Shown in pieces: positions 1 through 64,000 of a stretch of DNA of 64,000 nt. Source of the stretch: Dichotomicrobium thermohalophilum (GTDB lineage: Bacteria; Pseudomonadota; Alphaproteobacteria; Rhizobiales; Rhodomicrobiaceae); the NCBI RefSeq assembly GCF_003550175.1, contig NZ_QXDF01000001.1, forward strand, positions 1,574,501 through 1,638,500, read 5' to 3'. The position numbers and the translations under genes were made by a program. Positions within the stretch are counted from its first letter, which is position 1. Each line of letters begins with the position of its first letter. Under the pieces are notes generated by a model, which was not told the DNA's origin, did no database searches, and was given only the letters and a program-made list of their open reading frames with translations.

Positions 1-465
1 CACGCCCAACGCCGTGACGTAAGCCCAGTCGCCCAGCAGCGCCAGCCATTTGACGTAGCGTATCACCACGTCGAATTCATCCCCGTGCATGACGAGAAAG
101 CGCCGGCCGTCGGCGGTCTCGTGGATGTCATTGAGCTTGAACTCGACCCCGCCGAACTGCTGCCCGCAATAGGAGCGGAGGGCCTCGTCGTGGTTGCCGG
201 GGATGAAGATCAGCTGCGAACCTTTGCGCACCTTCCGCAGCAGCTTCTGGATGACGTCATTATGCGCCTGCGGCCAATGCGGCACGCGCTTGATCCGCCA
301 GAAATCGACGACATCACCTACCAGATAAATCGTGTCGGCGTCGAACTTGCGCAGGAAATCCAGTAGCGCCTCGGCCTGGCAAGCCTTGGTGCCGAGATGG
401 ATGTCGGACAGGAAAAGCGTCCGGTAATGTTTTGTTGGCTCCGCTGTCAGGGCTCGCTCCCGCAC
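1..465 (-). CDS. LpxH-like metallophosphoesterase (3' end cut by window)
   Basis: The first 155 residues of a calcineurin-like phosphoesterase are visible; the C-terminus lies beyond position 1. Metal-binding motifs appear in the usual order: SDIHLG near residue 22, GDVVDFW near 48, GNHDE near 84 and an HGDEFD block near 125. This combination matches the UDP-2,3-diacylglucosamine diphosphatase (LpxH/YbbF) superfamily, enzymes that hydrolyse UDP-diacylglucosamine in lipid A synthesis at the inner face of the membrane. Many alphaproteobacteria use LpxI for that step, so this copy could act on another nucleotide or phospholipid substrate. The start is taken as GTG at 463-465 because an in-frame stop lies about 45 bases upstream and no ATG occurs between; the ribosome-binding site is weak. 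It is divergent from the next gene. Confidence 0.8.
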   Translation of the reverse strand, partial: MRERALTAEPTKHYRTLFLSDIHLGTKACQAEALLDFLRKFDADTIYLVGDVVDFWRIKRVPHWPQAHNDVIQKLLRKVRKGSQLIFIPGNHDEALRSYCGQQFGGVEFKLNDIHETADGRRFLVMHGDEFDVVIRYVKWLALLGDWAYVTALGV

Positions 466-677
466 CTCAATTGATCCCGTTAACGCGTGAATGAAACCGA
501 TTCATGTTTCAGCCATGTGACAGCGCCTGTCCGTGTACTCGGCTGAGACCTTTTGTGCCGTTTCGTCCCAAAATCGCCGCAAGGCCGGGCCAGCGTCATC
601 TCCGGTTGATCGGCGCCGCAAGCGCAAGTACGGCGCGCGGCGCAAGTGATGTTAATACGTGTCCTAGCACAATCCAG

Positions 678-1259
678 ATGATCCGGCGATATCAAAGCAT
701 ACGCGTGAACATCCTGCCGATTGCGGCCGCTTTCGCGCTGCTGACAACGTCCGCGACGAGCGCGCGGGCCGGCGAAATCTGCATCCGCTGCACCGCCCCC
801 GAACAGACCTATCGCTGCGCCGTGGTCGGCAACGAGGTGCCAGCCGATTTGCGGCGCCGGGGCTTCTATTGTGCCTCGCGCATCGCGAAGGACGAGGGCC
901 ACGATACATGTGCGGCTGTGCGCAAGGAAACGCAATGCCAGGGCGTTCAGCGCAGCTATGTTTATGATCCGCACGCCGCGGTCCCCGGGCCGCTGGCGGA
1001 TGAATCGCAGGCCGGGACAGAAGACGAAGCTGAGCGGACAGAGGACGATGACGGCCCGCCGAAAACGGTCGTCGATCTGACCCGCGAGACCGCCCGACAG
1101 ACCGAAGAGAGCCTTGAGGAGGCTGCCGATCAGACCGTGGAGACCACGCGCGGCGTCGGCGAGCGCGTGCGTGACGCAGCCGGGACAGCGGCCACTGCCG
1201 TCGAAGAAGCGACCCGGACAACCATCAGATGCATCGGGTCCTTGTTTGATGATTGCTGA
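678..1259 (+). CDS. Cysteine-rich exported protein with LEA-like C-terminal helix
   Basis: Family not recognised. The 193-residue product begins with a short basic segment and a hydrophobic stretch (about residues 10-25) ending in an Ala-rich cleavage site, so it is probably exported. The mature part has eight cysteines, six of them in a compact domain of roughly residues 30-95, which suggests disulfides. Residues about 129-180 are rich in Thr, Ala, Glu and Arg with hydrophobic residues at helical spacing, resembling LEA or apolipoprotein-type amphipathic repeats. An in-frame extension back to 504 exists, but the ATG at 678 directly precedes the signal sequence and is preferred. The gene ends one base before the patatin-like lipoprotein gene, so the two are probably co-transcribed. 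Confidence 0.6.
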   Translation: MIRRYQSIRVNILPIAAAFALLTTSATSARAGEICIRCTAPEQTYRCAVVGNEVPADLRRRGFYCASRIAKDEGHDTCAAVRKETQCQGVQRSYVYDPHAAVPGPLADESQAGTEDEAERTEDDDGPPKTVVDLTRETARQTEESLEEAADQTVETTRGVGERVRDAAGTAATAVEEATRTTIRCIGSLFDDC

Positions 1260-1260
1260 C

Positions 1261-2718
1261 ATGATGCGTCCGGCACTGCGCCGCGGCCTAAGAGCATTGA
1301 TCGCGGCAGTTGCGGGCGCCGGGCTGCTGGCCCTAAGCGGCTGCGGGGCAACGCTTGAGAATCAGCCGCTCAACGAGGTCCTGCGCACCGAAGTGGCGCG
1401 GACCAAGTCCGCCAATACCGGGATGTCCGACACTCTGATCGGCCTGAGTTTTTCAGGCGGCGGTACCCGCGCGGCGGCGTTTTCCTTCGGCGTGCTCAAG
1501 GAGCTTCAGCGCACGCGCGTGGTGAACGGCAGCCGGGACGTGACCCTCGCGGGCGAGATCGACTTCCTGTCCTCGGTCTCCGGCGGCTCGGTGACGGCGG
1601 CGGCGTTCGCGCTGCACCGGGAGAAGACGCTGCGGGATTTCCGCGAGAAGTTCCTGCTGGTGAACGTTGAAGCGTCGCTGCGCACCTCGCTCTCGCTGGC
1701 GAATGTCCTGCGCGCCAGCCTCGGCGGCGTGAACGACCGCACGGGCTTGCAGGACTGGCTCGACCGCAACCTGTTCGAGGGCGCGACCTTCGGCGATGTC
1801 GCGGATAATGGGGGGCCGATCGTCTGGATCAACGCTTCGGATATCTATAACCGCACCCCGTTCGTCTTCAATCAGCAGACCTTCGCGGCGATCTGCAGCG
1901 ATCTGTCGAGCTTCCCGCTGTCCGAGGCGGTGGCGGCCTCGGCGGCGGTGCCGCTGGTGTTCGCGCCGGTCGTCCTCAAGAACTATGCGCCGGAGTGCCC
2001 TTATGAGACTCCCGACTGGGTGCCGCGCATGGCCGGCGACCCGGAAGCGCCGGCGGTGCTGCGCGCGAACGCCGAGGCGATACAGCGCTACCGCAGGAAC
2101 GAGCAGGTGCAGTTCGTCAAGCTGCTCGACGGCGGGCTGACCGACAATCTTGGCCTCAGCGGGCTGGTGCTGGCAAAACTGGCGGCGAAGACCCCTTATG
2201 AGCCCTTGAAGCCGGCCGAGGCGATCCGTATGGAGCGCATGCTGTTCATCATCGTCGACTCCGGCCGGCCGCCTGCAGGGGATTGGGCGAAGACGCCCGA
2301 CGGCCCGGAGGCGCAAGAGCTGATTCTGGCGGTCTCTGACACCGCGATCGACGCCAATGTCCGCGGCTCGTACGACTACTTCAGCAACCTGATGTCGGAA
2401 TGGCGGCGGGAACTTATCGACTACCGCTGCGGCCTGTCCCCCGCGGAAGTGCAGCGGATCGCCGGCGTTGGGCCGGACTGGCAGTGCGACGACCTGGATT
2501 TTTTCACTGCGCGTGTTGCTTTTGATCAGATGCAGGATGAGAAGATCCGCGACCGGCTCGACTCGATCCCCACGCGCTTCAAGCTGCCGGAAGAGGACGT
2601 CGACCTCCTGATCCGCTCGGCCGGGGAAATCCTGCGCGCGGACGACGAATATCGCGCCTTTCTCAAGTCCTTCTCGTCGGAGATGGTTATCTCGCGGCGG
2701 ATGGTGCCTGTCCAGTAA
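1261..2718 (+). CDS. Patatin-like phospholipase lipoprotein
   Basis: A 485-residue patatin-family serine acylhydrolase. The N-terminus has a signal peptide with lipobox LSGC, so the mature protein should be lipidated and attached to an envelope membrane. Patatin signatures follow: the glycine-rich oxyanion loop SGGGTRAA, the nucleophile elbow SVSGGS, and the catalytic aspartate in DGGLTDN. This family releases fatty acids from phospholipids with a Ser-Asp dyad. Adjacent in-frame starts exist at 1249, 1261 and 1264; the first overlaps the upstream gene and none has a strong ribosome-binding site, so translation may be coupled to the cysteine-rich protein. The physiological substrate is not known. 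Confidence 0.85.
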   Translation: MMRPALRRGLRALIAAVAGAGLLALSGCGATLENQPLNEVLRTEVARTKSANTGMSDTLIGLSFSGGGTRAAAFSFGVLKELQRTRVVNGSRDVTLAGEIDFLSSVSGGSVTAAAFALHREKTLRDFREKFLLVNVEASLRTSLSLANVLRASLGGVNDRTGLQDWLDRNLFEGATFGDVADNGGPIVWINASDIYNRTPFVFNQQTFAAICSDLSSFPLSEAVAASAAVPLVFAPVVLKNYAPECPYETPDWVPRMAGDPEAPAVLRANAEAIQRYRRNEQVQFVKLLDGGLTDNLGLSGLVLAKLAAKTPYEPLKPAEAIRMERMLFIIVDSGRPPAGDWAKTPDGPEAQELILAVSDTAIDANVRGSYDYFSNLMSEWRRELIDYRCGLSPAEVQRIAGVGPDWQCDDLDFFTARVAFDQMQDEKIRDRLDSIPTRFKLPEEDVDLLIRSAGEILRADDEYRAFLKSFSSEMVISRRMVPVQ

Positions 2719-2780
2719 CGCCCATCCTGTTGTGCGCTGCGTCATAAACGTGCGACACTGCGCGTCTAGGATGCCGTGCT

Positions 2781-5477
2781 ATGACGATACATAACCTCGA
2801 TTACCTGTTCCGCCCGTCCTCCGTGGCGCTGTTCGGCGCGAGCGAACGGCCCGGGTCGGTGGGCGCGACCGTCGCGGCGAACCTGCTCTCGGGCGGGTTC
2901 AATGGCCCTGTGTGGTTCGTCAACCCAAAGCACAAGAACGTGCAGGGCCAGCCGTGCTACGCCAGCACCGATGAGTTGCCGGGCACACCGGATCTCGCGG
3001 TGATCGCCATTCCCGCACAGGCGGTCCCCGAGCTGATCGCGGCACTGGGCAACAGAGGGTGCCGGGCAGCGATCGTGCTGACCGCCGGCATCGAGGGCGA
3101 GCTCGAGACCCGCATGCTGGAAGCCGCGCGTCCGCACGGTCTCAGGATCCTCGGGCCGAACTGCATCGGTCTTCTCATGGGCGGCTCCGGGCTGAACGCC
3201 AGCTTCTCGCACACGGCGCCGATTCCCGGCGATCTCGCGATTGTTTCGCAATCCGGCGCGCTGCTGACTTCCGTGCTCGACTGGGCGAACGGCCGGCAGA
3301 TCGGCTTTTCGCTGATGGCCTCGGTCGGCAACATGGCCGACATCGACTTCGGCGACATGCTGGACTACCTCGCCGGCGATGTCTCCAGCAAGGCCATCCT
3401 TCTCTACGTCGAGGGCATCAAGAACGCGCCGAAATTCATGTCGGCGGCGCGGCGCGCGGCACGGTCCAAGCCGGTGATCGTCATCAAGACCGGCCGACAC
3501 GAAACGGCTGCGCAGGCCGCGGCCTCGCATACCGGCGCGCTGGCGGGTTCGGACAAGGTGTATGATGCCGCCTTCCGACGCGCGGGCGTGCTGCGCGTGC
3601 CGGATCTGGATGAACTGTTCATTGCCGCCGAGACGGCCGAGCGGATCGGGACCATCCCCGGCGAGCGGCTGACCATCCTGACCAATGGCGGCGGCGCGGG
3701 TGTTCTGGCCGCGGACGCGCTGGCCGACGAGGACGGCGAACTCTCCGAGCTGTCGGATGACACGACGGCAAAGCTCCACGAACTCCTGCCGGAAACCTGG
3801 TCGGGTGCCAACCCGGTGGACATCATCGGCGATGCCGGGCCGGACCGGTACAAGAGCGCCATGAGCACGCTGCTTGCGGACCCGGAGACCGAGGCCATAC
3901 TTGTCATGAACTGCCCCACCGCGCTCGCCTCGAGTGAGGATACGGCGCGTGCGGTGATCGAGGCCGTGAACGAGCAGCGCCAGGCTGGCCGGAGCGCACC
4001 CGTCGTGACGAACTGGCTCGGTTCGGAGGCGTCGGCCAAGGCACGAGAGATGTTCGCGGAGAATAACATTCCTTCCTTCGAGACGCCTCGCCAGGCCGTG
4101 CGCGGTTTCATGCACCTCGTGCACTACTCGCGCGCACAGAAGGAACTGATGCGCGCCCCGCCCATGCTTCCCCGTCCGCTGTCCTTCGATTCCGAGACGG
4201 CGCAGAAGCAGATAGACGACGTGGTCAAGTCCGGGCGCAGCATGATGACCGAGCCGGAAGCAAAGCGGCTGCTGCAGGCTTACAACGTGCCGATCGTGCC
4301 GGCCTTCGAGGCCACGACGCCCGAGGACGTGCGCGAAGCCGCAGAGGAGATCCTGAGGGACTATTCAAGCGTCGTCCTCAAGATCCTGTCGCACGATATC
4401 AGCCACAAATCCGATGTGGGCGGGGTGCGGCTCGATATTTCCTCCGCCGAGCGTGCGGCCAAGGCGGCCGAGGAGATGATGGAGCGCATCGGAAAGGAGC
4501 GCCCCGATGCTCGGATCGAGGGCATCAGCGTCCAGCCGATGATACACGGCAAGCTGGCCCATGAGCTGATCGTCGGCATGACCGAGGACCAGACTTTCGG
4601 CCCCGTCATCCTGTTCGGCGCGGGGGGTACGGCGGTCGAGGTCGTCAAGGACACGGCGATGGCGCTGCCGCCGCTCGACCTCAAGCTGGCGAACGACCTG
4701 ATCCGCGAAACCCGCATTTCGCGTCTGCTGCGCGGCTACCGCGACCGTCCGGCGGCGGACATGGACTCGATCGCGCTGACGCTGGTCAAAGTCAGCTATC
4801 TCATCGCGCAGCATCCGGAAATCCGCGAGCTGGACATCAACCCGCTACGCGCGGATGAGAACGGCGCGGTCGCGCTGGACGCGCGCGTGGTGCTCGCCGA
4901 TCAGAATAAGTCGCCGCGCACGCCCATGGCTATCCGGCCGTACCCGCATGAGTGGGAAAAGACGATCACTCTGGAGGGCTTTGGCGAGGTTTTCATCCGC
5001 CCGATCCGGCCGGACGACGAGAAGCTCTACGAGGAGATGATCCAGCGCATGGACCAGAACGATCTGCGCCTGCGTTTCTTCTCCCCGCAGCGGCACCTCT
5101 CGCGCAAGTTTCTCGCTCGGCTCACGCAAATCGATTACGGTCGGGAGATTGCCTTCGTCGCGCTCACCCCTTCGGAAGACGAGATGCTTGGTGTTGCGCG
5201 CTTCTTCGCCGACCCGGACTACCGCAAGGCCGAGTATGCGGTGATGACCCGGTCCGATCTGAAAGGGCGCGGCCTGGGCTGGCAGCTCATGCGCCATCTG
5301 ATCGACTATGCCAAGGCAGAAGGGTTGGAGCGGCTTTACGGTTCGGTGCTGAGCGAAAACGTCACCATGCTGCGCATGTGCCAGCAGCTCGGCTTCAACA
5401 CCCGCCACGACCCCGAGGACCCGTCGATTTTCCAGGTTGAGCTACCGCTGAATCCATCCCCGGAGAGCGGCGACTGA
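2781..5477 (+). CDS. Bifunctional acyl-CoA synthetase (ADP-forming)-like / GNAT protein (Pat family)
   Basis: An 898-residue fusion with the architecture of protein lysine acetyltransferase Pat/YfiQ/PatZ. Domains in order: CoA-binding Rossmann domain (about 1-130), succinyl-CoA-ligase-like domains (about 150-450), ATP-grasp (about 488-705) and a C-terminal GNAT domain (about 727-890) with the acetyl-CoA loop GRGLGWQ. Known members acetylate lysines of metabolic enzymes such as acetyl-CoA synthetase. In enterobacterial Pat the phosphohistidine of the synthetase half is lost, whereas here a histidine remains in an SHTGAL context (His250), so the synthetase half might be active. It lies 148 bases upstream of mdh on the same strand, but mdh has its own plausible promoter. 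Confidence 0.88.
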   Translation: MTIHNLDYLFRPSSVALFGASERPGSVGATVAANLLSGGFNGPVWFVNPKHKNVQGQPCYASTDELPGTPDLAVIAIPAQAVPELIAALGNRGCRAAIVLTAGIEGELETRMLEAARPHGLRILGPNCIGLLMGGSGLNASFSHTAPIPGDLAIVSQSGALLTSVLDWANGRQIGFSLMASVGNMADIDFGDMLDYLAGDVSSKAILLYVEGIKNAPKFMSAARRAARSKPVIVIKTGRHETAAQAAASHTGALAGSDKVYDAAFRRAGVLRVPDLDELFIAAETAERIGTIPGERLTILTNGGGAGVLAADALADEDGELSELSDDTTAKLHELLPETWSGANPVDIIGDAGPDRYKSAMSTLLADPETEAILVMNCPTALASSEDTARAVIEAVNEQRQAGRSAPVVTNWLGSEASAKAREMFAENNIPSFETPRQAVRGFMHLVHYSRAQKELMRAPPMLPRPLSFDSETAQKQIDDVVKSGRSMMTEPEAKRLLQAYNVPIVPAFEATTPEDVREAAEEILRDYSSVVLKILSHDISHKSDVGGVRLDISSAERAAKAAEEMMERIGKERPDARIEGISVQPMIHGKLAHELIVGMTEDQTFGPVILFGAGGTAVEVVKDTAMALPPLDLKLANDLIRETRISRLLRGYRDRPAADMDSIALTLVKVSYLIAQHPEIRELDINPLRADENGAVALDARVVLADQNKSPRTPMAIRPYPHEWEKTITLEGFGEVFIRPIRPDDEKLYEEMIQRMDQNDLRLRFFSPQRHLSRKFLARLTQIDYGREIAFVALTPSEDEMLGVARFFADPDYRKAEYAVMTRSDLKGRGLGWQLMRHLIDYAKAEGLERLYGSVLSENVTMLRMCQQLGFNTRHDPEDPSIFQVELPLNPSPESGD

Positions 5478-5553
5478 GCCGCTTTCGCACTTGCGAAATC
5501 ACCGGCCGCGCGTCAGTCTGACACATGGACGTGATCCGCCTCGCGCGGGGTCG

Positions 5554-6600
<1,047 letters not shown>

Positions 6601-6627
6601 GATCACGATGGACCGGGAGCAAGAAGA

Positions 6628-7827
<1,200 letters not shown>

Positions 7828-7843
7828 GAGCCGGCGGGGCGGC

Positions 7844-7876
7844 TTGACGCGGTACACAGTCACACATAAGCTGTGT
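7844..7876 (+). promoter_or_regulatory. Candidate promoter/operator of the toxin-antitoxin pair
   Basis: TTGACG at 7844-7849 and TAAGCT at 7867-7872 are 17 bases apart. An inverted repeat, ACACAG (7854-7859) and CTGTGT (7871-7876), covers the spacer and the -10 element. This is where an autoregulating antitoxin would be expected to bind. It lies just after sucC, so the pair may have its own promoter as well as operon read-through. Confidence 0.4.
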
Positions 7877-7926
7877 AGACAATAGGGGGTGCTGGTGCGC
7901 CCATGCCCGTGTCAGGAGGCTCCGCC

Positions 7927-8238
7927 ATGAAGAACATTACGCTGGCCGTGGATGAGGAGGTGCTGGCGACCGTGCGCGCTTACGCGGCGCGCAACAACAC
8001 GACGGTGAATGCGCTGGTGCGCCAGCATCTGGAGCGGATCGCGCGTCAGGAGGACAAGGCGGCGCAGGCGCGGCAGCGTCTCGTGGAACTGGCCGCACAG
8101 TCCCCCATGCAGACGGGTTCGTGGCGCTGGAATCGGGACGAGATTTATGACCGTGACGTGCTTCCTCGACACCAACATCCTGATCTACGCGGCTTCTCAG
8201 AGCCCGAGCGAGACGAGGAAGAAGAAGATCGCGGTTGA
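7927..8238 (+). CDS. VapB-like antitoxin with C-terminal read-through extension
   Basis: A 103-residue protein whose first 50 residues look like a ribbon-helix-helix or VapB-type DNA-binding domain (KNITLAVDEEVL, then NNTTVNALVR). The middle ends in [11 protein letters not shown], the usual toxin-binding tail of such antitoxins, where a stop codon is commonly found at the toxin start. Here the frame stays open for about 30 more codons through the toxin gene, adding an acidic tail (DEEEED). The start is the ATG at 7927, after a GGAGG site at 7917-7921, rather than the ATG at 7903. It probably neutralises the PIN toxin and represses its own promoter. Confidence 0.75.
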   Translation: MKNITLAVDEEVLATVRAYAARNNTTVNALVRQHLERIARQEDKAAQARQRLVELAAQSPMQTGSWRWNRDEIYDRDVLPRHQHPDLRGFSEPERDEEEEDRG

Positions 8239-8614
8239 GCTGATACAGGGCACGGCCTTCGGCATATCGGCACAGGTGCTTCAGGAGTTTTACGTGGTCG
8301 CGACGCGTAAAGCCGAGGTTCCCTTGGAGCCAGCCCAGGCACTCGACTGGATCGAGCAGCTGGAAATCTTCCCCTGCGCACAGACCAGCCCGGCGCTGGT
8401 TAAACTGGGCGCCGTCATGTCGGAGCGCTACCAGATTTCATATTGGGATGGGGCGATCCTGGCCGCTGCGGAAAGCCTGGGCGCGCCGGTCGTCTATACA
8501 GAGGACCTGAACCACGGCCAGAGCTACGGCTCGGTGCGCGCGGTCAACCCCTTTATCGAGAACGCCCCGGTCGGCGGCTTCCATGAAGGCCGACAGACCT
8601 TTGCCGAGGATTGA
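8147..8614 (+). CDS. PIN-domain toxin (VapC-like ribonuclease)
   Basis: A 155-residue PIN-domain protein. Acidic residues expected for the metal site are present: Asp in CFLDTNIL near residue 8, Glu in LQEFY, Asp in YWDGAIL and Asp in YTEDLNHG. VapC toxins cleave tRNA or rRNA and are held inactive by the cognate antitoxin. The ATG at 8147 lies within the antitoxin frame, giving a 92-base overlap, much longer than the few bases usual for vapBC pairs. The stop lies 40 bases before sucD. All catalytic positions look intact, so I see no sign of decay. Confidence 0.82.
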
Positions 8615-8654
8615 GAAGAACCGAGAGCAACCACGAAAAGAAAAGGTTGAACCC

Positions 8655-9533
8655 ATGGCGGTGCTTGTCGACAGCAACACGAAAGTGATCACCCAGGGCA
8701 TCACGGGCAGTCACGGAACCTTTCATACCGAGCAGGCACTCGCCTATGGCACCAAGGTCGTCGGCGGCGTGACACCCGGGAAGGGCGGAGGTGAGCATCT
8801 CGGGGTGCCGATCTTCGACACGGTGGCCGAAGCGGTCGAGAAGACCGGGGCCAACGCCAGCGCGATCTATGTGCCCCCGCCCTTTGCGGCCGACGCGATC
8901 CTCGAGGCGATCGATGCTGAGGTTCCCCTCGTGGTGGCGATCACCGAAGGGATCCCGGTGCTCGACATGGTACGGGTGAAGCGCGCGCTTCAGGGCTCGA
9001 AGACGCGACTGATTGGCCCGAACTGCCCGGGCGTGATCACGCCGGATCAGTGTAAGATCGGCATCATGCCGGGTCATATCCACAAGCCGGGTTCGGTGGG
9101 GATCGTGTCGCGCTCGGGCACGCTCACCTATGAAGCGGTGGCGCAGACCACGGCGGCGGGGCTCGGACAATCGACCTGCGTGGGCATCGGCGGCGACCCG
9201 GTGAAAGGCACCGAGTTCATCGATGTGCTGGAGATGTTCCTCGCGGACGACAAAACAGAGTCCATCATCATCATCGGTGAGATCGGCGGCGCGGCAGAGG
9301 AAGAGGCGGCCGCCTTCCTCAAATCCGCGCCCGTCAAGAAACCGACGGTGGGCTTCATTGCGGGGCTGACGGCGCCGCCTGGCCGGCGCATGGGCCACGC
9401 TGGCGCGATCGTCGCCGGCGGCAGCGGTGGTGCCGAGGACAAGATCGAGGCGATGCGCTCGGCGGGCATCAAGGTGGCAGCCAATCCGGCAGCGATGGGC
9501 GCGACGCTGGTGGAGATGCTGCAAAACGTCTGA
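8655..9533 (+). CDS. sucD: Succinyl-CoA synthetase, alpha subunit
   Basis: A 292-residue alpha subunit, the standard length. It has the CoA-binding Rossmann domain at the N-terminus, GPNCPG near residue 121, and the active-site phosphohistidine His248 in MGHAGAIV. It forms the alpha/beta enzyme with SucC. The frame is open upstream to 8583, but the ATG at 8655 ([10 protein letters not shown]) gives the family N-terminus. It follows the PIN toxin by 40 bases with only a purine-rich leader, so sucC and sucD expression may depend on read-through across the toxin-antitoxin genes. Confidence 0.95.
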
Positions 9534-9681
9534 AACGGTCGAGCCGTGGCGCAACGGTCACGATGAGGGGTGCGCTGGCGGCCTATCGTAGACAGCATTG
9601 TTTGCCAGCCTTGCCTATATTGTATGACGTAACGCGCGCCGTTCGCATTGACGGCGCAAACAACACGCAACGGAACGGGCC

Positions 9682-12630
9682 ATGCGCAAGCAGCAGCTTA
9701 ACGAGACCTTCGCCCTCAGCTCCTTCCTCCATGGCACCAACGCCGCTTACGTGGAGGACCTCTACGCCCGCTATCAGGACAATCCCGGTTCGGTCGACGC
9801 CGAATGGCGTCGCTTCTTTGCCGGCTTGAAGGATCAGCGCGAGACCGTCATCGCCGAGCAGCGCGGGCCGTCTTGGAAGCCCGAACATGTGAGCACCAAC
9901 GGCGACGGCGAGTTGCTCGCTGCGCTCACCGGCGACTGGAGTGAGACCGCGGCGGAGATCGAGGGAAAGATCCGCGAGAAGGCGGCCGAGGGAGGCGTGT
10001 CGCTCGACGAGGAAGACGTCATGCAGGCCGTGCGCGACTCGGTTCGCGCGCTCATGCTGATCCGCTCGCACCGTGTGCGCGGGCACCTTGCGGCCGATCT
10101 GGACCCGCTGAAGCTGACTCCGCCGGTTGAGCACCCGGAGTTGCAGCCTGAAAGCTACGGCTTCACCGAAGCCGACTACGACCGCCCGATCTACCTCAAC
10201 AAGGTTTTGGGCCTGGAGACCGGCACGCTCCGGCAGATTCTCGAAATTCTGCAGCGGACCTACTGCGGCAAGATCGGCATCGAGTTCATGCACATCTCCG
10301 ATCCGGACCAGAAGGCCTGGTTGCAAGAGCGCATCGAGGGCGTCGGCAAGGAGGTGCAGTTCACCCGCCGGGGCAAGGAAGCCATCCTGCAGAAGCTGAT
10401 CGATGCCGAGAGCTTCGAGAAGTACCTCGACAAGAAGTATACCGGCACCAAGCGGTTCGGTCTGGACGGCGCTGAAGCAATGGTCCCGGCGCTGGAACAG
10501 ATCATCAAACGCGGCGGACATCTGGGCCTGCGGGAGATCGTTATCGGCATGCCGCATCGCGGCCGGCTGAATGTGCTCGCCAACGTGATGGGGAAGCCGT
10601 ATCGCGCGATCTTCCACGAGTTCAAGGGCGGCTCGGCGCACCCCGAGGAGGTGGAAGGCTCGGGCGACGTCAAGTACCACCTCGGCACGTCCTCAGACCG
10701 GACTTTCGACGGCAATGAGGTGCACCTGTCACTGACCGCCAACCCCTCGCATCTCGAAGCGGTGGACCCGGTTGTGCTCGGCAAGGTTCGCGCCAAGCAG
10801 GACCAGCACGAGGACACCGACCGCACCAAGGTGTTGCCGCTGCTGCTTCACGGCGACGCGGCGTTCGCCGGGCAGGGCATCGTCGCGGAGTGTTTTGGCT
10901 TGTCCGGCCTGCGGGGCCATCGCACCGGCGGTTCGATCCATTTCATCGTCAACAATCAGATCGGCTTCACCACCGCGCCGCGCTTTGGGCGGTCCTCGCC
11001 ATATCCGTCGGACGTTGCGCGCATGGTCGAGGCACCGATTTTCCACGTGAACGGCGACGACCCGGAAGCAGTCACGCATGTGGCGAAGGTGGCGACGGAG
11101 TTCCGCCAGCGGTTCCACAAGCCCGTGGTCATCGACATGTTCTGCTATCGCCGCCACGGCCATAACGAGGGCGATGAGCCGTCCTTCACCCAGCCGCAGA
11201 TGTACAAGCGCATCCGCCAGCACCGCCCGGTGGTGGATATTTACGCGGAGCAGCTGGTCGAGGAAGGGCTGTTCGCGCAGGAGCAGATCAATGAGATGCG
11301 CAACGCGGCGCGGACGACGCTTGACGAGGAGTTCGAGGCCGCGGAGGCCTACCGACCGAACCGCGCGGACTGGCTCGATGGACGCTGGGCCGGCATCGGT
11401 TTTGCCGACGAGGGACCCCGCCGCGGCAAGACGGAAGTGCCGATCGAAACGCTCCGCGCGGTGGGGGAAAAGATCAACACGATCCCTGAGCACATCAACG
11501 CGCATCGCACCCTGCGGCGCATCTTCGACAATCGGCGCAAGGTGATCGAGTCCGGCGAGGGCATTGACTGGGCGACGGCGGAATCGCTCGCCTTCGGCAC
11601 ACTGCTGAAGGAGGGCTTTCCCGTGCGCCTGTCCGGTCAGGACAGCGAGCGCGGGACCTTCTCCCAACGCCACGCGGTGATCGTGGACCAGGAGACCGAG
11701 GAACACTACCGGCCGCTCAACCACATCGCGGAGGATCAGGCGCGCTTCGAGGTCATCAACTCGATGCTCTCGGAATACGCAGTGCTTGGCTTCGAGTATG
11801 GCTACAGCCTAGCCGAGCCGAATGCGCTGGTGCTGTGGGAGGCCCAGTTCGGCGATTTCGTCAACGGCGCACAGGTGGTCATCGACCAGTTCATCACGTC
11901 GGGTGAGCGCAAATGGCTGCGCATGTCGGGCCTCGTGATGCTGCTGCCGCACGGCTACGAAGGCCAGGGGCCGGAGCACTCCTCGGCGCGGCTGGAGCGC
12001 TTCCTGCAGATGTGCGCGGAGGACAATATCCAGGTGGCCAACTGCACGACGCCGGCCAACTACTTCCACATCCTGCGCCGACAGCTCCACCGCAAGTTCC
12101 GCAAACCTCTGATCCTTATGACGCCGAAATCGCTCCTTCGCCACAAGCGGGTGATGTCGCGGATCGAGGAATTCGGTCCCGGCTCGACTTTCCATCGCGT
12201 GCTGTGGGATGACGGCGACCGCGGCGATAATGGCGCGAAGAAGCTGGCCTCCGACGATCAGATCAAGCGGGTCATCCTCTGCTCGGGCAAGGTCTATTTC
12301 GACCTGCTGGAAGAGCGCGAGAAGCGCGGCATCGACGATGTTTATCTCATGCGCGTCGAGCAGCTCTATCCGTTCCCGGCGCGCGCGCTCATCACCGAAC
12401 TCGGCCGCTTCCCGCACGCGGAGATGCTCTGGTGCCAGGAAGAACCGAAGAACATGGGCGCCTGGACCTTCGTGGAGCCGAATATCGAATGGGTTCTCAA
12501 CCATATCGACGCGAAGTATAAGCGTCCGCGTTACGTGGGCCGGCCGGCCTCGGCAGCGACGGCGACGGGGCTGATGTCGAAGCACATCGCGGAGTTGAAC
12601 GCGTTCCTCGATGAGGCGCTGACGCTCTAG
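9682..12630 (+). CDS. sucA: 2-oxoglutarate dehydrogenase E1 component
   Basis: A 982-residue thiamine-diphosphate enzyme that decarboxylates 2-oxoglutarate and passes the succinyl group to the lipoyl domain of SucB. The N-terminal segment (FLHGTNAAYVEDLY) is the E1o-specific complex-binding region. GMPHRGRLNVL near residue 290 and the HGDAAFAGQG region near residue 392 are thiamine and substrate site motifs; GHNEGDEP follows near residue 495. The length is normal for alphaproteobacterial SucA. It follows sucD by 148 bases, a gap containing some AT-rich sequence (around 9616-9630) that could hold a second promoter, though no clear -35/-10 pair stands out. Confidence 0.96.
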   Translation: MRKQQLNETFALSSFLHGTNAAYVEDLYARYQDNPGSVDAEWRRFFAGLKDQRETVIAEQRGPSWKPEHVSTNGDGELLAALTGDWSETAAEIEGKIREKAAEGGVSLDEEDVMQAVRDSVRALMLIRSHRVRGHLAADLDPLKLTPPVEHPELQPESYGFTEADYDRPIYLNKVLGLETGTLRQILEILQRTYCGKIGIEFMHISDPDQKAWLQERIEGVGKEVQFTRRGKEAILQKLIDAESFEKYLDKKYTGTKRFGLDGAEAMVPALEQIIKRGGHLGLREIVIGMPHRGRLNVLANVMGKPYRAIFHEFKGGSAHPEEVEGSGDVKYHLGTSSDRTFDGNEVHLSLTANPSHLEAVDPVVLGKVRAKQDQHEDTDRTKVLPLLLHGDAAFAGQGIVAECFGLSGLRGHRTGGSIHFIVNNQIGFTTAPRFGRSSPYPSDVARMVEAPIFHVNGDDPEAVTHVAKVATEFRQRFHKPVVIDMFCYRRHGHNEGDEPSFTQPQMYKRIRQHRPVVDIYAEQLVEEGLFAQEQINEMRNAARTTLDEEFEAAEAYRPNRADWLDGRWAGIGFADEGPRRGKTEVPIETLRAVGEKINTIPEHINAHRTLRRIFDNRRKVIESGEGIDWATAESLAFGTLLKEGFPVRLSGQDSERGTFSQRHAVIVDQETEEHYRPLNHIAEDQARFEVINSMLSEYAVLGFEYGYSLAEPNALVLWEAQFGDFVNGAQVVIDQFITSGERKWLRMSGLVMLLPHGYEGQGPEHSSARLERFLQMCAEDNIQVANCTTPANYFHILRRQLHRKFRKPLILMTPKSLLRHKRVMSRIEEFGPGSTFHRVLWDDGDRGDNGAKKLASDDQIKRVILCSGKVYFDLLEEREKRGIDDVYLMRVEQLYPFPARALITELGRFPHAEMLWCQEEPKNMGAWTFVEPNIEWVLNHIDAKYKRPRYVGRPASAATATGLMSKHIAELNAFLDEALTL

Positions 12631-12681
12631 AAAAGAAAGCGGCCTTGGGGTGTGCCGCGGCAAAGAGGAAACGACACGACG

Positions 12682-13965
12682 ATGGCACAGGAAATCCGCG
12701 TACCGACCCTGGGCGAATCCGTGACCGAAGCCACGGTGGGCCAGTGGTTCAAGAAATCCGGCGAGCATGTGAACGAGGATGAGCCGGTGGTCGAGCTGGA
12801 GACCGACAAGGTGACGGTCGAGGTGCCGGCGCCTGTGTCGGGCGTGATCTCAAGCATCGCGGTGGAAGAAGGCGAGACGGTCGAGGTCGGCGCGTTGCTC
12901 GGCGCGATCGAGGCGGGTGCGGAAGCCGCTGCCGAGCCGGCAGAGGCAAAGGCAGAGGCCACTGCCGCCGCGGCAGCTCCGGCCCAGGAAGAAGCGCCGG
13001 CCAGACAGGAGACCGCGCCCCAGCCGGCGGCCGCTCCGCAGCCCGAAGCCCGCGCCGGCGCGGAGGAAACGGAAAAGCCGATGTCTCCGGCCGTACGCAA
13101 GCTTGTCGAGGAGCATGGCGTCGACACCAGCAAGGTCGAAGGCACGGGCAAGGACGGTCGTTTGCTGAAGGGCGATATCCTCTCGGCCCTGGATGCCGGC
13201 CAGGTCGCCGCGGAAGCGCCGGCGCAGGCCAAGCGCGAACGCGCGCCGGTGCCGGATGCCGATGCCGCGCGCGAGGAGCGCGTGCGGATGACCAAGCTGC
13301 GCCAGACCATCGCCCGGCGGCTGAAGGAAGCGCAGCACAATGCGGCCATGCTGACGACCTTCAACGAGGCGGACATGACCGGCATCATGGAGGCGCGGCA
13401 GCGGCACAAGGCCGACTTCGAGAAGAAGCACGGCGTCAAGCTCGGTTTCATGGCCTTTTTCGTGAAGGCCTGCGTCCGCGCGCTGCACGATGTGCCCGCC
13501 GTGAATGCCGAGCTCGACGGCGAAGATCTGATCTACAAGAACTATTATCACATTGGCGTTGCGGTCGGCACCGAGCGCGGCCTGGTCGTGCCGGTGCTGC
13601 GCGACGCCGACGCGATGAGCTTCGCCGACATCGAGAAGAAGATCGCCGATTTCGGCACGCGCGCCCGCGACGGCAAGCTCGGCATTGAGGAGATGCAGGG
13701 CGGCACCTTCACGATCTCCAACGGCGGTGTCTACGGCTCGCTGATGTCCACGCCGATCCTGAACGCGCCTCAGTCCGGCATCCTCGGCATGCACAAGATT
13801 CAGGAGCGCCCCATGGCCGTGAACGGCGGCATCGAGGTGCGGCCGATGATGTATCTGGCGCTGTCCTACGACCACCGCGTCATCGACGGCAAGGAGGCTG
13901 TGACCTTCCTCGTCCGCGTCAAGGAAAGCCTTGAGGACCCGGAGCGGCTGTTGCTCGACCTTTGA
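12682..13965 (+). CDS. sucB: 2-oxoglutarate dehydrogenase E2, dihydrolipoyl succinyltransferase
   Basis: A 427-residue E2 protein. A single lipoyl domain occupies about residues 1-76 with the lipoyl-lysine Lys43 in ETDKVTV. A flexible Ala/Pro/Glu-rich linker follows, then a peripheral subunit-binding domain (about 134-170, SPAVRKL to GRLLKGD) and the trimer-forming catalytic domain ending in YDHRVIDG, which holds the active-site His and Asp. The upstream in-frame ATG at 12652 is rejected because the ATG at 12682 has an AGAGGAA site and gives [13 protein letters not shown], the family N-terminus. Confidence 0.96.
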
Positions 13966-13985
13966 TTTCTTGAGGGATAGCGGTG

Positions 13986-14285
13986 ATGCGTTTTGCGGTG
14001 GCGTTTGCCGTTTTCCTCGGGCTCGGCGCCTCACAGGCCGCGGCCCAGAGCTTTGACTGCAGCAAAGCCCGGCTCGCCGCCGAGCTTGCGGTCTGCGACA
14101 GCCCGCGCCTTAGCCGTCTCGACGAAGAGATGTCCGCGCTTTACTTTGGTCTGCCATACGTGGTGCGCGACGAGATCAAGGGCGCACAGCGCCGCTGGCT
14201 GCGCCGGCGTAACGCCTGTGGTTATGACGAGCGCTGCATTGAGGAAGCTTATCTCCGGCGAATTGAGGTGCTGTCTCAGTTCTAG
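13986..14285 (+). CDS. Small exported LprI-like (DUF1311) protein
   Basis: A product of about 99 residues with a clear signal peptide (about residues 1-21, ending QAAAQS). The mature part has the lysozyme-inhibitor LprI-type spacing: FDCSKARLAAELAVC, then paired helices, then NACGYDERC. The four cysteines probably form two disulfides. Relatives bind lysozyme or sit in the envelope, but most DUF1311 proteins are uncharacterised. GTG at 13983 and ATG at 13986 are both possible starts. It sits between sucB and the MAPEG gene, in the interval where lpd usually follows more closely. Confidence 0.7.
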   Translation: MRFAVAFAVFLGLGASQAAAQSFDCSKARLAAELAVCDSPRLSRLDEEMSALYFGLPYVVRDEIKGAQRRWLRRRNACGYDERCIEEAYLRRIEVLSQF

Positions 14286-14317
14286 TGCGCGAACGGCCGG
14301 CTGGAGGTGACGGTCGA

Positions 14318-14722
14318 GTGGGGGGCGATTTGACCATCGAGTTGACCGTTCTGGTGCTGGCGGTGCTGCTCGCCTACGCGCAACTGACGATTTATGCCAT
14401 CTACGCCAATCGCGATTACGGCCCGGACTATACAATGAGCCCGCGCGACAGCGCGCCGGCGCGGCCCGCTTCGGTGATGACCGGCCGGCTGCGCAGGGCC
14501 TACGAGAACCACCTCGAAAGCCTGCCCTGGTTTGCGATCGCCGTGCTGGTTGCCCAAGTCAGCGGTACGACAAGCTGGATCACCGCAGCGGCATCCTTGA
14601 TTTATCTCGCCGCGCGCATTGTCTATATCCCGTGTTACGCACTCGGCTGGCGGCTGCGCTCGCTCGTGTGGAGCGTTGCGGCGCTGGCCATCCTCGTCAT
14701 TCTGGGCGACATCCTCATCTGA
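14318..14722 (+). CDS. MAPEG family membrane protein
   Basis: A small protein of about 134 residues with four predicted membrane segments: about 5-25, a central pair near 70-110, and a C-terminal segment ending GDILI. A conserved-looking basic and Asn-containing loop (RRAYENHLES) follows the first segment, as in the MAPEG superfamily of membrane glutathione transferases and related proteins. Bacterial members are mostly uncharacterised. The start is uncertain: GTG at 14318 has a GGAGG site ten bases upstream, TTG at 14330 begins just before the first membrane segment, and GTG at 14285 is also open. Confidence 0.75.
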   Translation: MGGDLTIELTVLVLAVLLAYAQLTIYAIYANRDYGPDYTMSPRDSAPARPASVMTGRLRRAYENHLESLPWFAIAVLVAQVSGTTSWITAAASLIYLAARIVYIPCYALGWRLRSLVWSVAALAILVILGDILI

Positions 14723-14767
14723 TGGGTGGAGGCCCGCATTCAAAGATTCGAGCTGAAAGGCAGTGTC

Positions 14768-16171
14768 ATGGCGGAAAACTACGACCTGGTGGTCATCGGA
14801 ACCGGCCCCGGAGGCTATGTTTGCGCGATCCGCGCGGCGCAACTGGGCATGAACGTCGCGGTCGTCGAGAAACGCGATGCGCATGGCGGCACCTGCCTCA
14901 ATGTGGGCTGCATTCCGTCGAAGGCGCTTCTTCACGCCTCCGAGCTCTACGAGGAAGCCGCTGACGGTTTTTCGGCCATGGGCATCGATAGCAACCCGAA
15001 GCTCGATCTGCCCAAGATGATGAGCTTCAAGGACGAAGCGGTCGAGGGCAACACCCAAGGTATCGAATTCCTGTTCAAGAAGAACAAGGTGACCAGCCAT
15101 CGCGGCATCGGCCGGATCGCCGGGCCCGGCGCGGTCGAGGTGAAGGGCGAGGACGGGCAGACGACGACGCTGAACACGAAGGCCATCGTCATCGCGACCG
15201 GCTCGGACAGCATTCGTCTGCCGGGCATCGAGGTGGATGAAAAGCGCGTGGTGACCTCCACGGGCGCGCTCGACCTGCCAGAGGTGCCGAACAAGATGCT
15301 GGTCGTGGGCGGTGGCATCATCGGGCTGGAGCTTGGCTCGGTGTGGCGTCGGTTGGGTTCCGAGGTCCAGGTCGTCGAATTTCTCGATCGCATCACGCCG
15401 GGCATGGACGCCGAGGTCTCAAAGCAGTTCATGCGCATCCTCAAGAAGCAGGGCGTCGAGTTCACGCTGGGCCACAAGGTCACCGGGGTTGATGCGAGCG
15501 GTAACCGGCTGAAAGCGACGATCGAGCCCGCGAATGGCGGGGAGGCGCAGGAGGTCGACGCCGACGTCGTGCTGGTCGCGGTGGGGCGTGCGCCCTACAC
15601 CGAAGGCTTGGGCCTCGACGAAGTTGGTGTCGAGACCGACAAGAAAGGCCGCGTCATGGTCGACAGTCACTACAAGACCAGCGCGGACGGCATCTACGCG
15701 ATCGGCGACGTGATCCACGGACCCATGCTCGCTCACAAGGCCGAGGAAGAGGGCGTGGCGGTCGCCGAAATCCTCGCCGGGCAGGCGGGCCACGTGAATT
15801 ACAGCGTGATCCCGGACGTGATCTACACCTACCCGGAGGTCGCCAAGGTCGGCCAGACCGAGGAGGAGCTGAAAGAGAAGGGGACGGACTACAAGGTCGG
15901 GAAGTTCCCGTTCACTGCGAACGGCCGGGCCAAGGCCAACCGGCAGACCGAGGGCTTCGTGAAGGTGTTGGCCGATGCCAAGACCGACCAGGTGCTCGGT
16001 GTGCACATCCTGGGTCCCGATGCCGGCAACATGATTGCGGAAGCGGCCGTTCTGATGGAGTTCGGCGGCTCGGCCGAGGACCTCGCGCGAACCTGCCATG
16101 CGCATCCGACGCTGACCGAGGCGATCAAGGAAGCCGCGCTTGCGGTGGACGGTCGCGCGCTTCATATGTGA
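14768..16171 (+). CDS. lpdA: Dihydrolipoyl dehydrogenase (E3)
   Basis: A 467-residue FAD-dependent disulfide oxidoreductase that reoxidises the dihydrolipoyl group of SucB and passes electrons to NAD. The FAD-binding GTGPGGY is at residues 11-17, the redox pair is Cys43 and Cys48 in GGTCLNVGC, the NAD-binding GGGIIGLE lies near residue 183, and the C-terminal His-Glu couple sits in [11 protein letters not shown] at 14726 is an in-frame upstream alternative; the ATG at 14768 gives the usual N-terminus. As a copy linked to sucAB it mainly serves 2-oxoglutarate dehydrogenase, but E3 could also serve the glycine cleavage system. Confidence 0.95.
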
Positions 16172-16175
16172 AGGC

Positions 16176-16916
16176 ATGAAGCCACGGTTTCTCGTCCTCA
16201 CCATCAGCACGGTCGTCGCGTTCGCGATCCTCGTCTCGCTGGGCGTCTGGCAGCTTCAGCGCCGCGATTGGAAGCACGACCTAATCGAGCGGATCGAGGC
16301 ACGCGCCGATGCCCCGGCCAAGCCGCTGGAGGAGGTGCTTGCGCGCTGGAAGCGTGACCGCGATATCGAATACATGCGCGTGGAGATGACCGGCGAGCTG
16401 CGCGCAAGCCAGGAGTTCCATATCTACACGATCCGCGATGGTGTCGCCGGCTGGCGGGTGGTCTCGCCATTCGAGACCGGTGGCCATGTTGTGATGCTGG
16501 ACCGCGGCTTCGTGCCGGAGCCCCTGAAGGACCCGCAAGCCCGCGCCGATCAGCCCGTGCCTGAGGGCAAGGTTTCCGTGACCGGGCTGGCGCGCGCGCC
16601 GGGCGAGTCGAACTTCGTGACGCCCGAAAACGAGCCAGAGCGCAACCGATGGTACTGGCGCGATCTGGAGAGCATCATCGCCCAGCTTCCGCCCGATGCG
16701 CGCCAGCGCGCCGCGCCGTTCTTCATCGAGGCGGAGGCGGGCGCGCTGCCGGGCCAGTGGCCGCGGGACGGCGTGACGCAACTCCGCCTTCGCGACAAGC
16801 ATCTGTCCTACGCCTTGACGTGGTTCGGGCTGGCGCTGACGCTTCTGGGCGTCTACGGGGCTTATATTGTCTCGCGCCGGCGCGGCGGCGGACAGCAGCC
16901 GGCGCGGGCGGGGTGA
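16176..16916 (+). CDS. SURF1 family cytochrome oxidase assembly protein
   Basis: A 246-residue SURF1-like protein with the diagnostic hairpin topology: an N-terminal membrane segment (about 5-22) followed by LGVWQLQRRDWKHDLI, a periplasmic domain, and a C-terminal membrane segment (about 210-230). SURF1 proteins assist heme insertion into the aa3-type oxidase. The start ATG is 4 bases after lpdA, so the two are probably translated from one message. In many relatives surf1 lies with the cox genes; here no cox gene is adjacent within the window. Confidence 0.88.
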   Translation: MKPRFLVLTISTVVAFAILVSLGVWQLQRRDWKHDLIERIEARADAPAKPLEEVLARWKRDRDIEYMRVEMTGELRASQEFHIYTIRDGVAGWRVVSPFETGGHVVMLDRGFVPEPLKDPQARADQPVPEGKVSVTGLARAPGESNFVTPENEPERNRWYWRDLESIIAQLPPDARQRAAPFFIEAEAGALPGQWPRDGVTQLRLRDKHLSYALTWFGLALTLLGVYGAYIVSRRRGGGQQPARAG

Positions 16917-16936
16917 TTTCTGCGGTACCCGCCGGG

Positions 16937-16965
16937 TTGCCGGAATGTTGTTCCGGGCTTAGTTT
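16937..16965 (+). promoter_or_regulatory. Overlapping weak promoter and hairpin before thrC
   Basis: TTGCCG (16937-16942) and TAGTTT (16960-16965) are 17 bases apart and could drive thrC. The same stretch contains a short inverted repeat, CCGGAA (16940-16945) and TTCCGG (16951-16956), which might instead end surf1 transcription. The sequence alone does not decide between the two. Confidence 0.25.
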
Positions 16966-17037
16966 AACCGAATATTGAATCTGGCTTTCTCGGGGGTGCA
17001 TATCAGGCTCCCCTCATGGCCATTTGAGGTTTTTCTC

Positions 17038-18450
17038 GTGAAATATGTCAGCACGCGCGGCACGGCGCCCCGCCTCGACTTTGAAGACGCAGCGCTCACC
17101 GGCCTGGCGCGCGACGGCGGGCTGTATGTGCCCGAAAGCTGGCCGACGCTGAGCCACGACCAGATCGCGTCCTTTGCCGGCAAGCCTTACGCGGAGGTGG
17201 CGGCGGATGTGATCGCGCCGTTCATGGGCCACGCAATGCCGTCGGGTGACCTGCGCGAAATACTCGCCCGCGCCTATGCCCCATTCCGTCACCCGGCGAC
17301 CGCGCCGCTGGTGCAGACTGGACCCAATGATTTCATTCTGGAGCTGTTCCACGGGCCGACGCTCGCCTTCAAGGACTTCGCCATGCAGGTGCTGGCCCCG
17401 CTGATGGAGCGGGCGCTCACCCGGCGCGGCGACCGAGCGGCGATCATCGCGGCCACCTCGGGCGACACTGGCGGCGCTGCGGTGGAGGCGTTCAGGGAAC
17501 GTGCGCGGATCGACCTGTTCGTCTTGCACCCGGAAGGGCGCACCAGCGAGGTTCAGCGCAAACAGATGACCACGGTGGACGCGGCCAACGTCCACAACAT
17601 AGCGGTGCGCGGCAACTTCGACGACGCGCAGGCCATCGTGAAGGCGCTGTTCAATGACCACGGATTTCGCGACAGACATCGGCTGGCGGCAGTCAACTCG
17701 ATCAACTGGGCGCGGATCATGGCGCAGGTGGTCTACTATTTCACCGCCGCCGTCTCGCTCGGCGCGCCGTACCGCCCGGTCAGCTTCACCGTGCCGACCG
17801 GCAACTTCGGCGACATCTTCGCGGGCTATGTGGCGAAGCAGATGGGCCTGCCGATTGACCGGCTGGTCATCGCCTCCAACGTTAACGACATTCTGACGCG
17901 GACGCTGGAAACCGGGCGCTACGAGCGCGGGGCGGTCATGCCGTCGTCGAGTCCGAGCATGGACATTCAGGTGTCGAGCAATTTCGAACGGCTGCTGTTC
18001 GAGATGAGCGGCCGCGATGCGGATTTGGTGCGCACGCAGATGGACACGCTGCAGCAGTCCGGCGGCTTTACGCTTGAGCCTGCGCAATATGACGGGCTGA
18101 AAGAGTTGTTCGCCGCGGCGCGCGCCGATGAAGATGAGACCATGAATGCGATCCGCGTCTTGTATAACGCGACCGGCTATGTGGCCGACCCGCACACCGC
18201 CGTCGGTCTGCACGCCGCCTGCCTTTGCAGGGGTGACGACAGCGTCCCAATGATCACTCTCGCGACCGCGCATCCCGCGAAATTCCCGGACGCGATACGC
18301 GCGGCCATCGGCGTATCGCCGGAGCTTCCCGAAACATTGCGTGCGCGCTTGTCGGCGCCCGAGCACTATGACGTGCTCGACAGCGATCAGGCGCAGATCG
18401 CCGATTACATCGCCGCGCGCACCACGGACAGGGCTGGACTACCCGCATGA
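17038..18450 (+). CDS. thrC: Threonine synthase
   Basis: A 470-residue PLP enzyme that converts O-phosphohomoserine to threonine. The N-terminus (KYVSTRG, then DGGLYVPE) is characteristic, and the PLP lysine is Lys112 in FKDFAMQ. ATSGDTGGAA is the phosphate-binding loop. The start is GTG at 17038, preceded by a TGAGGT site eight bases upstream; the upstream in-frame ATG at 16975 would add 21 residues unlike the family. Its partner thrB is about 8 kb downstream on the other strand. The stop overlaps the start of the M16 peptidase gene. Confidence 0.95.
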   Translation: MKYVSTRGTAPRLDFEDAALTGLARDGGLYVPESWPTLSHDQIASFAGKPYAEVAADVIAPFMGHAMPSGDLREILARAYAPFRHPATAPLVQTGPNDFILELFHGPTLAFKDFAMQVLAPLMERALTRRGDRAAIIAATSGDTGGAAVEAFRERARIDLFVLHPEGRTSEVQRKQMTTVDAANVHNIAVRGNFDDAQAIVKALFNDHGFRDRHRLAAVNSINWARIMAQVVYYFTAAVSLGAPYRPVSFTVPTGNFGDIFAGYVAKQMGLPIDRLVIASNVNDILTRTLETGRYERGAVMPSSSPSMDIQVSSNFERLLFEMSGRDADLVRTQMDTLQQSGGFTLEPAQYDGLKELFAAARADEDETMNAIRVLYNATGYVADPHTAVGLHAACLCRGDDSVPMITLATAHPAKFPDAIRAAIGVSPELPETLRARLSAPEHYDVLDSDQAQIADYIAARTTDRAGLPA

Positions 18451-19727
18451 GTATGGAGAACAGGGCGCAAGTCACGACGCTGAGCAACGGCCTGCGCGTG
18501 ATCAGCGAGGAAATGCCGCATGTGGGCACCGTGTCGCTTGGCATTTGGGTCGCAAGCGGCTCGCGCGCGGAACAGCCGGAGGAACACGGCATCGCGCACA
18601 TGCTTGAGCACATGGCCTTCAAGGGCACCGAGACGCGCTCGGCGCGCGATATCGCCGAGGAAATCGAGACTGCGGGCGGCGAGATCAACGCGGCCACGGG
18701 CGTCGAGACGACCGCATACTTTGCCCGCGTGCTGAAGGATGAGGTGCCGCGGGCGCTGGATGTGCTCAGCGACATTCTGCGCAACCCGGTCTACAAGGAG
18801 GAGGACCTCGGCCTTGAGCGTACCGTCGTCCTGCAGGAGATCGCCGCGACCCGCGATAACCCGGAAGACGTGCTGTTCGACACCGCGCAGGCGGTCGCCT
18901 TCCCTGAGCAGCCCCTGGGCCGACCCGTTCTTGGTACGGCGCAAAGCGTGCGCAAATTCCGCCGCGAAAATCTCGTCCGCTTCCGGGAGACCAACTACGG
19001 CGCACAGCGAATGATTCTGAGCGCCGCGGGCGCGGTGGATCACGACATGCTGGTGCGCGAGGCCGAGCGGTTGCTCGCCGATCTGCCGCACGACCGCGCC
19101 GGAGCCTTCGCCCCGCCCGTGTATGAGGGCGGCTATCACGCCGTGCATATGCCGCTGGAGCAGTCGCATGTGCTGATCGCCTTCGAGTCGCCGTCTTCGC
19201 GCGACCCCGACTACTACACCGGCCAGGTCTGCGCCGGGCTGCTGGGCGGCGGCATGTCGTCGCGGCTGTTCCAGGAAGCGCGGGAGCAGCGCGGGCTTTG
19301 CTATGCGATCTACGCGTTTTGCTCGGGCTTTTCCGACACCGGCTTGTTCGGCATCCACGCGGCCGCAGACGCGGCCGATGTCGCTTCGCTCACCGATGTC
19401 ATCACGCACGAGTTGCGCAAGCTTGCGGAGGACGGACCGCGCGGTGACGAGGTCGAACGCGCCAAGACCAACATGAAAGCCGGGCTGTTAATGAGCCTGG
19501 AAAGCTCGGCAACGCGGGCGGAATTCCTGGCCCGGCATCTTTACATCTTCGGGAAACCGCCGGAATTTGAAAAGCTGATCGAACGCGTCGAATCGGTCGA
19601 TGCGCCACAGGTTCAGGCCTTTGTGCAGCGACTTTTGAACGCGCGGGCGCCCTCCTGCGTTCATGTCGGGCCGCGCGCGGAAGCGCCGGAACTGCGTGCC
19701 ATCGCCGAAGGATCGTTGAAGCATTGA
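18447..19727 (+). CDS. M16 family zinc peptidase (processing-peptidase-like)
   Basis: A 426-residue insulinase-family metallopeptidase. The inverted zinc motif is intact: His51, Glu54 and His55 in HMLEH, with the third ligand region in ERTVVLQEI near residue 132. The second half is the inactive homologous domain typical of mitochondrial-processing-peptidase-like bacterial proteins. Substrates in bacteria are mostly unknown. The ATG overlaps the thrC stop by four bases (ATGA), implying translational coupling; this thrC-peptidase linkage is common in alphaproteobacteria. Confidence 0.9.
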   Translation: MSMENRAQVTTLSNGLRVISEEMPHVGTVSLGIWVASGSRAEQPEEHGIAHMLEHMAFKGTETRSARDIAEEIETAGGEINAATGVETTAYFARVLKDEVPRALDVLSDILRNPVYKEEDLGLERTVVLQEIAATRDNPEDVLFDTAQAVAFPEQPLGRPVLGTAQSVRKFRRENLVRFRETNYGAQRMILSAAGAVDHDMLVREAERLLADLPHDRAGAFAPPVYEGGYHAVHMPLEQSHVLIAFESPSSRDPDYYTGQVCAGLLGGGMSSRLFQEAREQRGLCYAIYAFCSGFSDTGLFGIHAAADAADVASLTDVITHELRKLAEDGPRGDEVERAKTNMKAGLLMSLESSATRAEFLARHLYIFGKPPEFEKLIERVESVDAPQVQAFVQRLLNARAPSCVHVGPRAEAPELRAIAEGSLKH

Positions 19728-19770
19728 GCACGCCGCCTGCGCGGGAGGCAGGCTTCAGAGGAACTGCGCA

Positions 19771-20358
19771 ATGGCATTCTTGCGGTCGCCGCCCACGCCG
19801 GAGAACGGCCCTCAGATCGAATGGGAAGATCTGCTGCTGCGCATGCCCCGGCTCAGCGATTATCACGCCTGGGCAGAGCTGCGCGCCAAGAGCCGTGCGC
19901 ATCTTGAGCCCTGGGAGCCGGCCTGGACGCCGGACGAGCTGACCCGCGGCGCCTACCGCATGCGCCTCAAGCACTACATGCGGGAAATGCGGGAGAACAG
20001 CGGCTATGCCTTTTTTATGTTCAAAGCCGATGATAACACGCTGATCGGCGGTGCAACTTTGAGTAATATCCGCCGCGGCGTCAGCCAGTCATGTTCGCTG
20101 GGGTATTGGGTCGGCGCGCCGTATGCAGGACAGGGCTATATGACCAAGGGCGTGCGCGCGATCGCCGCCTTCGTGTTTGACACCCTTCATCTGCATCGGC
20201 TGGAAGCGGCCTGTCTACCGACGAACGTGGCCTCTATCCGGGTGCTGGAGAAAGTGGGCTTCACCCGGGAGGGGCTGGCCCGGGAATACCTCAAGATCAA
20301 TGGCAGGTGGCAGGATCATTTTCTCTACGCTTTGCTCAAGGACGATCCGCGACGATAG
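19771..20358 (+). CDS. RimJ/RimL-type GNAT acetyltransferase
   Basis: A 195-residue GNAT protein with the features of ribosomal-protein N-acetyltransferases: RMPRLSDYHAW at the N-terminus, LGYWVGAPYAGQGYM forming the acetyl-CoA loop near residue 115, and the C-terminal TNVASIRVLEKVGF motif. Family members acetylate the N-terminus of ribosomal protein S5 or related targets. An AGAGGA site precedes the ATG. The large membrane EAL gene probably starts within its 3' end, so the two may be coupled. Confidence 0.85.
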   Translation: MAFLRSPPTPENGPQIEWEDLLLRMPRLSDYHAWAELRAKSRAHLEPWEPAWTPDELTRGAYRMRLKHYMREMRENSGYAFFMFKADDNTLIGGATLSNIRRGVSQSCSLGYWVGAPYAGQGYMTKGVRAIAAFVFDTLHLHRLEAACLPTNVASIRVLEKVGFTREGLAREYLKINGRWQDHFLYALLKDDPRR

Positions 20359-23300
20359 CCGTGCAGCAAACGCTGCGCCGGCGGCGCGCCTGTTTACCGG
20401 CGGACTGCGGGCGCCACGCTATATAGCGCCGCTGCTCGTATTGCTGACTGCCCTGGTGGTGCTGACGGCGGGCCCGGCGCGCGCACTGGAAGCGATCGTC
20501 GTCAGCCCGGATCAGAAAAAGCTCGACATCACTCTGCTCGGGGAACTTTACGAGGGGCGCGGGGATACGCTGAGCGTCGAAACCGCACCGGGGCCAGACG
20601 GCATCACCGGCCGAATGGCCGTACAGGCGACCACCCCGGGGACCGACCCGAACTGGGTGGTCTTCGCGCTGACCAACCCGACCGAGAACCGCATCGAGCG
20701 CATCTTGACGGCGCGGCGCTATGAGCTTTCCGGCAGCAAGGTCATGTGGCCGGACCTGGATTCGCCGCGCATCGCCAAGGTCACCCCGTCTGTCGGCTTC
20801 AAGCCCAAGCGCATCCCCGCAGACCGGGCCGACCTGTTCCGCATTACGCTGGAGCCGGGAAGCACCGTCACATTCATCGTCGAGTTGCGCTCGGTCGACT
20901 TCCCCCGGCTTATGCTGTGGGATGGCGCGGCGCTGGGTAAGCAGGCGACCGACAGGACGCTGCTGAATGGCATCCTGTTGGGAATCGCCGGGCTGCTGGC
21001 GATCTTCCTCACGGCGATCTTCGTCGCCAATCACCGCGCCATATTCCCGGCGACGGCGCTGGTGGCGTGGAGCGCAGTGGCCTATCTGTGCGTGGATTTT
21101 GGTTTCTGGCACAAGCTGTTCCAACTCTCGCCCGACCAGAACGCGGTCTACCGCGCCGGAGCCGAAGCGGCACTGGCGGCGAGCATTCTGATCTTCCTCA
21201 CCGTTTATTTGCGGCTACGACAATGGCAGCCTTGGCTGCTGTCGGTGTTCGGAGGCTGGGCGCTGGTGCAGGTCGGGCTGATCGCGTTTTCGGTCATAGA
21301 CGCGCAGCTGACATCAGGCCTAGCGCGCCTGTCCTTCTTGCCGATCGCGGGCGTGGGCACGCTTCTGATCGTCTTGCAAACCTTCCGGGGCGAGGATCGT
21401 GCGCTGACGCTGCTGCCGACCTGGATGCTGTTCCTGGTCTGGCTGTTCGGCGCAGGCGTGGCAGTGATGGGATATCTCTCTGGGGATATCGTGGTGCCTG
21501 CGCTGTCCTCGGGCCTGGTGCTGTTCGTGGCGCTGCTCGGGTTCAGCGTGACGCAGTATGCGTTTTCGCCGGGCGACTATGCCGCGTCCGGTCATGCCGC
21601 GCATCTCGGCCGCGGGGCGGCGGCGCTGGAGGCATCTGGCGCGTCTGTCTGGGAGTGGGACGTGCGCCGCGAGGAGATCAAGGTCGGCCCGGAGATCGAG
21701 CGCGTTCTAGGCTATTCCAAGGGGACGCTGAACTGCGGAACCGAGGAGTGGTTGCAATACGTCCACGCTTCAGACCGCGAGCGCGTCAAGATCATGCTCT
21801 GGACGGTGCGTGACCGTGACGGCGGCGAGCTGGAGACCGATCTGCGGCTGCGGCGCAGCGACGGGAGCTACCTCTGGTACGAGCTCCGCGGGCGCGCGGT
21901 GAAACTGCCACAGAGCCAGATCCTGCAATGTATCGGCCTGTTGCGTGACGTCACGGCGCAGAAGCGCAGCGAAGAGCGCCTGACGCACAACGCTGTGTAT
22001 GACGCGCTGACTGGCCAGCCCAACCGCGAACTGTTCCTCGACCGCGCCAGCCAGGCCATGCTGCGCTGCGAGAGCGAGGGCACGAAGCCGACCGTCATCG
22101 TCATCGATATCGACCAGGTGCGCAGCGGCAGCCATGCGCCTGACGCGGTCATCAGCGACTCCATGCTGCTCACCGTCGCGCGCCGATTGAGCCGGCATGT
22201 CCGCGAGACAGACACGTTGGCGCGCATCGGCGTCGATCAATTCGCCATGCTGCTGACCTCCGAAACCGACCCGCGCTACATCGCCATGCTGGCCGAGCGC
22301 GTGCGCCGCTCGCTACGCTCCCCGATGAAGCTGAGCGGGCAGGAAGTGGCCCTGATCGGCAGTATCGGGATTTCGGTCTTCGATGGCCGGCAGGCGGATG
22401 GGCAGGCGCTATTGTCCGAGGCCGAACTCGCAGCTTACCGGGCCAAGCGCGCCGGCGCCGACCGGATAGAACTCTACAAGCCGGACATGAGCGCGACCGG
22501 CGACGACCGCGCCGAGCTTGAAAAGGATTTGGAGAAGGCCATCGACCGGCGGCAGATCGTGCTGCTCTATCAGCCGATCATGCGGCTGGCGGATAACCAG
22601 CTGGCGGGCTTCGAGGCGCTTCTGCGCTGGAACCACCCGAAGCATGGCCTGCTCAGCCCGCGGGAATTCATCCAGGCCGCTGAGAAGGCGGAGATGACCG
22701 CGACGCTCGGACGCTATGCCGCCGAACGGGCCCTGCGCCAGCTTCACCGTTGGCAAAAGGCGTGGCAGCGCGAGGATGACCCGCTGTTCGTCGCACTCGA
22801 CATCTCGCATCGGGCCATGCTGCGCAGCGAGGTCGTTCAGGAACTCCGCACCGTTATCGGCCGCGGGACGGTGCCGGAAAACTGCTTCTGGGTCGAGGTC
22901 AGCGAGACTGTCGTGATGGAAAACCCGGAGCAGATCGTCGAGGCGCTGGCCAGCCTCAAGACGGTCGGCGCGCGGTTGGCGCTGGATGAGTATGGCAGCG
23001 GCTACTCCTCCGTCGCCTATCTGCACCGGCTACCACTCGATATTCTCAAGCTGGATCGGTCGCTGGTCCGCTCGGCCAGCGCGTCCGGGGCTGATCCGGT
23101 GGTGCTGCGTTCGGTGCTGGCGATGGCTCACGAACTGGGCTTCGAGGCGGTCGTACAGGGTGTCGACCGCGACCGCGATGCGGCATATCTGCGTGCGCTG
23201 GGCTGCGATTTCGGACAGGGCTTCTATTTCGGCGAGCCGATGACCGAGAAGGAGGTGATGAACCTCGTCAATACACTCGCGCGGGCGGCGGCGAAGGCGG

Positions 23301-23779
23301 GCGGCCAAACCCGGACGCGGGCAGGGACGGGGGCGAAGGCCATGCCGCGGGTCAAGTCTGGTCGGGCCGGGGCGCCGGCAGGTGCGAAACGGGTTGCGCC
23401 GCCGCAATCCGCGTCGCAGGGGCAGGAATCGCAGAAACGATTGCCCGGCCCGAGCGATGGTGGCGCCCGTCCGCGCCAGAGCGAAGCCGGAGCACGCGGG
23501 CAATCGCAGCCGGGACGCGACGATCGGCCGGCGCGGCCGCGCCCAGCGCCGCGGGAGAATGGTGCGGCGTCAGATGCCAGTTCGAACAACGGGCGTTATG
23601 ATGGCCGCGAACGCTCCGGCGAGTCGCGCCTCGGAGCGCGACCACGCATCCGTCCCGATTCGGCAGTGTCGGGCCAACAGCCGCCGCCTCCGGCGGACCC
23701 GGAAGGTTGGGATCGGGACGAACAGACGGATAGCAGTCCTCCGCCGCGCCGAAGTGCCGGACCGACGCGCCGCCGCTGA
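20300..23779 (+). CDS. Membrane PAS-GGDEF-EAL protein with degenerate catalytic motifs
   Basis: About 1159 residues. Order: signal sequence (about 41-62), a periplasmic domain (about 65-215), seven or so membrane segments (about 225-440, 7TMR-DISM-like), PAS (about 480-585), a diguanylate cyclase remnant in which GGDEF reads GVDQF, an EAL domain (about 740-1000), and a basic Pro/Gly/Arg-rich tail of about 160 residues. EAL is kept in FEALLRW, but the DDFG loop reads DEYG and the usual AEGVE reads VQGVD, replacing the catalytic glutamate with Gln. It is thus more likely a c-di-GMP receptor or scaffold than an enzyme. The start is uncertain; ATG 20300 overlaps rimJ by 59 bases. Confidence 0.8.
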   Translation: MAGGRIIFSTLCSRTIRDDSRAANAAPAARLFTGGLRAPRYIAPLLVLLTALVVLTAGPARALEAIVVSPDQKKLDITLLGELYEGRGDTLSVETAPGPDGITGRMAVQATTPGTDPNWVVFALTNPTENRIERILTARRYELSGSKVMWPDLDSPRIAKVTPSVGFKPKRIPADRADLFRITLEPGSTVTFIVELRSVDFPRLMLWDGAALGKQATDRTLLNGILLGIAGLLAIFLTAIFVANHRAIFPATALVAWSAVAYLCVDFGFWHKLFQLSPDQNAVYRAGAEAALAASILIFLTVYLRLRQWQPWLLSVFGGWALVQVGLIAFSVIDAQLTSGLARLSFLPIAGVGTLLIVLQTFRGEDRALTLLPTWMLFLVWLFGAGVAVMGYLSGDIVVPALSSGLVLFVALLGFSVTQYAFSPGDYAASGHAAHLGRGAAALEASGASVWEWDVRREEIKVGPEIERVLGYSKGTLNCGTEEWLQYVHASDRERVKIMLWTVRDRDGGELETDLRLRRSDGSYLWYELRGRAVKLPQSQILQCIGLLRDVTAQKRSEERLTHNAVYDALTGQPNRELFLDRASQAMLRCESEGTKPTVIVIDIDQVRSGSHAPDAVISDSMLLTVARRLSRHVRETDTLARIGVDQFAMLLTSETDPRYIAMLAERVRRSLRSPMKLSGQEVALIGSIGISVFDGRQADGQALLSEAELAAYRAKRAGADRIELYKPDMSATGDDRAELEKDLEKAIDRRQIVLLYQPIMRLADNQLAGFEALLRWNHPKHGLLSPREFIQAAEKAEMTATLGRYAAERALRQLHRWQKAWQREDDPLFVALDISHRAMLRSEVVQELRTVIGRGTVPENCFWVEVSETVVMENPEQIVEALASLKTVGARLALDEYGSGYSSVAYLHRLPLDILKLDRSLVRSASASGADPVVLRSVLAMAHELGFEAVVQGVDRDRDAAYLRALGCDFGQGFYFGEPMTEKEVMNLVNTLARAAAKAGGQTRTRAGTGAKAMPRVKSGRAGAPAGAKRVAPPQSASQGQESQKRLPGPSDGGARPRQSEAGARGQSQPGRDDRPARPRPAPRENGAASDASSNNGRYDGRERSGESRLGARPRIRPDSAVSGQQPPPPADPEGWDRDEQTDSSPPPRRSAGPTRRR

Positions 23780-23810
23780 GCCACTTGCCCTGGTAGAGGC
23801 GGCTGATAGG

Positions 23811-24428
23811 TCAGGCGTTGCCGGCCTGATTGACGAGGAAGGACGGATCGACTCCCAGTTTGGCGAGCGCGAGCGTGTACTTCTCGTCGACGCGCGGATC
23901 AAAAACCAACTCGGCGTCGCCCGGGCAGGTGAGCCAGCCGTTGGCCTGGATCTCGCTTTCGAGCTGACCTGGCGCCCAGCCGGCGTATCCCAGCGCCAGC
24001 AGCGACTTGTGCGGCCCGGCGCCTTGGGCGATCGCCCGGAGGATGTCGATCGTGGCCGTCAGGCACACGCTGCCGTCGATCGCCAGGGTGCTGTCGGCGG
24101 AGAAATAATCCGCGCTGTGCAACACGAAGCCGCGTCCCGTCTCCACCGGCCCGCCGACGAACACCGACATGTATTCCAGGTTGGGCGGCACGTTGATCGC
24201 GCGGTCCTCCGGGATCAGGTCAAGCTGCTGCAGCAGATCGACGAAGCTGAGATGCTCGGCCGGACGGTTGATGACGATACCCATCGCGCCCTCGGCGGAG
24301 TGCGCGCAGACATACACTACCGAGCCGGCGAAGTTGCTGTCGTCCGCGCCGGGCATGGCCACGAGGAGCTGACCGCTGAGATACCCCTCACCGTCTCTCT
24401 CGGTCATCTGGCTGTGTTCCTCTGTCAT
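23811..24428 (-). CDS. yqgE: YqgE/AlgH family protein (UPF0301)
   Basis: A 205-residue member of the YqgE/AlgH family. Recognisable segments are [13 protein letters not shown] near residue 15, [22 protein letters not shown] near residue 50 and [11 protein letters not shown] near residue 148. The family is widespread in proteobacteria; a link to alginate regulation was proposed in Pseudomonas, but the biochemical role is unknown. ATG at 24407 is an alternative start. It converges with the EAL gene, with 31 bases between the stops. Confidence 0.92.
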
Positions 24429-24614
24429 ACGCTCTAGAGTAGCGCGTTAAATGTTGCGGATGAACCCTCACGCGCCAATTTTGCGCCGCATTGCGACACC
24501 GCTTCCTCCCGCGCACACAAACGTGAACCGGCCGGCATTGTTCCGAGCCGGCGCCTCGGTGTACTCAGAGGCGCTGATCTGGACAGTTTAACCGCAACAG
24601 TCTTGACGAAAGCC

Positions 24615-25466
24615 ATGCGTCTGAGACGCCTTTTGCCCCTTGCTCTGATTGCTGCTCTGCTCGTGCTGCCGGCCGCGGCAGCCGGCTGGCAGGAGGCTCC
24701 GCATTCGCGCGCGCGCTTGATTGCTGCAGGAACGGCCAACGCAGATGCTCTTGCGGGCCGCACGCATCTGCGGACGCCGGCGCAGTTGGTGGGGCTAGAG
24801 ATCGAGCTCGATCCCGGGTGGAAAACCTACTGGCGCTCGCCGGGTGATGGCATCCCGCCGCAATTTGAATGGGCCGGCTCAGACAATGTGGCGGCGGCAC
24901 AGGTGTTGTGGCCCGTGCCGACGCACTTTCGCGATGCGGCCGGCGAATACAACGGCTATGCCGACCGCGTCGTGCTGCCGGTCGTGGTCGCGCCGAAGCG
25001 GCCCGGCGCTCCGGTGTCGCTCGACCTCGCCCTTGACTATGCGGTGTGCAAGGATGTCTGCATCCCCGTAAGCGCGCAGCTCTCGCTCCGGCTTCCGGAC
25101 GATACGCCGCGCGGGCGCCAAGCTGTGCTCGAGGCGCTGCGCCAGGTGCCGGTGCGCGCGGACTCTCGAGGGCGCTGCGGCGATCTGGCTCTGGCGGATG
25201 CGCGCTTGCGGTTCGATGGCCCGTCGCCGCGGATGGAGATCACGCTGACCCATCCGCCGGGCGGCGCGCCGGAAGACCTGTTCGTCGAAGCAGCGACCGG
25301 CCAGTTCATGCCGCATCCGAAGCGTCAGGAAGCGACGGCTGAGCGCACCGTTTTCCATCTCGACCCGAGTGCCGGCGGCGATCCGCGCGAGCTCGCCGGG
25401 AAGGCGATGACGCTGACGGTCGTTGCCGCCCCGCAAAGTTGCGAAATGACCGCGACCATGGAATGA
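24615..25466 (+). CDS. Stand-alone DsbD alpha-domain-like exported protein
   Basis: A 283-residue protein with a signal peptide (about residues 1-20) followed by a domain resembling the periplasmic N-terminal immunoglobulin-like domain of DsbD. Pointers are LEIELDPGWKTYWRSPGD near residue 60 and the cysteine pair in YAVCKDVCIP near residue 145, which would pass reducing power to periplasmic thiol proteins. There is no membrane or thioredoxin domain, so it would need a separate CcdA-like partner, not seen in the window. The start is ATG 24615; TTG 24603 is also in frame. Confidence 0.75.
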   Translation: MRLRRLLPLALIAALLVLPAAAAGWQEAPHSRARLIAAGTANADALAGRTHLRTPAQLVGLEIELDPGWKTYWRSPGDGIPPQFEWAGSDNVAAAQVLWPVPTHFRDAAGEYNGYADRVVLPVVVAPKRPGAPVSLDLALDYAVCKDVCIPVSAQLSLRLPDDTPRGRQAVLEALRQVPVRADSRGRCGDLALADARLRFDGPSPRMEITLTHPPGGAPEDLFVEAATGQFMPHPKRQEATAERTVFHLDPSAGGDPRELAGKAMTLTVVAAPQSCEMTATME

Positions 25467-25518
25467 TCCGCACGCAAGTCATCATGCCGCAAATGAAGCA
25501 ATATCGAGAGGACGTCAA

Positions 25519-26001
25519 ATGATAGCAGCAGGCGACCGCATTCCCGAGGCGACGTTCCACGTCATGACCGCCGAAGGCCCGTCGGAAATCTCTTCCGACG
25601 AGGTGTTCTCCGGCAAGAGGGTGGTGCTGTTCGCCGTGCCGGGCGCCTACACCCCGACCTGCCACATGAAGCACCTGCCGGGCTTCATCCAGCACGCCGA
25701 CGACTTCAAGGCCAAGGGGATCGACACGATTGCGTGCACCGCCGTCAATGATCCCTTCGTTCTTAAGCATTGGGCGAAGGAGACGGGCGCCGAGGGCAAG
25801 GTGATGTTCCTTGCGGACGGCAACGCGAGTTTCGCCAAGGCGATCGGTGCGGACTTCGACGGCAGCGGCGTGGGCCTGGGCACGCGCTCGAAGCGTTACG
25901 CGATGCTGGTCGACGACGGCGTGGTGAAAACCGTGCATGTTGAGGATTCGCCTGCGCAGGTCACCGCGAGCAGCGCGGAGACGCTTCTGCAGGAGGTCTA
26001 G
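25519..26001 (+). CDS. Peroxiredoxin, Prx5/hybrid type
   Basis: A 160-residue thiol peroxidase of the Prx5 group. The peroxidatic cysteine is Cys48 in [15 protein letters not shown], with the supporting Thr and Pro of the active-site loop, and a second cysteine lies in [11 protein letters not shown] near residue 73. These enzymes reduce hydrogen peroxide and alkyl hydroperoxides, commonly using glutaredoxin or thioredoxin. No glutaredoxin domain is fused here. Its TAG stop is half of a palindromic CTAG that also supplies the stop of rnhA on the other strand. Confidence 0.93.
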
Positions 26002-26471
26002 GCGGAACCCTCGTCGCCATCCTTCATGAAGGGCGCCATGCCTTTCTGGGCCAGTTCGTGGGCGGCCTCGTTCTCCGGGTCGCCCGCATGGCCGCGGACC
26101 CAGTGAAAGGTCACGTCATGGCGCTGGCGGGCTTCGTCCAACCGCCGCCATAGATCCTCGTTCTTGACCGGCTTCTTCTGCGCCGTACGCCAGCCATTCG
26201 CCTTCCAGGTGTCGATCCACTCGGTGATGCCCTGGCGGAGGTAGTTGGAGTCGGTGTAAAGGTCGACCGGCATTGGGCGCTTCAGCGCCTCCAGCGCCTC
26301 GATCGCAGCCGTCAGTTCCATACGGTTATTGGTCGTGCTGGGCGCGCCGCCGTTCATCTCCTTGCGCGCATCGCTGTAAATCAGCACGGCGCCCCAGCCG
26401 CCGGGGCCGGGATTTCCCGAGCATCCGCCGTCGGTGTAGATGCGCACGCGCTTGGGGTCGCGCTCGCTCAC
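25998..26471 (-). CDS. rnhA: Ribonuclease HI (fourth active-site acid is His)
   Basis: A 157-residue RNase HI, which cleaves the RNA strand of RNA-DNA hybrids. Asp14 in YTDGGCSGN, Glu52 in NNRMELTA and Asp74 in YTDSNYL are the first three metal-binding acids, and His128 matches E. coli His124. The fourth acid, Asp134 of E. coli (NERCDELA), is His138 here in NEAAHELA. Mutagenesis of the E. coli enzyme, as I recall it, showed Asp134-to-His retains activity and gains stability, so this is probably functional. It follows thrB and ispH in the same direction, an arrangement common in alphaproteobacteria. Confidence 0.93.
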
Positions 26472-26491
26472 GTCGTCTCCCGTGGTGTGGT

Positions 26492-27457
26492 TCAGGGCGC
26501 AAGCCCGTATTCGCTCAGCGACTTGACGCGCTGGTGAAAACGCAGCTTGCGCAGATATTCGTCCGGCGACTTGGGCCGCACATAGGCGTCCGGCGCGGTG
26601 TGGAACCAGTCATAGGCCCGCGTCAACAGGAAGCGCAGCGCCGCCCCGCGCGCAAGGATCGGCAGCGCCTCGGTCTCCGCCGCGCTCATCGGCCGGACGC
26701 TGCGATAGCTCTCCAGGAACGCCCGCGCCTTGGTGATGTTGAAGCTGTGGTCGACCTCGAAGCACCAGGCGTTCAGGCAGATGGCAATGTCGTAGGCCAG
26801 CAGATCGTTGCAGGCGAAGTAGAAGTCGATCATGCCGGACACATCACCATCGAGAAAAAGGACGTTGTCCGGAAACAGATCGGCATGGATAACGCCGTCT
26901 GGTAAATCGTCGGGCCAGTGGGCGCGCAGGAACGCCAGTTCACTATCGAGCAGTTCGCCCAGCCCCTCCCAGAGCGCGTCCGCATGGTCGCCGAGGTCTT
27001 CCCGCAGCCGCTCCCAGCCGGCCAGCGAAAGGTCGTTCTCGCGGCGCATATCGAAGCCGCGCCCGGCCAGATGCAGCTTTGCCAGCTCCGCGCCGACCGC
27101 CGTGCATTGGGCTACCGAAGGCCGCCGCACCGATATCCCCGGAAGGAAGGAGAACAGCGCGGCAGACCGGTCGCACAGCGTGTGAAGCACCTGCCCTGCG
27201 CGGTCATGGATCGGGACGGGGCAGGGCACGGACTGCGCGGCCAGATAATCCAGCAGGCCTATGAAAAACGGCAGATCGCCACAGGCGACGCGCTTTTCGT
27301 AAAGCGTGAGAATGAAGTCGCCCTGTTCGGTGGTGACGAGATAATTGGTGTTCTCGACCCCCTCAGCGATGCCTTTCATGGAAACCGGCCGGCCGATGTC
27401 ATACCCCGCGAGCAGGTCGGCAAGCTCTTCGGCTGTGACTTCGGTGTAGACGGCCAT
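26492..27457 (-). CDS. thrB: Homoserine kinase (APH-fold type)
   Basis: A 321-residue homoserine kinase of the aminoglycoside-phosphotransferase fold, the type found in alphaproteobacteria and pseudomonads rather than the GHMP type. Support comes from the N-terminal [12 protein letters not shown], the catalytic-loop [13 protein letters not shown] with its aspartate near residue 190, and the metal-binding DFYFACND. It phosphorylates homoserine to give the substrate of ThrC. It lies 19 bases after ispH and 20 bases before rnhA on the same strand, so the three probably form an operon. Confidence 0.93.
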
Positions 27458-27476
27458 GCCGGTTCACGCGCCGCGT

Positions 27477-28433
27477 TCAGGCGGCCGAGTCCTGCAGCAC
27501 GCGCGGCAGCTTGAAGGTCACGTCTTCGGTCGCGGTGGTCACGGTTTCGATCGAGAGGTCGTAACGCTCGCCCAGCGCGTCGATGATCTCTTCCACAAGC
27601 GCCTCTGGCGCGCTGGCGCCTGCGGTGATGCCGATTGACGCGACGCCGTCAAGCTCGGGCCAGGGGATATCGCCAGCCCGCTGCACCAGATGCGCGACGC
27701 GACATCCCGCAGCTTTGCCGACTTCGACAAGGCGCTGGGAGTTTGAACTGTTCGGTGCGCCGATCACCAGCAGGGCCTCGGCCTGCGGGGCAATGGCCTT
27801 CACAGCGGCCTGCCGGTTGGTGGTGGCGTAGCAGATGTCTTCCTTGTGTGGGCCAACGATGTTGGGGAACCGCTCCTTCAGCACTTCCACGATCTCGGCC
27901 GTATCGTCGACAGACAGCGTGGTCTGAGTGACGAAGGCCAGCTTGTCCGGATCGCGCGCTTCATAGGCGCGGGCGTCCTCGACCGTTTCAATGAGCGTGA
28001 TCGCGCCGTCCGGCAACTGCCCGATCGTGCCGGAGACTTCGGGGTGTCCGTCATGGCCGATCAGCAGGATGTCATATCCGCGCGCATGCAGCCGCTCGGC
28101 CTCGATATGCACTTTCGATACCAGCGGGCAGGTCGCGTCGATGTAGAACATGTTGCGCTTTTCTGCCGCCGCCGGCACCGCTTTCGGTACGCCGTGGGCG
28201 GAGAAGATCACGGGCTGGTCGGTATCCGGGATCTCGTCCAGTTCCTCGACGAAAACCGCGCCCTTGGCCTTGAGACCCTCGACCACATATCGGTTGTGCA
28301 CGATCTCGTGGCGGACATAAACCGGCGGGCCGTATTTCTGCAGGGCCAGATCGACGATATCGATTGCGCGATCCACACCGGCGCAGAAGCCGCGCGGCGC
28401 GGCCAACAGGACTTGCAATGCGGGCTTCGTCAC
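27477..28433 (-). CDS. ispH: 4-hydroxy-3-methylbut-2-enyl diphosphate reductase
   Basis: A 318-residue iron-sulfur enzyme of the last step of the MEP isoprenoid pathway. The three cluster-binding cysteines are in [10 protein letters not shown] (Cys17), [11 protein letters not shown] near residue 101 and [12 protein letters not shown] near residue 202. Substrate-contacting HGVP and GHDGHPE motifs are also present. The length is normal. It is the first gene of the ispH-thrB-rnhA series; the 260 bases upstream hold no other gene that I can support. Confidence 0.95.
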
Positions 28434-28692
28434 GAGCTTCCCTTTCCCTGGTCGAGCGTCTCTAAAACCGCGGCAAACAACGCGTTTTGCCTGTGTATCT
28501 TTGCCCGGCTGTCACTTGCTGAGCGGCGCCTGCCTCTTTATGGTCGCGCGCACCGTGAAAATCGCTGCTCTCGCCCATGTTTGTACCAATCGGACCTGCG
28601 GATGAACAAGAGGATCGTCACGAAGTGTCCAAATTAACGATTTATCGGAAAGCTCGCGCGCAGCATGGGACAGGAGGCGGCGTGAGCCGGTG

Positions 28693-29400
28693 ATGCATAA
28701 CAAGGACATAGGGATCGGCAGCCGCCGTGTCAGGACCCGTGAGGCGACGGACGTTGCCACGGCCCGCCACGCGCTGCGACTGGCTGTTATCGTGGCCGGA
28801 ACGCTTTTTCTCAGCGGTTGCGGCATCTCTCAGATTACCTCGGGCCTCGGTTCGGACGTGTTCGGCTCTTCCGAAGAAGAGCCGGAAAATGCCGATTGGA
28901 CCGCGACCATCACCGAGGAGGGGATGCTGGAGGCTGCACGGTCTGATACCAGCGGGCGAATCGATGCCTCGGGTCCAGCCTCGGGCTGTCCGCGGTTCAA
29001 GATCTGGCCGGCGGATCGCCATATCACAGTTTATGAGCCGGGTCGGGTCGGCGAACGACTGGCCATGCGCCATCGCGGCAGCATCACCAAGGTCGCGCGC
29101 GAATGCCAGATCAACGGCCCGCAAGTGAGCGTGAAGTATGGGTTTGCCGGGCGCGTGCTGATGGGGCCGCGCGGCCAGGACGGGACGGTCGAACTGCCGG
29201 TCAACCTGTATCTGACGCGCGGGGATGGCTCGAAAATCCGCACGGAGCGGATGATGGTCGAGGTGGAGCTGCGCCGCGAGAACCCGGTGGATTATTTCTC
29301 GGTCGTTCGCACCATCAGCTTTGAGGCCGAGCCCGGCACATCTCCATCATCTTACAAGCTCTTCGTGGCATTCGACCGGGAAATTCCCGGCGCCAGCTAA
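28693..29400 (+). CDS. Lipoprotein of unknown function
   Basis: A 235-residue protein with a long N-terminal region, then a hydrophobic segment ending in lipobox LSGC near residue 38, so it should be lipidated. The mature part has an acidic linker (EEEPEN) and then a mostly beta-rich region with a cysteine pair (SGCPRFKIW and ARECQING). Similar lipoproteins occur across Hyphomicrobiales; no function is assigned. GTG at 28690 and ATG at 28693 are adjacent possible starts, following a GGAGG site at 28675-28679. It is transcribed divergently from ispH. Confidence 0.65.
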   Translation: MHNKDIGIGSRRVRTREATDVATARHALRLAVIVAGTLFLSGCGISQITSGLGSDVFGSSEEEPENADWTATITEEGMLEAARSDTSGRIDASGPASGCPRFKIWPADRHITVYEPGRVGERLAMRHRGSITKVARECQINGPQVSVKYGFAGRVLMGPRGQDGTVELPVNLYLTRGDGSKIRTERMMVEVELRRENPVDYFSVVRTISFEAEPGTSPSSYKLFVAFDREIPGAS

Positions 29401-29484
29401 TCGCACGCCGCACCCCTCGGAACCTTGCGCCCAGTCGACGGGTTAATCTCGTGTCTGGACACCGACCGGAACGGAGGGGCGGAA

Positions 29485-29940
29485 ATGACGCAATCAGGTC
29501 TGGAAACCTTCGAGCGGACCCTGCACGAAACCAATATCTGGATGAAGGAGCTGGGTGAGCTGACGCTCACCCGGGACCGTCAGCGCGTCTACCGACTGCT
29601 GAAGGGCGTGCTTCACGCGTTGCGTGACCGGCTGACGGTCGAGGAGGCGGTGCAGCTCGGCGCGCAGTTCCCGGCGCTGGTGCGCGGTTTCTATTACGAG
29701 GGCTGGCGCCCGTCTGACGTGCCTCTGCGCATCCGCTCCAAGGAGGAGTTCCTCGACAAGGTCCGCGACAACTTGCGCGACATCGTGGACGATCCACAGA
29801 CACCGGTGGAGGTCGAACACGCTACGCGTGCGGTCTTCCAGGTGCTCTCGCGGCACGTCTCGCCGGGCGAAATCGATGATGTGCGCAACATGCTGCCGTT
29901 CGAAATCCGGGAACTCTGGCCGGAGCCAGCGGCCTCGTGA
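29485..29940 (+). CDS. DUF2267 domain protein
   Basis: A 151-residue soluble protein with the DUF2267 pattern: an N-terminal helix (FERTLHETNIWMKEL), the core RVYRLLKGVLHALRDRLTVEEAVQLG, a GFYYEGW segment and a C-terminal VSPGEIDDVRNMLPFEIRELW repeat-like unit. The family is common in bacteria but its biochemical role is unknown. ATG 29485, with a GGAGGGG site, is preferred over the upstream start at 29425. A hairpin terminator follows at once, so it is probably a single-gene unit. Confidence 0.82.
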   Translation: MTQSGLETFERTLHETNIWMKELGELTLTRDRQRVYRLLKGVLHALRDRLTVEEAVQLGAQFPALVRGFYYEGWRPSDVPLRIRSKEEFLDKVRDNLRDIVDDPQTPVEVEHATRAVFQVLSRHVSPGEIDDVRNMLPFEIRELWPEPAAS

Positions 29941-29942
29941 AG

Positions 29943-29962
29943 CCGCCGCTGACCGGCGGTTT
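29943..29962 (+). terminator. Hairpin terminator after the DUF2267 gene
   Basis: CCGCCG (29943-29948) pairs with CGGCGG (29954-29959) around a five-base loop, followed by TTT. It starts within three bases of the DUF2267 stop codon and precedes the promoter of the glycine riboswitch. The T-run is short, so termination may be partial. Confidence 0.5.
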
Positions 29963-29973
29963 CCGGGGTCGGT

Positions 29974-30001
29974 TTGACACGCAGGGCGGTTTCGCTATTC
30001 T
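29974..30001 (+). promoter_or_regulatory. Promoter of the glycine riboswitch-gcv operon
   Basis: A perfect TTGACA at 29974-29979 and TATTCT at 29996-30001 are 16 bases apart. A start near 30008 would place the first riboswitch aptamer at the very 5' end of the message, as expected. Confidence 0.6.
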
Positions 30002-30021
30002 GAGCGCACATAGCTGACATT

Positions 30022-30210
30022 CGACCGCGGGAGAGATCGGCCTTCAGCGCCGGCGCCGAAGGAGCAACCGCCCCGGAAACTCTCAGGCAAAAGGACCGCG
30101 GGCCGAACAGCACTCTGGAAAGCAGCCGGCAAGCCTCCGGCTCACCGAAGGGGTAACCCGGCGCGTGCACGCCGGAAAAATCTCTCAGGTTCCATGACAG
30201 AGGGGGCGAC
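30022..30210 (+). ncRNA. Tandem glycine riboswitch
   Basis: Two adjacent glycine aptamers lie just upstream of gcvT. The first (about 30023-30101) has the conserved GCCGAAGGAGCAA core at 30054-30066 and CTCTCAGGCAAAAGGACC at 30080-30097. The second (about 30106-30210) has CACCGAAGGGGTAA at 30143-30156, TCTCTCAGG at 30181-30189 and a GACAGAGGGGG closing strand. Glycine binding to such elements usually switches the cleavage operon on. No strong intrinsic terminator is evident between the second aptamer and gcvT, 54 bases later, so control may act on translation initiation. Confidence 0.93.
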
Positions 30211-30264
30211 GCTTTTCATGCCGACGGGCAGCGAAGCGATCAACGCTCACGACGGACCTGAGAC

Positions 30265-31425
30265 ATGTCAGATGCACAGCAGCCCCCGGCCGATACGCAA
30301 CTGAAACGCACGCCGCTCCACGGCCTCCACGTTGAGCTCGGGGCCAAGATGGTACCGTTCAGTGGCTATGAGATGCCGCTGAACTACCCGACGGGCATCA
30401 TCGCCGAGCACAAACACACGCGCAGCCAGGCCTCCCTGTTCGACGTCTCCCATATGGGCCAGGCGCTGCTCTCGCACGGGTCGGACGTCAGCGCCGTGAT
30501 GGAGCGCCTCGTGCCCGGCGACATCTCGGGGCTGAAGCCGGGGCGGATGCGCTATACCCAGCTCACCAACGCTGACGGCGGGATAATCGACGATCTGATG
30601 GTCTCGAAGGTTGGCGAGATGGACGGGCGCGACTGGCTCTATTTCGTCATCAATGCCGCGCGCAAGGAAGTGGATCTGTCTCATATTGCCACGCACACTG
30701 AAGATGCGCGGCTGGAGCCGCTGGAGTCGCAGGCGCTTATCGCGGTGCAGGGGCCGGCGGCGGCGCAGGCGCTGTCGAAGCACTTCCCCGGATGCGAGGC
30801 CATGCGCTTCATGTCCTTCCGCGCGGTGGCGACGACGCCTTACGGAAAGGTGTGGATTTCCCGTTCCGGCTACACAGGCGAAGATGGCTTCGAGGTTTCG
30901 CTGGCCGCCGACCAGGCCGAAGCTTTCGCCCGCGCCCTTTTGGAGGACGAGACCGTCAAGCCGGCAGGGCTTGGCGCGCGCGATACGCTGCGTCTGGAAG
31001 CGGGACTGTGCCTCTACGGCCATGATATCGACGAGACGACCTCGCCGGTCGAAGCCGACCTTGCCTGGTCGATCGGAAAGCGCCGCCGCGTCGAGGGCGG
31101 CTTTCCGGGGGCTGACCGCATCCTGGGCGAACTCCGCGATGGCCCCTCCCGCCTGCGCGTCGGGATGACACCCCAAGGCCGCGCCACGCCGCGCGAGGGC
31201 ACGGAAATCTTCGATGCCGAGGGTGAGCGCATCGGTGTTGTGACGAGCGGGGCCTTCAGCCCGACGCTCGGCCATCCGATCGCCATGGGCTATGTCGCCG
31301 CCGACGAGGCAACGACCGGCACGCCCGTGACCTTCCAGATCCGCGGCAAGGCCAACCCCGGCCAAGTCGTCGACCTGCCTTTCGTCGCCCATCGCTACGC
31401 CACCAAGGCGAAAGCGACTTCCTGA
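30265..31425 (+). CDS. gcvT: Glycine cleavage T protein (aminomethyltransferase)
   Basis: A 386-residue tetrahydrofolate-dependent aminomethyltransferase that moves the methylene carbon from the H-protein arm to tetrahydrofolate and releases ammonia. [20 protein letters not shown] at residues 13-32 is the family N-terminus. The folate-site aspartate lies in the [12 protein letters not shown] region near residue 95, and YTGEDGFEV follows near residue 205. The length is slightly above E. coli GcvT. It is the first gene of gcvT-H-PA-PB under the riboswitch. Confidence 0.95.
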
Positions 31426-31480
31426 CACTCACCGCGTCGGCACCCGCGAGGTGCGCGCTGAACGCCGAGGGACGAAAACC

Positions 31481-31858
31481 ATGACCGACATCAGATACAC
31501 GAAAGAACACGAATACATCCGCGTCGATGGCGATACCGGAACCGTCGGCATCTCGAATCACGCGCAGGAGCAGCTTGGCGAGGTGGTGTTCGTCGAACTC
31601 CCCGAGATCGGCAAGCAGGTCGCGCAGAATGACGAGCTTGCCGTGGTGGAATCGGTCAAGGCGGCAAGCGAAGTTTACGCGCCCGTCTCCGGTGAAGTCA
31701 CGGAGGTCAACACGGCGCTCCCCGACAGCCCGGAGAAGGTCAACGCCGATCCGGAGGGCGAGGCCTGGTTCGTCAAGCTGAAGATCGCCGACAAGGGCGA
31801 ACTCGACACGCTGATGAGCGCCGACGAATACAAGAGCTATCTGGAGACCCTGGACTGA
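31481..31858 (+). CDS. gcvH: Glycine cleavage H protein
   Basis: A 125-residue lipoyl carrier protein that shuttles the aminomethyl group between the P, T and L proteins. The lipoyl lysine sits in [14 protein letters not shown] near residue 61. The start is ATG 31481, which gives the family N-terminus [13 protein letters not shown] 31451 would extend it. The stop overlaps the gcvPA start by one base (TGATG), consistent with translational coupling. Confidence 0.96.
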
Positions 31859-33189
31859 TGCGTCTGTTACCCCACACCGATGCCGACCGCGCTGCGATGC
31901 TGGCCGCGATCGGCGTGCGCGAGATTGACGACCTTTTCGCCGATGTGCCCGAGGCGGCGCGTCTGAAGGAGCTGCCCGACTTGCCGCGCCACGCCAGCGA
32001 GATCGAGCTTGAGCGCGCGATGCAGCGCATGGCGGACAAGAACGTTGCGGCCAGTTCCGTGCCCTTCTTTGTCGGCTGCGGCGCGTACAACCACCACGTC
32101 CCCGCAACGGTGGATCATCTGATCCAGCGCTCCGAGTTCATGACCGCCTACACGCCTTACCAGCCGGAGGTCGCGCAGGGTACGCTGCAGTACCTGTTCG
32201 AGTTCCAGACACAGGTCGCGATGCTCACCGGCATGGATGTTGCCAATGCCTCGATGTATGACGGCTCGACCGCGGCGTCAGAAGCAGTGCTGATGGCCCA
32301 GCGCGTCACCAAGCGCCCGAAGGCCGTGATCAGCACGGGGCTGCATCCGCATTACCGTGCGGTGATCGAAACCTTCGGCCATTTCTCCGAGCACGAGAGC
32401 GTCGCGGTCGAGGACGACGAAATCGCCGAAGCGCTCGATGACAAGACGGCCTGCGTGATCGTCCAGACGCCCGACGTGTTCGGCCGGGTGCACGATCTGC
32501 GCAAGCTGGCCGACAAGGTTCACGAGGCCGGAGCGCTGCTGATTGTGGCTGTCACCGAGGTGCTGTCGCTCGGCGCGCTGACCCCGCCGGGTGAAATGGG
32601 CGCTGATATCGTGGTTGCCGAAGGCCAGTCCATCGGCAACGGGCTGAATTTCGGCGGTCCCTATCTCGGCCTGTTCGCCACACGGCAGAAGTATGTGCGC
32701 CAGATGCCCGGCCGCCTTGCGGGCGAGACCACGGATGAGGACGGCAAGCGGGGGTTTGTGCTGACGCTGGCGACGCGAGAGCAGCACATTCGCCGCGACC
32801 GTGCGACCAGCAATATCTGCACGAACTCCGGCCTGTGCGCGCTGGCCTTCACGATCCACCTGACGCTGATGGGCGAAAGCGGGCTGCGCGACCTGGCGCT
32901 GGCCAATCACCGCACGGCGGTGGCGCTGGCCGACGATCTGGCGCAGGTGTCCGGGGTCAAGGTGCTGACCGATCAGTTCTTCAATGAATTCACCATCCAG
33001 GTGCCGGGTGACGGCGCTCAAGTGATCGACAAGCTGGCCGACAAGGGCGTGCTGGGCGGGGTGCCCGCGGCGCGTCTGTGGCCGGACCGGCCCGATCTCG
33101 CCGATCGCATCATCGTCGCCGCGACCGAAACGACGACGCCCGAGGATCGCGCGGCCTATGTTGCCGCCCTGAAGGAGGTATTGGCATGA
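31858..33189 (+). CDS. gcvPA: Glycine dehydrogenase (decarboxylating) subunit 1
   Basis: A 443-residue N-terminal-half subunit of the split P protein. It starts with the family pattern MRLLPHT, has [12 protein letters not shown] near residue 65 and [14 protein letters not shown] near residue 133. With GcvPB it decarboxylates glycine and loads the aminomethyl group onto GcvH. The two-subunit arrangement is an alternative to the single-chain P protein of many alphaproteobacteria. It overlaps gcvPB by four bases (ATGA). Confidence 0.95.
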
Positions 33190-34724
33190 CCAAAGCTGCG
33201 AACGATATTCGCCCGGCGACGTTCACCGGCAACCGCGCACTCCAGATTGAGGAGCCGTTGATCTTCGAGACCGGCGCGCCGGACCGCTCCGGCGTGGACA
33301 TCACCGTGCCGGAAGGCGAGAACCGGCTCGGCGGCCTGGAGCGGCGCAGCGAAATTGGCCTTCCGGGCCTGAGCGAGCCGGAGACCGTGCGCCATTATGT
33401 GCGGCTGAGCCGGAACAACTACGCCATCGACACCGGTATCTTCCCGCTCGGCTCCTGCACGATGAAGCATAATCCGCGCGCCAATGAGAAGTCCGCGCGG
33501 CTGCCCGGCTTTGCGGACATCCACCCGCTGCAACCGCAGAACACCGTGCCCGGCGCCATCGAGCTGATGGAGACGCTGTCGCATTGGCTGCTGACGCTGA
33601 CCGGCATGGAGGCCGTCGCCCTCTCGCCCAAGGCGGGCGCGCATGGCGAGCTCTGCGGCATGATGGGCATCAAGGCCGCACATGAGGCGAGTGGGGAGAA
33701 CGCACAGCGGCGCATTGTCATCGTGCCGGACAGCGCGCACGGCACCAATCCGGCGACGGCCGCGCTGCTGGGCTATGAGGTGCGCCCGGTCGAGGTGCGC
33801 GAGGACGGCACGGTCAGCCCGGATGCGGTGCGCGCGATTGTCGGGCCGGACACCGCCGCGATGATGCTGACCAACCCGAACACCTGCGGGCTGTTCGAGC
33901 CGGATATCATCGAGATCGCCGAGATTCTGCACGAGGCGGGCGCCTATCTCTACTGCGACGGCGCGAACTTCAACGCGATTGCCGCCAAGGTACGTCCGGG
34001 CGATCTCGGCATCGACGCGATGCATCTGAACCTGCACAAGACATTCTCGACGCCGCATGGCGGTGGTGGGCCGGGCTCCGGGCCGGTGATCTTCTCGAAG
34101 GCAATCGCGCCGTTCGCGCCGTTGCCGCGCGTTGTGGCGGGCCAGGACGGCGCAGCGCTTGCGGAGTTTGCAGACGATGTCCCCGGCGAGCAGCCCTTCG
34201 GGCGGCTGACCGCCTTCCACGGCCAGATGGGCATGTTCGTGCGCGCGATGGCGTACATGATGGCGCAGGGCGCGGACGGTATGCGCCAGGCCTCGGAGGA
34301 TGCCGTACTGAACGCGAACTATATCCGCGCGCGGCTGCGTGATGTGTTCAGCCAGCCCTATGGCGATCGCATCTGTATGCACGAGGTCCTGTTCGACGAC
34401 CATTTCCTGAAGGACACGGGCGTGACCACCCTCGATCTCGCCAAGGCGCTGATCGACGAGGGCTTCCACCCGATGACGGTCTACTTCCCGCTGGTGGCGC
34501 ATGGCGCAATGCTGGTGGAGCCGACCGAGAGCGAGTCGAAGCACAGCCTCGATCAGTTCATCGACGCCATGCGCGCGCTCGCCAAGGCGGCGCTTGCGGG
34601 CGAGACCGAGCGGTTCACGGAGGCTCCCCGCTTTGCGCCGCGCCGTCGGCTGGACGAGGTCAAGGCCGCGCGGCATCCGGTGCTGAGGTGGGAGCCACCG
34701 CAGCAGGCCAAAGCCGCGGAGTAG
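33186..34724 (+). CDS. gcvPB: Glycine dehydrogenase (decarboxylating) subunit 2
   Basis: A 512-residue PLP-carrying subunit of the split P protein. The PLP lysine is in [17 protein letters not shown] near residue 284. Other motifs are YPLGSCT-like [12 protein letters not shown] near residue 85 and SAHGTNPA near residue 184. The start at 33186 overlaps the gcvPA stop; the frame is open further upstream only as a shadow of gcvPA. The C-terminal Arg/Pro-rich end is typical of the family. Confidence 0.95.
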
Positions 34725-34770
34725 GGCGGTTTCCCGGCCAAGTCCCTGAATAGTTTATGAATACCCGGTT

Positions 34771-34788
34771 CCGCCTGAGTTCAGGCGG
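34771..34788 (+). terminator. Possible hairpin after gcvPB
   Basis: A perfect eight-base stem, CCGCCTGA (34771-34778) and TCAGGCGG (34781-34788), with a two-base loop, lies 46 bases after the gcvPB stop. There is no T-run after it, so it may stabilise the mRNA end rather than terminate transcription. Confidence 0.3.
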
Positions 34789-34849
34789 GCCGGGCTATCG
34801 TCGCTCCTGTTGGATTTGATGATTTCGGATAATCGGCAGGAGGGACGAG

Positions 34850-35170
34850 ATGATCTGGAAGTTTGTCATGGCCGCGGCTGTCGCGGCGGGAACGTTCGGC
34901 GCGGCGAGCACGTACGCCGAGGCCAGGCCGGGCGGTTACTACGACTATGCACCGCCCCATTGCGGGGCGTTGATCCGGTCAGCCGGAAAGAAGAATCTGG
35001 TGCGCCAGTTTGCACGGAACAGTGCCGTCTTCGCGTGGAAACGTGAAGCGCGCTACGTCTACGGTTACGATTACGGCTATTGGAGGGAGGCGCGGGGCAA
35101 GCGCATCGAATGCCACCGGGAGGGCATTTTCACCCGTTGCGTGGCAAAGGCGAACCCCTGCGCGCGGTAA
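34850..35170 (+). CDS. Small exported hypothetical protein
   Basis: A 106-residue protein with a signal peptide (about residues 1-25, ending YAEA) and a basic, tyrosine-rich mature part with four cysteines (HCGALIR, IECHREG, RCVAK and NPCAR). Similar small exported proteins are frequent in Hyphomicrobiales and have no assigned role. A GGAGGGACG ribosome-binding site precedes the ATG. It is the last + strand gene before the atp operon, which converges on it with a 36-base gap. Confidence 0.6.
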   Translation: MIWKFVMAAAVAAGTFGAASTYAEARPGGYYDYAPPHCGALIRSAGKKNLVRQFARNSAVFAWKREARYVYGYDYGYWREARGKRIECHREGIFTRCVAKANPCAR

Positions 35171-35206
35171 TTACATAGGCGGTCGCGCCTTGGAGGCGCG
35201 GCCGCG

Positions 35207-35692
35207 TTAGTGTGCGCCCCCGTGCTTCTTGAGCTGCTCGACGCTCTGCTGAACTAGGGCACGGGCCTTATCTTCATCGAGCTTCTCGGCAATGATCTGC
35301 TCGGCGGCCTCGACCGAGGCATCCACCGCGCGGCTGCGCACTTCGGCCACGGCCTGCGCCTCCGCGCGGGCGATCTTCTCGTCAGCCATTTGAACGCGGC
35401 GGTTCAGCATGTCCTCGAACTGCTTGCGCGTCTCCTGCGCGTAGGCCTGTGCTTCGCGCTCGGCCTGGGCGATGATGTCGTTGGCTTCTTGTTCAGCGTC
35501 GCGCTGCTTGCGTTGGTAATCCGCCAGGATCGACTGCGCTTCCTCGCGCAGACGCCGCGCTTCGGCCAGTTCCTGCTGGATGCTCTCCGCGCGCTTGTCG
35601 AGCGCAGAAATGATCTTTCGCGGGACCGCGAAATAGACCAGTAGCGCGATGAACAGGACGAAGGAAACCGCAACCCAGAATGTCGTGTCCAT
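35207..35692 (-). CDS. atpF: ATP synthase F0 subunit b
   Basis: A 161-residue b subunit: one N-terminal membrane segment (about residues 5-25, FWVAVSFVLF) and a long charged coiled coil forming the peripheral stalk. It pairs with the b' subunit encoded just upstream, as in phototrophs and alphaproteobacteria. The start overlaps the b' stop by one base. It is the last gene of the atpI-B-E-b'-b group; the F1 genes are not in this window. Confidence 0.92.
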   Translation of the reverse strand: MDTTFWVAVSFVLFIALLVYFAVPRKIISALDKRAESIQQELAEARRLREEAQSILADYQRKQRDAEQEANDIIAQAEREAQAYAQETRKQFEDMLNRRVQMADEKIARAEAQAVAEVRSRAVDASVEAAEQIIAEKLDEDKARALVQQSVEQLKKHGGAH

Positions 35693-36189
35693 CAGGCCAC
35701 TCCATGCTTGCTGGTGGCGCGGGAGACGGCCGATTCGAGCGCCTGATCACTGACCTTTTCGCCGAGAAGCTGCTCGACCAGGGCCGCGGTTGTGTCGCGG
35801 GCGATCTCCTCGACATGCGCGAGCGCCTGCTCCTTGGTCTTGGCGATCTCCTGCTCGGCCCGCTCCAGCCGCTCATTGATCTCGGCTTCCTTTTGCTGGC
35901 GTTCCTGCGCCAGTTCTTCGTTCAGCCGATCGCGGGTTTCCTGGGCAATAGCGTTTGCCCGCGCCTTGGCGTCGGCCAATGCCTTTTCATAGGCGGCGAT
36001 GGCCTCGTCCGTCTCCCGACGGAGTTGCTCCGCCTGCGCCAGATCGTTGGCGATCCGGTCGCGGCGCTCCTCGATCACGGTCGCGATACGCGGCAGCGCC
36101 ACGCGCGCCATCAGCAGGTACATGATGCCGAACGTGATGACCAGCCAGACGAGTTGCGGCGCGTAATCGGCGAAATCAAGCTGCGGCAT
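35692..36189 (-). CDS. atpG: ATP synthase F0 subunit b'
   Basis: A 165-residue b' subunit with the family start MPQLDFADYAPQLVWLVITF, one membrane segment (about 10-30) and a long Glu/Arg/Ala-rich coiled coil. Alphaproteobacteria carry two divergent b-type subunits that form a heterodimeric stalk. The start is the ATG at 36189, preceded by GGAGGTGTC; the frame is open upstream to 36249. The symbol follows common usage for b' in this group and should not be confused with the gamma subunit. Confidence 0.9.
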   Translation of the reverse strand: MPQLDFADYAPQLVWLVITFGIMYLLMARVALPRIATVIEERRDRIANDLAQAEQLRRETDEAIAAYEKALADAKARANAIAQETRDRLNEELAQERQQKEAEINERLERAEQEIAKTKEQALAHVEEIARDTTAALVEQLLGEKVSDQALESAVSRATSKHGVA

Positions 36190-36295
36190 GACACCTCCGT
36201 GCCGGGCGGAACTTCCGGATGCTTGCGTGCGAGTGATGAAGCGGCGCAACCGCCGATGGTTCGCCGCCGCATCCTTTGTCAGTGACCGCCGTGTT

Positions 36296-36523
36296 CTAGA
36301 ACACGAACAGGATGATCAGCGCCACCAGCAGGCCGAACAGGCCGGTCGCTTCCGCCAGTGCGAAGCCGAGCAGCAGGTTCGGGAACTGCCCCGGGGCGGC
36401 CGACGGGTTGCGCAGGGCGCCGGCGAGGTAGTTGCCGAAAATGTTGCCGATGCCGAGACCGGCGCCGACCAGCGCGATGCAGGCGATGCCCGCGCCGATG
36501 AGCTTGGCTGCTTCTACTTCCAT
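36296..36523 (-). CDS. atpE: ATP synthase F0 subunit c
   Basis: A 75-residue proteolipid with two membrane helices joined by a polar loop (RNPSAAPGQ). The first helix has the glycine-rich GAGLGIGN packing motif; the proton-carrying carboxylate is the glutamate in [10 protein letters not shown] near residue 58. This is the rotor ring subunit. A GAGGAG site precedes the ATG. The sequence points to proton rather than sodium coupling, though this was not tested by alignment. Confidence 0.95.
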
Positions 36524-36585
36524 GATCTCACTCCTCAGGTTTCGATTGAACGCTCAAGTGTGGGGCAGTTGAACTCTGGATCAGG

Positions 36586-37434
36586 TCAGTGATGCGGGTG
36601 GAGCGCGTCGTTGAGATAGATGCAGCTCAGCACCGCAAAGACGAAGGCTTGCAGGAAGGCCACGAGGATCTCGAGACCGGTGAACGCCACCATGAACAGC
36701 AGCGGCGCCCAGCCCCCGACAGCGCCCATGGCGATGACGAAGCCGGCAAACACCTTAAGCATGGTGTGGCCCGCCATCATGTTCGCGAAAAGACGCACGG
36801 AGAGGCTGAACGGGCGCACGAGATAGGACAGAATCTCGATCGGCACCAACAGCGGTAGCAGCCAGATCGGCACGCCAGAGGGGACGAAGAGGCCGATGAA
36901 CTTCGTTCCGTTCTTGATGATGCCGATAACAGTCACGCCGATAAAAACCACAAGCGCAAGCGCTACCGTGACGATGATGTGGCTGGTGACCGTGAAGGCG
37001 TAGGGGAACATGCCGAGCATGTTCATCGCGAGAATGTAGAAGAACAGCGTGAAGATGAACGGGAAGAACTTCATTCCCTCGCTGCCCGCGTTCTCGCGGA
37101 CCATGTTGGCCACGAACTCGTAGGACAGTTCGGCCATCGACTGCATCCGGTCCGGCACCAGTGCGCGGCCGCGCATGCTGCCGATCAGAAACACGCTGAC
37201 CAGCGTGACGCCGATCACCATCATCAGCGACGAGTTGGTGAAGGAGGCATCAAGGCCGAAGAAGTTCAATTCGACGAATCGCTTGATTTCAAACTGGTGC
37301 ATCGGATCGAAGATCGCCGCAAGGGAATCGCCCTTGCCTTCGGCGCCGTGCGCGGCCTCCGCGCCCTGCGCCTCGGGGGCTGCCATCTCCGTTCCCTGCG
37401 CCTCAGCGCCGCTTTCGTTCGTCTCCGTCGCCAC
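36586..37434 (-). CDS. atpB: ATP synthase F0 subunit a with N-terminal extension
   Basis: A subunit of about 282 residues that carries the proton half-channels. Five or six membrane segments follow residue 75; the essential arginine is in the LSVRLFANMMAGH motif, and FLQAFVFAVL is the conserved C-terminal helix. The start is read as GTG at 37434, with AAGGGACG upstream and 10 bases after atpI. This gives an Ala/Glu/Gly-rich extension of about 48 residues before the usual PMHQFEIK start region; ATG 37386 would remove 16 residues of it. Confidence 0.92.
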   Translation of the reverse strand: MATETNESGAEAQGTEMAAPEAQGAEAAHGAEGKGDSLAAIFDPMHQFEIKRFVELNFFGLDASFTNSSLMMVIGVTLVSVFLIGSMRGRALVPDRMQSMAELSYEFVANMVRENAGSEGMKFFPFIFTLFFYILAMNMLGMFPYAFTVTSHIIVTVALALVVFIGVTVIGIIKNGTKFIGLFVPSGVPIWLLPLLVPIEILSYLVRPFSLSVRLFANMMAGHTMLKVFAGFVIAMGAVGGWAPLLFMVAFTGLEILVAFLQAFVFAVLSCIYLNDALHPHH

Positions 37435-37444
37435 GCTTCGTCCC

Positions 37445-37804
37445 TTAACTCTTGTCGCCGCTGTAGTCTTGCTGCATTCGTCGCGCCGACCGCACTGCAC
37501 CCAGAATGCCGGCGCCGGTGCCCAGCAGCAGGAATATGATCAGGAACGCCGGGGAGGTCTCCAGCCAGGAGTCGAGCGCCCACCCGATCACGCCGCTGAC
37601 AACGATGGCGACCACCATCTCCGCGCCGAGCCGGAACGCATAGCCGAGTGCCCCGCTACGCGCACCTGTCTCATGCTCCTGCGGCTGATGACGTTTTTCG
37701 ACCTCGTCGAGTTCGTGGCCGAGCTTGTCCAGCCGCCTGCGGATCGACTCCGTCGAGGACCCGTCCTCGCCGCTCTTGTCGTCACCAGAATCGGAGGGGG
37801 CCAT
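37445..37804 (-). CDS. atpI: ATP synthase accessory protein I (AtpI)
   Basis: A 119-residue membrane protein with an acidic, charged N-terminal third and two membrane helices (about 55-75 and 85-105) ending in a basic RSARRM motif. AtpI proteins assist assembly of the c ring and are the usual first gene of alphaproteobacterial F0 operons. A well-formed promoter lies 60 bases upstream. The start is the ATG at 37804 after AAGGAGACGG. Confidence 0.88.
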   Translation of the reverse strand: MAPSDSGDDKSGEDGSSTESIRRRLDKLGHELDEVEKRHQPQEHETGARSGALGYAFRLGAEMVVAIVVSGVIGWALDSWLETSPAFLIIFLLLGTGAGILGAVRSARRMQQDYSGDKS

Positions 37805-37863
37805 CCCGTCTCCTTAAGGCGTTGAAATTTGCCGGTGGGAGCTGCCCGCGTTCAGACGCGCGC

Positions 37864-37892
37864 AACTTAGACAGGGGCCTGCGCAGTGTCAA
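37864..37892 (-). promoter_or_regulatory. Promoter of the atpI-B-E-b'-b operon
   Basis: On the - strand, a consensus TTGACA (37892-37887) and TAAGTT (37869-37864) are separated by 17 bases, about 60 bases before atpI. It lies in the gap between smc and atpI, so the F0 operon can be transcribed independently of smc. Confidence 0.55.
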
Positions 37893-37962
37893 GCGCCAAG
37901 AAACCGCAGCTAAGGGCATGTTTTTCCGAGAAAAATTAGTTGCGAAGCCTTGGGCCGGCGGG

Positions 37963-40900
37963 CTAGCCCGCTTCGAGGAACCGCTCGGCGGTGCGCAGGT
38001 CAACCGAGACGAGCTGGCTCACGCCTTTCTCGGCCATCGTCACGCCGAACAGCCGGTGCATCCGCGACATGGTCATCGGATGGTGCGTGATGACGAGGAA
38101 CCGCGTTTCCGTGGTGCCGCCCATTTCCTCCATCAGATTGCAGAATCGGTCGACATTTGCGTCATCGAGCGGCGCGTCGACCTCGTCCAGCACGCAGATC
38201 GGCGACGGGTTGGTCAGGAACACGGCGAAGATCAGGGCCAGCGCCGTCAGCGCCTTTTCCCCGCCGGACAGCAGTGTCAGCACCTGCGACTTTTTGCCCG
38301 GAGGCCGCGCCACGATTTCCAGCCCCGCCTCAAGCGGATCATCGGACTCGATCAGTTCCAGCCGCGCTTCACCTCCGGCGAACAGCACGCTGAACAGGTG
38401 CTGGAAGTGGTTGTTGACCGTCTCGAAGGCGTCCAGAAGGCGCGCGCGCCCCTCCTTGTTCAGACTGGCAATTCCGCCGCGCAGCTTTGAGATGGCCTGC
38501 TCCAGGTCCTCGCGCTCCTGCTGCATCACGCCGAACTGCTCTTCCAGCTCTTGCGCCTCTTCCTCGGCGCGCAGATTCACGCCCCCAAGGCGCTCGCGGT
38601 CGGCGCGCAGCTTGTGGATGCGCTGGTCAAGCTCGTCGGCGTCGGGCAGGGGCGCGTCCGTTGCAAGCCCTGCGACCTGCAGGCATTCCTCCGGCGCGCA
38701 GTCGAGGTTTTCACGGATCGCATGTGCGCGTTCGGTGCGCCGTTGGCGGGCGGCCTCGAGTTGGGCCTCGATGCGCGCACGCTTCTCCTTGGCTTCGCTC
38801 AGGCGGTTCTGAATTTCGCGCAAGTGCTTGGCGTTGTCCCGCAGGGCCGATTCGGCCTCGGCCAGCTTGTCGGCGGCCTCCTTCCGGGCCGCTTCGGCCT
38901 GGGCGATCTCGTTGAACAGCTTTTCGCGGCGCTGCGCGGCGGCCTCCGGGATGCCGGACAGTTCTTGCAACTCGGCTTTCGCTTCCTCGGCGCGCTTTTC
39001 CAGATCGGCGATCTGGGTGCTGGCGGCGTCGCGGCGTTTTGCCGCGCGTGCCATTTCCGAAGCGATGCTCTGGAGCCGCTGTTCGCGCTGCTTGCGTTCG
39101 CGTTCGATGCCGTCGAGGTGTGAGCGGGCCTGCGAATAGGCGTCGCGCTTGGCGCCAACTTCCGCCTGCGCCTCGCTAACGGCGGCCTCCAGCGTGCTCG
39201 CATCGGCCAGCCCGGCGAGCGCCTCCCGCGCCTCGGCGAGTTGGCGTTGGGCCTCCTCCAGATCGGAAACGGTGCGGCTCTGACCTTCGACGAGCGCGGC
39301 GCGCTTCTGCCCGGTCTTCTGTGCCTCGCGCTCGGCCTTGGTCAGCGCGTCGCGCGCGCGGGACAGTTCGGCCTGCGTCTCACGCCACTGTGCGCGCAGC
39401 CGCTTTTCCTCGGCGGCGAGACCCGCGGCGTGCTCGGCCGCTTGCTTCTGCTGGGCTTCGGCGTCGTCGGCGGTCTGGTTGAGCTTTTCGACCTCGGCCG
39501 TCAGCTCGTCGAGGCGGTTGCGCTCGGCGAGCCGCTTGGCGGCGGCGGTCGGGGCGTCGGCGGCCGCGTGCACCCCGTCCCAGCGCCACAGGTCGCCGCG
39601 TGTCGTGACCAGGCGCTGACCGGGGGCGAGCATCCGGGCCAGGCGCGGGCCGTCCGCCGGATCGACCAGTCCGATCTGGCGCAGGCGCCGCGTCAGGACG
39701 TGGGGCGCGCGGACGAATTCGGTGAAGGGCCTTGCTCCAGCAGGCAGGGCGGGGTCGTTGCTGATATCACCGGTTCCGGCCCAGTGCGCCGGCGCTCGGC
39801 TGTCCGCTGGCATGTCGAGATCATCGCCCAGCGCGGCGCCCAGCGCGGTCTCATACCCCGGGGCAACACGGATCTCATCGACGATCGGCCGCCACTGATC
39901 GCTCTCGGCGGGGCGCAGGAGCTTGATCAGCGTCGCCGCCTCGGTTTCAAGCTGGCGCGCGTTAAGCCGCGTCTGTCTGGCGTGCTCGCCGGCTTCCTTC
40001 TCGCGCTGGCGGGCTTCGGCCAGGGCGGTTTCGGCTTCGCCGGTGCGGGCCTCGACATCGGCGACGGCCTCGCCGAGCCGCGTGACCTCCGCCTGAAGGC
40101 CGGCGATTTCGGTCTGCTCGCCCAGCGCGGCGTCGACTTCCGCCAGTTCGCGCGCAATCCGCTCCTGCTGCTCGCTCAGGCTGGCGATGCGCTTTTCCGC
40201 CTGCGTGATCTGCCCCTCAAGTTCCCGGCGGCGGGCGCGCAAATCCGCGGCCTGCGCGGTCAGATCCGACAGGCGCTGCTCTGCCGCCTCAAGAGCCTGG
40301 CTTGCTGTCTCGACGGCTTGCGCGGCTTCGGCGCGGCCATCGTCGCTGCCTTCGCGCTGGCGCAGCGCGGCTTCCTCGGCCTCAAGCTGGCTGATCGTCT
40401 GCGCGGCGTCTTCCATCATTTCGCGCTCGCGCGCGATGTCGTTGCCAATCTGCTCGATGCGCTGCTGCAATTCGCGCTGGCGCTCCGCCGCGCGGGCCTC
40501 CTCCTGTTCCAAGGTTTGCTGTTCCACCTGCAGGCGGTGCAGCACGGCCGCGCGCGTGGCCTCCTCGTCGCGAAGCGGCTGGATGGAATCGCTGCCTTCG
40601 CTCTCCGCGCGTGTCGCTTCGGATTCCGCCTGGGTCAGCCGGCCCACCTCGCGCATCGCCTCCTGCAGCGCGGCTTCCTCCTCGGCGACCTTTTCGTTGG
40701 CTTGCTGGAACAGGATATGATGCTGGACCGCCTCGGCCTGGCGCAGCTCCTCCGAGATCTCGCGGTATTTGCGCGCCTGCCGGGCCTGGCGCTTCAAGCT
40801 CTGGAGCTGCTGGTTGACCTGACCCATCACATCCTGCAGTCGCTCCAGGTTCGATTCGGCATGCTTCAGGCGAAGTTCCGCCTCATGCCGCCGGCCATGC

Positions 40901-41418
40901 AGCCCGGCGATACCGGCAGCGTCCTCCAGGATGCGGCGGCGCTGCTGCGGTTTGGCGCTGACGATCTCGCCGATGCGGCCCTGCTGCACGAGCGCCTGGG
41001 AGCGGGCGCCCGTTGCGGCATCGGCGAACAGGAGCTGCACATCGCGGGCGCGGGCCTCTCGGCCATTGACCTTGTAGGTCGACCCGGACTCGCGGACAAT
41101 TTTGCGCGTGATCTCGACGGTGTCGTTGTCGTTGAAAGCGGCCGGGGCGCGGCGGGCGCTGTTGTCCAGATAGACCGTGACTTCAGCCGTGTCCCGCGAC
41201 GGGCGGGAGTCGGTGCCGGAAAAGATCACGTCATCCATCGCCGAGCCGCGCATGGACTTGTAGGAGGTCTCGCCCATGACCCAGCGCAACGCCTCCAGCA
41301 AATTGGATTTGCCGCAGCCGTTCGGTCCGACCACGCCGGTCAGCCCCGGCTCGATCAGAAGCTCTGTGGGTTCGACGAAAGATTTGAAGCCCAGCAGTTT
41401 CAGGCGGGTGATCTGCAC
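37963..41418 (-). CDS. smc: Chromosome segregation protein SMC
   Basis: A 1151-residue condensin ATPase. Walker A GPNGCGKS is at residues 31-38. Two long coiled coils flank a hinge at about 500-635, and the C-terminal head has the signature LLSGGEKAL near residue 1048 and Walker B with DEVDAPLDD near 1073. SMC dimers organise and segregate the chromosome with ScpA and ScpB, not seen here. The start is read as GTG 41418 (QITRLKLLGFKSF), which matches the family; ATG 41442 adds eight residues. It lies beside two DsbA-like genes, a recurrent alphaproteobacterial neighbourhood. Confidence 0.95.
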   Translation of the reverse strand: MQITRLKLLGFKSFVEPTELLIEPGLTGVVGPNGCGKSNLLEALRWVMGETSYKSMRGSAMDDVIFSGTDSRPSRDTAEVTVYLDNSARRAPAAFNDNDTVEITRKIVRESGSTYKVNGREARARDVQLLFADAATGARSQALVQQGRIGEIVSAKPQQRRRILEDAAGIAGLHGRRHEAELRLKHAESNLERLQDVMGQVNQQLQSLKRQARQARKYREISEELRQAEAVQHHILFQQANEKVAEEEAALQEAMREVGRLTQAESEATRAESEGSDSIQPLRDEEATRAAVLHRLQVEQQTLEQEEARAAERQRELQQRIEQIGNDIAREREMMEDAAQTISQLEAEEAALRQREGSDDGRAEAAQAVETASQALEAAEQRLSDLTAQAADLRARRRELEGQITQAEKRIASLSEQQERIARELAEVDAALGEQTEIAGLQAEVTRLGEAVADVEARTGEAETALAEARQREKEAGEHARQTRLNARQLETEAATLIKLLRPAESDQWRPIVDEIRVAPGYETALGAALGDDLDMPADSRAPAHWAGTGDISNDPALPAGARPFTEFVRAPHVLTRRLRQIGLVDPADGPRLARMLAPGQRLVTTRGDLWRWDGVHAAADAPTAAAKRLAERNRLDELTAEVEKLNQTADDAEAQQKQAAEHAAGLAAEEKRLRAQWRETQAELSRARDALTKAEREAQKTGQKRAALVEGQSRTVSDLEEAQRQLAEAREALAGLADASTLEAAVSEAQAEVGAKRDAYSQARSHLDGIERERKQREQRLQSIASEMARAAKRRDAASTQIADLEKRAEEAKAELQELSGIPEAAAQRREKLFNEIAQAEAARKEAADKLAEAESALRDNAKHLREIQNRLSEAKEKRARIEAQLEAARQRRTERAHAIRENLDCAPEECLQVAGLATDAPLPDADELDQRIHKLRADRERLGGVNLRAEEEAQELEEQFGVMQQEREDLEQAISKLRGGIASLNKEGRARLLDAFETVNNHFQHLFSVLFAGGEARLELIESDDPLEAGLEIVARPPGKKSQVLTLLSGGEKALTALALIFAVFLTNPSPICVLDEVDAPLDDANVDRFCNLMEEMGGTTETRFLVITHHPMTMSRMHRLFGVTMAEKGVSQLVSVDLRTAERFLEAG

Positions 41419-41467
41419 GGCAAGCGCCCTTTCGCTCAGCACAACAGAGAAGCGGGCGCAAGCGGGC

Positions 41468-42175
41468 CTAGCCCTGCGGCGCGGCTTCGTTGGCGGCTTC
41501 GATCAGCTTGACCAGATCCTCGTAGCTGACCCCACCCCGGCGCTTCTCCGTATTGACGAAGATCGTCGGCGTGGCGGAAACCCCCAGATCGCGCCCGCGC
41601 TCCTTCACCTGTTTCAGGCCATCAATTATCGTTTGATTCTCCAGGCAGGTGTCAAAGGCGGCGCGGTCGAGGCCGAACTCTTGCACAATTTTATAGATCG
41701 CGTCGGGCCGGACTTCCTGCGAGACCCATTTGCGCTGCTCCGCGAGAAACTTCCAATTGGCGGCGAAATAGTGCTCGTCGGCAACGCAACGGGCGGCGAT
41801 TGCCGCGGTGCCCGCACTGCGCCCGATGGGGAATTCGCGGTAGATGAAATGCACCTTGCCCGTGTCGATGTAATTGCGCTTGAAGCGCGGGAAGACATCG
41901 GCATGGAACCGCCGGCAGTAGGGGCAGGTGAGCGAGGCGTATTCGATCACCGTGACGGGCGCGTCCGGGTTGCCCATGGTGCGCTCGGGAAGCGGTCCGG
42001 GCTTCTTCAGCATCTCCAGCGTCGGCCCGCCGCCAGCGGCGATCATCGCCTCCAGCGTCTGCGGCTGACTGACCTGTCCGCCGGCGCAAGCCGTAAGGAA
42101 GGCCGCGAAGCCCAAAACCGCGAGAGTGCTGACGACGCGCGGCGCGCCGCCCAGCAACATCCTGGACCCGATCAT
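41468..42175 (-). CDS. DsbA-like thioredoxin-fold lipoprotein
   Basis: A 235-residue DsbA-family protein. The N-terminus has a hydrophobic segment ending in lipobox LTAC near residue 30, so it is probably lipidated. The thioredoxin-fold domain has the redox motif CPYC near residue 85, the insertion with an extra cysteine pair (AARCVAD and DTCLEN) and the cis-proline loop ATPTIFVN. It is closer to the DsbG/DsbA single-domain oxidoreductases of alphaproteobacteria than to E. coli DsbA. It follows the second DsbA-like gene by 25 bases and may form a pair with it. Confidence 0.85.
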   Translation of the reverse strand: MIGSRMLLGGAPRVVSTLAVLGFAAFLTACAGGQVSQPQTLEAMIAAGGGPTLEMLKKPGPLPERTMGNPDAPVTVIEYASLTCPYCRRFHADVFPRFKRNYIDTGKVHFIYREFPIGRSAGTAAIAARCVADEHYFAANWKFLAEQRKWVSQEVRPDAIYKIVQEFGLDRAAFDTCLENQTIIDGLKQVKERGRDLGVSATPTIFVNTEKRRGGVSYEDLVKLIEAANEAAPQG

Positions 42176-42200
42176 TCCGTCTCTCAGAGCCGCGCCATGT

Positions 42201-43085
42201 TCAGCTTTCCTCGGCGTCGTCCAGCATCGGGTCGATCACCTGCTGCAGCGCCGAGATCGACTGGTTGCCCTCCAGCTTCTGCCCGTTGACGATCAGTGTC
42301 GGCGTGGAGCGAATGTCATACTTGTGGTTCCCGGTATCCCGCACCTGCTGGATGTAGTCGAGCTTTTCCTGATCGCGCAGGCAGCTATTGAACCGCGCTT
42401 CGGTGAAGCCGGCCACCTTGGAAATCTGACGTAGCTCCTGCAGCGGATCGTCGGCGTTCGCCCATTGCGACTGCTTTTCGAACAGCACGTCCACGAAATC
42501 GTAAAACTTGTCCTCTTCGACGCAGCGCGCCAGCAGTGACGCCGCCGCCGCCAGATTGTCCAGCGGGAACTCGCGCAGGATGAACTTCACCTTTCCGGTG
42601 TCGATATACTGCTCCTTGAGGTCCGGCAGCGTCTCCGTGTGGAAGGACGCGCAGTGCGGACAGGTCATCGAGGCGTATTCAATCACGGTGACCGGCGCCT
42701 CGGGATCACCCAGGACGATGTCGTCCAGCTTTTGCCCGCTTGCGTCGGCTTCGGATGCGTTGGTCTGGGCTTCGGCGACGCGGGTCGGCTCTTCGGCCGC
42801 CGGCTCCGGGGCGTCCGACTGACCCGCGGTGCCGCTTTCGCTGTCCGCGGGGGCTGCCGGCTCCGGCGTTTCCGTCTGAGCTGCTGTCGCGCTCTCGTTT
42901 GCCGCCGGCGTAGCCAGCTCGGTGGTCATGGCTTCGGTCTGCGCCTTGCCGGCCTCGCGGGCGATCACGCCGGGGGCGGAAACCTCGTGCAGGGCGCTGA
43001 GCATGATCACGCCCAACACTGACAAGCCTGCCACCGCGACAGCCGGGCGGAAGACGAACTGCGCCTTGGAACGGGACTTGGTCAT
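42201..43085 (-). CDS. Membrane-anchored DsbA-like oxidoreductase with acidic linker
   Basis: A 294-residue protein with an uncleaved-looking membrane segment (about residues 15-33), then a linker of about 85 residues rich in Ala, Glu, Thr and Pro, then a DsbA-like domain with CPHC near residue 139 and the cis-proline loop STPTLIVN. It should oxidise or shuffle disulfides in the periplasm while tethered to the inner membrane. The domain is similar to the neighbouring lipoprotein, so the two probably arose by duplication. A possible promoter lies upstream at 43149-43178. Confidence 0.87.
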   Translation of the reverse strand: MTKSRSKAQFVFRPAVAVAGLSVLGVIMLSALHEVSAPGVIAREAGKAQTEAMTTELATPAANESATAAQTETPEPAAPADSESGTAGQSDAPEPAAEEPTRVAEAQTNASEADASGQKLDDIVLGDPEAPVTVIEYASMTCPHCASFHTETLPDLKEQYIDTGKVKFILREFPLDNLAAAASLLARCVEEDKFYDFVDVLFEKQSQWANADDPLQELRQISKVAGFTEARFNSCLRDQEKLDYIQQVRDTGNHKYDIRSTPTLIVNGQKLEGNQSISALQQVIDPMLDDAEES

Positions 43086-43148
43086 CTGCTGTTGCTCCTG
43101 AACATCGGAATTCGGGCCTTACGCGGGTTGGACCGCGCCTTTTGAAAC

Positions 43149-43178
43149 ACTCTAATGTTGGTTCTGGATTATTGACAA
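43149..43178 (-). promoter_or_regulatory. Candidate promoter of the DsbA-like gene pair
   Basis: On the - strand, TTGTCA (43178-43173) and TAGAGT (43154-43149) are 18 bases apart, in the 197-base gap between dciA and the first DsbA-like gene. Moderate match only. Confidence 0.35.
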
Positions 43179-43282
43179 CCTAAGGCAAGAAAGCGGCCCG
43201 CCAGCGGCATTCCAGAGGATTTTTGCGGCGCGGCAACATCACAAGAATATGTTGTGTGACTGCAACGATCGGAAGGGCTGAT

Positions 43283-43840
43283 TCAGGCGTCGATGGCGGC
43301 GGCAATGCGCGACAACGCGGTGCGCAGACGCGGATTCTGAATGCGCTTGACGAGGCCGCGGCGGTCGGGACGCGGCGCGATTTTCGGCGGCGGCAGCTGG
43401 CTCTCGCGCGGGTGATCCAGCGGCGCCTGATAGAGCCTTATCTGCGCGACAGCGCGAAAGCCGAAATAGCTGTTGATCCGCTCGATGAGCTGGGGCAGAC
43501 GGTGCTGCAATTCGATGGCACGTGGGCCCTCGACGCGCAGGACGAGTGTGGCCGCTGACTGGCCGCGGGCTTCTTCCGGCGCCTCCGGCTGGCGGGGCCA
43601 CTTGAGACGCTCCGGCGCTGTATAGCTGGCAAGCTCGGGCCCGGCGATCCCGGCCCAATCGGTGAGCAGCGCCGCAGCGGGAAAGCCGTACTTCTCGAAG
43701 GCGGGACGCGTCAGGCTCGGCGTGAATGCGCCGGCGGGTTTCGGGGCGCTGTATCCAACACGTGAATCGGGCGTGAAGTTGGGCGAGGGCGCGCGCTTGC
43801 CGCGCCGCTTTGTCGCCGTGTCCGCCGTCGTTTGCGCCAT
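43283..43840 (-). CDS. dciA: DciA-like (DUF721) protein
   Basis: A 185-residue protein whose central KH-like DUF721 domain is seen in LLTDWAGIAGPELASYTAPERLKWP, followed by TLVLRVEGPRAIELQHRLPQLIERIN and a basic C-terminus. DciA recruits the replicative helicase to DNA in bacteria that lack DnaC. The start is ATG 43840, preceded by GGGGAAGG; the longer open frame back to 44083 runs over mutY and is not used. It is divergent from mutY with 62 bases between starts. Confidence 0.8.
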   Translation of the reverse strand: MAQTTADTATKRRGKRAPSPNFTPDSRVGYSAPKPAGAFTPSLTRPAFEKYGFPAAALLTDWAGIAGPELASYTAPERLKWPRQPEAPEEARGQSAATLVLRVEGPRAIELQHRLPQLIERINSYFGFRAVAQIRLYQAPLDHPRESQLPPPKIAPRPDRRGLVKRIQNPRLRTALSRIAAAIDA

Positions 43841-43902
43841 ACCCTTCCCCGTGTCAGAACCTCTGGCCGAAAACAGCATAGTGATTCGCGCGGGAGGTGC
43901 AG

Positions 43903-44979
43903 TTGGCGCAGTCAGGGGCGGTGGATATCGCGGAAGATTTGCTCGCCTGGTACGACGTGGCGCGGCGTGATCTGCCGTGGCGGGCACCGCCTGGACAGCG
44001 GGCCGATCCTTATCATGTCTGGCTGTCGGAGATGATGCTCCAGCAGACAACGGTGAAGGCCGTGGCGCCTTATTACCGGGCATTTCTGGCGCGCTGGCCG
44101 CGCATCGAGGACATGGCGCGTGCGCCGGTCGAGGACGTGCTCGCCGCCTGGGCGGGGCTGGGGTACTACGCCCGCGCGCGCAACATGCACAAGACGGCGC
44201 GGATCGTGGCGGATGAGCTTGGCGGGCGGTTTCCCCGCACGGCGGGCGAACTGGTCAAGCTGCCGGGGATCGGACCATACACGGCGGCCGCGATCGCCGC
44301 GATCGCGTTCGATGAGCCAGCGACGGTTGTCGACGGGAACGTGGAGCGCGTCGTCGCACGGCTGTTCGCGGTGCGCGAACGGCTGCCCGGCGCCAAGCCG
44401 AAGCTGCGCTCGCTGGCGGAGACGCTGACCCCGAGGCACCGGCCGGGTGATTTCGCGCAGGCGATGATGGATCTCGGCGCGACGATCTGCACGCCGCGCA
44501 CGCCGGCCTGTTCGCGCTGTCCGCTGCGCGCGGATTGTCAGGGCCTTGCGGAAGGCGTGGCTGCCACGTTGCCCCTGCGCGCGCCCAAGGCCGAGCGCCC
44601 GCAACGCCGGGGCGCGGCCTTCGTGGCGCGGCGCCCTGACGATCACGTGCTGCTGCGCCGCCGTCCGGAGAAGGGGCTGCTCGGCGGGATGATGGAGCCG
44701 CCGACCACCGAGTGGCGCACCGAAACGCGCTCAGAGACCGCGCTGCTTGGTGAAGCGCCCGTGGCTGCTGACTGGCGCCGGGTGCTTGCACCCGTGACGC
44801 ACACTTTCACGCATTTCCACCTGATGCTCGACGTCTACACGGCCGATGTTCCTGCCGACACGCCAGCGCCGGACGCGTGCCGCTGGGTTGCCGCGGGCGA
44901 TCTGCCGGAAGAGGCGCTTCCCAGCGTCATGCGCAAGGTGCTCGCCGCCGCAAGTGAAAGCCTCGTGGCGCGCGGCTAG
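43903..44979 (+). CDS. mutY: Adenine DNA glycosylase
   Basis: A glycosylase of about 358 residues that removes adenine opposite 8-oxoguanine. Catalytic Glu43 is in LSEMMLQQT, the helix-hairpin-helix LPGIGPYTA is near residue 120, and catalytic Asp144 is in VVDGNVERV. The four iron-sulfur cysteines are 196, 203, 206 and 212 (spacing 6, 2, 5). A Nudix-like C-terminal domain follows. The start is taken as TTG 43903 because the GGGAGG site at 43892-43897 is correctly spaced; GTG 43897 and GTG 43921 are alternatives. Its stop is shared with bolA through a palindromic CTAG. Confidence 0.92.
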   Translation: MAQSGAVDIAEDLLAWYDVARRDLPWRAPPGQRADPYHVWLSEMMLQQTTVKAVAPYYRAFLARWPRIEDMARAPVEDVLAAWAGLGYYARARNMHKTARIVADELGGRFPRTAGELVKLPGIGPYTAAAIAAIAFDEPATVVDGNVERVVARLFAVRERLPGAKPKLRSLAETLTPRHRPGDFAQAMMDLGATICTPRTPACSRCPLRADCQGLAEGVAATLPLRAPKAERPQRRGAAFVARRPDDHVLLRRRPEKGLLGGMMEPPTTEWRTETRSETALLGEAPVAADWRRVLAPVTHTFTHFHLMLDVYTADVPADTPAPDACRWVAAGDLPEEALPSVMRKVLAAASESLVARG

Positions 44980-45260
44980 ACTTCCGACGGCGCCTGCGCC
45001 TTGATGTTCAGCGCGTGCACCGGCCCTGCGAGTTCGGCCTTCAGCGCGTCATTCACCATTCGGTGCCGCTCCAAGCGGGACTTGCCTTCGAACGCCTCGG
45101 AGACGATATGAACGATGAAATGCGTTTCGCCGGGTGCGACGGGGTCGGCGGCGCGCATCGCGGCATGGCCGGCGTGACGCGCAGAGTCGTTTTCGATGCG
45201 CAACACGGTGGGCGAAAACGCCTCGGTCAAATGCTGGCGCATGGATTCCTCGACGGACAT
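44976..45260 (-). CDS. bolA: BolA family protein
   Basis: A 94-residue BolA-type protein with the fold pattern LRIENDSARHAGHA (conserved histidine), THFIVHIVSEAFEGKSRLERHRMVNDAL and a C-terminal VHALNIKAQ. BolA proteins work with monothiol glutaredoxins in iron-sulfur and stress regulation. The start is ATG 45260; the open frame extends to 45404 without support. It converges on mutY with overlapping stop codons. Confidence 0.93.
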   Translation of the reverse strand: MSVEESMRQHLTEAFSPTVLRIENDSARHAGHAAMRAADPVAPGETHFIVHIVSEAFEGKSRLERHRMVNDALKAELAGPVHALNIKAQAPSEV

Positions 45261-45413
45261 GGGGCAACCTCCGGTCCTTGCTGGAATGGGCCACGCTTGC
45301 TTCGCCGGACAGCGGCGGGGAGCCGGTGAACGTGCGCTTTTGCGCGCTTGTGCCTGTCGCGGCGAAGCAGCATACTCCGTCCCCATATACAGGCGGAAGC
45401 TCACACGACGTCA

Positions 45414-46031
45414 ATGAAGCTGGATTCGCCCTATTTCGATCGCATCCGGGTCAAGCCGACCCGAAAGCCGGAGGAGGCGCAGAGCAATCGCCGCTGCGAG
45501 TGGCCGGGGTGTAACCGCGCCGGCGCGCATCCCGCGCCCAAGGGGCGCGGCCGCGAGGGCCAATATTTCTTCTACTGCCGCGAGCATGTCCGGGAGTACA
45601 ACCAGCAATACAACTATTTCCGCGGCATGAGCGACGAGGAGATCGCCAGCTTCCAGCAGTCGGCGATGACAGGTCACCGCCCGACCTGGAACGTGGGGAC
45701 GGGAAGCGGCGGGCTTGGCGGCAAAGGGCACGACTGGCGAGCGTTTGCCTATGCTTTCGACGTGTCCGACCCGCTGGGCATCTTTGGTGCGGACGACCCG
45801 CGCGAGGGCGCAGCGCAGCAGCGGGGCCGGCGCCTGCACAATGCCGAGCTGAAATCGCTGCGCGCGCTCGGGCTGGACGCCGACGCCTCGGCCAGCGACA
45901 TCCGCGCCCAGTTCAAGAGCCTGGTGATGACGCTTCACCCGGACCAGAACGGCGGGGACCGGAGCAGCGAAGATAAACTGCGCGAGGTCATTCAGGCGTA
46001 CAAATATCTCAAGAAGACCGGCTTGTGCTGA
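45414..46031 (+). CDS. J-domain protein with N-terminal Cys/His cluster
   Basis: A 205-residue protein with the J domain at the C-terminus (about residues 145-203), including HPDQN, the loop that stimulates DnaK ATPase. The N-terminus has CEWPGC and, further on, YCREH, a possible zinc site. The middle is glycine-rich (GTGSGGLGGKG). This reversed layout is typical of the J protein found beside bolA and cobS in alphaproteobacteria. A function in loading DnaK onto a specific client is likely, but the client is unknown. ATG 45414 is chosen because it gives the conserved-looking KLDSPYFDRIR start. Confidence 0.86.
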   Translation: MKLDSPYFDRIRVKPTRKPEEAQSNRRCEWPGCNRAGAHPAPKGRGREGQYFFYCREHVREYNQQYNYFRGMSDEEIASFQQSAMTGHRPTWNVGTGSGGLGGKGHDWRAFAYAFDVSDPLGIFGADDPREGAAQQRGRRLHNAELKSLRALGLDADASASDIRAQFKSLVMTLHPDQNGGDRSSEDKLREVIQAYKYLKKTGLC

Positions 46032-46141
46032 CCGCGCTTCTTGACCACCCTGAAGAGGAATGGCCCGGCGGAAATGCCCCTGCATCGGCGGTGTCAGGCG
46101 GGGCAAGAGAACGGAATTGCAACAAATCTGGATGAGTGCTG

Positions 46142-47128
46142 ATGAGTGCTGAGACCACGGCTGTGGACAACACGCCCGACATGAAGGTGTCGGTGCGGCA
46201 GGTTTTCGGGATCGATACGGACATGGAGGTGCCCGCCTTTTCGCAGGCCAGCCCGCATGTGCCGGACCTGGACCCGGACTACCTGTTCAACAAGGAAACC
46301 ACCATGGCGATCCTGGCGGGCTTTGCGCACAACCGCCGCGTCATGGTTCAGGGATATCACGGCACCGGCAAATCGACGCATATCGAGCAGGTCGCTGCGC
46401 GGCTCAACTGGCCGTGCGTGCGCGTCAACCTGGACAGCCATGTCAGCCGCATCGACCTGGTGGGCAAGGACGCCATTGTCGTGCGCGAAGGCAAGCAGGT
46501 CACCGAATTCCGCGAAGGCATCCTCCCGTGGGCGCTGCAGTCGAACACCGCGCTCGTCTTTGACGAGTACGACGCCGGCCGGCCGGACGTCATGTTCGTC
46601 ATCCAGCGGGTTCTGGAGGTCTCGGGCCGGCTGACGCTGCTGGATCAGAGCCGCGTGATCCGCCCGCATCCGGCCTTCCGTCTGTTCGCCACCACGAACA
46701 CCGTGGGCCTCGGGGACACGTCCGGGCTGTACCACGGCACGCAGCAGATCAATCAGGGCCAGATGGATCGCTGGTCGATCGTCGTTACGCTCAACTATCT
46801 GCCGCACGACGAGGAGGTGAACATCGCGGCGGCGAAGGTGAAGTCCTTCGACACGCCCGATGGCCGCGAGACGCTGTCGAAGATGGTGCGGCTTGCCGAT
46901 CTGACGCGCAGCGCCTTCATCAACGGCGATCTGTCCACGGTTATGAGCCCGCGGACCGTCATCACCTGGGCCGAAAACTCGGAGATCTTCGGCGATATCG
47001 GAACGTCATTCCAACTGAGCTTTCTCAACAAGTGCGACGAGTTGGAGCGCGGTCTGGTCGCGGAATTCTACCAGCGGTGCTTTGGTGAGGAGCTGCCGCA
47101 GTCGGGCTCAAACGTCGTTCTGTCGTAA
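46142..47128 (+). CDS. cobS: Aerobic cobaltochelatase subunit CobS
   Basis: A 328-residue AAA+ ATPase subunit that, with CobT and CobN, inserts cobalt into hydrogenobyrinic acid diamide in aerobic cobalamin synthesis. Walker A GYHGTGKS is at residues 71-78 and Walker B LVFDEYD at 138-144. The N-terminal [11 protein letters not shown] is the family hallmark. GTG 46136 and ATG 46142 are both in frame. CobN is not in the window. A ten-base direct repeat (GATGAGTGCT) overlaps the start and provides two out-of-phase ATG codons. Confidence 0.94.
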
Positions 47129-47140
47129 CCGCGTAACGAG

Positions 47141-49009
47141 ATGGCCATTCAGCCGAAACGCAAGCCTGATCTGACCGAACCGCTCCGCCGCGCCATCAGC
47201 GGGACCACGCGTGCGATCGCGGGCGATCCGGAGATCAAGGTCACCTTCACCAGCGACAGGCCGGGTCGTGATGGCAACACGCTGCGCGTGCCCGAGCTGC
47301 CTTCGCGGGTGTCGCCTAAGGATCTGGCGGTCATTCGCGGTCATGCCGATGCGCTGGCGCTCAACGCGGCCTGCCATGACGGCAAGCTGCATGCCCGCCT
47401 GGCGCCCTCGGGGGCTGATGCGCGCGCTGTGTTCGAAGCGGTTGAGCAGGCGCGGGTCGAGGCTGTCGGCGCGCAGCGGATGGCCGGCGTTGCGGACAAC
47501 CTGAGCGCCAAGACCAACGCGCGCTACGACGATGCCCCGGCGCGTCACGTTACCCAGGCCGAGGACGCGCCCGCCGACGAGGCGCTGGCGCTGCTGGTGC
47601 GCGAGGCGCTGACCGGCGCGGCTCCGCCCGAAAAGGCCCGGGCGATCTGTGACGCCTGGCGTCCCGTCATCGAGCAGCGCGCTGGCGACTTGATGCACGA
47701 CCTGGCCGGCGCGGTCGAGGATCAGGAGGAATTCGGCCGCATTCTGCGCGACATGCTGGTGGCGCTCGACCTGGCAGAGGATCAGTCGCACGACCGCGAG
47801 GAGCAGAGCCAAGCGGAGGACGAGGCCGACAGCGAGCAGGCCGAAACCCGGAGCGAGGAAAGCGGCGAAGAAGAGCAGCGCCCGGTCGAGACACAGGAAG
47901 ACCAGTCGGCCGAAGCGGAGGGCGCGGAGGACACCGACGTCAGCGACTTCGCCGAAATGGATCGCTTCGACGAGAACGACCAGGGCAGCGAGCGCACCGA
48001 AGGCCCGCCACGCCGTCCCAACACGTCCGTGATCGAGGCGCCGGACGATTTCGGCTACAAGGTCTTCACAAGCGAATTCGACGAGACGATCGCCGCACCT
48101 GCGCTGTGCGACAGCGAGGAACTGACGCGGCTGCGCAGCTTCCTCGACAAACAGCTTTCCGGCCACAATGTCGCGGTCAGCCGGCTGGCCAACCGACTGC
48201 AGCGGCGCCTGCTGGCGCAGCAGCACCGGGCGTGGGAATTCGATCTGGAAGAGGGCATCCTCGATACCGCGAAACTGGCCCGCGTGGCCACCGATCCGTC
48301 CCAGCCGCTGTCCTTCAAGGCCGAGCGCGAGACCGAGTTCCGCGATACGGTCGTGTCGATCCTGATCGACAACTCGGGCTCGATGCGCGGCCGACCGATC
48401 ATGGTCGCGGCCTGTTGCACCGACATCCTTGCGCGGACGCTGGAGCGCTGCGGCGTGAAGGTCGAGATCCTCGGTTTTACAACGCGGCAGTGGAAGGGCG
48501 GGCAGTCGCGCGAGCGCTGGCTGGCGGCGGGCAAGCCGCGGTCGCCGGGGCGGCTCAACGATCTGCGTCATATTATCTACAAGGCCGCAGATGAGCCTTG
48601 GCGGCGTTCGCGCCGCAATCTCGGACTCATGATGCGCGAGGGCCTGCTCAAGGAGAACATTGACGGCGAGGCGCTGGCCTGGGCCTATCGCCGTCTGGCG
48701 GGCCGGCCGGAGCAGCGGCGCATCCTGATGGTGATTTCTGACGGGGCGCCAGTCGACGACTCAACGCTCTCGGTCAATTCCGGCACCTATCTGGAGCAGC
48801 ATCTCCGAGAAGTCATCCGGGAGATCGAGAACCGCTCCGAGGTCGAGCTGATCGCGATCGGCATCGGTCATGATGTGACACGCTACTATAACCGCGCGGT
48901 GACGATCGCGGACCCGGAAGAACTGGGCGGGGCGATGACCGAGCAGCTTGCCGCGCTGTTCGACGAGCCGACCAAGGCCGAGCGGCAGGGCCGGCGGCGC
49001 AGCCGCTAA
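47141..49009 (+). CDS. cobT: Aerobic cobaltochelatase subunit CobT
   Basis: A 622-residue subunit with an acidic, Glu/Gln/Ser-rich central region (about residues 205-300) and a C-terminal von Willebrand A domain whose metal site DNSGSMRG begins at Asp410. Like the magnesium chelatase D subunit, it bridges the ATPase ring of CobS and the catalytic CobN. It follows cobS by 12 bases. Its TAA stop overlaps the stop of the convergent RNase T2 gene within the four bases CTAA. Confidence 0.94.
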
Positions 49010-49668
49010 CGCACGGGCGGAACGCGCGTGGTGGGGGTCGGGCACAGCCGCGCCTGGTTTTCATTTGCGCCGCAAGACCTCGGCCCCAGCTTCTTGGAGA
49101 AGCATACGCGTACCTCGCGCAGCCGCTCCGGGCCACAGCGTACAGCGACCATGTCCGGTTCAAGCTCCGGATTGGCGGCAAGGAAGGCCGCTTCGATATC
49201 CGCCGGCTTCGTCTCCAGGGGGCGGTCCAGCCGCTCAAGCCGTTCGGGCACCCGGACCGCCTCGAACGCCGCCCGCGCTGCGTCAAAATATGTCTCAGGG
49301 GATAAGCCGGAGCAGGTGCCATGCTTGGCGTACTGATGAATGATCAGCCCTCGGCTTGGCATGATGTCCGTCATGCCGTCGATCACGGCCTCGGGCACCC
49401 AAGGGCGCTTGCCGCTATAGCAGTTCTTGGGCCAGCCGCGCTCATATTGCGGCCAAAAGCCGTGAAGAATGAACGCGCGCGGCGCCCCGCGGCACTGCGC
49501 GGTGCGTCCTTTCGGATCTTCGGTCTCGCAGTAAGTCGGGGACCAGGACAGCGCCAGCGTGTAATAGGCAAAGTTGCCCCCCGGGTCCGGGCTGGAGCGC
49601 AGCAATGCGACCGCGACCGCGGCTGCCGCGGCGACGGCCAGGACGACCAGCGCCGTGCGTGCGCTCAA
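49006..49668 (-). CDS. RNase T2 family ribonuclease (exported)
   Basis: A 220-residue protein with an N-terminal hydrophobic export segment (about 5-22). Active-site segment I is FILHGFWPQ (His69) and segment II is HQYAKHGTC (His111, Lys115, His116). In most T2 enzymes segment II has a catalytic Glu where Gln112 stands here. RNase T2 enzymes degrade RNA non-specifically in the periplasm or outside. The start is TTG 49668, with AGGAGA spaced correctly, overlapping the HerA-like gene stop (TTGA). Several cysteines suggest disulfides. Confidence 0.88.
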
Positions 49669-51158
49669 CGCATTCTCCTGCGCAGCAACCGTTCCAGCAG
49701 CTTTGGCAGCACAGTGCCGAGCGAGCGCAGAAACGACTTCATGAACGCTTCCACCGGGCTTTGCCGACCGGAACCGCTCCGCTCAGGTTTGCTTTCTTCG
49801 CGATCCGGCCGTTCGGGGATCCGGAACTCGCCGGCCCGTTCCTCATTCGCTTCGGCGGGGGCTTCGGCCTTGCGCGCGGTGCGTTCTTTCAGGATTTCGT
49901 AGGCCGACTCGCGATCAAGCGCCTGCTCGTATCGGCCCATCAATGGGCTTTCCGAGATCAGCATCTCACGCTCGCTCTCCGTGATCGGTCCGAGCCGCGA
50001 GGAGGGCGGGCGGATCAGCGTACGCTCGACCATCGAGGGCCGGCCCTCTTCATCAAGCGTTGACACCAGCGCCTCGCCAACGCCGAGATCCATGATGGCG
50101 CGCTCGGTGTCGATGTCGGGGTTCTGGCGAAAGGTCGTCGCCGCTGCCTTCACGGCGCGCTGCTCGCGCGGGGTATAGGCGCGCAGCGCGTGCTGGATGC
50201 GGTTGCCGAGCTGGCTGGAAACGGTGTCGGGCACGTCAAGCGGGTTCTGGGTGACGAAATAGACGCCGACGCCTTTCGAGCGCACCAGCCGGACGACCTG
50301 CTCGACCTTCTCCAGAAGCGCATCCGGCGCATCGTCGAACAGCAGGTGCGCCTCGTCGAAGAAAAACACCAGCTTGGGCTTGTCCGGGTCGCCGACCTCG
50401 GGAAGCTCCTCGAACAGCTCGGCCAGCAGCCACAGCAGGAAGGTCGCGTAGAGGCTCGGATTGGCCATCAGTTTGTCGGCGGCGAGGACATTGATGATGC
50501 CGCGCCCGTCATCCGCTGTGCGCATGAAGTCGCGCACATCCAGCGCCGGCTCGCCGAAAAAGTGCTCCGCGGATTGCTCCTCCAGGACCAGAAGCCGCCG
50601 CTGGATCGCGCCGACCGAGGCGGTCGAGACATTGCCGTATTCGGCCGACAGCTCGCTGGCGCGCTCGGAGACGCTGACCATCATGGCTCGCAGGTCTTTG
50701 AGGTCCAGAAGCGGGGTGTTCTCATCGCGCGCAAGGCGGAAGGCGATGTTGAGCACGCCCTCCTGCGTCTCGTTCAGGTCCAGCAGGCGCGAGAGCAGCA
50801 GCGGGCCCATCTCCTGAACGGTCGTGCGGATCGGGTGGCCCTGTTCGCCGAGCAGGTCCCAGAACACGGTGGGGAAGGCTTCATAAGTGTAGTCGTCGAA
50901 GTCGATGGTCTGCGCGCGCTCCTCAAGGAACGGCTTGGATTCGCCGGGCATCGACAGTCCTGCGACATCGCCTTTCACGTCTGCGCAGAAGACTGGGACG
51001 CCCCGTGCCGAAAACCCTTCCGAGAGAATCTGCAGTGTCACCGTCTTTCCGGTGCCCGTGGCGCCTGTAATAAGGCCGTGGCGGTTGGCCAGTTTCAGCA
51101 GCAGATGTTCCGGTTTGTCGCTCTTCCCGATGAAGACGCGCCCGCCTTCGCTCGTCAT
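49665..51158 (-). CDS. HerA-like ATPase (DUF853/YjgR type)
   Basis: A 497-residue P-loop protein of the HerA/FtsK superfamily. Walker A GATGTGKT is at residues 32-39 and Walker B FFFDEAH at 265-271. RVRS-like [20 protein letters not shown] near residue 297 matches the DUF853 (YjgR) group. The C-terminal 70 residues are Glu/Arg-rich and then basic. The biochemical role of this group is unclear; HerA proteins pump DNA in repair or defence. The stop codon overlaps the RNase T2 start, so the two are probably translationally coupled. Confidence 0.88.
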
Positions 51159-51427
51159 GTCTGCCCTCTCGATCGAATCGGTTCCCTTTGAAGGTCGACG
51201 TTGGCGGACCGCCTCTCGCCGGCCACCGGATTTCTGCCACGGATCGGCTCAGAGCAGCCGAAAGTGCTTTCCTTGTCCACAAAAAACCTCAGCGCGCCGC
51301 CCGTTCCGAGAAGCGCGGCGCAACTGGACGCTTGTACCGCGCCAACGCCTCGGTAACATCATCTTGTCTGCCTGCTAGGGGGCAAATTTTGCGATGATGA
51401 CTTCGGCATTAGCGGAGGAGACCGAGG

Positions 51428-51835
51428 ATGAGCTACGCGATCGAGAAAATCGAAGGCATTGGTGCGAAAAACGCCGAGATCCTTCGCAATCACGGCATCA
51501 CGCGCACCCACCATCTTTTGGAGAAGGGCGCATCGCGAAAGGGTCGGAAGGAAGTCGCTGAAAAGACGGGCATTGACGAGAAGAAAATTCTCAAATGGGC
51601 TAACATGTGTGACCTCATGCGCATCAAGGGCGTAGGTGAGGAATACTCGGAACTCCTTGAGGTTGCGGGCGTGGATACGGTCAAGGAACTGCGCAACCGC
51701 AAGCCCGACAATCTGCGCAAGGCGATGGTCGACGCCAATGAAAAGAAGAAACTTGTCCGCCAGCTTCCAAGCCTGAAACAGGTGGAAGGCTGGGTAAAAC
51801 AGGCGAAGGACATCGACCCCATCATGTCCTACTGA
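51428..51835 (+). CDS. DUF4332 helix-hairpin-helix protein
   Basis: A 135-residue protein with two helix-hairpin-helix units: IEKIEGIGAKNAEILRN near residue 5 and MRIKGVGEEYSELLEVA near residue 64, each followed by a helix pair. It is the DUF4332 type, thought to bind DNA because of the HhH motifs. The sequence is lysine-rich and notably less GC-rich than its neighbours. A GGAGGAGACCGAGG region precedes the ATG. It stands alone, divergent from the HerA-like gene. Confidence 0.82.
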   Translation: MSYAIEKIEGIGAKNAEILRNHGITRTHHLLEKGASRKGRKEVAEKTGIDEKKILKWANMCDLMRIKGVGEEYSELLEVAGVDTVKELRNRKPDNLRKAMVDANEKKKLVRQLPSLKQVEGWVKQAKDIDPIMSY

Positions 51836-52056
51836 CTCGGGGCCAGCCCGACAGCGTGGGTCGGAAGGAGGCTCGCCCTTAAAACTTGCGGGCCGGCCCG
51901 GCTGTGCCGTATTGAAGACCAGAGGTTGCAGCAGCGCCGGCGCGTCAAGGGGCTGCGAACCGCGTGAATGTGATCGCCCGAGTGGCATGGCGGGCGATTT
52001 TCCGGATCGGGGCCACGCGCCCCGGCTCGGGCGTAATTGGACCGGGGGCACTGCGT

Positions 52057-53628
52057 ATGGAGACGGGAGCGGCGGCGAACACGTTTATCGCCTGGCAGGG
52101 CTGGGGCATGACCGGGGCTGCGGTGGCCCTGCTCATTGTGCTGATCTGGATTCTCGTCTGGCTGCTGCCGTTTCCGAGCCGTTCGCTTGAAGAGCGCCTG
52201 GCCGATTCTGACAGCCGCGCAGAGTTGCGTGACCGTCTGGGCGGGGCAGGGCCGTTCGGCCGCTACCGACTCGCAATCCGTGATCTGAACGGCTGGCTCG
52301 ACGCCTGGTTCGGGCCGTCGACGAGCGGCCAGGCGCTGGAACGCTGCATCGCCATCGCGTTTGTCTACCCGGCGGTGCTGTTTGTCGCCACCCTGATCGT
52401 GGCTGCCGCTGCCCGCGGGCAGATTGCCCCGCACGAGATCGGCATTTTTCTTGTTGTCACGGCAGCGGCCGGGTATCTCGCCCACCGTGCCTTCCGTCTG
52501 CTTTACCGTCTCGGCACGAACTTCTGGCGCTTTGTTGGCGGTGATTCCGATCTGATCCGACTGATCGCGCGGGTCGTGCTTGGGGCGCTGGCAGTCATCA
52601 TCGCCTTTGCGATCGCGTTCGTGATCGCCTCGACGGTGGCGGGCGCTTTTGCCGAAGCCGGCACAATCATTCTGGCTATCATCGCGGCCTTTGCGCTGGC
52701 CTTCACGCTTGCCGGTGTGCTGGCTGCGGCCGGCACTGCGGCGGCGATGGGCCTGTTGCTGGTGCTCACGGTCGCGGCGCTGGCCTTCGCGGGCAAGTTT
52801 GCCTTCTTGCTGCTGCTGTTCTTTGTGCTGTTGCCGATGGTCAACGCGCTGCTGGATTGGCTGTCCTGGATCGTTACGCGGTTCTTCCTGCGGCGCGTGG
52901 CGCAAGTGACGCCGACATGGCGCGGCGCCGGGCTTCTGATCCTGGAACTGAGCGCGGACCTGGCGGCGGCGATCGTCTTGTTCCTCGGGCTGGTCGTGCT
53001 GCTACCCAACGGCATCGAGATTATCAACGGGGTTCTTTCGCTGACCGGTCGGGAGGCGTTCGACTGGCGGGATATCGTGTTGCGGGCGAATGATGCGCCG
53101 CTGAGCGAGGGGTTGTTCGTCATCGGCATGCTTATCACGACGCTGGTACCGACCTTCATCCATCTTACGCGGGGTCTGGCCGGCATCGCGGCGGCCTGGA
53201 CGCCGGGGGCGGCGGAAGCTGCGGCGGGTCTGCGGGAGAGCTGGGACACCCCCGGCCATGCCTGGGGTGACGACGCGGCGGAGCAGGTCGAGGCGCAGGA
53301 CACCTATTACTATCAGGAAATGCCCCAGTACGCGCAGGGCGGCGCGTATTTGCAGGGTGGGTTCCAGGAAGCCGCGGTGATGGACTACCCATCGCCGAGC
53401 GAGGTGGAAGGGGCGACGCCCGCAGCACTCCGTCCGTCCGTGCAGCAGAAAGCCGCGCAGGCGCTGCGCCTGTCGCGGCTGTGGTATATCCCGGCGGCGC
53501 TGGTGTCCTTCGGGCTGTTTGTGGCACTGGCCGCGCTCCTGGAGGCGGCAGGTGTGCCGCTCGGCGATTTCCTCGTCAAGCTGGCCTTCTGTGCCTCGTC
53601 ATGGAGCCACGGCGTGTGCCCTGTCTAG
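52057..53628 (+). CDS. Polytopic membrane protein of unknown function
   Basis: Family not recognised. About 523 residues with roughly ten membrane segments: one near residues 15-35, two near 100-150, four closely spaced and extremely Ala/Ile/Leu/Phe-rich near 170-265, one or two near 290-330, one near 355-385, and a last one near 480-505. The central cluster has almost no charged residues. A cytoplasmic or periplasmic segment of about 80 residues (QDTYYYQEMPQYAQGG) is Tyr/Gln-rich. The end is CASSWSHGVCPV, with two cysteines. GTG 51964 would add 31 residues. It converges with the SleB-type gene. Confidence 0.6.
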   Translation: METGAAANTFIAWQGWGMTGAAVALLIVLIWILVWLLPFPSRSLEERLADSDSRAELRDRLGGAGPFGRYRLAIRDLNGWLDAWFGPSTSGQALERCIAIAFVYPAVLFVATLIVAAAARGQIAPHEIGIFLVVTAAAGYLAHRAFRLLYRLGTNFWRFVGGDSDLIRLIARVVLGALAVIIAFAIAFVIASTVAGAFAEAGTIILAIIAAFALAFTLAGVLAAAGTAAAMGLLLVLTVAALAFAGKFAFLLLLFFVLLPMVNALLDWLSWIVTRFFLRRVAQVTPTWRGAGLLILELSADLAAAIVLFLGLVVLLPNGIEIINGVLSLTGREAFDWRDIVLRANDAPLSEGLFVIGMLITTLVPTFIHLTRGLAGIAAAWTPGAAEAAAGLRESWDTPGHAWGDDAAEQVEAQDTYYYQEMPQYAQGGAYLQGGFQEAAVMDYPSPSEVEGATPAALRPSVQQKAAQALRLSRLWYIPAALVSFGLFVALAALLEAAGVPLGDFLVKLAFCASSWSHGVCPV

Positions 53629-53639
53629 ACGGAAGGGAG

Positions 53640-54869
53640 TTAGCCCTCGTCCATCACATCCGCCACACGGACGCGAATATCCGGCGCCTTGTAGAAGATG
53701 TGCTGGCCGATCTGCTTCACCTTCTTGAAGTGACGCGCCCAGTGCGGCCGCACATAGTTCGCGTGATAGTGCGTGGCATAGCCGATATCCGACAGCCAGT
53801 GCTGGCCGCGCATCACCTCACGCGCCAACTCCTTTGACCGTGCCCACAGCGCCTTGTTATTCGGCCGGTCCGCCTTGCCGTCGCAGGCGAAGGAGAACTG
53901 ACAGGCGTTGCGGTTCCACTGGCCCTGGAAGATGACGCCGCAGATAGTGTCGGGATAGACGTTGGCCCGGACGCGGTTCATCACGACTTGCGCGACCGCG
54001 ATCTGGCCGCGCCGGGGCTCCCCCCGCGCTTCAAAATAGATCGCCGCGGTCATGCAGCGCAGCTCTCGCGCGCGGAACTCTTCCTCGGTGAAACCGCCGA
54101 ACAGCGTCTCGCCGTCTTCTGCCTTCAGGCTGGCAAGATGCAACCGTCCGGGCCAGGCGATCGGATCGGAGTCCTCGACTTCTTCGCCATCGACGAAGCC
54201 GAACTTTGCGGTGGGCGCCATCATCAGGATTGCTGCGCTCGCACGCTCGACGCCACTGGAAGTCTCGCCCAGCTCCGGCGCGTCAGCACTGGTGTGCGAC
54301 AGCAGGACCTGGCTACCTGCCGGTGGATCCAGACGCGGGCCCTTTGCCGAGCGGTTGATCCTGGCGGTATTGGCAGGGCCGTCCTGCAGGCTTTCGGCCC
54401 CGGGGTGCGGCGTCATGGAGGCGACCATGACTTCCGGGCGCTTGCGCACGGTTTGTGTGCGCTTCAGCTCGGCGATGCGGTCGGCCCGCGGCTCCTTCCC
54501 GGTTTTCCGGAACAGGGCAGTCGCTTCTGACGGCAAGGGGGCATCCGCCGCCGAGTCCTCGGTTTTGGCCGGACGCACGATCTCCGTCGCGCCAGAGCCG
54601 AGCAGATGCGCCTGAACAAACAACTTGCCCTTGGCGATCAGATCGCTGTCCCGCACGAAATAACCCGCCGCAACCAGCGGTATGGCCGCCAACAGCAAGA
54701 GTGACCGACCCATTACACGTTTGCGCCCCACCCGACCTTCACCGACATGCAACTCTACAAGGGGCTTGGAACCGAAGGGCCCGGTCTCGGCGTCGAAGGA
54801 TTGCAACGCGAGCTCGCGAGCTGTCCCAGCCCGATCACTCACGAAACCCGGATTTGGTAAATTTTTCAT
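53640..54869 (-). CDS. SleB-type cell wall hydrolase, membrane-anchored
   Basis: A 409-residue protein with a cytoplasmic N-terminus, one membrane segment (about residues 52-72, MGRSLLLLAAIPLVAAGYF), a long low-complexity periplasmic linker (about 80-240) and a C-terminal SleB-type hydrolase domain. The domain shows AIYFEARGEP with the catalytic glutamate, QVVMNRV, CGVIFQGQWN, FACDGKAD and THYHANYV. SleB-type enzymes act as lytic transglycosylases on peptidoglycan. The start is ATG 54869, with AGAGGTTA; ATG 54713 is an alternative. A similar envelope hydrolase is common in Hyphomicrobiales. Confidence 0.87.
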   Translation of the reverse strand: MKNLPNPGFVSDRAGTARELALQSFDAETGPFGSKPLVELHVGEGRVGRKRVMGRSLLLLAAIPLVAAGYFVRDSDLIAKGKLFVQAHLLGSGATEIVRPAKTEDSAADAPLPSEATALFRKTGKEPRADRIAELKRTQTVRKRPEVMVASMTPHPGAESLQDGPANTARINRSAKGPRLDPPAGSQVLLSHTSADAPELGETSSGVERASAAILMMAPTAKFGFVDGEEVEDSDPIAWPGRLHLASLKAEDGETLFGGFTEEEFRARELRCMTAAIYFEARGEPRRGQIAVAQVVMNRVRANVYPDTICGVIFQGQWNRNACQFSFACDGKADRPNNKALWARSKELAREVMRGQHWLSDIGYATHYHANYVRPHWARHFKKVKQIGQHIFYKAPDIRVRVADVMDEG

Positions 54870-55084
54870 TAACCTCTGAACCGTTACGCGACACTTACTC
54901 TTACGCAGCCGTCGCCCCCTCCGGCCGGCGGGCAATAATGCTGCAGAGTGTGAAAAGAATGAGGAATTTATCGGGTTATTGCTTGACTGTGTTAACGGGG
55001 CAGCAAGGACACCGTTTAACCGACCGGCAAGGGGCGGATGGCGGCAGGCATCCCCGCGGCTCGCGCGAGCATAACGTCCGCGCT

Positions 55085-55112
55085 TTGACCATCCCGCCGT
55101 ATCGGTTAGAAC
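55085..55112 (+). promoter_or_regulatory. Candidate promoter of the beta-hydroxyacid dehydrogenase gene
   Basis: TTGACC (55085-55090) and TAGAAC (55107-55112) are 16 bases apart, about 50 bases before the start at 55161. The rest of the 291-base gap to the SleB-type gene holds no gene I can support. Confidence 0.4.
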
Positions 55113-55160
55113 AGCACAAGACGCGCGGAATCACACAAACGAACAAACGGAGTGCACGCG

Positions 55161-56042
55161 ATGAGCAAGGTGGCCTGGATCGGACTTGGCGTCATGGGCT
55201 TTCCCATGGCCGGACACATCCGCGAGAAGGGCGGGCACGAGTTGACCGTCTACAACCGCACCGCCGCCAAGGCCGACGATTGGGCCGCGAAATTTGGCGG
55301 GCAGACCGCAGCCACTCCGGCTGAGGCCGCCCGTGGCGCCGAATTCGTTTTCGCCTGCGTCGGCAATGACGATGACCTGCGCGAGGTCACGCTCGGGCCG
55401 GACGGCGCCTTTCAGACGCTCGGCGAAGGCGCGGTCTTTATCGACAATACCACCGCATCCGCCGACATCGCGCGCGAGCTTTATGCCGCGGCGAAGGAAC
55501 GCGGCGCCGGCTTCCTCGACGCACCGGTTTCAGGAGGGCAGGCTGGCGCGGAGAACGGCAAACTGACCGTCATGGTTGGCGGCGAAGAGGCCGACTTCAA
55601 GCGCGCTGAGCCGATCATCGACTGCTACGCCCAGAAAGTGAAGCTGCTTGGCGGCGCTGGCGCCGGCCAGATGACAAAGATGGTCAACCAGATTTGCATC
55701 GCCGGACTGGTGCAGGGGCTGTCCGAGGGCATCCATTTCGCCCAGAAAGCCGGTCTCGACATCCCGGCGGTGATGGAAACGATCTCCAAGGGCGCGGCGC
55801 AGTCCTGGCAGATGGACAACCGCTGGGAGACCATGATGAATGGCGAGTTCGATTTCGGCTTCGCTGTCGACTGGATGCGCAAGGACCTCGGCATCGCCAT
55901 GTCCGAGGCGAAGAACAACGGCGCGCGGCTGCCCGTGACGGCGCTTGTTGACCAGTTCTACGCGGAAGTGCAGGCGCTGGGCGGCAACCGCTGGGACACC
56001 TCCAGCCTAATCGCGCGGCTCAATGCGGCGGACAAGAAATAG
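55161..56042 (+). CDS. Beta-hydroxyacid dehydrogenase (3-hydroxyisobutyrate/tartronate-semialdehyde type)
   Basis: A 293-residue NAD(P)-dependent dehydrogenase. The nucleotide loop GLGVMGFPMAG is at residues 8-18, the substrate loop DAPVSGGQAGAENG at 120-133, and the catalytic lysine is Lys173 in KMVNQICIAG. NRT after the second strand (YNRTAAK) suggests NADP use. Members reduce or oxidise 3-hydroxyisobutyrate, tartronate semialdehyde or succinic semialdehyde; the sequence does not decide between them. Given the glyoxylate enzymes nearby, a role in glyoxylate or succinic-semialdehyde metabolism is possible. ATG 55161 has a CGGAG site. Confidence 0.88.
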   Translation: MSKVAWIGLGVMGFPMAGHIREKGGHELTVYNRTAAKADDWAAKFGGQTAATPAEAARGAEFVFACVGNDDDLREVTLGPDGAFQTLGEGAVFIDNTTASADIARELYAAAKERGAGFLDAPVSGGQAGAENGKLTVMVGGEEADFKRAEPIIDCYAQKVKLLGGAGAGQMTKMVNQICIAGLVQGLSEGIHFAQKAGLDIPAVMETISKGAAQSWQMDNRWETMMNGEFDFGFAVDWMRKDLGIAMSEAKNNGARLPVTALVDQFYAEVQALGGNRWDTSSLIARLNAADKK

Positions 56043-56201
56043 GGTTGCCGGCCAGGCTTCAAGACGGCTCCTGGCTCTGACGCCTCAAAAAGAAGTTCCG
56101 CAGGCCTTTATCGGCTTCGATCGGGGCGAGACATGCACATCGCAATATCGACACAGTGATTGCACACGCAGTCACTCTCTGGCGCTGAACATGCGAGACA
56201 C

Positions 56202-57161
56202 ATGACAAATCAACCGACATCGGTGCTGGTCGGCGTCTGCACGGCGCAGCGGCCAAAGATGCTAAGGGCGTGCCTGGAGTCCCTGGCACGCCAAGTCGTT
56301 CCCGAACATGTTGCGCTTCGCTTCGTGGTCGTCGATAACGAGCCGGAGCCGAACAACCGCGCGGCGGTCGAGGCCATGGCCGCCGATTTTCCGTTTCCTC
56401 TGGCATACGAGCACGAGCCGCGCCGCGGGATTCCCCAGGCGCGCAATCGCGTGCTGGAACATGCCTTGAGCGCAGGTGTCGAGTGGATCGCCTTCATCGA
56501 TGACGACGAAATCGCCGAGCGGGACTGGCTCAGTCAACTCGTCCGCGCGACCGAGAAATTCGACTGTGATGTCGTCCAGGGCCAAGTTTATCAATTTATC
56601 AGTGAATACGGGCCGAGCAAGGAAAACAGCAAACGTCGCGGTCCTGAAGGTACCGTGCGCCAGTCGGCCGCAACGGATAATGTTCTCTTCAATATCCGGC
56701 TCGTAAGGGAATCGGGGCTGAACCTGCGTTTCGACGAAAAGCTCGCACTCTCGGGCGGCTCGGATATGGTTTTTTCCCGGAAAGCGCATGAGCTGGGAGC
56801 GAAGATCATCTATTCGCCCGCGCCGGTCGTCTATGAGCGCTTGACGGCCGATCGTCTGACAGCGCGGGCCATCGCGCGCCGCGCGTTCTCGCGGCACATC
56901 AATGTCTATCGCCGCAACCGTCCCGCTGGCGGGAATGGCGCAGCCAGCGTCTATGCGATTTACAAGATCTCCCGCGCCGTCGTGTCCGTGTTCGCGAGCG
57001 TGCTAAATATGCTTGAGGCGCTGCTGGTTCTGCCGTTCGCACGAAAGCATAGCCGGCGCCGGCTGAAAAACGGCATTACGAAGTTCGTCAAGCTGCCCGC
57101 GACGATCGCCGCCGTTTGCGGCTTCCGTTACGATCGTTACGGAAAAATAAGCGGCGAGTGA
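56202..57161 (+). CDS. Family 2 glycosyltransferase
   Basis: A 319-residue GT-A fold glycosyltransferase with VLVGVCTAQRPKML at the N-terminus, the metal-binding acidic motif FIDDDEIAE near residue 103, and a hydrophobic segment near residues 255-290 that may attach it to the membrane. The acceptor is unknown; surface polysaccharide or glycolipid are possible. The start is ATG 56202 after the CACATGAC context; ATG 56160 is upstream. Codon use and base composition look somewhat less GC-rich than the neighbouring metabolic genes, and no other polysaccharide gene is adjacent. Confidence 0.82.
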   Translation: MTNQPTSVLVGVCTAQRPKMLRACLESLARQVVPEHVALRFVVVDNEPEPNNRAAVEAMAADFPFPLAYEHEPRRGIPQARNRVLEHALSAGVEWIAFIDDDEIAERDWLSQLVRATEKFDCDVVQGQVYQFISEYGPSKENSKRRGPEGTVRQSAATDNVLFNIRLVRESGLNLRFDEKLALSGGSDMVFSRKAHELGAKIIYSPAPVVYERLTADRLTARAIARRAFSRHINVYRRNRPAGGNGAASVYAIYKISRAVVSVFASVLNMLEALLVLPFARKHSRRRLKNGITKFVKLPATIAAVCGFRYDRYGKISGE

Positions 57162-57203
57162 CACCCGGACACCTTGGCCACTCGCCAGCATAGTGGATCG
57201 GCT

Positions 57204-59369
57204 CTATGCCGTTGCCTTGCGCTTCGCCTCGGCGCGCCGCTCATGCAGGATTGGCTCGGTGTAGCCGCTCGGTTGCTCACGCCCCTTGAAGACCAGATCG
57301 CAGGCGGCCTGAAAGCCGGGACTCGCATCGAAATCCGCAGACATCGGCTTGTAGTCGGGGTCTCCGGCGTTCTGCTCGTCCACCACACGCGCCATCCGCT
57401 TCATCGTCTCCATCACCTGCTCGGAGGAGCAAATGCCGTGATGCAGCCAGTTCGCGATGTGCTGGCTGGAGATGCGCAGCGTCGCCCGGTCTTCCATGAG
57501 CCCGACATTGTTGATGTCCGGCACCTTCGAGCAACCGACGCCGTGCTCGACCCAGCGCACGACATAGCCGAGGATGCCCTGCGCGTTGTTGTCCAGTTCG
57601 GCGCGCACATCGTCCGGCGCCCAGTTGGCGCGATCTGCGACGGGGATCGTCAGCAGGTCGGCGAGCTTGGCCCGCTTCTGGCCCTTCAGCTCTTCCTGGC
57701 GCTGGCGCACATCGACTTGGTGATAGTGCACGGCATGCAGCGTCGCCGCCGTTGGTGAGGGGACCCAGGCGGTGTTCGCGCCGGCCTTGGGGTGACCGAT
57801 TTTCTGCTCCAGCATGTCGGCCATCTTGTCCGGCGCCGCCCACATGCCCTTGCCGATCTGCGCGTGGCCGGGCAGCCCGCAGGCGAGGCCGACATCCACG
57901 TTGTTGTCCTCATACGCCAGCAGCCACGGCGCGCTTTTCATGTCGCCCTTGCGGATCATCGCGCCAGCTTCCATCGAGGTGTGGATCTCGTCGCCGGTGC
58001 GGTCGAGGAAGCCCGTGTTGATGAAGAACACGCGTGCGCTGGCCTCCCGGATGCACTCCTTGAGGTTGAGCGTTGTGCGCCGCTCTTCGTCCATGATGCC
58101 CATCTTGAGGGTATGCCGCGGCAGGCCGAGCACGTCCTCGATTCGCGAGAACAGCTTGTCGGAGAAGGCGACTTCCTCAGGGCCGTGCATCTTCGGCTTG
58201 ACGATGTAGACCGATCCAGCCTGGCTGTTGGCGCGCCGGCCTGAAGCGCCAACGTCGTGCAGCGCGATGGCGCTGGTGACCAGCCCGTCGAGCAGACCCT
58301 CGTAAACCTCGTTGCCCTCGGCATCGAGAATGGCCGGCGTGGTCATCAGATGCCCGACATTGCGCACGAGCATGAGGCTGCGGCCCTTGAGCATCTTCGC
58401 GGTGCCGTCCGGCGCGGTGTAGGCGATGTCGCCGTTGAGCTTGCGGGTGAAGCTGCGCCCGCCCTTGGCTACCTCCTCGGTCAGGTCGCCCTTCATCAGC
58501 CCGAGCCAGTTACGGTAGACGCCCACCTTGTCCTCGGCGTCGACGGCGGCGACGGAGTCCTCGCAGTCCATGATCGTGCTCATCGCCGCTTCCATGCGCA
58601 CATCTGCGACGCCGGCCTTGTCGCTCGCGCCGATCTCGCTGGCGCGGTCGATGCGGATTTCGACGTGCAGGCCGTTGTTGCGCAGGATGACGGCTTCCGG
58701 CTGGTCGGGCGCGCCGCGATACCCGGCGAACTTGCCGGGGTCGATCAGGCTGGCGGTCCCGCTTTCGGTCGTTGCAACGAGCTGGCCGTTGCTCACGGCA
58801 TAGGCCGTGACGTCGCCGTGGCTGGCGCCCGACAGCGGCGCGGTGTCGTCGAGAAACGCCTTGGCCCAGGCGATCACCCGGGCGCCGCGTGCTGGATCAT
58901 AGGCGCTGCCGGTCGGCGTGTCGCCCAGCGCGTCGGTACCGTAGAGCGCGTCATAAAGGCTGCCCCAGCGCGCATTCGCCGCGTTCAGCGCATAACGCGC
59001 GTTGGACACCGGCACAACGAGTTGTGGTCCGCAGACATGTGCGATTTCCTCGTCAACGTTGGCCGTGGTGACGGTGAAGTCCGGTCCCTCGGGCAGCAGA
59101 TAGCCGATCTCGCGCAGGAAGCTCTCGTATTCGGCCATGTCGAACGGCTTGCCGCGCCGAGCCTTGTGCCAGTCATCGATTTTTGCCTGCAAGGCTTCCC
59201 GCTTCGCCAGCAGCGCGCGGTTTTCCGCGCTCAGTTCGGACACAATGCCGGCGAAGCCGCTCCAGAAGGCATCCGGCTCGATCCCGGTTCCGGGCAGGGC
59301 TTCCTCGTTGATGAACGCATAAAGCTCGGTCGCGATCTGCAGTCCGGAATGTGTGACACGGTCGGTCAA
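57204..59369 (-). CDS. glcB: Malate synthase G
   Basis: A 721-residue malate synthase that condenses glyoxylate with acetyl-CoA to malate. The length and the motifs fit the G isoform: [15 protein letters not shown] near residue 155, a [12 protein letters not shown]-like block near 280, [16 protein letters not shown]-like [15 protein letters not shown] near 455, and [13 protein letters not shown] near 625, where the catalytic aspartate lies. The start is TTG 59369, preceded by AGGAGG at the right distance; no in-frame ATG gives the family N-terminus [12 protein letters not shown]. It lies 141 bases downstream of the 2-hydroxyacid dehydrogenase gene. Confidence 0.95.
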
Positions 59370-59510
59370 GACAGCCTCCTCTTGATTTTCTTGGGCGCGG
59401 GCGCAATGCCCCGCCATACGCGGGCGCGCTCGTCGCTATTGAGACCTGAAACGGATTGCAAGATCAACCGCCGCGCTTTTCACGCGCTGGCGCAACTGTT
59501 TCGCACGCTT

Positions 59511-60473
59511 TCAGGCAGGCGTGACCACGTTGACCGGCTCACCGCGCTGGAACGCCTCGATGTTGGCTATGACCTGATCCCAGAGCGTTTGCATGGCCGT
59601 GTCGCTCGCCCAAGCCGAGTGGGGCGTGATGATGACGTTGGGACGGTCCGCGATGGCCATCAGTGGATTGTCGGCGGCCGGCGGCTCGCGGGTCAGGCAG
59701 TCGAAGCCGATGGCGCGGACCTGGCCGGCATCGAGCGCGCTGACGAGATCCGCCTCGTTCACGAGGCCGCCGCGCGCTGTGTTGATGATGATCGGTCGTC
59801 TTTGCATGACGGTGAATTCATCCCGCGCGATCAGGTTGCGCGTTTCCGGCGTCAGCGGGGTATGGAGCGAGATGATGTCGCTTTCGCGGATGACCTGGTC
59901 GAACGGCGTGCGCTCCTCGGGTACGACGTCCTCGCCCTTGCGCCCGGCGATCAGGATGCGCATCCCGAAGGCGCTGGCCAGCCGCGCGACCGATTCGCCG
60001 ATTGCCCCATAGCCGATGATGCCGAGCGTCTGGTCGGCGAGATCCCGGATCGGGTGCGAAAAGAAGGTGAACTGTCCGGCGCGTTGCCACGCCCCGTCGA
60101 TGACATCCTCGCGGTAGGCCACCAGCGACCGGGACAGCGCCAGCATAAGCGCCATGACATGCTCCGGCACGGTCTGGATCGCGTAGCCCCGCACATTCGC
60201 CACCGCCACATTTGCCGTGTCGCAGGCCGGCACGTCGATGATGTCATAGCCCGTCGCGGCGACCGCAATCATGCGCAGCTTGGGCAGTTGGCTGAGCGTG
60301 TCGGTATCGATCGGCACCTTGTTCGTTATGACGATGTCGGCGTCCCGGGCGCGCTCGACCACCTCGCCCGGCGCGGTCTTTTCGTATTCCTCCCATTCGT
60401 GGGGGAATTGCGGGCGCTTGAGATCGACCGAGGGGCCGATGGTCTTGCGGTCGAGAAAGACGATCTTGGTCAT
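59511..60473 (-). CDS. D-2-hydroxyacid dehydrogenase (glyoxylate/hydroxypyruvate reductase type)
   Basis: A 320-residue member of the D-isomer-specific 2-hydroxyacid dehydrogenases. The nucleotide loop GYGAIG is at residues 154-159, and the catalytic triad is Arg234 in NTARGGLV, Glu263 in TREPP and His285 in TPHSAWA. The segment after the second Rossmann strand (AGRKG) lacks the acidic residue usual for strict NAD enzymes. The overall sequence resembles glycerate dehydrogenase/hydroxypyruvate reductase, an enzyme of glyoxylate and serine metabolism. Its position before glcB supports a role with glyoxylate. ATG 60473 is used; the upstream open frame lacks support. Confidence 0.85.
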   Translation of the reverse strand: MTKIVFLDRKTIGPSVDLKRPQFPHEWEEYEKTAPGEVVERARDADIVITNKVPIDTDTLSQLPKLRMIAVAATGYDIIDVPACDTANVAVANVRGYAIQTVPEHVMALMLALSRSLVAYREDVIDGAWQRAGQFTFFSHPIRDLADQTLGIIGYGAIGESVARLASAFGMRILIAGRKGEDVVPEERTPFDQVIRESDIISLHTPLTPETRNLIARDEFTVMQRRPIIINTARGGLVNEADLVSALDAGQVRAIGFDCLTREPPAADNPLMAIADRPNVIITPHSAWASDTAMQTLWDQVIANIEAFQRGEPVNVVTPA

Positions 60474-60637
60474 GGCGGCTCCGGCACGGCGTTTTTGCCA
60501 TTTTGATGCCAGCAATGCCCCGTGCGCGCAAGCGCGGGACAACAAAACTGTCATCGCCATGCGTTAGCCTCTTGTGCAATGCAGCACGCAGGCGCAGCAT
60601 GGGATTTGCAGCGCAGCAAACCACGAGGAGGTCCGGC

Positions 60638-61402
60638 ATGTTTTCTCTGCAAGGCAAGAAGGCGCTGATTATCGGGATCGCCAACGACAACTCAATCGCC
60701 TATGGCTGTGCCAAGGCGCTGCGCCGCCAGGGCGCGGATCTGGCCATCACTTATCTGAACGAGAAGGCCGAGAAGCACGTGCGCCCGCTCGCCGAACAGC
60801 TCGGCGCGGAGATCATCGCGCCGCTCGACGTGACTCAGGACGGCCAGTTCACCGCGCTGTTCGACCGGATTCGCGAGACGTGGGGGCGCGTCGATATCTG
60901 CCTGCACGCCGTCGCTTTCTGTCCGAAGGAAGACCTGCACGCGCGCGTGGTGGACACATCCCGCGAGGGCTTCGGCCAGGCGATGGACATCTCGGTGCAT
61001 TCCTTCATCCGCATGGTACGCCGGGCCGAGCCGCTGATGCCGCCGGGCGGCACCTGCATGACCGTCTCCTTCTACGGCGCGGAGAAGGTTGTCGAGAACT
61101 ACAACATCATGGGGCCGGTGAAGGCGGCGCTGGAGTCCGTGACCAAATACATGGCCGCCGAGCTGGGGCCGAAGGGAATCAGCGTGCATGCGCTGTCGCC
61201 CGGGCCGATCAAGACGCGCGCGGCGTCAGGCTTGGAGGACTTCGACGAACTGCTGGAAGACGCGGCCGAGCGCGCGCCCACCCATCAGCTTGTGAGCATC
61301 GAGCAGGTGGGGGCGTATGCCGCTTTCCTGGCGAGCGAAGAGGCCGGGAATATTACTGGCGGCGTGCATTATATCGACGGCGGGTATCATATCGTGGGGT
61401 GA
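60638..61402 (+). CDS. fabI: Enoyl-[acyl-carrier-protein] reductase
   Basis: A 254-residue short-chain reductase of the FabI type, which reduces the enoyl-ACP double bond at the end of each fatty-acid elongation cycle. GIANDNSIAYG at residues 13-23 is the FabI nucleotide motif, and the active site is Tyr146, Tyr155 and Lys162 (Tyr-x6-Lys spacing). The start is ATG 60638 with GAGGAGGT; frames upstream lack support. It is divergent from the 2-hydroxyacid dehydrogenase and is followed by a strong hairpin terminator. Confidence 0.93.
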   Translation: MFSLQGKKALIIGIANDNSIAYGCAKALRRQGADLAITYLNEKAEKHVRPLAEQLGAEIIAPLDVTQDGQFTALFDRIRETWGRVDICLHAVAFCPKEDLHARVVDTSREGFGQAMDISVHSFIRMVRRAEPLMPPGGTCMTVSFYGAEKVVENYNIMGPVKAALESVTKYMAAELGPKGISVHALSPGPIKTRAASGLEDFDELLEDAAERAPTHQLVSIEQVGAYAAFLASEEAGNITGGVHYIDGGYHIVG

Positions 61403-61430
61403 GCGCTGGCGCACCGGTGATGCAATAAAA

Positions 61431-61452
61431 AACGGCGCCCGGAGGCGCCGTT
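61431..61452. terminator. Bidirectional terminator between fabI and omp
   Basis: A perfect nine-base stem, AACGGCGCC (61431-61439) and GGCGCCGTT (61444-61452), with a four-base loop. An A-run (61427-61432) precedes it and a T-run follows, so it can terminate both the + strand fabI and the - strand omp transcript. It resembles the stems of the repeats at 62641-62660 and 63851-63870. Confidence 0.8.
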
Positions 61453-61488
61453 TCAACCTGGATGCATTGCCGGGTACGAGGGTGTCGC

Positions 61489-62277
61489 TTACTTCAGCGG
61501 TTCGGCCGGGCGCTCCCAGCTAAAGCGGTAGTTGAGGCCGACCTTGACCACGTGCATGTCCTGTTCGACGTCGAAGATTGCGGTCCTCTCACCGTCGCTG
61601 AGGCTGATCTCCTCTTCGCCGAAGTCGATGTAGTTGTATTCGGCCTTTACGGACCAGTTCGCATCGTAGGCGTGTTCGATGCCCGCGCCGATCAGCCAAC
61701 CGGTACGCGTGTCGTCGCCGTTGAGCTCGCGCGTCCTGCCGGTGTGATTGTAGTCCTCGTCCGCGAACGCAGCGCCCAGCTTGCCGTAGATCAGCGTGCG
61801 ATCGAAGGCCATGCCGGCCCGGCCGGCCACGGTCGCCAGCCAGTTGATATCGACTTCACCGTCGCGGTAACCGTCGTTGCTTCCCTTCCAGGTGCCCTTG
61901 CCTTCCATGCCGGTCCAGGACAGTTCGACCTCCGCGCCATAGACGAACTTGCCGGACTGGCCGTTGAGGCCGGCCTGCACGCCGCCGAGCCAACCATCCG
62001 CATCGTGGGAAGTTTTTCTCCCGACATCACCCGTACCTTCACCGGCATTATCGACCAACGACCAGTCCTTGTCGGACCAGCCGTAGCCGGCATGCGCGCC
62101 AACATAGACGCCCGACCACATATGCGGCGCCGAATAAACCGGCCCCGTATCCTTCAGACTGGCGTCGTAGTCCCCGAGATCCGCGGCTTGCGCGCCCGCT
62201 GCGCTCACCATCAAAAGCGCGGCAGACGCCGTAGCGAGGAGCGCGCCGCGCGCGCCTGCAACAGAAGTCCTGGCCAT
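61489..62277 (-). CDS. Outer-membrane beta-barrel protein (Omp25/31-like), copy 1
   Basis: A 262-residue exported barrel. It has a signal peptide (about residues 1-31, ending AQA), then the Hyphomicrobiales-type mature start ADLGDYD, a DTGPVYS segment, and alternating hydrophobic strands with many Gly, Tyr and Trp. WSGVYVGAHAGYGWSD is the OmpA-type first strand region. The C-terminus ends in GLNYRFSWE, with the terminal phenylalanine context recognised for barrel insertion followed by a short tail. The neighbouring copy 2 is a paralogue. It ends before the terminator at 61431. Confidence 0.87.
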   Translation of the reverse strand: MARTSVAGARGALLATASAALLMVSAAGAQAADLGDYDASLKDTGPVYSAPHMWSGVYVGAHAGYGWSDKDWSLVDNAGEGTGDVGRKTSHDADGWLGGVQAGLNGQSGKFVYGAEVELSWTGMEGKGTWKGSNDGYRDGEVDINWLATVAGRAGMAFDRTLIYGKLGAAFADEDYNHTGRTRELNGDDTRTGWLIGAGIEHAYDANWSVKAEYNYIDFGEEEISLSDGERTAIFDVEQDMHVVKVGLNYRFSWERPAEPLK

Positions 62278-62394
62278 AAGCCAACCCCCATCTTTGCCTG
62301 AATGAAAATCGCTCTTTTGAGCGCGTGACTTCAGGCGTAGGGCTTCTGGCCAACCGGCAACACAAACCCAGGGTTGAGCTCATGGGGATGTCAT

Positions 62395-62421
62395 CGTCTC
62401 AAGCGTGTGCATCCTGAGACG
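62395..62421. promoter_or_regulatory. Inverted repeat upstream of omp copy 1
   Basis: CGTCTCA (62395-62401) and TGAGACG (62415-62421) form a perfect seven-base inverted repeat with a 13-base spacer, about 118 bases upstream of the omp copy 1 start. It could be an operator for a dimeric regulator or part of an mRNA leader. No family can be named from the sequence. Confidence 0.35.
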
Positions 62422-62630
62422 GTCGGAAAAATCCAGCGAAAACAGAGGCTTGCAAAACCGCTCAGGGGCGCGAGAGTGTTGTGATCCCGCAACAACCTCT
62501 GGTTTTCTACGACATATTCATATCTTTTTGGTCGTTGAGGCCCAGCGCACGCCCCGTTTGCGGGACGAACGGCACCATCGAAATCGTAGCGGCGATGTCC
62601 GATTCTCCGGGACCGAACCGGGGCGGAACC

Positions 62631-62680
62631 CAAAGGAGAAGCGGCGCCCGAAGGCGCCGCCGTGGAGGATGATATCAAGG
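62631..62680 (-). terminator. Terminator and repeat block after omp copy 2
   Basis: A GC-rich hairpin with arms GCGGCGCC (62641-62648) and GGCGCCGC (62653-62660) lies 24 bases past the copy 2 stop on the - strand. The whole 50-base block, including the flanking GAGGATGATATCA, recurs at 63841-63890 with about 42 of 50 bases the same by eye. It probably ends copy 2 transcription. Confidence 0.65.
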
Positions 62681-62703
62681 GATGAAGGCGACGGCCGCGC
62701 GCC

Positions 62704-63585
62704 CTATTTCAGCGGCTCCATGCGCTCTTCGCGGCCGCGGAACAGGTAGTTCACGCCGACGCGGAGGATGTGGCCGTCAAGGTCGGGGCCGTAACGATCA
62801 GTGCCATAACGATTGCCCGCCGCCGTCCGGCCAACATAAGCGTAGTCCTCATCCTCGAGATCGAAATAGAGGTATTCGCCCTTGAGGGTCCAGTTGTCGG
62901 CGACCATCCACTCCAGACCGCCGCCAATCGTGTAGCCCAAATGTGTTTCGTCCACGCTACCACGGGCGTTCTCAAACGGCGTCTCAAATGTGGGGTCTGG
63001 AAAAAGCACAGAGATGTCGGACTCGACCTCGGCCCACGCCAAGCCGCCCGTCAGGTAAAGCAGGAGATCGTCTCTCGTCAGATAGCCGACACGGGCGCGC
63101 GCCGTGCCGAACATCTCCATTTCTGCTCGAACGTCCCAAATCGGTTCGCCCGTGTTGTCAGAATCGAGGCCTGTTGGGTAGGGCACAAACGAGGTACTGT
63201 CATCGGCGCCAGTCCAGGAGACGTCGACCTCAGCGCCCAACACCCACCGTCCTATCTGGTGATTGGCACCGAACTGCAAACCGCCGAGCCAATCGTCGCC
63301 GCTCAAGCTCTGACTGGAGTTGTCGAAGGTTATGTCCGGGAAGTTATCGACATCATCGTAGGCGAATGGCCCGTCCCAGTCGGCCCAGGTGTAGCCGAGG
63401 TGGGCACCGACGTAGAACCCGGTCCAGATCGGCGCGGGCGCGTAGACCGGCTCGGTATCCTTGAGGCTGCCCTCGTAGCGGGAAAGGTCGGCGGCGGAGG
63501 CCGGAGAGACGGTCGCGGCCAGAACACCCGCGACGGTTGAGAACGCAACGGCACTGACGGCAGTGGAGACGCACTTACGGAACAT
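62704..63585 (-). CDS. Outer-membrane beta-barrel protein (Omp25/31-like), copy 2
   Basis: A 293-residue barrel with a signal peptide (about residues 1-31, ending ASA) and mature start ADLSRYEGSLKDTEP, closely matching copy 1. TGFYVGAHLGYTWAD is the first strand region and GVNYLFRG the last. Aromatic residues alternate in the predicted strands, and acidic loops are longer than in copy 1, explaining the extra length. The start is ATG 63585 with a GGGGGGT site; the upstream open frame to 63684 has no support. Such proteins are abundant porin-like or structural outer-membrane proteins. Confidence 0.87.
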   Translation of the reverse strand: MFRKCVSTAVSAVAFSTVAGVLAATVSPASAADLSRYEGSLKDTEPVYAPAPIWTGFYVGAHLGYTWADWDGPFAYDDVDNFPDITFDNSSQSLSGDDWLGGLQFGANHQIGRWVLGAEVDVSWTGADDSTSFVPYPTGLDSDNTGEPIWDVRAEMEMFGTARARVGYLTRDDLLLYLTGGLAWAEVESDISVLFPDPTFETPFENARGSVDETHLGYTIGGGLEWMVADNWTLKGEYLYFDLEDEDYAYVGRTAAGNRYGTDRYGPDLDGHILRVGVNYLFRGREERMEPLK

Positions 63586-64000
63586 GAGTTTTACCCCCCA
63601 TCTGGTTACGGACAAAAGAACGGGACTCGAGAGACTGTCTGCAACCGGAAGTAGAGCAGGTGGCCGCTGGGCCGAAACGCACAAACGGGTGAGATGCGCG
63701 AAAAAGTCCCGCTAAAGTTGTGGAATAGCGCGCGCTGGGGCGAAAAGCACCGGAAACTCAGGCGTCTGGGCGAGCCGCGAGACCGCGCGAGTGACGTGGA
63801 AGTTGATGGGCGCGCCGGATTGCGGGCTTTCGGGCCGCGACAAAAGAGAAGCGGCGCCCGGAAGCGCCGCTCTGGAGAATGATATCACTGGAATATACCG
63901 GCCTCCAGCAGCCTCGCACGAAGTGATGAATACTTCTCGCAACGTCACGTCACAAAATCGGAGCCCGGCCGTGTAGCCCCGTCAGGGCAGGCATCGTTGA
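63586..64000. other. Region right of omp copy 2, no supported gene
   Basis: 415 bases to the window edge. It should hold the promoter of copy 2, though no convincing -35/-10 pair was found by eye. Small open frames in several phases lack ribosome-binding sites. The last 50 bases contain two - strand frames that close at about 63950 and 63945 and could be the 3' end of a gene outside the window, but nothing identifies one. The only clear structure is the repeat at 63841-63890. Confidence 0.6.
63841..63890. repeat. Second copy of the omp terminator repeat (orphan)
   Basis: This block matches 62631-62680 at about 42 of 50 positions by eye: the same AGAGAAGCGGCGCCCG start, a GC-rich stem (GCGGCGC at 63851-63857 with GCGCCGC at 63864-63870) and the TGATATCA flank. 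In the first copy an omp stop follows 24 bases to the right, but no barrel C-terminus is readable here. It may mark a deleted or diverged third omp gene, or be an independent repeat. Confidence 0.6.

Follow-up and report, generated by a model that had tools for sequence, protein, structure and literature searches.

The window analysed here is a stretch of 64,000 nucleotides from Dichotomicrobium thermohalophilum, in which mdh precedes sucC and the 2-oxoglutarate dehydrogenase genes follow sucD. The genes sucC and sucD, encoding the two subunits of succinyl-CoA synthetase, are separated by 827 bases that contain two overlapping open reading frames on the + strand, the first for a putative antitoxin and the second for a putative PIN toxin. 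An earlier reading of the sequence alone (the sequence-only reading) had proposed that a VapBC-like pair separates the two genes, which our analyses confirm; the region that it delimited (7844-8614) comprises the candidate promoter and both genes of the pair. The features of the interval and its flanks are the following:

6628-7827, + strand: sucC, succinyl-CoA synthetase beta subunit (NF001913, 598 bits, cut-off 370, E 5.1e-180)
7844-7849, + strand: candidate -35 box TTGACG of the toxin-antitoxin (TA) promoter (conservation in relatives)
7853-7877, + strand: putative inverted-repeat operator, TACACAG N11 CTGTGTA (conserved in embedded and free-standing relatives)
7867-7872, + strand: candidate -10 box TAAGCT, inside the operator, 17 nt from TTGACG
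7927-8238, + strand: RHH-like antitoxin gene, 103 aa, the C-terminus reaching 27 aa beyond the usual stop
8147-8238, + strand: out-of-frame overlap of the antitoxin and toxin genes, 92 nt
8147-8614, + strand: PIN toxin gene, 155 aa (PF01850 PIN, 45 bits, cut-off 23.6)
8655-9533, + strand: sucD, succinyl-CoA synthetase alpha subunit (NF004230, 464 bits, cut-off 336, E 1.8e-139)

The toxin stop codon is located 40 nt upstream of the sucD start. Searching the 2.99 Mb genome with the toxin (E <= 10) gave one match. The genome also contains a second, uninterrupted sucCD-like pair, whose beta subunit, the subunit tested, obtained its best score as malate-CoA ligase. Shortly 5' of mdh-sucC, positions 2781-5477 of the window encode a GNAT acetyltransferase domain joined to an acyl-CoA synthetase of the ADP-forming type, an arrangement resembling protein acetyltransferases.

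Features of the Toxin and the Antitoxin

The window toxin contains the candidate residues D8, E47, D101 and E119/D120, which by analogy we take to be catalytic. Among 110 toxin rows (84 plus 26 from Brevundimonas, with duplicates kept), D8, E47 and E119 are present in all 110, D101 in 108 and D120 in 105. For the main Brevundimonas class, a crude method gives a toxin dN/dS ratio of 0.13; when all Brevundimonas pairs are taken, the ratios by this method are 0.22 (toxin) and 0.20 (sucD). Judged from these sequences, the toxin is under purifying selection and its active site is mostly conserved. These results bear on the possibility that the pair is an inert or decaying passenger, i.e., an old insertion whose toxin is disused and which is kept because deletions damaging sucC or sucD are lethal. 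Whereas such decay would fit the nonsense codon present in the toxin gene of one genome (G156, locus L106) and the alterations of D120 (5 of 110 rows) and D101 (2 of 110), it is at odds with the invariance of the other three residues and the low dN/dS within the class.

The AlphaFold2 model of the toxin (pLDDT 90.8) matches PIN/VapC entries in its fold, with PcrIIC1 (8wmm) first, followed by Mycobacterium tuberculosis VapC20, Shigella VapC, FitB and others. PcrIIC1, a Cas9-associated nuclease, is not only the top fold match (TM 0.84 by target length) but also the top profile match of the toxin among solved structures (E 2.5e-5), and the sole one at E <= 0.01. The window toxin differs from it in having an antitoxin partner and TCA-cycle genes as neighbours, and Cas9 is absent from the neighbourhood; in view of the flanking mdh, sucC, antitoxin, sucD and 2-oxoglutarate dehydrogenase genes, we rejected a CRISPR-linked nuclease at this locus. 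Unlike VapC proteins named by the curated NCBIfam models, the toxin scores below the cut-offs of these models (TIGR00028, 22.6 bits against 73.6; NF047863, 15.2 against 140). We therefore refer to the pair as VapBC-type and do not assign a named VapC, these cut-offs being naming thresholds and not a biochemical feature.

Comparison of the antitoxin with DNA-binding families gave zero matches above the cut-off; those to DUF6364, the FitA-like RHH family (PF22513) and RHH_1 were all sub-threshold. The PF22513 match and the fold match of the toxin to 2h1c/2bsq are reminiscent of Neisseria FitAB, but the sequence similarity is too weak to support membership, and the genome context differs. The features shared with VapBC systems that have a PIN toxin are the PIN domain, the acidic active-site residues, a short antitoxin gene that lies 5' of the toxin gene and overlaps it, a palindromic operator (putative here) over the promoter, and the match of the model to VapC20 and Shigella VapC. 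The difference is that the close alphaproteobacterial copies of this module that were found lie at sucC-sucD, with sucD downstream. By its predicted domain, active site and putative operator, the module is a VapBC-type pair, of which the antitoxin domain is weakly recognised.

The usual overlap of the two genes is 11 nt, seen in 64 of 81 loci. An overlap of exactly 92 nt occurs in eight loci, which belong to the window, the Rhodomicrobium group and Methyloceanibacter and are all embedded, i.e., located between sucC and sucD. In these eight loci the usual antitoxin stop is altered and 27 residues are added. When the usual stop is read through in the 64 standard loci, only one would terminate at the position that gives a 92-nt overlap. 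Because it is common to them, the long overlap supports common descent of the window, Rhodomicrobium-group and Methyloceanibacter copies.

A Putative Operator and Promoter Upstream of the Antitoxin Gene

The sequence-only reading had also pointed to an inverted-repeat operator upstream of the antitoxin gene, and comparison with relatives bears this out for the putative operator with the arms TACACAG (7853-7859) and CTGTGTA (7871-7877). The palindrome found 5' of the antitoxin gene has the general form CACACAGTTACACATATACTGTGTG, with the -10 box within it. The window repeat scores 20/25 against the operator consensus of the relatives, which is the highest score on both strands of the window (runner-up, 16/25). 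This consensus was derived from Mesorhizobium, and the match at each locus was compared with 200 shuffles. Of the embedded loci, 24 of the 44 that are not from Mesorhizobium match at p <= 0.005, as do 23 of 27 free-standing loci (those away from sucC and sucD); the 10 out of 10 for Mesorhizobium itself are so by construction. The main consensus is unmatched in 20 of the 44 embedded non-Mesorhizobium loci; by eye, a different palindrome is present in Brevundimonas and Jiella, and L084 and L095 are without any. Conservation of the operator in many loci is also difficult to reconcile with an inert passenger. In the 23 matching free-standing loci (L072-L145 range), 1-4 bases separate the end of the palindrome, which includes the -10 box, from the start codon of the antitoxin gene, and this suggests leaderless messages; the corresponding distance is 16-26 bases in 27 of the 34 embedded loci with an operator match.

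A candidate promoter belonging to the pair itself had been claimed as well. A generic sigma-70 scan of positions 7600-8800 did not find one, and the -10 box of the window is poor; hence, the case for TTGACG/TAAGCT as a promoter rests on its conservation in relatives. TTGACG is located 16 bases past the sucC stop in the window. Tight embedded loci were taken as those, one per genome, with an antitoxin start at most 115 bases from sucC, and the sucC stop reads TTGA in 13 of these 18. The same reading is found in 1 of the 37 embedded loci that have longer spacing, in 1 of 29 toxin-free loci of the order and in none of 24 toxin-bearing Brevundimonas. In 12 of the 18 tight loci, the distance between this TTGA and a -10-like hexamer, searched for with a loose pattern, is 16-19 nt, as suits a -35 box; the rows are related, and these are hence not 12 independent events. 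The module would abut the sucC stop codon in such loci, and the TTGA of that codon could be used as a -35 box.

The toxin and sucD are separated by at most 68 nt in 48 of 55 embedded loci (best local match), and the spacing between sucC and the antitoxin gene in embedded loci varies widely, from 39 to 1,703 nt. No terminator was found in a scan of positions 7600-8800. A special hairpin between toxin and sucD, which we also sought, is unconvincing (z -1.7, with 11 of 200 shuffles equally stable). Given the short toxin-sucD spacing and a scan that found no terminator, sucD is probably carried on the TA transcript.

This arrangement raises the possibility that the pair has been recruited as a switch controlling the TCA cycle. 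VapBC bound to the operator would then act as a repressor and roadblock, and SucD would follow the antitoxin:toxin ratio, rising when stress proteases remove the antitoxin; or else the toxin would trim the sucCD message. In favour of such recruitment are the operator and -35 box lying between sucC and sucD, the short distances on the sucD side next to the variable ones on the sucC side, and the negative terminator scan. Control of the TCA cycle through sucD repression or sucCD mRNA cleavage is possible, and its plausibility derives from anatomy only, namely the 40 nt between the toxin stop and sucD and the fact that no terminator was found. However, the same operator is present on free-standing relatives without sucD nearby.

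Location of the Module in Related Bacteria

The sequence-only reading had presented the insertion as a departure from the normal adjacency of sucC and sucD. Comparison of the sucC-sucD interval in close relatives shows that it is not confined to this genome: six of the eight genomes of the family carry the pair, and a private insertion is therefore excluded. To survey the order, 199 genomes were searched for the toxin, sucD and sucC, and the toxin was matched at E <= 1e-5 in 33 of them. In the 13 best-matching genomes, which include that of the window, the toxin is always upstream of sucD, and sucC is on the far side in 12. The toxin lies directly before sucD in 11 of the 13; in G046 and G156 the two are separated by other sequence, of about 1.0 kb and 0.8 kb, respectively. 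The 12 genomes with the order sucC-toxin-sucD span seven families. None of 17 weaker loci of the order (L014-L030) is near sucC or sucD, and the distant toxin of G061 (39%) is found at the same sucC-sucD place. In G007 (L012, L237, L238), a 38% identical toxin lies just before sucD, and sucC is on another contig; as sucC ends 310 bases before the contig end, the sucC-sucD gap of this genome was probably cut by the assembly.

In addition, named genomes were scanned with a toxin alignment, which gave 222 relatives, of which the best 80 were examined. Among these 80, 51 toxins lie between sucC and sucD, one has only sucD next to it, at the edge of a contig, and 28 adjoin neither gene. By title, 51 of the 52 sucD-adjoining loci are alphaproteobacterial and one is given as Proteobacteria only. 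The 28 free-standing loci are from Acidobacteriota, Gammaproteobacteria, Verrucomicrobiota, Planctomycetota and Actinomycetota. The query alignment consisted of embedded toxins and so is biased towards embedded ones, but free-standing relatives of up to 63% identity were still recovered from other groups. In a class-wide draw of 385 genomes, 32 had a toxin match; the 29 loci examined besides the window were all weaker, and none was by sucC or sucD. Of 101 Brevundimonas genomes, 26 contain the toxin at E <= 1e-53, in all cases upstream of sucD; two of these have 0.7-1.4 kb between toxin and sucD, and sucC is present in the locus in 24. The same module lineage, identified by toxin sequence, thus occupies the sucC-sucD gap across Hyphomicrobiales and Caulobacterales.

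Relatives were also sought on mobile elements. The phage search returned none, the viral contigs no confirmed relative, and the plasmid search ten records, all with at most 40% identity; on this basis we rejected a phage- or plasmid-borne module.

Empty Sites and Other Genes in the sucC-sucD Gap

Clean empty alleles are frequent in genera that also carry the pair. Rhodomicrobium G030 has a clean sucC-sucD gap of 45 bp without the pair. Among the 75 Brevundimonas genomes without the toxin, 20 were sampled; of the 19 in which both sucC and sucD were scored, 14 have a clean gap of 43-59 bp and 5 contain other sequence. No toxin or antitoxin remnants were detected in the 20 at E <= 1e-3. For the order as a whole, the gap could be tabulated for 120 of the 199 genomes, those with rows for both genes on one contig: it is shorter than 60 bases in 70 and at least 300 bases in 32, a table that overstates inserted genes because some of the gaps of at least 300 bases are partly SucC tail. 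A long C-terminal tail of almost only Ala, Lys and Pro is present on SucC of L049, L050 and L061 (G160, G132 and G019, of one genus).

Other genes occupy the same gap in relatives (L031-L070, L099-L148, L209-L228). These include a cupin directly after sucC (11 loci), DUF1579 (6 loci) and, by eye, glycosyltransferase-like, SH3-like and secreted-looking proteins of about 200 aa; two of the gap proteins submitted to Pfam gave no match. The family genome G682 has a gap ORF of 284 aa that by eye is glycosyltransferase-like. In L037 (G046:C543), a second TA-type pair (positions 1502-2086), consisting of DUF433 and a DUF5615 PIN-like protein, lies behind the vapBC-like pair in the same gap. The sucC-sucD gap thus looks like a general insertion spot. 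Such diverse cargo suggests that the gap tolerates many genes, as would be expected if the pair were an inert passenger.

These data modify two of the ideas considered above. First, it had been argued that loss of the pair would be constrained by the need to keep the essential operon intact; this is only partly right because clean empty alleles, as in G030 and 14 of 19 Brevundimonas, are common. Second, the frequent empty alleles in the same genera, the other genes filling the same gap and the operator on free-standing relatives mean that nothing indicates that sucD needs the pair, and we regard its recruitment to control the TCA cycle as unlikely.

Phylogenetic History of the Embedded Copies

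On a toxin tree of 84 rows, the distinction between embedded and free-standing copies requires three changes, compared with a mean of 23.7 after shuffling, and none of 500 shuffles was as low. The bootstrap range is two to four changes, and the starred branches force only one. A single origin of the embedded copies is possible on this tree. The window toxin is placed nearer to free-standing Acidobacteria than to Rhodomicrobium, a placement without support. Toxin distances correlate with those of sucC+sucD over 50 loci, excluding G061 with its very long branch (Spearman 0.71, 0/999), and also after thinning to 29 loci (0.42, 0/999); they are uncorrelated within Brevundimonas (0.08, 279/999) and Mesorhizobium (-0.18, 761/999).

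An alternative to a single old insertion that was passed on by descent and recombination is that related free-standing modules inserted repeatedly and independently at a favoured target, namely the sucC stop. Repeated insertion would account for the junction at the sucC stop TTGA in 12 of 18 tight loci, for the entry of other genes into the same gap, for three changes instead of one on the toxin tree, and for the distant G061 toxin (39%) at the same place. Against it, the 28 free-standing loci in the best 80 of 222 include none that is alphaproteobacterial by title, no relative was found on phage or viral contigs, and plasmid copies have at most 40% identity. Moreover, the 92-nt overlap points to a shared ancestor for the copies of the window, the Rhodomicrobium group and Methyloceanibacter. 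Overall, we consider repeated insertion unlikely.

On the sucC+sucD tree, Brevundimonas (L120-L150) groups with Aurantimonadaceae, a family of another order (Hyphomicrobiales), and therefore the sucCD operon itself may have moved between orders.

Replacement of Alleles in Brevundimonas

Apart from 1 row, the Brevundimonas toxins fall into two main classes, of 17 and 8 rows, that are about 65% alike. When mapped on a sucD DNA tree of 25 Brevundimonas rows, these classes require nine changes (shuffled mean 7.9), of which the starred branches force at least four. In L184 and L204, for example, SucD is 99% identical and the toxin 64%. The synonymous difference between L194 and L197 is 0.07-0.08 for sucD and 0.09 for the N-terminal half of the antitoxin gene, and 0.55, 0.65 and 0.38 for the successive thirds of the toxin gene. 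In 38 close pairs, the median values are 0.16 for sucD, 0.28 for the antitoxin N-half, 0.50 for the antitoxin C-half (cut at the antitoxin stop) and 0.52, 0.54 and 0.35 for the toxin thirds. Since near-identical sucD genes are paired with toxins only about 65% alike, the alleles have been replaced in place, and the pattern fits recombination that imported diverged alleles beside a fixed sucD. The whole gap may be exchanged in some pairs, because upstream gap genes vary there too.

Antitoxin and toxin distances are correlated within Brevundimonas, for the C-half (0.47) as well as the N-half (0.44) of the antitoxin (each 0/999), whereas the correlations of antitoxin or toxin with sucD are 0.10-0.15 (52-126/999). 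For sucD, the value is 0.15 (64/999) with the first 90 toxin residues and 0.38 (0/999) with the toxin end. We rejected the idea that the antitoxin C-half and the toxin move as one cassette, as trimming at the stop lowered the C-half correlation from 0.72 to 0.47, against 0.44 for the N-half. An inert passenger would not be expected to show antitoxin and toxin co-varying more with each other than either does with sucD. Taken with the conserved active site and operator, this makes a passenger quite unlikely, and we favour a pair that is probably active and otherwise an ordinary VapBC-type module.

Discussion

Chromosomal toxin-antitoxin pairs are usually viewed as randomly placed and short-lived. 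Here, in two orders, one TA lineage has retained a single location within a core metabolic operon. That location and the turnover of alleles in Brevundimonas are what is unusual about the module. In a literature search, in which matching and subscription papers were incompletely covered, we found no paper describing a TA pair at sucC-sucD. The closest match listed (PMC6410093) deals with TCA enzymes and the GraT toxin of Pseudomonas putida, and the terms succinyl and sucD do not occur in the passages of PMC2701414 that were searched.

The pair, its place, the conserved operator, the empty sites and the allele replacement in Brevundimonas are sequence-based observations. We think it likely that they reflect an active, self-regulated type II TA pair of the VapBC type, long resident in the sucC-sucD interval and exchanged by recombination. 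In such a system, an RHH antitoxin would counteract the predicted toxicity of a PIN ribonuclease with a predicted RNA target. The antitoxin, together with the toxin, would bind the palindrome over the -10 box and so repress the pair. Being downstream, sucD would be part of any transcript from the TA promoter and also of read-through from mdh-sucC. Homologous recombination in the conserved flanking genes, sucC and sucD, would bring about gain, loss and replacement between strains, keeping the module at one place while its alleles turn over.

A more far-reaching version is that Hyphomicrobiales and Caulobacterales have a dedicated recombining TA locus in the sucC-sucD junction, at which diverged alleles are exchanged between species via the essential flanks under selection for rare types (in competition, kin or phage interactions), and at which the repressor sets SucD expression, so that a polymorphic TA system is tied to the TCA cycle. 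We consider this quite improbable.

Hypervariable exchange loci with conserved flanks include specificity subunits and immunity loci. The Brevundimonas locus resembles them in that a diverged segment is swapped between near-identical flanks; it differs in that the swapped segment is a toxin-antitoxin pair adjoining a TCA-cycle gene. Because clean empty, filled and swapped states occur side by side in Brevundimonas, long-standing questions of TA persistence, of benefit to the host and of a TA promoter driving a core gene become testable in innocuous laboratory strains by comparison and deletion.
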